Shown: positions 1 to 25,090 of the stretch, piece after piece
Layout of the letters: each line of letters starts with the position of its first letter
How positions within the stretch are numbered: the first letter of the stretch is position 1
Virus record (IMG/VR): IMGVR_UViG_3300017781_000119
Location: 1-25,090 of that record
DNA length: 25,090 nt
From: a virus
Reading direction: 5' to 3' (one strand)
Notes under the pieces: model-generated
Told to the model about the DNA's origin: nothing
The model's input: the letters and a program-made list of their open reading frames with translations, nothing else
Database searches by the model: none
Program-made: the position numbers and the translations under genes

Positions 1-519
1 TCTCCATATTACATCCGTACTGTACGAGGTGATAATAAAGATCCCCTTACACAGTTTATGATTGACAATGGTGTACCTAATGAGCCATGTGTATTCAAGG
101 GTGACACTACAACTGTGTTCAGCTTTCCTGTACAATCACCAGACAATGCTATAACACGTAACGACATGACTGCTATTGAACAGCTAGAGACTTGGCTCAC
201 TTACCAACGCCATTGGTGTGAGCATAAGCCCTCAGTTACAATATCAGTACGGGATGATGAATGGCTTGATGTGGGAGCCTTTGTCTACAGACACTTTGAC
301 GAAATGTCAGGTGTGTCATTTTTACCACACTCAGACCATACCTATCAGCAAGCACCTTATCAAGATTGTGGTAAGCATGACTATGAATATTTATTATCAT
401 GTATGCCAGAAAAGATTGACTGGAGTAAACTTTCAGAGTATGAACAAGAAGATAACACGAAGTCTAGTCAAACTTTTGCTTGCTCTGGTGACGTGTGTGA
501 AGTAGTAGATATAACATAA
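1..519 (+). CDS. nrdJ: Class II (adenosylcobalamin-dependent) ribonucleotide reductase, C-terminal part (5' end outside window)
   Basis: The reading frame is open to the left edge, so the ATG at position 58 is internal and not the start; 172 C-terminal residues are visible. They resemble the end of monomeric B12-dependent ribonucleoside-triphosphate reductases such as the Lactobacillus leichmannii enzyme: a SVTISVRDDEW stretch, then GVSFLPHSDHTYQQAPY, and a final CSGDVCE segment. In this family a C-x4-C cysteine pair at the very C-terminus re-reduces the active-site disulfide, and the spacing here (residues 161 and 166 of the visible part) is the same. The enzyme reduces ribonucleotides to deoxyribonucleotides in the cytoplasm for phage DNA synthesis, without needing oxygen but needing cobalamin from the host. 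It is followed closely by a small gene and a GIY-YIG nuclease gene. The finger loop and radical-site residues lie upstream of the window and cannot be checked. Confidence 0.9.
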   Translation, partial: SPYYIRTVRGDNKDPLTQFMIDNGVPNEPCVFKGDTTTVFSFPVQSPDNAITRNDMTAIEQLETWLTYQRHWCEHKPSVTISVRDDEWLDVGAFVYRHFDEMSGVSFLPHSDHTYQQAPYQDCGKHDYEYLLSCMPEKIDWSKLSEYEQEDNTKSSQTFACSGDVCEVVDIT

Positions 520-530
520 GGAGAAAACAA

Positions 531-728
531 ATGGCTTGGGTATTAGTGGCACTATTTATATTTAATGGAGAGCCAATGATTATGTCCGACAACATATTAT
601 ACGAGAGTAGAGAGAAGTGCAATGAAGCTGCAACTGAACGTAGTGATTATCTAGAGGCTACTAGACCTAAAACTATGTGGGAAGCAGACTACTGGGTATG
701 GTGTACACAGATACCACAGGAGGTATAG
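531..728 (+). CDS. Small protein of unknown function with hydrophobic N-terminus (65 aa)
   Basis: This short gene has a strong ribosome binding site (AAGGAG at 519-524, just before the ATG) and sits 11 bases after the reductase stop, in the same direction. The first 12 residues (MAWVLVALFIFN) are hydrophobic, followed by a polar, acidic and aromatic body with two cysteines (C30 and C58) and tryptophans near the end (MW, DYWVWC). The hydrophobic stretch is short for a normal signal peptide or membrane anchor, so location is uncertain. I do not recognise the family. The good ribosome binding site, and the next gene beginning one base after its stop, make it very likely to be a real, translated gene co-transcribed with the reductase. 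Confidence 0.7.
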   Translation: MAWVLVALFIFNGEPMIMSDNILYESREKCNEAATERSDYLEATRPKTMWEADYWVWCTQIPQEV

Positions 729-729
729 A

Positions 730-1338
730 ATGACTATATTAAAACATTTAAATATAAACCCTAGAACAGGTAAAAATAAATACTACGACAAAGGAAACAG
801 TTACGAAATACAAAAGGGTCGTAATAAAAAGAGTAACCCTAAACACAATCCTGTAACAAATGCAAACATGCTATTCATTAATGGAAAATATATATCAAGA
901 AAAGATCCTAGATATAAAATGTTTAAACCTGGCAGTTACAAAATAAGTGATGGATCAATAGAAGTATCTAACATTGGTATAAGCAAGAAAGAAGGATACA
1001 TATATGTATTAATAAATCCAATATTTGAGAACTGGGTAAAGATAGGTATGGCTGAAGATGTTACTAAAAGACTTTCACAATTTAACACAGCTTATCCTGA
1101 ACGTGATGGTCAAATGGTATATAGTGTAAAAGTTTCTAACATGAGAAAGGCAGAAAAGATAGCGCATAGAATAGCAAAAAAGATTGCCAAGCGAACAGAG
1201 AACGAATGGTTTACCCTGACTGTTAGACAGGCTATAGATATACTTAATAGGTTAGGAAGTAAAGTACCCGAAAAAAATAAAGAGCAGGTAAAACCTGCCA
1301 TACAGGATCTATTTAGTTATGCAGAAACTGGAACGTGA
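730..1338 (+). CDS. GIY-YIG family nuclease, T5orf172/MUG113-like
   Basis: This 202-residue protein begins one base after the upstream stop, with a near-perfect ribosome binding site (AGGAGGT) inside the end of the preceding gene. Residues about 89-172 match the T5orf172 branch of the GIY-YIG fold: GYIYVL (89-94) is the GIY strand, VKIG (103-106) the YIG strand, followed by the arginine of TKRLSQFNT (R114), the helix MRKAEKIAHRI, and NEWF (E159), where the metal-binding glutamate is expected. The first 80 residues are basic and lysine/asparagine-rich (GRNKKSNPKHNP, then LFINGKYISRKDP) and may bind DNA. Members are often free-standing phage nucleases; a homing-type role next to the reductase gene is plausible but is inference. 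Catalytic activity is not shown. Confidence 0.8.
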   Translation: MTILKHLNINPRTGKNKYYDKGNSYEIQKGRNKKSNPKHNPVTNANMLFINGKYISRKDPRYKMFKPGSYKISDGSIEVSNIGISKKEGYIYVLINPIFENWVKIGMAEDVTKRLSQFNTAYPERDGQMVYSVKVSNMRKAEKIAHRIAKKIAKRTENEWFTLTVRQAIDILNRLGSKVPEKNKEQVKPAIQDLFSYAETGT

Positions 1339-1501
1339 AGCTAAAAAGTGGATGGAAGATAAACGTAAAGGAAAGATAATATGTCCTAAGTGTGACATCG
1401 AAATGATACAAGGTGGTGACCACGATGGAGAGGATGATTACATAGTTAGTAACTTTAGTTGTAATACTTGTGATACATTCTTATTGTTATACTGGAAATG
1501 A
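1319..1501 (+). CDS. Small zinc-ribbon protein (60 aa)
   Basis: The gene overlaps the 3' end of the nuclease gene by 20 bases in another frame, with an AGGA at 1304-1307 about 11 bases before its ATG. The protein has a basic, helical N-terminus (EREAKKWMEDKRKGK), then CPKC (C22, C25) and CNTC (C48, C51), a four-cysteine pattern typical of a zinc ribbon, with an acidic loop between (GGDHDGEDD). The end is hydrophobic (FLLLYWK). Zinc-ribbon miniproteins in phages often bind nucleic acid or a host protein, but no specific role can be assigned. It is the last gene of the rightward arm and is directly followed by a terminator. The paired cysteine motifs argue against a chance reading frame. Confidence 0.7.
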   Translation: MQKLEREAKKWMEDKRKGKIICPKCDIEMIQGGDHDGEDDYIVSNFSCNTCDTFLLLYWK

Positions 1502-1531
1502 AAAGGGCCGCTAAATGCGGCCCCTTCTTTT
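1501..1531. terminator. Bidirectional intrinsic terminator between the convergent arms
   Basis: A 7-bp perfect stem, GGGCCGC (1505-1511) and GCGGCCC (1517-1523), closes on the loop TAAAT. On the plus strand it is followed by CTTCTTTT; on the minus strand it is followed by TTTT (1501-1504). It therefore fits termination of transcription from both sides. It lies between the zinc-ribbon stop (1501) and the stop of the 1154-aa gene (1547), exactly where two convergent transcripts meet. Confidence 0.85.
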
Positions 1532-1546
1532 AGTGTGTTACTCTAC

Positions 1547-4500
1547 CTATGTTCCTACTTCATCGTACACATCTTTAAGATAATCAACTATCTCTAAGAA
1601 TGTATCAGTCTCTGCTATACTAAAGTCCTCAATAGATGCCTCTACTCCATACTGTTCTTTCATCATAGTAAGAGCTTCTTTCCTTATACCTTTTGGAACT
1701 GCCATTGCTTTAGATGCCATGCGAAGTCTTTGACTATCACCACCTAAGTACCCTGCTTCCATCCTTTTTCTTACATCAGCCTTAACTTGGCTTACAACTT
1801 TGTTTAACATATCCCGTTTACCTGTAAGGCTTGCATCATTAAACTGCTTACTCCTTATTAGAAAGTCTGTCTTCTGTTCTAGTATAGGAGATATTATAGT
1901 ATTAAAGATCTTATCATAAGCAGGTACTTTTGTACGCTCACTAGCAGTCCAAGGAAACATTTCAGACATAGTGTAAGCTATCTCTGTAGCTGTACGAGAG
2001 GGCTTAACAGTAAGTCCATATATCTTAGAGTAAGGATTAGCATCATACACTTCACCTTCCCTTGTTGCCACTCTTAACTCTTCACCTGTTATAGCTTCTG
2101 TCTTATCTGAAAAGACTTCGAAGATATTGTCAACATACTTGGTTGCACTTTGAGTAAATACATCTATCCCTTCTGCCTGTCTTACATCTTTAGCTGTGTC
2201 TGTACCCATAGCAAAACCTGCTACCTTATTAATAGCATCTAGTGGTCTGGTTACACCTGCTAGTAAATTACCAGAAGCTTTAGAAAAAGCATGTATACCA
2301 TCACCCCTCTTAGCACCATCCTCGTTTATTAAAACATCAAGCAAGTTGTTCAAGTCATTAGCAAACTGGAAGTCTCTTGATACCTGACCAACGGCAAGCT
2401 GAGTACCTAACTCTTGTATTAATTCTCTAGGTACATCTTCACCTTGTACATACTTTATATTTAATGCTCTGCCTACTGCAAGAAATACAGAGAAAGGAAA
2501 AGTATTCTTAGCGTCTATGATAGCGCCACCTGGTCCTTCTATTTCATACACACCTAGTTTCTTTTCCTGTCTTTCTTTATCGTACTGCATAGCCATGTAA
2601 CCAGCAGTAGAACCTACAAGTATACGAGCAGCTACCTCACCCTCTTGCAAGTCTGCTTTTTGTCCTTTCAATATACGTTTACCATACTGATAGAAAAACT
2701 CAGGAGTAGCAAAGGGTGACCACTGATAAGATGTAGCAACCACATTATTCATAAACCTACCAAACGGTAACAGTGTTCCTATGCCAGGTGTGTTTGAGAT
2801 TGTCTCAACTAACTTAGCTGTAGAACGTAGTAGCTGTGGTTGATCTTTTGATGTGTAGTCTTTTGAGTAGACTGACTTAAGAGTTGCATCTAGTGCAGCT
2901 TGCATTACATTATCATCTAGCATATTGTCATCAGACATTAATGCTTCTTTTAAAGTAACATCCTTAGATATACGTAAGTACTTATCAAGCTCTGTTATAA
3001 ACATTTGTGACTTAGTAAAGCTATCCTGTACACGTACACCTGAAGCATCAGCAGCAGCCTTAGCTCCAGCTTCTATGTTTCTATAGAGTTTGTTCTTTGG
3101 GTTTATGCCGTATCTATCAGCATTTATTTCTATACCACCAGAGATAGTTTCAAAGAGTAGCTTACGTGCATCTTGATTCTCATCTAGCAGTTTCATGTAT
3201 GCATCATGTGTAGTGTACGGGTCTGCAAAGTTTCTAAGCTTCTGTGCTTGTATAGCAGTTAAAGCTTTAGCACGTCTAAAACTTTCTGTAGCTCCTGCTG
3301 TCTTACCTAAAGCTAATTGACCTAAGCCTTTTGTCATTAAGCCTGTAGAGTTAAACAGATCCGCAACAGTCTGACCTATGTAGTACTGACCAAAACCTGC
3401 AACGTTAACGGCTGTTGTAGCAGGAGAGGATACAAGCAAACGTTTCCATACAGACTGACCATAACGTATACCTTCTGCATTCTTAGCTCTCTTTAGTTCT
3501 GCACCTATCTCTTCTTTACTATTAACTTCATCTAGTGTTTTTGTAAGTCTCTCACTAGCAGCAACTAAACTGGAGTCTAATGTCTTACGAACCTGACTCA
3601 TTACGTTTAGAGTCTGACCAGCATTACTAATATCTTTAGCTAAAAAGTCTCCTAGTTGTGTGCCATCTTCTGCAGCTTCTCCTATTACAATACCTGTCTT
3701 TTGTCTCATAAGCTTATTTATTTCACCAAGCTCACTAGGTGGTAAGAATGTAGCTACGTTAGTAAGTACATCTGATACTGTTTTCTTACGAGACAGCTTC
3801 ATATTTTTATCTTTAAATATTTTAGCTAGGCCACCCTTGTTATCTTCTCCTAACATAATGTGTTTGATTAAGTCTGCTGGCATGGTTGCAGATGTAGCAT
3901 CTCTTCCATCCTCTACCTTTTTATTCCAAGCAGTTATCTCTTTCTTCATGGAAGTTGATATTGCTTTCATGTCTTTCTTTTTGAATATAGGAGATAGTTC
4001 TTCAACAGCAATGTTAGCTACACGATCTAATGGATCACGTTCATCAGCAAGACCTGATGCTCCACGAAACTTACCAAAGCCTAACTGCGCTCCACCTGCT
4101 ACACCACCAAGGAAAGCAGATAAGCCTGTCTGCATAGCACTATACTTTTCCTGTGCGCCTACTTCCATTTCAGCATTTTGTACCATGTTGTCTTGAAGCA
4201 TAGCTGCTCCTGCATCAATACCTATAGTAGCTTTTAATGCCTTGCCACTAGCTCTGTCATACAGATTGCGCTGTTCATCATCCATAGCTTTCTTGACCAA
4301 CGCCCTGCGTCCATCTCTATAGACACGATCTTTTACTTTATCACCAACACCAGCAGCTTTTCTTTTACCAACGCCAGCAGCTACTGCTCTTTTTACTGCT
4401 TCTCTTCCAGCAGCAAGTGCAGCTTTATCCGCAGCAGCTTTGTTTGCACCACTAGCTATAGCTTCCATACGAACTTTACGTATAGAGTCAGCAATAACTT

Positions 4501-5011
4501 TCTTACCAAACATCCTAGCACCACCAGCATATGCACGTGCTATACCACCAGTAGCCACACCTAAGTAATTGGTAGGGTCTGTAGCTGCAGCAAAGATATA
4601 ATCTTTAACACCATCTACTGCACCATATACACCGTCATTCTGAAATACATTACCTAACTTTTCATAGACCTCATATGCTTTTCTAGCTTTTTCTTTTTGT
4701 ACATCGTCTGCCTTATTAACAAAACGTACTTCACCTGCAGTAGAAACAGTGTTAGCGTTGAAGTAGCGCATGTGTTCTACAAAGTCATCAACAACTTGTT
4801 CAGGCTGTACCGTTTTATAGTCTACGCCTTTACGCTCTATCATGTAGTCACGTATCTTGTTTAGAAACTGGGGTCTTTGCAGATCATCTTTCTTTAAGCT
4901 AGCTTCAGGGTCAAGGATAAAGTCATCCTCTTCTTCCACCATACTAGTAGGTGTAGGAACATTGGAGAGCCTTGCTTCTCTCTTTCTTTTTAGTTCTAAA
5001 TAGTTTGGCAT
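1547..5011 (-). CDS. Very large virion protein, probable internal virion/ejection protein (1154 aa)
   Basis: This is the longest gene in the window and the last of the leftward operon. It starts at an ATG one base after the upstream stop, with GAGGAC as ribosome binding site within that upstream gene's end. The protein has a charged N-terminus (LELKRKREARL), an alanine/glycine-rich basic section (about residues 150-320, for example GGIARAYAGGARMFGKK and ANKAAADKAALAAGREAVKR), and a long mixed helical body. A motif resembling large phage internal proteins, GIGTLLPFGRFMNN, lies near residues 735-755. Size, alanine richness, and position after the tail and lysin genes fit the internal or ejected proteins of T7/P22-like podophages, which form a channel for DNA entry. 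No enzymatic motif was seen. The assignment rests on architecture and context, not on a firm family match. Confidence 0.6.
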   Translation of the reverse strand: MPNYLELKRKREARLSNVPTPTSMVEEEDDFILDPEASLKKDDLQRPQFLNKIRDYMIERKGVDYKTVQPEQVVDDFVEHMRYFNANTVSTAGEVRFVNKADDVQKEKARKAYEVYEKLGNVFQNDGVYGAVDGVKDYIFAAATDPTNYLGVATGGIARAYAGGARMFGKKVIADSIRKVRMEAIASGANKAAADKAALAAGREAVKRAVAAGVGKRKAAGVGDKVKDRVYRDGRRALVKKAMDDEQRNLYDRASGKALKATIGIDAGAAMLQDNMVQNAEMEVGAQEKYSAMQTGLSAFLGGVAGGAQLGFGKFRGASGLADERDPLDRVANIAVEELSPIFKKKDMKAISTSMKKEITAWNKKVEDGRDATSATMPADLIKHIMLGEDNKGGLAKIFKDKNMKLSRKKTVSDVLTNVATFLPPSELGEINKLMRQKTGIVIGEAAEDGTQLGDFLAKDISNAGQTLNVMSQVRKTLDSSLVAASERLTKTLDEVNSKEEIGAELKRAKNAEGIRYGQSVWKRLLVSSPATTAVNVAGFGQYYIGQTVADLFNSTGLMTKGLGQLALGKTAGATESFRRAKALTAIQAQKLRNFADPYTTHDAYMKLLDENQDARKLLFETISGGIEINADRYGINPKNKLYRNIEAGAKAAADASGVRVQDSFTKSQMFITELDKYLRISKDVTLKEALMSDDNMLDDNVMQAALDATLKSVYSKDYTSKDQPQLLRSTAKLVETISNTPGIGTLLPFGRFMNNVVATSYQWSPFATPEFFYQYGKRILKGQKADLQEGEVAARILVGSTAGYMAMQYDKERQEKKLGVYEIEGPGGAIIDAKNTFPFSVFLAVGRALNIKYVQGEDVPRELIQELGTQLAVGQVSRDFQFANDLNNLLDVLINEDGAKRGDGIHAFSKASGNLLAGVTRPLDAINKVAGFAMGTDTAKDVRQAEGIDVFTQSATKYVDNIFEVFSDKTEAITGEELRVATREGEVYDANPYSKIYGLTVKPSRTATEIAYTMSEMFPWTASERTKVPAYDKIFNTIISPILEQKTDFLIRSKQFNDASLTGKRDMLNKVVSQVKADVRKRMEAGYLGGDSQRLRMASKAMAVPKGIRKEALTMMKEQYGVEASIEDFSIAETDTFLEIVDYLKDVYDEVGT

Positions 5012-5012
5012 A

Positions 5013-6491
5013 TCAGTCCTCTAAAAGTTTATCTATACCTAATGGAAGTCCAGTCGAAGGATCGTGGGTATCACCATAGGTTGCATCCCAGTACTCAGCC
5101 TCAGTAACTTTTCTTTTCTTTCCTGTTGGTGATCCTAGTAACCCAACTCTTATAGCTAGCTCTTTAGTTTTCTCTCCACCATCAGTAGGTCTAGGTGGTG
5201 CAATGATTACCTTACCAGTATCAGGGTTTACCTTACCTTCATACTCTCTATCCCATTCACCCTTACCGCTTAGACCACGTTTACTCTTCCTTTTAGGGAA
5301 AGTTTTTGCAAGTAACGCTGCTTCTTTAGCTTCTGTATCGGGCGCTTCCGCTTCGGGAGCTTCTTCACTTTGAGGTTCTTCTTCTGTGTCTGTTGGGAGT
5401 TCAAATATACCTGCCTGTGTTTGTCTGTCTGCTTCTTCCATGCCACTTTTGATTGATTCAAATGTTCCTACTTCTCTAGTATCTTCTCCTTCAAGTTGCT
5501 CTTCTAGCATATCGTTTTCTTTTAGTAGCTTATCAAAGTATTCCTGACCTACGGAACCTACAACTAATCTTTCAAATGCTTCGTTCTTAAGTAAGTCTGG
5601 AATAAAGTAAATAGACATAGCATTTTCTATTTCTACTACTGCTGCCTCCATTTCAACAAAGCTTCTTTCTTCTCGTTCTGCTGCAGCCTTTATTTTATTT
5701 TGTTCAACAACATCAACTTCACCAGTCTCTTTACCTGCTGCATATTCTTTAGCAGCATTTTCTCCTGCTAGTTTTATATTAGCTACAGCATCAGGGTTCC
5801 TTAATGCAGAGGTCATGTTTGTTGATAAACTTCTACTAAATGCAAGTAGATCTTTCTTACCAAAAAAGTTTACATCAGTAAATGTCATAGTAGATTCAGG
5901 GAATATAGACTCATACTCACCCTGTCTAGCTGCAGCATTTATTTCAGCAATGCTCATGCCATCAGAAAACTGTCTGCTACGTAGTCTTTCTTTTGCACGA
6001 TCCTTTGCATTAAGTCCAAACAATGTTCTAACGATATTATCATCAGTGTCTTGACGCTTTAGTTCTGGTTTAGAGAAACCATAAAGCTGTCGTGTTTGTT
6101 CAGCTAATTCACCATCAGCAAAAGTAAAGTCAACATCAGGTATGTTTGGCATATTTACAATAGCATCTATGTCAGCCTTGCCTAAAGTCTTTACACCTTT
6201 TTCTTCTACTGTTGATTGTAGCTTATTATAAAAGTCTGCTATGCCATTCATGCCAGAGTTTAATGCATTCTGTATCTGTGCGTCAGTAGCACCCAACGCC
6301 CTAGCCCTATGCCCTAGTTGTGCAGCTTGATTTGCTAACAGCTTTTGTTTACCTACTTTAGCAAGATTACGTTCAGCTAATTCTTCTCTTTCATCTTCAT
6401 ACTCTCTAGCATCAACTCTTCTCTGACGTATATCAGAAGCTAATCCACCTGCAAGCTGTCCTGTAAATACTCTCCAATCAAACTTACTCAT
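5013..6491 (-). CDS. Probable virion structural protein, helical, with acidic linker (492 aa)
   Basis: The gene lies between the 174-aa gene (4 bases upstream) and the 1154-aa gene (1 base downstream), with AAGGG upstream of the ATG. The N-terminus (FDWRVFTGQLAGGLASDIRQ) is followed by a highly charged helical stretch (REYEDEREELAERN). A low-complexity acidic and proline-containing linker lies at about residues 355-395 (TEEEPQSEEAPEAEAP), and a basic, glycine-rich tail follows (KRKSKRGLSGKG). No catalytic domain is recognised. Location beside a probable ejection protein suggests a second internal or tail-associated virion protein, analogous to the sets of three in T7-like phages. That is inference from position, and a scaffold-like role cannot be excluded. 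Confidence 0.6.
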   Translation of the reverse strand: MSKFDWRVFTGQLAGGLASDIRQRRVDAREYEDEREELAERNLAKVGKQKLLANQAAQLGHRARALGATDAQIQNALNSGMNGIADFYNKLQSTVEEKGVKTLGKADIDAIVNMPNIPDVDFTFADGELAEQTRQLYGFSKPELKRQDTDDNIVRTLFGLNAKDRAKERLRSRQFSDGMSIAEINAAARQGEYESIFPESTMTFTDVNFFGKKDLLAFSRSLSTNMTSALRNPDAVANIKLAGENAAKEYAAGKETGEVDVVEQNKIKAAAEREERSFVEMEAAVVEIENAMSIYFIPDLLKNEAFERLVVGSVGQEYFDKLLKENDMLEEQLEGEDTREVGTFESIKSGMEEADRQTQAGIFELPTDTEEEPQSEEAPEAEAPDTEAKEAALLAKTFPKRKSKRGLSGKGEWDREYEGKVNPDTGKVIIAPPRPTDGGEKTKELAIRVGLLGSPTGKKRKVTEAEYWDATYGDTHDPSTGLPLGIDKLLED

Positions 6492-6495
6492 TATA

Positions 6496-7020
6496 CTAAC
6501 CCTTTGCCATTAAGCCCATAGGCTTTTCTTCTACTGGTTCTTCTGGTGCTGCTTCAGGCTCTACTATATCTTTCAATAGTTCTACTCCTGGGTCACCTTG
6601 CTTATCAATGTCAGATATATACTTCATAGTAAGAGCCTTAAACTTCTGCATCTCTTTTTCATCTACTTCTTTCTGATAGTCACGATCATCATCTTTTGCA
6701 TCTATACCTGTCTGTGTTTTTATAGCCCCTTTTAGAAATGCGTGTAGCAAGGGAGCTATCATAAGTCCTACATCTATAGAGTGTTTACCCTCCATTTGAT
6801 TAGCTGTTAACATAGATTGCACGATAGGCTTAAGTGGCACACCCATTTCACACACCATAGCAATATCATCTATAGCATCTTCATCTGCTATCCTATCCAA
6901 ATAGTACTGAAATACCTCTTCAATCTCAACCATTTGTGGGGGTTGTTCATAAGGGTACTTGCCTAATGGGGAAGTCATAGACATCCCTGGTATTGGTCTA
7001 TCAAAGCGTCCTGTTGCCAT
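6496..7020 (-). CDS. Virion-associated protein of unknown function (174 aa)
   Basis: The gene has AGGAAAAG just before its ATG and ends 4 bases before the next gene. The N-terminus is proline-rich (GRFDRPIPGMSMTSPLGKYP, then EQPPQMVEIEEVFQYYLDRI), and similar openings occur in small proteins of marine phage structural modules. A helical middle part follows (IDDIAMVCEMGVPLKPIVQSM; GLMIAPLLHAFLKG), and the C-terminal 30 residues are acidic and rich in proline and glutamate. The hydrophobic pieces look amphipathic or buried rather than membrane-spanning. It is probably a small structural or assembly protein co-expressed with the ejection-type proteins downstream; no function can be assigned. Confidence 0.55.
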   Translation of the reverse strand: MATGRFDRPIPGMSMTSPLGKYPYEQPPQMVEIEEVFQYYLDRIADEDAIDDIAMVCEMGVPLKPIVQSMLTANQMEGKHSIDVGLMIAPLLHAFLKGAIKTQTGIDAKDDDRDYQKEVDEKEMQKFKALTMKYISDIDKQGDPGVELLKDIVEPEAAPEEPVEEKPMGLMAKG

Positions 7021-7029
7021 ATTCTTTTC

Positions 7030-7476
7030 CTATTTAGTAAATCCTGCACCAAAGTATAAGCCTACTATAGCAGATACTATGTGCGTGTCTAGTGGTGTTA
7101 TTACAAATCCTTCGGCATACTGCCACTTAACTAACTCTGGACCTGATCCAAAGATAAAGTCTAAGAAGCCTACCTGTACCTCAGTGTAGCCTACGTACAC
7201 ACCTACTTCTGGGTAGAACACAGCAACCAACTTCGGCAACACTATTATAGCAAAAACTGCAGATAATGCAATAAGTCTTCTTGTCCATGCGAAATGTTTA
7301 TCGTTCTTTCCAGCGTTACGTGCTTCTGCTGCAAAGCTTGCATTAGCGTTGGCACGTTCCATGAGCATCTTGTTCTGCTCTTGTTTCATTTTCATGCTCT
7401 GCCCCCATATGGACATTACCCCACCTAGTACGGTAGAGCCAAGCATTGTTATTAGTTCTAGTGGTAATCCAAACAT
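7030..7476 (-). CDS. Three-helix membrane protein, candidate holin (148 aa)
   Basis: Three hydrophobic segments are visible: residues about 5-24 (LELITMLGSTVLGGVMSIWG), 67-88 (RLIALSAVFAIIVLPKLVAV) and 128-146 (LDTHIVSAIVGLYFGAGF). A charged helix (residues 27-60, KMKQEQNKMLMERANANAS) separates the first two. The gene begins within the stop of the lysin gene (TAATG, one-base overlap), so the two are translationally coupled. A small membrane protein coupled to a peptidoglycan hydrolase is the classic setting for a holin, which times lysis by permeabilising the inner membrane. However, it sits inside the structural operon and similar proteins may be virion components that assist DNA entry. Membrane topology is well supported; the holin role is inferred from context. 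Confidence 0.6.
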   Translation of the reverse strand: MFGLPLELITMLGSTVLGGVMSIWGQSMKMKQEQNKMLMERANANASFAAEARNAGKNDKHFAWTRRLIALSAVFAIIVLPKLVAVFYPEVGVYVGYTEVQVGFLDFIFGSGPELVKWQYAEGFVITPLDTHIVSAIVGLYFGAGFTK

Positions 7477-8939
7477 TATGGTCTTCCTAACGGTCTAGTT
7501 TTAGGGCGAGGAGATGATTGAAGATCCCAAGTAGGGTCATCAGGAGATCCAAACTGATGATTACCTATTTTTAAAGGTTTATTTTGTACAAAGGGTTCGT
7601 ACCAACTTACATCCTCTTTTTCTTTAGGGTTAACAAAATGAGTTGCTCCTCCTGTGGGATCTATATAGTCTCCGCTAAGTATTTTTTTAGCAGCTTCATA
7701 TGAGTCTTTACTAGGTTTTGCAGATTCACCCAGCATATCCTTACCTTGTCTTCCTTCTGCATAATCAGTGTAAGAGTTCCAAGGAGAAAACTGACCACGT
7801 TTTAGTATTACACTTTTTATATCTTTACCCATCCAGCTTTGTTTATCTACTCTATTTTTTATTGTAGCACCAACTGCAAGTTTACCTTTTTTAGATTCAC
7901 CTTCAGCTTCTTTTTCTATAGTACGTGCTAGTATTTCTAGCTCTGTCATATCATCTGGGCTTTCATATTTACCAGCGCCAGTTTGCTGCGTCATTGACTT
8001 AGGAGTTATACCTTGTGTAAAACTTTGATAGAACTGTGCATCAGGGTCTTCATCACCTCTTGTGGTTATCCTTAATGAGGAATCTTTAACAAGATTATTC
8101 ACAACCTCCTCTTTAGTCTTAGTAGTTTTATCTGTAGGTACTATTAATTCATTACCAGTGTATATTTTGTTTTTGTCTTTTATGTTATTTGTTTTAACTA
8201 AGTCTTGTACAGTAGTACCTGTCTTAGCAGCTATATCAGATAGAGTATCACCTGCTTGTATTACATAAGGTACGTTAGCATCAGCAGACTTCAGACTTTC
8301 TATAGTTTTATTAACAGCTTGCCTTATGTTTGTCTGTCTTTGTTCTGTATTCATAAGTCCTTTGATAGTGTCGTTGATACCCTGTGCTGTTGTCCTTCTA
8401 GCTTTGTATGTATCTGCGTCCTCTAAAGGTTGCACTTCATCGTAAGTACTACCTGCATACTCATCATCCTTAAAGTTCATAGAGGGTAATGGCTTTGCAA
8501 GATCAAAGTTAACTGCATCATCTATGCGCTTCATTTGAGCGTCTATGTCTATAGGCTTCATGTCATCTCTGTCATAAATGGATGGCTTAGGTTTTCTATC
8601 AGGTTGGGTAAACTCTAGGCCAGCCCTCTGTGCTGCTCCAAAAAATCTATTGAAAAACTTACCAATACCACCAACATCTTTATCATCGTCATCGTCCTTT
8701 TTATTAGTTTGGTTTGTAGGAGAGCCTAAGCCTTGATTGGTTCTATTTCTTCCAAACCTGTCATAGCCACTACTAGTATCATCATCTAAGGGTGACTTTT
8801 TTATCTTATTAAAGCCTCCCTTATTGTAAAAATCAGTCTTAGAACCACCATACGCAGCTTCCTCGTATCCACTTCCTAAGTCAGAACCACCGTAGCGTTC
8901 ATTCAATTTATTTATATTGTCAGGATTATACTTTACCAT
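7476..8939 (-). CDS. LysM plus SleB-type cell-wall hydrolase (lysin or virion-associated lysozyme, 487 aa)
   Basis: The protein has three parts. Residues 1-220 are polar and low-complexity (GGSDLGSGYEE; KKDDDDDKD) with no domain seen. Residues about 222-268 form a LysM peptidoglycan-binding domain (YVIQAGDTLSDIAAKTGTT through GNELIVP). Residues about 325-465 match the SleB/Hydrolase_2 family: LARTIEKEAEGE carries the conserved glutamate region, followed by GKLAVGATIKNRV, then GQFSPWNSY and GGATHFVNP. The family cleaves the glycan strand of peptidoglycan as a lytic transglycosylase. There is no signal peptide. The gene overlaps the membrane protein gene downstream by one base, supporting a lysis cassette. 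Position among virion proteins leaves open that it is carried in the particle and acts during entry; the long disordered N-terminus may dock it to the virion. Confidence 0.85.
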   Translation of the reverse strand: MVKYNPDNINKLNERYGGSDLGSGYEEAAYGGSKTDFYNKGGFNKIKKSPLDDDTSSGYDRFGRNRTNQGLGSPTNQTNKKDDDDDKDVGGIGKFFNRFFGAAQRAGLEFTQPDRKPKPSIYDRDDMKPIDIDAQMKRIDDAVNFDLAKPLPSMNFKDDEYAGSTYDEVQPLEDADTYKARRTTAQGINDTIKGLMNTEQRQTNIRQAVNKTIESLKSADANVPYVIQAGDTLSDIAAKTGTTVQDLVKTNNIKDKNKIYTGNELIVPTDKTTKTKEEVVNNLVKDSSLRITTRGDEDPDAQFYQSFTQGITPKSMTQQTGAGKYESPDDMTELEILARTIEKEAEGESKKGKLAVGATIKNRVDKQSWMGKDIKSVILKRGQFSPWNSYTDYAEGRQGKDMLGESAKPSKDSYEAAKKILSGDYIDPTGGATHFVNPKEKEDVSWYEPFVQNKPLKIGNHQFGSPDDPTWDLQSSPRPKTRPLGRP

Positions 8940-8942
8940 GTT

Positions 8943-10862
8943 CTATTCTTCTTCTTCTGTTGATGTGCTAGATTTGAATTTGCTTGTTATCCACGTGGTT
9001 ACTACTTCCTTAGCCATTTCAGCAAGTCCTTTTTCTAACTCGTTACCACCACCTTTGCTTATATTTGTTGTAGCGATTTTGTTAACCCTATCTAAATGAT
9101 TCTGCTCTCCTGTGTATGCATAATACATCATATCTTTTACTTCAGCAACAACTGCATCATAGGCTGCTTTGCTTAGTGTGTTGGCAGCTTTTGCTTCTAA
9201 CTCATATGCTGCGTTAATAGCTGCAGTCTCTTCTGTAGTTACTTGCTGTTTAAATGCTGCATTAGCTGTTTCAATTATTCTAGCATTCTCTGAGTTAAAC
9301 TCTTCTCTAAGACGATCATCTTCTGCGTTAAACTCAGCCATAAGATTTTCTGCTCTAGCATTTTCTGCTGCCATAATGTTAGTCTGGTTCTGATTAGCTT
9401 TAGCAACAGTTACAGCCATTTCAACTAGAAACTGTTCAGCATCATTTTCTTCCTGCATATTAGCTTGTGCTACAACATTCTTTTGATTTGTGTCTGAGAT
9501 AATAGTGTTAGCCATTTCTTGAAACTTAACTTTTGAAGCTTCTTGCTCATTGTCTAAGTTTCTAAAGTCCATGTCTAAAAAAGCTTGTGCATTATCTGCA
9601 GCAGCCGTATTGATAGCGTTTAAGTTAGTTCTCTCTAGGCTTGCCAACGCTGCTGTGTCTGCAACAGTCTTAGCACTCTTAGCATCTAAGTTTGCTATGT
9701 CCATAGTATTAGTAAGTCTAGCATTTTCTAATGCTATAGTTTGTTCAGCATCAAAGTTCATGTTAGCTATTTCAGATATACGTGCAGCATTCTTTACTTT
9801 AGTTTCAAACTCTTGGTCAAACTCTATACCTAAAAAATCAGCACGTTGTCTAGCTTTTTCTACTGCCATCTGCTGTTTGTTAGCTGCATCTAGTTTTGCT
9901 ATAGGTAAAGCTGACTCCATAGCAGCCTGTATTACCGCCATACCTGCAGCAGATGAAGCACCTAGTCCACGTGCAGCTAACATTGCGTTGGCATTACGCA
10001 TAGCTCCTGCAGCCCAAGTAGGTGTATTACCACCCTCAAAGTCCTGCATCAAATCATCTAGTTCATCTTTTACACTAGCTGCTTTTGTCTTCTGTAGTTC
10101 TTCTTCAATCCTACTTTGATTTACAGCAGACCCTTCTAAAAGTTCACCTTCTCCTACACGCAACTCATCTGGTGCATCTACTTGAGCAGCTTCACCTTGT
10201 GCTACTTCTAAGTCAAGTACAGCAGACTTGGTTGGGTCTATGGTAGATGCATCATACTGAGCTTGTTCACTAACTTGCCCTGTCGCACCTTTAAATTGAT
10301 CAGCTTGTTTTTGTACTTGTTCCTGTGACTGCGCTGCTGTTACTTGCTGTGTAGTTATATCTTCTGGTGCAACTATATCATCTGCTGCTACAGCTTGTGT
10401 GGCTACAAGATCTGCCCCATCAGTTGCTACATTAAACTTATCCTCAGCACTATCTATTATAGTACCTTCACCTATTTGAGATACAACTTTAGGTCTTGAT
10501 ACAGCCGCTACAGGGTCTGCTAGTATGTTCTCTGTTATATCAGCACCAGATACAACGTTACCTGTAGTACCTTCTTGGGCTGCATTTGCAGCATTTATTT
10601 GAGCCTCTGTTTCAGCATAAACCTGATCTATTTCCTCCTGTGACATATCCTCCACACTTGTACCAGGTGCAGCCTTAATAGGTTTACCCTCAACCATCTG
10701 CCTAGCAACCATAGTGAACCTGCCCATTTTAGCTGCTGCTGAAGGACTAGACGCTAAAAACTTATTTATAGACGCTTGATCAGTAGGTCCATTATAACCT
10801 AGTGATGGTAGTATTTTGTTTTGTAGTGTCTCAGGCTTAAACCCTGCAAATTTCTTAGCCAT
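8943..10862 (-). CDS. Alanine-rich coiled-coil virion protein (639 aa)
   Basis: After an N-terminal globular-looking part (KFAGFKPETLQNKILPSLGY) and an acidic, glutamine-rich section (about residues 80-270), the protein becomes almost continuously helical and rich in alanine, asparagine and glutamate. A conserved-looking glycine/alanine segment, RGLGASSAAGMAVIQAAMES, lies near residues 295-315. From about 320 to 580, heptad-like pieces recur with FDAEQ, FNAEDDRLREEFNSENAR and similar motifs, spaced roughly 25-35 residues apart. No enzyme motif is present. Alanine-rich, elongated helical proteins of this size near tail and lysin genes in podophages are usually tail-needle, internal-core or ejection proteins. 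The start codon follows an AGGGAA site. Exact role is unknown. Confidence 0.6.
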   Translation of the reverse strand: MAKKFAGFKPETLQNKILPSLGYNGPTDQASINKFLASSPSAAAKMGRFTMVARQMVEGKPIKAAPGTSVEDMSQEEIDQVYAETEAQINAANAAQEGTTGNVVSGADITENILADPVAAVSRPKVVSQIGEGTIIDSAEDKFNVATDGADLVATQAVAADDIVAPEDITTQQVTAAQSQEQVQKQADQFKGATGQVSEQAQYDASTIDPTKSAVLDLEVAQGEAAQVDAPDELRVGEGELLEGSAVNQSRIEEELQKTKAASVKDELDDLMQDFEGGNTPTWAAGAMRNANAMLAARGLGASSAAGMAVIQAAMESALPIAKLDAANKQQMAVEKARQRADFLGIEFDQEFETKVKNAARISEIANMNFDAEQTIALENARLTNTMDIANLDAKSAKTVADTAALASLERTNLNAINTAAADNAQAFLDMDFRNLDNEQEASKVKFQEMANTIISDTNQKNVVAQANMQEENDAEQFLVEMAVTVAKANQNQTNIMAAENARAENLMAEFNAEDDRLREEFNSENARIIETANAAFKQQVTTEETAAINAAYELEAKAANTLSKAAYDAVVAEVKDMMYYAYTGEQNHLDRVNKIATTNISKGGGNELEKGLAEMAKEVVTTWITSKFKSSTSTEEEE

Positions 10863-10865
10863 TTT

Positions 10866-11108
10866 CTATTTCCCTATTTGCATCCACAATGATGCGGCAA
10901 TGAATGTTATTACTGCTACAGTTGACATCTTAACCATAGTTGACCACACACCTTTACGTGTATCACGCCATGCTTCTAGTAAGTTACGCATTTCTGTTAT
11001 GTCTTTACGAGCATCATCATCATGTAATCCTACTTCACGCAATGCCATCTTAGCTCCACGCTTTGCTGCACGATCTAGCATAGCTTCTAGTTCTTCTGGT
11101 GTTATCAT
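10866..11108 (-). CDS. Small protein with C-terminal membrane helix, DUF6127-like (80 aa)
   Basis: A strong GAGGAT site precedes the ATG. Residues 1-50 are charged and helical (ELEAMLDRAAKRGAKMALRE, then VGLHDDDARKDITEMRNLLE), matching the pattern of DUF6127-like phage proteins known mainly from alphaproteobacteria and their phages. Residues 59-78 (KMSTVAVITFIAASLWMQIG) form a single membrane helix. Small proteins with one C-terminal membrane segment near tail and lysin genes are holin candidates, giving a possible second holin or antiholin beside the three-helix protein at 7030-7476. The family name is from memory and should be treated as tentative; the membrane helix is clear in the sequence. 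Confidence 0.65.
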   Translation of the reverse strand: MITPEELEAMLDRAAKRGAKMALREVGLHDDDARKDITEMRNLLEAWRDTRKGVWSTMVKMSTVAVITFIAASLWMQIGK

Positions 11109-11120
11109 ATTATCCTCAAT

Positions 11121-11939
11121 CTATCCAAAAGATACAGCATTTAAAGAAAACGCACTGTTTATATTTGTGTTACTACTTTTAGTTACCGTATAAGTTGTGC
11201 TTCCACTGCCTATGTTAGAGGCAGTTGCAACAAAGTATTGAGCAAAAGTTTTAGCAGTTTGTTGACTTATTGAAAGGTTACCACCTGAAACTGCAGCAGT
11301 ACCTGGATATGAGAAACCTCCCACAACAAAAGTTACCCCTCCACTTTGACCATTTACAGCAATAGTCTCACTTAGTGCATTGGTGGAGGTACTGGCAGAA
11401 GCAGTCGCATAGGGTGTAGAACTGGTGTATCCTGTTATTTCGTAGGTGTAAGAATGCCCGTCTTGCGCCCCCGTGCCGCCACTGTTTCCAGAAATTAGGG
11501 TGCTACCTGATTGGGTGGTTTCTAAATACCATATACTTGTTTGAGATCCTATGCCAGTTGAAGCGTTGTAATGGGGTACTCCCCCCACTGCCTTGGTCAT
11601 GGCAACACCGCCACATAATACACTAGTAGGATTGGTAGAGGTATTTGAACTAGATGCCATTGTATGTGCAGCCACAACAACAACTAGTTTAGTTCCAGAA
11701 GATAGTGTTCTGTTTCCGTTTGCAAAGTTGCCAGTGGTAGTAGATGAAGCACCTATAAATGAAACACTTCCACTTGCAGCAGTGGCCCCGTAGTAATCAC
11801 TAAATGCTGTGTTGTTGTTATCAGCACCAACTAAATCTTTAACATCTGTATCACTTAAGGCAACCTGAGAACCACTACTACCCCCTGCCTCAACATGAAT
11901 TTCATTTAAAGTTATCTGACCACTAGAGGTAAGAGCCAT
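11121..11939 (-). CDS. Tail-fiber-like / adhesin protein (272 aa)
   Basis: The ATG overlaps the stop of the upstream fiber gene (TAATG). Residues 1-55 (SSGQITLNEIHVEAGGSSGS, ending FSDYYGA) resemble the short N-terminal module seen on marine phage tail proteins, where a 'DYYG' end marks attachment to the virion. The remainder is rich in serine, threonine and glycine with beta-strand alternation (LVVVVAAHTM; GGVTFVVGGFSYPGTAAVSG), like receptor-binding beta-sandwich domains. There is no S74 chaperone domain and no coiled coil. It is likely a small host-recognition or decoration protein mounted next to the neighbouring fiber. Local C- and G-rich patches (about 11445-11490) differ from the AT-rich neighbours. 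Confidence 0.65.
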   Translation of the reverse strand: MALTSSGQITLNEIHVEAGGSSGSQVALSDTDVKDLVGADNNNTAFSDYYGATAASGSVSFIGASSTTTGNFANGNRTLSSGTKLVVVVAAHTMASSSNTSTNPTSVLCGGVAMTKAVGGVPHYNASTGIGSQTSIWYLETTQSGSTLISGNSGGTGAQDGHSYTYEITGYTSSTPYATASASTSTNALSETIAVNGQSGGVTFVVGGFSYPGTAAVSGGNLSISQQTAKTFAQYFVATASNIGSGSTTYTVTKSSNTNINSAFSLNAVSFG

Positions 11940-13783
11940 TACTCACACTCACATTTTTTACATTTACATTCATCTAGTTTTTCTTTTAGTTCTTTGATAG
12001 CTTCTATTAGTAATCCATGAAGCTGATCATACTTAACAGTCTTATACTCTACACCCTCTTCTCCAGTGTGAAATACTAATGACTTATTTTCTACAGCAGA
12101 TGGTAATACTTTCTCAACTTCCTGTGCAATTACACCAGCAGCCCTTTTACCATCTTTGTTGTAGCTAAATGTATAACCGCTTAGTTGAGATACTTTATCT
12201 AAAGCACTGTCAATCTTTTCAATGTCATGCTTAAGTCGTTTGTCAGACACAGATGTTGAGAATCCAATTACATCACCATCAACATGTAGATCCCCGTCAT
12301 TCTCTAGCATCATCTCGATTGAACCACCAGTCCTGAACTTAATAGCCTGATCATCTTTATCAAAAGTAATATATTCATCACCATTACCAACAGTAACATC
12401 TAGTGTAGCAGCTAGTCTTTGATCTGCCAGTAAATTTAATGTTATTGTTTCATTACTAGATTGGTTTGTTGTAAAGTTAGCAGTACCAGAAAGCCCTTGA
12501 CCTGCAGCTATAGTGATTGTAGCATTATTAGCAGTGGCTATATTGTTGAATTGAGTTTGAATATTGCTACTGACGCCATCAAGATAACCCAATTCAGTAG
12601 AGGTGACTGCCGAAACTGCTACTTTACCAGAACCATTTGAAATTAATGCCCTGTTTGTTGTAAGGTTTGATGATGTAATCGTACTTGCGCCACCAGTAAT
12701 ACTTGCTTGTTTTGCGTTTAATTGTGTTTGAATACTTGAGGTTACACCATCAGTATAATTTAATTCTGCTGTGGTTGCTGTCACACCGTCTAGAATGTTT
12801 AATTCTGAGGTGCTTGCTGTTAAACCATCGAGCTTGTCAAATTCAGTTGTTGTAACACCTGTTGCTCTCAAATCTTTTGCGTAGTTTAAATCAGCTACTG
12901 CACCAGTAAATCCATCAAGCTTATTTATTTCAGTAGCAGTAGCAGTTACACTTGTAAGATCTGTAGGTGCAATACTAATGTTTCCAGTACCATCAAAAGA
13001 TTGACCAGCAATAGTACGTGCTGTTTGTAATGCTGTGGCTGTAGCTGCGTTACCACCTGCGTTACCTGAAACGTTACCAGTAACATCACCAGTAAGATCT
13101 CCTGTTACGTCACCTGTAATTGCACCAGAAGCGTTTATTGTTGTTGCTGTTACGGCTGCTGCAGTGTTACCACCTATAACTGTACCGTCAATAGTACCAC
13201 CGTTTATATCTGCAGTATCCGCTACAAGAGCATCTATATTAGCTGTGCCATCTATAAACAAATTACGCCACTGCTTTGTAGAACTACCTAAATCAAAACT
13301 ATCATCATCATCAGGTATGATACTACTATCAATCTCTGCACCAAAAGACACAGTATCTGTATCAGCATCACCAAAAGTAAGGTTACCGTTTATTGTAGCA
13401 TTACCTGTAACTGTAAGATTACCTCCTATAGCAACGTCAGCTACTGTTGTTACATTACCAGTAAAGGTAGAAGTTTCATCTACAGTAAGTATATCTGTCC
13501 TTAATGTTCCATCAAAGAAGCCATCCTTCCACTCAATACTAGAAGTACCGAAGTCGTAGGTGTTGTCTACTTTAGGACGTACAACACTAGATGTAACTAC
13601 AAAGTCCTGTGATGGTCCTAAGTTTGAAATGGGTGGACCATTTCCTGCAGTGCCATCGTGTGCATGTCCTGAAGATGCGTTGAATGCTCCTTCAATAGCA
13701 TTATATTCTGAGTTAAAGTCTGCAGCATCAATAACTGCACCTGTAACTATGTTAGCTGTCGCTTGACGTGTATATCCTGCCAT
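11939..13783 (-). CDS. Tail fiber with C-terminal S74 intramolecular chaperone (614 aa)
   Basis: The N-terminus (GYTRQATANIVTGAVIDAAD, then FNSEYNAIEGAF and GHAHDGTAG) is a common phage fiber attachment module. A beta-rich shaft follows with SSIEWKDGFFDGTL and STKQWRNLFIDGTA motifs, a GDVTG/GDLTG run (nt 13051-13125) and LDGxT-type repeats (nt about 12545-12945). A metal-coordinating or receptor-facing section precedes the chaperone. Residues 513-614 are the S74 domain starting SDKRLKHDIE, with S513 and K518 in the S-x4-K spacing of the self-cleaving dyad, and GVIAQEVEKVLP. The last residues, ECKCKKCECE, contain four cysteines, unusual after an S74 coiled coil. It lies directly after the nozzle-like gene, so it may be the main tail fiber; receptor is unknown. 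Confidence 0.85.
   Translation of the reverse strand: MAGYTRQATANIVTGAVIDAADFNSEYNAIEGAFNASSGHAHDGTAGNGPPISNLGPSQDFVVTSSVVRPKVDNTYDFGTSSIEWKDGFFDGTLRTDILTVDETSTFTGNVTTVADVAIGGNLTVTGNATINGNLTFGDADTDTVSFGAEIDSSIIPDDDDSFDLGSSTKQWRNLFIDGTANIDALVADTADINGGTIDGTVIGGNTAAAVTATTINASGAITGDVTGDLTGDVTGNVSGNAGGNAATATALQTARTIAGQSFDGTGNISIAPTDLTSVTATATEINKLDGFTGAVADLNYAKDLRATGVTTTEFDKLDGLTASTSELNILDGVTATTAELNYTDGVTSSIQTQLNAKQASITGGASTITSSNLTTNRALISNGSGKVAVSAVTSTELGYLDGVSSNIQTQFNNIATANNATITIAAGQGLSGTANFTTNQSSNETITLNLLADQRLAATLDVTVGNGDEYITFDKDDQAIKFRTGGSIEMMLENDGDLHVDGDVIGFSTSVSDKRLKHDIEKIDSALDKVSQLSGYTFSYNKDGKRAAGVIAQEVEKVLPSAVENKSLVFHTGEEGVEYKTVKYDQLHGLLIEAIKELKEKLDECKCKKCECE
11942..12247 (-). other. S74 self-cleaving chaperone domain of the 614-aa fiber
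   Basis: Residues 513-614 of the 614-aa fiber. The start SDKRLK places serine and lysine in the spacing known for the catalytic dyad of endosialidase-type C-terminal chaperones, where cleavage occurs just before the serine after trimer folding. GVIAQEVEKVLP and the final helical EAIKELKEKLDE follow. In mature virions this part is expected to be released, including the cysteine cluster. Confidence 0.8.
12545..12945 (-). repeat. LDGxT-type degenerate repeats in the fiber shaft
   Basis: The encoded protein has repeated short units of 13-18 residues: ATEINKLDGF, TTTEFDKLDGL, STSELNILDGV, TTAELNYTDGV and, further on, TSTELGYLDGV, the last two followed by SSIQTQLN or SNIQTQFN. These are degenerate at DNA level and look like elongated beta or helical shaft units common in marine phage fibers. 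Confidence 0.7.
13051..13125 (-). repeat. GDVTG pentapeptide run
   Basis: The fiber protein contains ITGDVTGDLTGDVTGNVSGN, five-residue units of G-[DN]-[VL]-[TS]-G, just before a GNAATATALQTARTI segment that is common after such runs in phage fibers. The DNA is correspondingly repetitive (units of 15 bases with synonymous differences). Confidence 0.75.
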
Positions 13784-13785
13784 GA

Positions 13786-15609
13786 TTATTGCCTATCGTT
13801 TTGCCTATATTGTAATACTGCTGAGTCTAAGGTGAAGGGTGGGTTAGTGCTGTCACTTGTGATTCTCATAGCAACTGTATGAAAAGATCCTATTAAGTTT
13901 TCGTTGTACACTCTTTTTATTTTACTTCCGTATATTACGCCTGTGCCACCATACACAGAATTAGGCTGACCAAAAATAAACGTACCAGTACCACCTGTTG
14001 TAGACCCTACTTCTATTTCTTCTGGTTGTATTATCCTTGTGTCACCCCCTGAATCAAAGTCAAACAAAAGTCTAAACTTTAAATCCATCTGACCTGTAGG
14101 GTCTGTGTATAGTGTTAACTTATATGCTGTCTTACGTACCTCTGGATCTGTAATAGCCATAAAGGGTGTTTCCATAATAGTTTCTATGTTACTACCATCG
14201 AATCCATTTGTTTGTTCCATTTCGTATAGGAAGCCATCATTGTTAGCAAACATTATAGCTTCTGATGTTCCTGAGTATATACTATCTGCTACAAATGCTT
14301 TTATTCCTTTTGTAGTAGACCACTCAACACCTGAACCACCCTGAGATATAAATTTAGTAGCAATCAAACCTTCTGATGTGTCTGTGCTTTGAGATCCTAC
14401 AAAGGCAAATATTCTATACTGAGCTTTTTCTCTTATTATAACAGAACAGTATTCAGTTGTCGATCTTAAAAAGTCATCTGCGTCTTTAAATATTGTATCT
14501 GACGCAACGTCTAACGCAAAGTCACCTATACGATCAGTAGCACTTAATAGTCTTAGACCATCTGGTGCTAGGTACATTATGTCACCGCCAAACTCTTGAA
14601 CACTATCTGCACTAATACAACCTATCTTATCAGTGACAGGTTTTATTTCAAAGAAAGGACTAGCACCAAGTCTTACTAATGATTGTATTGTGTCTGCAGT
14701 AAATATAATAAGCTTTTCACGAAAGACAGATAAACCAGTTACTGTGTTTCCAACATTTGAAACAAGGTTAGTAACTCCTCCACCAGACACATTAGCTATA
14801 GTAAATTGACCTGATACATAAATCTGATTGTTTTTAGAGTATACTATACTGTTGTCAAATACAGTAACTAACTCTGCACCTTGTAAGTCTGTAGATATAC
14901 CTGTAGTAGATGAGGTTAAAAAAGATACAGTATTACCAGAGCTATTATACACGGCTGGATAGTTTATTCCATCTACAAATACTGTTTTGTCATCTCCATC
15001 AAAGTTAAACGTAACGTGTCGTAGTTTACCTCCACCTGTTAATGGTGAAGTAGCCATGTGTGTCCAAGTTGTACCTGTGCTAAGAAAGTAACCTGTTTTG
15101 TTTACGTCTGCTGTTTGAAGTCCAACCTTTTGAAAAGTTAAAGCTGCATTATCTGATAGAGACTGTTGATGAGATAGTACAATATTATTCTGATCTGTTA
15201 CTGTAGAAACCGTTACAGTACCAGAGATACCTGTGCCTGTAACAACCATACCTACAACTATAGTACCTACATTACCATCCAAAGCTACACTAGTAGAGTT
15301 TGTTGTAGCACCGTTTACAGCAGCAGTTGCTTGATAGGCTGCTACAGCACTAGAGTCAATCTTACGTACAGCTACAGCACGACCACTAGAAACAACCTTC
15401 ACCCCTTGTACATTACCAGTCCCTGGAATTTCAGTAGCGCTAAACTTCTGATAGCCTCTTACTTTTGTGTAGCCACCCTGCCTGTCAGGTTCCATGTTTT
15501 GTAGTATAGTAGTTGTACCAACAGAATTAATACCCTGTTGTAAGGGAGACTGATTAGAGATCAAACCACCTTTGAACTCAACAGGAAAGGTAGACCATTG
15601 TGTAGCCAT
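13786..15609 (-). CDS. Tail nozzle / stabilization-like protein (607 aa)
   Basis: The ATG overlaps the stop of the adaptor-like gene (TAATG). The N-terminus (FPVEFKGGLISNQSPLQQGI, then TTILQNMEPDRQGGYTKVRG) resembles the start of podophage tail-tube distal proteins (P22 gp10 / T7 gp12 type), in which many short beta strands form a propeller. Repeated beta pieces fit this, for example GRAVAVRKI, DKTVFVDGINYPAVYN, REKLIIFTADTIQSL and DIMYLAPDGLRLL. The last part (RLLFDFDSGGDTRIIQPEEI) is also beta-rich. It would form the nozzle through which DNA leaves the tail and to which fibers attach. The order adaptor then nozzle then fiber agrees with podophage tail modules. Support comes from context and strand pattern, not a strict motif. 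Confidence 0.65.
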   Translation of the reverse strand: MATQWSTFPVEFKGGLISNQSPLQQGINSVGTTTILQNMEPDRQGGYTKVRGYQKFSATEIPGTGNVQGVKVVSSGRAVAVRKIDSSAVAAYQATAAVNGATTNSTSVALDGNVGTIVVGMVVTGTGISGTVTVSTVTDQNNIVLSHQQSLSDNAALTFQKVGLQTADVNKTGYFLSTGTTWTHMATSPLTGGGKLRHVTFNFDGDDKTVFVDGINYPAVYNSSGNTVSFLTSSTTGISTDLQGAELVTVFDNSIVYSKNNQIYVSGQFTIANVSGGGVTNLVSNVGNTVTGLSVFREKLIIFTADTIQSLVRLGASPFFEIKPVTDKIGCISADSVQEFGGDIMYLAPDGLRLLSATDRIGDFALDVASDTIFKDADDFLRSTTEYCSVIIREKAQYRIFAFVGSQSTDTSEGLIATKFISQGGSGVEWSTTKGIKAFVADSIYSGTSEAIMFANNDGFLYEMEQTNGFDGSNIETIMETPFMAITDPEVRKTAYKLTLYTDPTGQMDLKFRLLFDFDSGGDTRIIQPEEIEVGSTTGGTGTFIFGQPNSVYGGTGVIYGSKIKRVYNENLIGSFHTVAMRITSDSTNPPFTLDSAVLQYRQNDRQ

Positions 15610-16292
15610 TAAAAATGTACTCTCATATCTCTTAGATAATCTGTTCTATTAATGTTTATACTTCTAAGATGCTTTATACCTTGCTGAAACTTCTGTAACA
15701 TAGCATTCGAACTAGCTGTGTCTCCTCTGAACTGGTATGCATAATGCATTGCACCATCTACAATAGTAAATCTATACTGTTCTGGTATGGAGGGAACATC
15801 TGTAGCAGAGATAAGATCATAACCTATTCTGTAGTATTCGTATACCATTTCATATGCTTTATCTGGCATTGGGTAACAGATTAGTTCTCTGTTAGGTGTT
15901 CTTATTATGTGTGTAGGACATCCCTTTGTTTCAGTGTTATACTCAGCATCTGCATACTTTTCTAGATACTCTTCGTATGTCATATTCTTTAGCTTGACAG
16001 TACCAACATTAAGAGTAGAGTTTCTTTTTATTCTAACACTGTTCATGTTTATAGTTTTTGCATCATTAGGATAGCTGTATCTAGGTTCAGCTACAGTAAG
16101 TGTTTCTTCTTCTTCTGCATGGTTCCAAGGCCACTCATACTCTTCTTGTTGTATCTGTCTAATAGCAGAGTTTACTGCCTCTTTAGCAAAAGCAAAGAAT
16201 CCTGTAACAGTAGCAAAGTTATCTGTAGTTAACTCTACTTCATTAAGCCTACTGTTGACATCGTTAACTAGTCCTATAAAATCATATGCCAT
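15609..16292 (-). CDS. Head-tail adaptor-like protein (227 aa)
   Basis: The N-terminus is helical (FIGLVNDVNSRLNEVELTTD, then FFAFAKEAVNSAIRQIQQEE and YEWPWNH). A beta-containing middle part follows (EEETLTVAEPRYSYPND; TYEEYLEKYADAE). The end is helical again (RFTIVDGAMHYAYQFRGDTA; LQKFQQGIKHLRS). This helix-beta-helix build, length near 200-230 residues, and position just before the nozzle-like gene fit podophage adaptor or tail-tube A proteins (T7 gp11, P22 gp4, SU10 adaptor), which bind the portal and carry the tail. A short AGAGAAG precedes the ATG. Sequence identity to any named family cannot be confirmed by eye. Confidence 0.65.
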   Translation of the reverse strand: MAYDFIGLVNDVNSRLNEVELTTDNFATVTGFFAFAKEAVNSAIRQIQQEEYEWPWNHAEEEETLTVAEPRYSYPNDAKTINMNSVRIKRNSTLNVGTVKLKNMTYEEYLEKYADAEYNTETKGCPTHIIRTPNRELICYPMPDKAYEMVYEYYRIGYDLISATDVPSIPEQYRFTIVDGAMHYAYQFRGDTASSNAMLQKFQQGIKHLRSININRTDYLRDMRVHF

Positions 16293-16293
16293 A

Positions 16294-16611
16294 TTACTTC
16301 TCTTTTATCTTTAGGAAAATGGAACGTTCAAAAACAAGTCCATCCCCTGTGGTTATCTGACAGGTAACTTTATATTGCTTGTTGTTTGTACCTAAAGCAA
16401 AACGTGCAGTAGCAGTTTTACCTGATATGGTAGACTGTACAAACTGTAATCCATCTACTACTTCAGCATTAGAGACTGCTTCTTTAGCACCAGCAGCATC
16501 TTGTACAAACCAATTACTAGCAGATAAAGTATCATTAGGTATAAAGCGTGACCAATCAACACTATAGTCTACAGTTTCATCAGGATCTTTGTCAGGCCAT
16601 TTGTAAGACAT
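16294..16611 (-). CDS. Small Ig-like tail protein, possible fiber-tail adaptor (105 aa)
   Basis: The N-terminus (YKWPDKDPDETVDYSVDWSR, then FIPNDTLSASNWFV) resembles the 'W-P-x-K-D-P-D' opening of small phage proteins annotated as fiber-tail adaptors. The rest, with GKTATARFALGTNNKQYKVT and CQITTGDGLVFERSIFLKI, has the strand pattern of a small immunoglobulin-like domain. It starts after an AAGGAC site and ends one base before the adaptor-like gene. It probably sits at the tail surface and may link fibers to the tail. The family name is recalled, not computed, so moderate confidence applies. Confidence 0.6.
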   Translation of the reverse strand: MSYKWPDKDPDETVDYSVDWSRFIPNDTLSASNWFVQDAAGAKEAVSNAEVVDGLQFVQSTISGKTATARFALGTNNKQYKVTCQITTGDGLVFERSIFLKIKEK

Positions 16612-16620
16612 CTTTTGTCC

Positions 16621-17313
16621 TTATCGTGTTATTAATACAGTATTAGATATATCTTTGTGTGCGTCTATTACCAGTGTAAAGTTTTCAGCATTTATATGAG
16701 CTACTTTACTTAAACCATAACCTTCTTCAGGAAGTATGTATACAGTTCTAGTTCTAGCGTAGTCATCTGCGTGTGCGTCATAGTCAAATAAATTGTTAGC
16801 AGGTGCAGCTAAGTTTAAACTAAATGTGCTACCTAAACCAACTAGTGCCTGTGTTACATCAATCTCTAAGAATGGTGTTATATCAACAAGAGTTGTTGAA
16901 ATACCGAAGCCACTTGTAGTTGTACTTGCTTTTGCGTTAAAGTCAAGCTCTGTTATTCCAATAGATGAAGATATTGTATCTAAAAGAACATCATCAGCAG
17001 GAAACTCTAAAGCATTTACACTAAAAGTAGCAGTTGCTGCAGAAATTACCTTAGAAGCTGTAAGGTTAACACTAGGTGTATTTGTGGTAGTGCTTGATGT
17101 AGCTGCGCTGGTAAGGATATTAGCTACTAAGTTAGTGCTTAGTGTACCAGTAGAAAAAGTAGCACTTACGGAATTAGCTGCGCTATTGTTTGCACCTCTA
17201 ACAACTAAACTGTTTGCTACTATGTTTAAAGCAGGTGATGTTACCTGAGTTGCAACACGGTTTCTTGTAGATGTAGCTAGTGGTGCAGCAGATAATGCAC
17301 TAAAACCTAACAT
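16621..17313 (-). CDS. Beta-rich virion-associated protein of unknown function (230 aa)
   Basis: An AAGGATAAG site precedes the ATG. The first 120 residues are rich in serine, threonine, alanine and valine in alternation (NIVANSLVVRGANNSAANSV; VSATFSTGTLSTNLV), and the last 50 (ARTRTVYILPEEGYGLSKVA, then HINAENFTLVIDAHKD) form a more ordered part with a 'R-x-V-Y-I-x-P' stretch seen in small marine phage structural proteins. No catalytic motif, signal peptide or membrane helix is seen. Position between the fibers and the small tail adaptor suggests a tail-surface component; the exact role is unknown. Confidence 0.55.
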   Translation of the reverse strand: MLGFSALSAAPLATSTRNRVATQVTSPALNIVANSLVVRGANNSAANSVSATFSTGTLSTNLVANILTSAATSSTTTNTPSVNLTASKVISAATATFSVNALEFPADDVLLDTISSSIGITELDFNAKASTTTSGFGISTTLVDITPFLEIDVTQALVGLGSTFSLNLAAPANNLFDYDAHADDYARTRTVYILPEEGYGLSKVAHINAENFTLVIDAHKDISNTVLITR

Positions 17314-17320
17314 TACTTGC

Positions 17321-19453
17321 TTATCCTTCTAATGCTGCGACTTTGGTTTCGAGTGTTTCAATCCTAGTCATTGCCTCTTGCAGTGCCTTGACTGCTTTCA
17401 TGTAAAGGATGGAAAGTTTAACGTGCTTATAACCCTCTTCGTTTACTCCGACTAAGCCATCCATCCCTGCCTCTTCAACCTCTTGGGCAATAACACCCAA
17501 CATAGCGGTTGAATCTGGGTCAGCTTTTACATCGTCAATCATTCTATAATTGCGGAACTTGAGGGCTTTTACATCTTCCCACTGACTGTTAGCATCTACA
17601 ATGTCTTGCTTTAAGCGTTCATCAGAAATTGTGCCATAAGTACCAGTGGCGTTATACATAGCACCTTCAGTCAGCATATAACCTTTAGTGGCCGTAGTAC
17701 TACTAACGTCAGAACTCCAAATTTGAATAGAGCCGCCTGATGTGTTTGCTTGTCTATAAGCCCGAAGACCAACTGCCCCAGCTGGTGTTACAAACCACCA
17801 AGCGTCAGTATAGTAACCTCTAGGATTACCACCGCCATCAGACAGCACGATGTTGTTGCTTGAGGTGCGGATGTCCAAGCCGCCTTGGTTGCCTGTATAA
17901 CGTCCAAGGATAGTATTATTAACGCCTGTAGTTATGTAGTAACCAGAGTTATGACCAATGGCGGTATTTGATGTGGTGTTTGTGCTAGAGCCTGTGGTGA
18001 GTGAGCGTAGAGCATTTACACCTATTGCCGTATTTTCTGATGCAGTGGTGTTGTTAACTAAAGCACTATGACCAAGAGCAACATTATAACCACCCGTGGT
18101 ATTGTTGTAGAAACTTTGATTGCCTAACACTGTATTATATGTTCCGGTAGTGTTACTATATGCTGCCTGATACCCAGCCGCTGTATTGTTGCTTGCGGTG
18201 GTGTTACTATACAGAGAACCTACGCCTATTGATGTATTATAAGATGCGGTGGTATTGTTTTGCAAAGCATCACGACCCATTGCTACATTTGAGCCGCCTG
18301 TCGTATTATCATAAAGTGACCACTGACCTACTGCTGTATTAGTATCGCCAGTAGTATTAGAATATAACGCCTGATAACCTATGCCTATTCCGCTTGATGC
18401 GGTAGAGTTAGAGTAGAGGGATTGATGCCCTATGGCGGTGTTGTTTGAACCGCTAGTGTTAAATCTTAAAGTTGAGGTTCCAAGACTAACATTACTATCG
18501 CCTGTGGTGGCATACATAGCAGTAGAACCAACAGCTACGTTTGCACCGCCTGTTGTCGCTGAGTAGAGTGCCTGTCGCCCAACTGCAACTACGTTGTCTG
18601 CCGTTGTTCCGCTAAAAGAAGCTTGATACCCGACTGCCGTATTGTTACTTGCGGTGGTGTTGGCTTGTAATGCTTGACGCCCTATTGCAGTATTAGAAGC
18701 TCCAGTGGTGCTTGCTGTCAAAGCACGGAAACCAACAGCCGTGTTGTCATCCGCTGTTGTATTAGCCTCTAGTGCCTCACGACCCAATGCAGTGTTAAAC
18801 TCACCTGTTGTATTAGTTGTCATTGCAAGATAACCTATTGCCACATTTCCTGAAGCAGTAGTGTTTGCACGTAATGCATCAGAACCATATGCAGTATTGT
18901 AACTACCTGTGGTGTTGGCTTGCATCGCTTCATTACCAGAAGATGTATTGTCTTGCCCCGTTGTATTGTAGAATAACGAGTTGCGACCTAGTGCCGTGTT
19001 ATCCACACCTGTCGTATTAGTATAAAGTGCTTTTCGTCCAATAGCAGTAATGGGGGAGCCAGTGGTGTTACTAAACGCTGCCTGATAACCAACTGCTGTG
19101 TTGTCAGATGCGGTGGTGTTGGCGCTTAAAGAAAAGCTACCTAGCGCAGTATTTGAGCTACCAGTGGTGTTTGCATCTAGTGAGGCATAACCAACAGAAG
19201 AATTATTTGTACCCGTTGTGTTAGCCCTTAAAGAGTAAGTACCTACTGCCACACTATAGCCACTACCAGATTCAGTTGCTATTAAAGCTTCATCACCTAA
19301 AGCAACATTTCTTGTACCAGTCGGGTAATTACCATCTAGCTTTACTGTACCGCTATCGACAGACACGTTTCCTGCGACAGTCAAACCATCAAGCGTTAAT
19401 GTACCTGTGATGTCCTTGTCAGCGCTGTCTGCTAAATCTCTAGCTCTGGTCAT
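17321..19453 (-). CDS. Tail fiber built of 17-residue repeats with C-terminal S74 chaperone (710 aa)
   Basis: The ATG follows the upstream stop directly (ATGTAAATG). Residues 1-47 (ARDLADSADKDITGTLTLDG and following) are a short fiber N-terminus. Residues 48-514 are about 27 consecutive repeats of a 17-residue unit with consensus A-[VIL]-G-x-x-[AS]-L-x-x-N-T-T-[GA]-x-x-N-T, resembling the N-[ST]-x-A-x-G beta-roll repeats of YadA-type adhesin heads; a trimeric left-handed roll is a reasonable model. Residues 515-609 form a variable part probably near the tip (AWWFVTPAGAVGLRAYRQAN). Residues 610-710 are an S74 domain (SDERLKQDIV, GVIAQEVEEAG) ending in a coiled coil. Its DNA looks less AT-rich than neighbours. 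It is probably a receptor-binding fiber; receptor unknown. Confidence 0.85.
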   Translation of the reverse strand: MTRARDLADSADKDITGTLTLDGLTVAGNVSVDSGTVKLDGNYPTGTRNVALGDEALIATESGSGYSVAVGTYSLRANTTGTNNSSVGYASLDANTTGSSNTALGSFSLSANTTASDNTAVGYQAAFSNTTGSPITAIGRKALYTNTTGVDNTALGRNSLFYNTTGQDNTSSGNEAMQANTTGSYNTAYGSDALRANTTASGNVAIGYLAMTTNTTGEFNTALGREALEANTTADDNTAVGFRALTASTTGASNTAIGRQALQANTTASNNTAVGYQASFSGTTADNVVAVGRQALYSATTGGANVAVGSTAMYATTGDSNVSLGTSTLRFNTSGSNNTAIGHQSLYSNSTASSGIGIGYQALYSNTTGDTNTAVGQWSLYDNTTGGSNVAMGRDALQNNTTASYNTSIGVGSLYSNTTASNNTAAGYQAAYSNTTGTYNTVLGNQSFYNNTTGGYNVALGHSALVNNTTASENTAIGVNALRSLTTGSSTNTTSNTAIGHNSGYYITTGVNNTILGRYTGNQGGLDIRTSSNNIVLSDGGGNPRGYYTDAWWFVTPAGAVGLRAYRQANTSGGSIQIWSSDVSSTTATKGYMLTEGAMYNATGTYGTISDERLKQDIVDANSQWEDVKALKFRNYRMIDDVKADPDSTAMLGVIAQEVEEAGMDGLVGVNEEGYKHVKLSILYMKAVKALQEAMTRIETLETKVAALEG
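17324..17626 (-). other. S74 self-cleaving chaperone domain of the 710-aa fiber
   Basis: Residues 610-710. SDERLK has serine and lysine in the S-x4-K spacing of the S74 dyad; GVIAQEVEEAGMDGLVG and the final coiled coil AMTRIETLETKVAALEG are typical. Cleavage before the serine is expected after the trimer folds. Confidence 0.8.
17912..19312 (-). repeat. Tandem array of 51-bp units encoding 17-residue fiber repeats (about 27 copies)
   Basis: Units are nearly all exactly 17 residues; exceptions are the first two (20 and 18), one of 16 and one of 22. DNA units have drifted by synonymous and conservative changes, so the array is old, not a recent slippage product. Units numbered 4, 13 and 22 from the N-terminus are followed by units of the form GYQA[AS][FY], placing similar pairs exactly nine units apart (459 and 456 bases: positions 19080, 18621 and 18165). 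Confidence 0.9.
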
Positions 19454-21625
19454 TTACATGGCTCCTATAATAAAGGCTAATAGTTCATTGTATCTTACGC
19501 CTAATCTAGTTTGTTCTTTGCCGTCATCATCTGTCCAAGTTGTAGAGATAAACATTGCATAACGTCCTGGGTCTAAACTTTCTGCTTCAAACGCTGCTTT
19601 CAAGTCTTGTGCTACAATACCTACGTGGATACGAGCATCATCACCCTTTTCTGTTACCTTATCTTTCCAACGAAACTTCTTAATTAAACCTTTGGCGGCT
19701 GTAGCTACTCGTTTCTCAGCATCAGATAGAGCTTCGATGTCTTGCTTTTCGTTAGCGTCAGAAGTTTGGATTGTTCCGTTGGTTGCGTAAATGTCGTCAA
19801 ACCTTGTAGCACTACGTCCTAAATCTATCGCATTGTCTCTTCCACTATTAACTGTAGTCCAAGGAAGTATAGCATCTATATTGTCGCCAAAAAGCAAAGC
19901 AGTATTACCATCGCCAATACCCATTTGGACACCGCCAGAAGAAAATATTACACCAACTTCTGAACCATCTTTTTGAAACTGTACAATATCTCCATCACCT
20001 GTTGTACGATTAAGGCGCATACAATAGTTATTATTAACTGTACCAAAGATATTACCAGATTGATAAAGCATAACACCTACGGTAGCCGAAGCAGGTGCAG
20101 TTTTTCCAACTAATAAATGTCCAACAGCACTTTCAATACGCATACGTTCTGTGTTGTTAGTACCAAATACCATACTAGTATTTTCACGGTTCCAAATATA
20201 AGGTGTGCCGCTAGAAACTACTATGTGAAGACCATCAGTATTAGCACTTCCTGTTGTTCCATCTGTTATGTGTAGTGCTGCTCCTCCAGTATTAGAAGTA
20301 GTTCTAATATTTAGATTTTTAGAATATTGAGATGAAGGGGTTGAAAGTCCAATTCCAACGTTTCCATTAAAATAGATATCTCTATTTGCTAATAAACCTA
20401 AACCAGTTCCTGCGGAATTATTAATATATAAAGCGCCATCAGAGTAAGAATAAAAGTCTATACTATCACTTGAGCCAGTAATACGCATCTGGGGAGAATT
20501 TCCAGTTCGATTAAGATGGAGGAGTTGAGCAGGGGAGGCAGTCCCAATCCCTACGTTTCCTGATGTATTTATAACAAGTCTGTCACTGCTACTTACAACA
20601 TCAGAAATAAAGAAAGCGTCAGAGTTTGCTCCATCAATTCCCATGAACCAATTATCAGAAGCATTACCAATTTGATAAGAAGCACGACCATTTGCTGCAG
20701 ACGTTCTTGCCTTTACCACAGCTACATTAGTACCATCTTCAACCACAGTAAGTTTATTTTCTGGAGTTGTATCTGAGATTCCAACATGACCTGCGCTATC
20801 AATACGCATACGTTCTGTATAAGTTTCAGAACCAATATTACCTGTAGTTGTGTAAAACGCTTGGGTAGAAGCTGCAGGAGAACCAATAGCTGAACCTGCG
20901 CCACCATTTATGCTAAATTGTGCAAAGCCACCGCCTGATGAATTTATAACAAGTCTTACATCACTAGAAGATGAACTTGTAGATGTACCAACTAAAACCT
21001 TATTATTAAATATAGCCGTTCCTGCAGCAGACATATCAAGGGTTAATGCAGTTACCCCTGCGCCACCATCGTCCCCCAAAAACTTTATGTCTTTGTCTTG
21101 TACTTTGTTTTCTATAACTAAGTCACTGCTTGAGTTCCCGATATTTGCAATATGAGTGCCACCATCTTTAAACTTTATAGTACCGCCATCAGCATCAAGA
21201 ATAATATCTCCTGCTACATCAAGAAGTAAATCTCCAGCAGACAGGTCAATTTCTGCGCCATCTATGGTAATATTATCTATAGTAACACCACCGTCAAAGT
21301 CTGCTGATGTACCAGAGATAGCACCAGTAGCAGTGAGTGCAGCCACAGTAGTAGTGCCAGTAAAGTTCTGGTTAAGCACCTCAAAGGCTGTGTATGCTAC
21401 AACTTCTACTATATCATTAGCAGCAGCACCAGAAGCTAAAACAACGTCTGATCCATTTGTGGCTGTAAAGTCTGCTGCAGCTAGTTTGACGCCATTCATA
21501 AAGACATCTATAAAGCCAGCAGTATAACCACCAGTGTTGAAAGTTGTTTGGTTAGAAGTAGCAGTAAAAGCTTCTCTTGTCTGAGTAGCCTGTGGTACTG
21601 GTATGCTTCCAATATATCCTGCCAT
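19454..21625 (-). CDS. Tail fiber with C-terminal S74 chaperone (723 aa)
   Basis: The N-terminus (GYIGSIPVPQATQTREAFTA) begins a module followed by TTFNTGGYTAGFIDVFMNGV, common at the virion-binding end of marine phage fibers. The shaft has strands such as DGGVTIDNITIDGAEIDLSA and GDIILDADGGTIKFKDG, then several ERMRID/RLVIN units followed by GxVGI (AGHVGIS; SGNVGIGTASP; VGHLLVGKTAP). Residues 622-723 are a variant S74 domain (SDANEKQDIE with the S-x4-K spacing; HVGIVAQDLKAAF; GVRYNELLAFIIGAM) without a final coiled coil. It shares short modules with the 522-aa fiber next door. The ribosome binding site is weak (AAGAAAG). A receptor-binding role is likely; the receptor is unknown. Confidence 0.85.
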   Translation of the reverse strand: MAGYIGSIPVPQATQTREAFTATSNQTTFNTGGYTAGFIDVFMNGVKLAAADFTATNGSDVVLASGAAANDIVEVVAYTAFEVLNQNFTGTTTVAALTATGAISGTSADFDGGVTIDNITIDGAEIDLSAGDLLLDVAGDIILDADGGTIKFKDGGTHIANIGNSSSDLVIENKVQDKDIKFLGDDGGAGVTALTLDMSAAGTAIFNNKVLVGTSTSSSSSDVRLVINSSGGGFAQFSINGGAGSAIGSPAASTQAFYTTTGNIGSETYTERMRIDSAGHVGISDTTPENKLTVVEDGTNVAVVKARTSAANGRASYQIGNASDNWFMGIDGANSDAFFISDVVSSSDRLVINTSGNVGIGTASPAQLLHLNRTGNSPQMRITGSSDSIDFYSYSDGALYINNSAGTGLGLLANRDIYFNGNVGIGLSTPSSQYSKNLNIRTTSNTGGAALHITDGTTGSANTDGLHIVVSSGTPYIWNRENTSMVFGTNNTERMRIESAVGHLLVGKTAPASATVGVMLYQSGNIFGTVNNNYCMRLNRTTGDGDIVQFQKDGSEVGVIFSSGGVQMGIGDGNTALLFGDNIDAILPWTTVNSGRDNAIDLGRSATRFDDIYATNGTIQTSDANEKQDIEALSDAEKRVATAAKGLIKKFRWKDKVTEKGDDARIHVGIVAQDLKAAFEAESLDPGRYAMFISTTWTDDDGKEQTRLGVRYNELLAFIIGAM
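19457..19762 (-). other. Variant S74 chaperone domain of the 723-aa fiber
   Basis: Residues 622-723. SDANEK retains serine and lysine at the usual spacing, although the residues between differ from the other two fibers here. HVGIVAQDLKAAF replaces the usual GVIAQEV block, and the chain ends in YNELLAFIIGAM with no coiled coil, a different branch of the family. Confidence 0.75.
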
Positions 21626-21643
21626 AATTAGTCTTTCTTTTTA

Positions 21644-21922
21644 CTATGGAGTTGTTTGTGCGTCTGACCAAGTTTCGTATGCAGACTTTATATCGCTAGT
21701 CCAGACTGCGTTACATACAGCCTGTATTGCTGCATCTTCACCACTTATATCTGTGTCGCCCCATGTGTCACCTGACTTAGTGCGACAAGCCAAAACGTGT
21801 CTGTGGTAAGAACGGCTTATTTCTGTACCGTCTTTTTTTATGATTGTGGATTTTCGGACTTGCACATTTTTATGTAGACCCCGTACCTCACAATCGTATT
21901 CGAATTCTTCGCTTAATGCCAT
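21644..21922 (-). CDS. Small fiber-cassette protein of unknown function (92 aa)
   Basis: The gene has an excellent ribosome binding site (AAGGAGAT, about 6 bases before ATG) and sits between two fiber genes. The protein is beta-then-alpha: CEVRGLHKNVQVRKSTIIKK, DGTEISRSYHRHVLACR, then GEDAAIQAVCNAVWTSDIKS. The pattern 'V-R-x-x-T-x-I-x-x-D-G-x-x-I-x-x-S-Y-H-R' resembles a family of short proteins found beside tail-fiber genes of marine phages. It may be a fiber assembly factor or a small virion component. Function is not established, and the family resemblance is recalled rather than computed. Confidence 0.65.
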   Translation of the reverse strand: MALSEEFEYDCEVRGLHKNVQVRKSTIIKKDGTEISRSYHRHVLACRTKSGDTWGDTDISGEDAAIQAVCNAVWTSDIKSAYETWSDAQTTP

Positions 21923-21956
21923 TGTTTATCTCCTTTATGGCTGTTTGGACTGACTA

Positions 21957-21974
21957 CCCAGTAATCCAACTGGG
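21957..21974 (-). other. Small hairpin between the 522-aa fiber and the 92-aa gene
   Basis: A 6-bp perfect stem, CCCAGT and ACTGGG, with a 6-base loop lies 3 bases after the stop of the 522-aa fiber gene in the longest intergenic gap of the leftward arm (55 bases). It has no following T-run on the minus strand, so it is not a classic terminator. It may pause polymerase or mark an RNA processing point. Confidence 0.35.
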
Positions 21975-21977
21975 TTG

Positions 21978-23546
21978 TTAATTTGTCATATATGAAAACC
22001 CGACATACATTTCGATTGCAGTGTCCATATTTTGTGCGTTTATTGTGGTAACATCACCACCTGCTGTATTCTGATAAAATAAAGCTTGAGCAGAACCTTC
22101 CATCGTTATTAGAGTTGGATTGTTGTATACGTTTTCACCTGTTCGATAAAAGAAAACTGTTCCAGCGGCTGTACCAGCTATATCGTCTAAATTAGCGCAC
22201 TGAAAAGGTAAACTTAGTTTTAAATAACCACTAGCAGAATGACTGCCATTAGTTTCAAGTTTACCTGACACTGTTACTAATCTACCGACCTTTGTATAAG
22301 CGAATTTATCGTATGCTGATCTGATTGGGAGTGTTCCTGTTGTAGCCCCCGTAAGACTTGGTGTATAAGTTCCCTCTTCATAATCAGTTAAATAATTAGC
22401 CGACCCAGTGCCGCCAAGGTAAGCACCGCCTGATAGGTAGAGGTCTTTCCAACGAGTAGAGGCACTTCCTAAGTTAATCCTGTTATCTTGAGCCGCACCT
22501 GTTTCGTTAGAGGGTATTATCATATTAGTTGAAGCCGCTACTCCTGCGCCAACTCCACTACCTGGATAACCTACAAAAGAAGCAGTTGTTCCACTTCTTG
22601 ATGCAATACTCCCCATCGTGGAGCCGTCTCTTTGAAACAACATCAGAGTGCCCTCTGAGCTAAGTCGATTCATCTCGACACACGCACCACCAGAGACAAC
22701 AAACTGCCCACCACCATCAGGCGTTAATCTTGACCCAGCAGTACTAAAAGATGTAGTAGTCTTACCCACCAACACATTACCGCTGCTGTCGATACGCATA
22801 GCTTCAGTACCTGCCATTTTGAATTTCATAGAACCTGCAGTGGCATTAAAAGCAGGACTACCGTTGCTTCCATCTTGACCAATTTCTATTGCAAAATCGC
22901 CAGATGCCGTTCCTCCAAACTTAACAGCATAATCGTTATCAACCTGAACATGAAGTTTTCTGTCAATGCTTGAAGAAAGACCAATTCCAACGTTACCTGA
23001 GCTATCGATACGCATACGTTCTGAAGAGCCATCACCATCAACAAATGCTAATCCATCAGAGCCATTTGGCGTGACTAAGAAAAACCGACTAGAAGCACCT
23101 TCCCATAAACCTATAGCGGCTGTTCCAGAAGAGGCTTTTGCATTAATAATACTTCCAGTGCCACTAACATCTACACCAGAAGAGGTGGTCTCAAGCTTTT
23201 TAGAACCATCATAAAACAGGTCAACAGCACCATTTACCGTTGCACCAATCATTTGCTCAGTATCCCCTGCATTGTTTAAGAAGAAACTTTCAGCAAAGAT
23301 TTTTAAATGTCCTGTCCCTTGGTCAGAAATGTATGAGTGCGACCCATCATGGTAAATCTGCAAATCATCACCGTCACCAAGTCTAATCTTATCGTTATCA
23401 CCTAAATCAACCGTTTGTGCGTTGGCGCTATCTATAGTTACAGTAGTTCCAGAGACAGTAAGATTACCGCCTATAGTAGCATTACCACTAACGTCAGCCG
23501 CTGTTGTGCTTAGATTTACTGCTCGTGAACCAACGTAACCACCCAT
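21978..23546 (-). CDS. Tail fiber without S74 domain, beta-rich tip (522 aa)
   Basis: The ATG overlaps the stop of the 117-aa gene (TAATG). The N-terminus (GGYVGSRAVNLSTTAADVSG, then NATIGGNLTVSGTTVTIDS) is an attachment module of the kind shared by marine phage fibers. A shaft follows: DNDKIRLGDGDDLQIYHDGS, ERMRIDSSGNVGIG, AMRIDSSGNVLVGKT and NRINLGSASTRWKDLYLSGG. The last 130 residues begin TDYEEGTYTPSLTGATTG and contain YTKVGRLVTVSGKLET, a beta-sandwich tip domain. No S-x4-K motif or GVIAQE block is present at the end, so it must fold without S74 help, unlike the other large fibers. It is likely a receptor-binding fiber or side fiber. Confidence 0.8.
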   Translation of the reverse strand: MGGYVGSRAVNLSTTAADVSGNATIGGNLTVSGTTVTIDSANAQTVDLGDNDKIRLGDGDDLQIYHDGSHSYISDQGTGHLKIFAESFFLNNAGDTEQMIGATVNGAVDLFYDGSKKLETTSSGVDVSGTGSIINAKASSGTAAIGLWEGASSRFFLVTPNGSDGLAFVDGDGSSERMRIDSSGNVGIGLSSSIDRKLHVQVDNDYAVKFGGTASGDFAIEIGQDGSNGSPAFNATAGSMKFKMAGTEAMRIDSSGNVLVGKTTTSFSTAGSRLTPDGGGQFVVSGGACVEMNRLSSEGTLMLFQRDGSTMGSIASRSGTTASFVGYPGSGVGAGVAASTNMIIPSNETGAAQDNRINLGSASTRWKDLYLSGGAYLGGTGSANYLTDYEEGTYTPSLTGATTGTLPIRSAYDKFAYTKVGRLVTVSGKLETNGSHSASGYLKLSLPFQCANLDDIAGTAAGTVFFYRTGENVYNNPTLITMEGSAQALFYQNTAGGDVTTINAQNMDTAIEMYVGFSYMTN

Positions 23547-23899
23547 TAGGTTATCTCCATGTAACTCATTGTGACCGATAGTTTGTCTGCGACACTACAA
23601 TCAACTTTTAGAATGTCGCCAACGTTCATGTTTATCTTTCCTTCTAGTGGTGAAAGCATAGAGCCAGCAGGAATGGGAACATCTTTAATTAGATGTGCTG
23701 TTGTATTTTGTGTTTGTCCTGACTGTGTTGTAGTGCTTACTATGGTTACTGAAGTTGTAACTTGTGCAGAATGTACATTGGCTAATGTAAGACCAATCAT
23801 AACTATAGTACTACCGCTTGGCACTGTATAGATAGTCTCAGGGGTTCCTGAACTGGCAGGAGCTAAATCCCTAGTTAGTAATTTAAAAGTGTTTGCCAT
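23546..23899 (-). CDS. Small beta-rich tail-associated protein (117 aa)
   Basis: A weak AGGAT site lies about 8-9 bases before the ATG, and the gene overlaps the 522-aa fiber gene by one base (TAATG). The protein alternates strands: TPETIYTVPSGSTIVMIGLT, LANVHSAQVTTSVTIV, KDVPIPAGSMLSPLEG and KVDCSVADKLSVTMSYME. This layout of one small jelly-roll-like domain is typical of short proteins preceding fibers in marine phages; some resemble head or tail decoration proteins. No catalytic residues are evident. Translational coupling to the fiber suggests they are made together, possibly as an attachment partner. Confidence 0.65.
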   Translation of the reverse strand: MANTFKLLTRDLAPASSGTPETIYTVPSGSTIVMIGLTLANVHSAQVTTSVTIVSTTTQSGQTQNTTAHLIKDVPIPAGSMLSPLEGKINMNVGDILKVDCSVADKLSVTMSYMEIT

Positions 23900-23903
23900 T
23901 TTA

Positions 23904-25090
23904 CTATCCTAATGCGATTGCCATTGAAATTGCTTCTGTTGTTGCTTGTGTGCTAACAAATGCTTTAATTGATTGTTGTGTAGCAACCTTTGTGTTAGAG
24001 TCAGAAGCAAAGTCATCTTCATCTAATATGGCAGATCCTGATACTGCTGTATTAAGAACTGCACTTGTTAATGTTTTATTAGTTAACGTATCTGTTGTAG
24101 TTTTGCCTACTAGTGTATCCGTTGTAGCAGGAAGAGTCAAGGTAATATTGCCACTAAATGCTGAATGCGCTGGTGCTTGTAGTCTGGCATAGTGAGCGTT
24201 GCTGGACTCACAATAGAAGTCTACATAAGATTGTGTTCCGTTATTCTTAATGGATACTGCACCCTGAGAAATGCTAACACCTGATGCGCCACCAAAAGTA
24301 GTTGTACCTGTCATTGCAGGAGCAGCTAGTGTTTTATTTGTAAGGGTGTCTGTTGTGGTTCTACCTACTAGTGTGTCTGTAGTAGCAGGTAGTGTCAGTG
24401 TAATGTTACCACTGAATGCAGAGTGGGCAGGAGCTTGAAGCCTTGCGTAGTGTGCGTTACTTGTTTCACAATAGAAGTCTACGTATGACTGTGAACCACC
24501 ATTCTTTATAGATACAGAACCCTGGCCTAGCGTTACACCATTTGACCCACCAACTATAACACTGTCTGCCTCAAGGTTTGATATAAGAGTACCAGTTGTT
24601 ATAGAAAGATCACCAGTAGAAGCACCAGTAAAAGTACCTGTGCCTAGTTTAAATTTGTTTTCACTTTCATCAAAACCAATAAAAGCGTTAGCATCACTGC
24701 CACGCTCTATAACAATACCAGCATCACCCGAAGCTGATCCACTAGTTCCATTTCCTAGTTCTATTATTTTATCAGCTATAACAGAGTTTGTTGAACTTAG
24801 GGTAGTAGTTGTACCCGTTACTGTAAGATTACCACCAACAGTTAAATTACCACTTGCATCTTTAAACAAAGCTTTAGCAGCAGGGTAGGTCATAAATATT
24901 TCTTTTGACCCACTACCAAAGTTAACTGCTGATGCTCCATTAGAACCAGCTAAAACAGTTGTTCGAGTCAAGGTGTTACCTGTATTCCAAGTACCTAACC
25001 CTACTTCCCATTCATCTGTTCCTACTGTAGTGTGTGCAATACTATAGTAAGTAGTATCCCCATTTGACATATAAGTTTGGAATGCGTCAA
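23904..25090 (-). CDS. Tail fiber, N-terminus beyond the right edge (at least 395 residues)
   Basis: The frame is open to the right edge (DAFQTY is readable before the ATG at 25070), so that ATG is probably internal. The visible N-terminal part (GDTTYYSIAHTTVGTDEWEV, GLGTWNTGNTLTRTTVLAGS, KEIFMTYPAAKALF) is a fiber-specific domain common in marine phages. A shaft follows (NLTVGGNLTVTGTTTTLSST), then an 86-residue tandem duplication containing SQSYVDFYCETSNAHYARLQ and ITLTLPATTDTLVG, and a C-terminus (NTKVATQQSIKAFVSTQATT). No S74 domain is present. It is probably the first gene of the fiber cassette or one of its first; how much is missing is unknown. Confidence 0.8.
   Translation of the reverse strand, partial: DAFQTYMSNGDTTYYSIAHTTVGTDEWEVGLGTWNTGNTLTRTTVLAGSNGASAVNFGSGSKEIFMTYPAAKALFKDASGNLTVGGNLTVTGTTTTLSSTNSVIADKIIELGNGTSGSASGDAGIVIERGSDANAFIGFDESENKFKLGTGTFTGASTGDLSITTGTLISNLEADSVIVGGSNGVTLGQGSVSIKNGGSQSYVDFYCETSNAHYARLQAPAHSAFSGNITLTLPATTDTLVGRTTTDTLTNKTLAAPAMTGTTTFGGASGVSISQGAVSIKNNGTQSYVDFYCESSNAHYARLQAPAHSAFSGNITLTLPATTDTLVGKTTTDTLTNKTLTSAVLNTAVSGSAILDEDDFASDSNTKVATQQSIKAFVSTQATTEAISMAIALG
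24046..24575 (-). repeat. 86-residue (258-bp) tandem duplication within the edge fiber
   Basis: The two copies, roughly 24046-24305 and 24306-24575, share SYVDFYC[ES]SNAHYARLQ and the following APAHSAFSGNITLTLP and TTDTLTNKTL blocks almost residue for residue. The matching points actagtgt at 24109 and 24367 give a 258-base period. DNA differs mainly at third codon positions (for example actagtgtatcc versus actagtgtgtct), indicating an old duplication held by selection on protein. Confidence 0.85.

Follow-up and report, generated by a model that had tools for sequence, protein, structure and literature searches.

How does a long repeat array within a phage tail fiber gene change over time? Phage fibers determine which bacteria are infected, and the long, low-complexity fibers of marine phages are usually annotated only as a "repeat region." The question is raised by one gene in a stretch of viral DNA of 25,090 nucleotides (IMG/VR record IMGVR_UViG_3300017781_000119, positions 1 to 25,090), which is referred to here as the window and whose features are listed in Table 1. 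The product of this gene matched PHROG families 23837, 6002, and 4636 (virion structural or tail spike proteins; E ≤ 1e-69) and ended in a Peptidase_S74 domain that scored above the gathering cutoff (Pfam PF13884; E = 3.2e-9; 37.4 bits versus a cutoff of 22). The S-D-x-R-x-K motif of that domain was present as ISDERLK, and, across the alignment, S610 and K615 were almost invariant. A search of the PDB with the fiber protein sequence gave no match. The adaptor encoded nearby was 67% identical to that of Roseobacter phage CRP-207 and 43% identical to that of HMO-2011, and the structural modules around this homologous adaptor lay in the order expected from the comparison with CRP-207; on this sequence basis, the phage is placed among the HMO-2011-like podophages of marine alphaproteobacteria. 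Among the genes scanned in this 25-kb partial contig, no reverse transcriptase, a mark of a diversity-generating retroelement, was found. The phage may carry several fibers, as the preceding gene also ends in an S74 domain and the product of positions 11939 to 13783 matches tail fiber families; the latter gene contains two copies of a 39-bp tandem repeat (positions 12762 to 12844).

Table 1. Features of the fiber locus, with positions in the window
Feature	Position	Strand	Remarks
SU10-type adaptor	15609..16292	-	PF24175, E 2.8e-17
Tail fiber gene	17321..19453	-	710-aa ORF: N-terminal anchor, 27-unit array, linker, and S74 tip
Peptidase_S74 intramolecular chaperone domain	17462..17626	-	residues 610-664
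Linker ILGRYTGNQGGLDIRTSSNNIVLSDGGGNPR, array to tip	17819..17911	-	conserved at the DNA level
Array, 27 units of 17 residues	17912..19303	-	residues 51-514; unit segmentation and identity matrix
Candidate cassette, units 19-22	18182..18385	-	units 19-21 match L191 units 15-17 at another array position
Seam 3, exact AACACCACCGC	18195..18205	-	unit 22
Cassette, units 14-18	18386..18637	-	L066 units 6-10, same order, another array position
Degenerate junction AACTCTACCGC	18399..18409	-	unit 18; protein junction NSTASSGI/GIGYQ retained; coordinates derived from unit start
Candidate cassette, units 10-13	18638..18841	-	lies between junctions 9/10 and 13/14
Seam 2, exact AACACCACCGC	18651..18661	-	unit 13
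Cassette, units 5-9	18842..19096	-	recurs at different array positions in L014, L053, and (in more diverged form) L188
Degenerate junction AACACTACTGC	18855..18865	-	unit 9; protein junction NTTASGNV/AIGY retained; coordinates derived from unit start
Seam 1, exact AACACCACCGC	19110..19120	-	unit 4
N-terminal anchor, residues 1-50	19304..19453	-	retained where array and tip are replaced (comparison with L020)
Preceding fiber gene	19454..21625	-	also S74-ended (Pfam E 9.7e-10); without array

Segmentation of the fiber recovered the 27 units of 17 residues that the original prediction had described (consensus, A-[VIL]-G-x-x-[AS]-L-x-x-N-T-T-[GA]-x-x-N-T), with unit 16 one residue short and units 1 and 26 extended to 18 and 22 residues, respectively. 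The prediction had also singled out a GYQA[AS][FY] signature, which was indeed confined to units 5, 14, and 23, and preceding units that end in NTTAS[DN]NT, which were read as NTTASDNT in unit 4 and as NTTASNNT in units 13 and 22. The corresponding DNA anchors were spaced 459 and 456 bases apart, with an exact 11-mer at positions 19110, 18651, and 18195. From these features, it had been proposed that unit pairs 4/5, 13/14, and 22/23 were the most alike and that the array had grown by duplication of a nine-unit block. Neither proposal survived. The pairs of highest similarity were 13/21, 5/23, 21/25, 11/13, and 19/23. When lags were evaluated in the 27 × 27 unit identity matrix by permutation of the unit order, lag 9 was unremarkable, with a z value of only 1.2 for protein identity and 2.0 for DNA identity (1.8 and 2.9, respectively, when rarity weighted); the protein z value at lag 4 was higher, at 3.8, and lags 6, 11, and 12 were depleted. 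A Fourier scan of the array gave no signal at nine units and peaked at 4.2 to 4.5 units (global P = 0.014 to 0.024 for protein and 0.0007 to 0.005 for DNA). Dropping the junction units (A13>Y) reduced the lag-9 z value to 0.5 for protein and 0.4 for DNA, and since the signal was lost without these units, nine represents two steps of a 4-to-5-unit recurrence and not a duplicated block. What had been overlooked was the GY in units 10 and 19 and the TTA in units 9 and 18; the GY units are 5, 10, 14, 19, and 23 and the TTA units are 4, 9, 13, 18, and 22, in steps of 5, 4, 5, and 4. Thus, a higher-order structure marked by the GYQA/NTTAS pairs does exist, but neither its block size of nine nor its origin by duplication was upheld.

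The 11-bp motif at the anchors, AACACCACCGC, occurred in three exact copies in the window, against 0.02 expected, and these lay exactly at the anchor positions. It encodes NTTA immediately ahead of a GYQ unit, such that the end of one unit reads AAC-ACC-ACC-GC and the next unit begins with A[VI]GYQ. The two other junctions retained the protein signature with degenerate DNA (Table 1). The nine-unit spacing in the window is that of two adjoining cassettes (5 + 4) whose middle seam lacks the exact DNA motif. No hairpin was found at the seam, and a search of Rfam gave no match.

Eighty viral loci were collected by protein similarity and, together with further sets, provided hundreds of arrays; those sharing the N terminus of this fiber are termed the close group. 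In the close group, the probability of a Y at position 4 was 0.70 when the previous unit carried TTA and 0.19 otherwise, and, with this window left out, junctions were spaced in excess at 4 units (z = 3.9) and 5 units (z = 3.6). In 139 other arrays, the excess lay at lag 5 (z = 5.5). The coupling extended to the DNA. At N10 and T11, the codons AAC and ACC were used in 93% and 78% of the junction units of the close group, compared with 45% and 20% of other units; across three protein-selected sets, T11 was ACC in 78, 45, and 61% of junctions versus 20, 16, and 28% elsewhere, the values of 61% versus 28% being those of a separate set obtained by an N-terminus search. The contrast at T12 (ACC in 84% versus 3% in the close group and 48% versus 2% in the N-terminus set) needs caution, because there may be unrelated grounds for avoiding ACC ahead of a Gly codon. 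The exact 11-mer was present in 67 of 95, 64 of 378, and 58 of 160 junctions in the three protein-selected sets but in only 8 of 42, 12 of 756, and 7 of 212 TTA units not followed by GY (71% versus 19% in the close group and 36% versus 3% in the separate N-terminus set), and the array-bootstrap intervals for the 11-mer and codon differences excluded 0. Within the same junctions, the four-fold sites of T17 and of A1 in the next unit were at the background level; with these sites free, the conservation of the seam is not simply that of a recently copied block.

The motif was also largely specific to the arrays. In IMG/VR, the pattern motif-N7-AACAC fell within arrays at 111 of 116 loci, whereas the control with the spacing wrong by one base (N6) did so at 0 of 13. 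In the collected loci, only 11 of 217 occurrences of AACACCACCGC were scored as outside arrays, three of these still being array located. About 11 of the 114 matches to the seam pattern in bacterial genomes were in array-like sequence; the remainder were chance-like, many of them in GC-rich genomes. Most arrays outside the marine group lacked the exact motif. Among cultured isolates, CRP-1 and CRP-7 carried seams (≤1 mismatch) spaced 4 to 5 units apart, which indicates that the seams are not a product of metagenome assembly, and the arrays of Venkman and HTVC111P were without any seam, which indicates that an array does not require one.

The spacing of the exact 11-mers and the breakpoints of shared DNA both pointed to the seam as the boundary of a module. 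Gaps of 4, 5, and 6 units were observed 55, 52, and 30 times, compared with 21, 18, and 16 expected, and a gap of 1 unit was observed once against 31 expected; these counts pool four sets, one of which was found by the motif itself, and the other three gave the same peak. Of the strong segments of DNA shared between phages (score ≥ 80), 37 of 58 started at the motif (0.64, versus 0.16 expected) and 38 of 62 ended near one (0.61, versus 0.18 expected), although the segment pairs are not independent. The junctions were also masked in the scoring, which guards against conserved seams attracting the edges of alignments, and segment edges were still enriched about threefold over rotation at motif seams; the TTA units without a following GY showed no enrichment in this masked test. 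With masking and with motif-less arrays included, the share of edges at seams dropped from about 0.6 to about 0.2. The enrichment was confined to strong segments, none being seen at junctions at lower score thresholds with an interior control, and segment edges compared at the protein level in the close group gave a marginal result only. In the cultured phage CRP-1, one shared segment ended at the first seam of the array.

Individual genomes provided snapshots of the exchange. Units 5 to 9 of the window were 82 to 94% identical per unit, at the amino acid level, to units 14 to 18 of L014 and units 13 to 17 of L053, and the match to L188 ran from junction to junction. Two related phages, L455 and L458, were 99.75% identical across flanks of 2,801 and 2,825 bp, and between these flanks they differed by exactly one seam-to-seam cassette of 4 units (204 bp); the residues that follow the seam (TTASYNT/TTASENT) place the crossover within the seam. 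Of 14 collinear offset changes, this was the only clean insertion or deletion of a cassette, and others (net 1, 2, and 11 units) fell outside the 4-to-6-unit rule. In most arrays, adjacent units resembled each other more than expected by chance, slightly so even at synonymous sites in arrays outside the close group, and single-unit duplication may operate alongside cassette exchange. A larger replacement was seen in a sister phage, L020, which was 97.2% identical over the 3,637 bp downstream of the fiber. Upstream, the identity was 93.1% over 509 bp of DNA (window positions 19293 to 19801), which included the first 50 fiber codons and then stopped; both the array (23 units) and the S74 tip of L020 differed from those of this phage. 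Amid otherwise unalignable DNA, an island of 115 bp with 86% identity remained at the array-to-tip linker. Identity at four-fold sites in the linker was 0.63, compared with 0.38 in the N terminus and tip (about 36 loci cover the linker), and the linker is likely a second exchange point. An extra ORF of 73 amino acids, with no counterpart in this window, lay between the fiber gene and the next gene of L020 (L020:2535-2756) and may be a helper of the swapped fiber.

Together, these results make it probable that the array represents a mosaic of 4-to-6-turn cassettes (204 to 306 bp) recombined at a conserved seam, in a receptor-binding-type fiber of an HMO-2011-like phage. The pattern of exchange itself was observed, in the spacing of the seams, their synonymous constraint, the breakpoints at seams, one clean cassette gain or loss, and the wholesale swap in L020; we infer that recombination, rather than selection alone, sets the breakpoints. 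In such a scheme, the N-terminal anchor would attach the fiber to the tail, a beta-solenoid of 27 seventeen-residue turns would form the shaft, and the tip would fold with the help of the S74 domain and probably contact the receptor. Each cassette would be bounded by a seam, at which a unit ending in NTTA adjoins one that begins with A[VI]GYQ, and recombination between the seams of one array, or between those of two coinfecting phages, would add, delete, or swap cassettes. As the seams form direct, in-frame repeats, such changes would spare the reading frame and the fold. Whole blocks of array and tip would in turn move between the conserved N terminus and either the linker or the downstream gene. 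Such reshuffling would be expected to alter host binding or fiber length.

Several other explanations were weighed against this one. That the array grew through duplication of nine units at a time is now hardly credible; this view could draw on the rarity-weighted DNA signal at lag 9 and on the exact 11-mers at nine-unit intervals, but the protein signal is weak, the spectrum has no peak at nine, the excess disappears without the junction units, and units 5 to 9 and 14 to 18 (the latter at 62 to 92%) are far closer to units of other phages than the units of this array are to one another. A recent duplication of this kind is refuted, and only a very old event could lie below the noise. A history of block duplication at the 4-to-5-unit scale was likewise rejected, as no such lag was present at the synonymous sites of non-junction units in the close group. 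The absence of a lag 4/5 excess at those sites would also fit a structural recurrence, in which a TTA-GYQ turn is needed every 4 to 5 units for register, packing, or trimer contact and the identity of the DNA reflects shared ancestry, and so would the coupling and 4-to-6-unit spacing of the protein junction even in arrays in which the exact DNA motif is uncommon. This account is nevertheless improbable: synonymous sites within AACACCACCGC are fixed while those of T17 and A1, though part of the same junction, vary freely, shared DNA segments start and end at the seam, and some isolates do without it. It is very unlikely that assemblers created the pattern by joining cassettes of different phages at the repeated seam. 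Most of the loci are metagenomic and many contigs end within arrays (for example, L002, which was rejected as a length variant since it represents the same phage truncated within the array), but the cultured CRP-1 and CRP-7 have the seams and their spacing, plus a seam-ended shared segment, and misassembly cannot yield synonymous constraint.

The preferred reading, exchange of cassettes at the seam, can also be put in a stronger form. That AACACCACCGC is a dedicated recombination signal, retained at the DNA level within a coding repeat and letting phages add, drop, and swap shaft cassettes at a high rate, as a built-in shuffling system for fibers, is a tentative and somewhat doubtful extension. 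That it is specifically recognized by a recombination enzyme of host or phage, as a Chi-like hotspot or a site-specific target that drives the shuffling, we consider unlikely. The discrete, short nature of the motif, its synonymous constraint, the direct repeats, and the breakpoints at the motif speak for this view; however, no such enzyme was identified in the 25-kb window, the motif is rare outside arrays, unlike the genome-wide Chi, and it forms no hairpin.

Models of the shaft disagreed on its handedness. In the full-length AlphaFold2 model, the array formed confident two-strand turns, and this single chain aligned with right-handed beta-helices (Z up to 16); a Foldseek search of the PDB with it gave no match below 1e-3. 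An array-only model, built as a single chain from units 2 to 15 on the basis of 57 arrays aligned in register, matched best with the left-handed beta-rolls of trimeric autotransporters (CbpF, Z = 16.6; BpaC, Z = 16.5, with a root mean square deviation of 2.4 over 197 residues and 33% identity). From this second model, the YadA-like roll suggested in the original prediction is plausible. The shaft may be trimeric. The YadA-type head repeat is the 14-residue GxNSVAIGAxSxAx (PMC9543794), whereas the unit here has 17 residues with a different N-to-G spacing, and the fiber ends in an S74 domain in place of a C-terminal membrane anchor. Pfam YadA_head found no match in the window protein and one among 57 relatives, at an E value of 0.23. 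Twenty-three of 57 members of the repeat family matched LbH_EIF2B (best E = 2e-7), and there was a weak profile match to gamma-carbonic anhydrases; the array of the window itself had no Pfam match to the left-handed beta-helix (hexapeptide) families. BpaC has a higher-order, three-layer repeat that arose by triplet expansion, and such rolls twist by 5.7 degrees per layer (PMC9543794). At that twist, 4 to 5 turns would give no symmetry repeat, and a superhelix was therefore set aside as a probable cause of the 4-to-5-unit period.

The array shares with the YadA, BpaC, and CbpF heads the alignment of the array-only model and, with BpaC, a higher-order repeat, but it differs in its 17 instead of 14 residues per turn, its S74 tip, its lack of a membrane anchor, and a super-repeat of seam-marked 4-to-6-unit cassettes where BpaC has a near-identical triplet expansion. 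Some family members resemble the left-handed beta-helix (hexapeptide) proteins in matching LbH_EIF2B, although the turn is of 17 rather than 18 residues, no enzyme is involved, and the array of the window lacks the Pfam match. As in other S74 fibers, the C-terminal domain scores above its cutoff and has the nearly invariant Ser610 and Lys615, but here the shaft is a long NTTG-type solenoid array.

Mosaic phage fibers are already known. The T-even tail fiber adhesins are said to have been diversified by recombination between conserved motifs, a finding credited to Tetart et al. in 1998. The present fiber resembles them in that it varies by exchange at short conserved stretches with frame and fold preserved, a likeness in the pattern of exchange; it has breakpoints at a conserved motif (for strong segments) and near-identical genomes that differ by one module (L455/L458 and L020). 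It differs in that a synonymously constrained seam recurs every 4 to 6 units inside a 17-residue solenoid array, within the shaft. To our knowledge, a repeated DNA seam under synonymous constraint within a repeat array is new, and the literature searched contained no direct account of such repeats or cassettes. The gain, loss, and swap of seam-bounded blocks in related phages suggests a route of fiber reshuffling. If cassettes with fixed seams are the unit of change, the evolution of such arrays becomes readable, with gains, losses, and swaps countable in environmental data and breakpoints predictable. A repeated 11-mer that is synonymously constrained within such an array poses a concrete and testable puzzle, and, should the cassettes prove to be that unit, simple recoding could separate the role of the seam DNA from that of the seam protein.

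Larger and different arrays were encountered among the relatives. L039 (L039:5348-7963) carried an exact 4-unit tandem at the DNA level, of three 17-residue units and one of 21 (z = 7 to 8, synonymous sites included); this is a true block expansion, an exception to the lack of block-duplication history noted above. A contig with two array genes, L030, encoded a fiber-like protein of about 147 units with 16-residue units every few units (L030:4704-12443). In a loose scan, the bacterial contigs L529, L565, and L538 had 50, 112, and 32 similar units, respectively, in sequences that may be adhesin-like or prophage derived.
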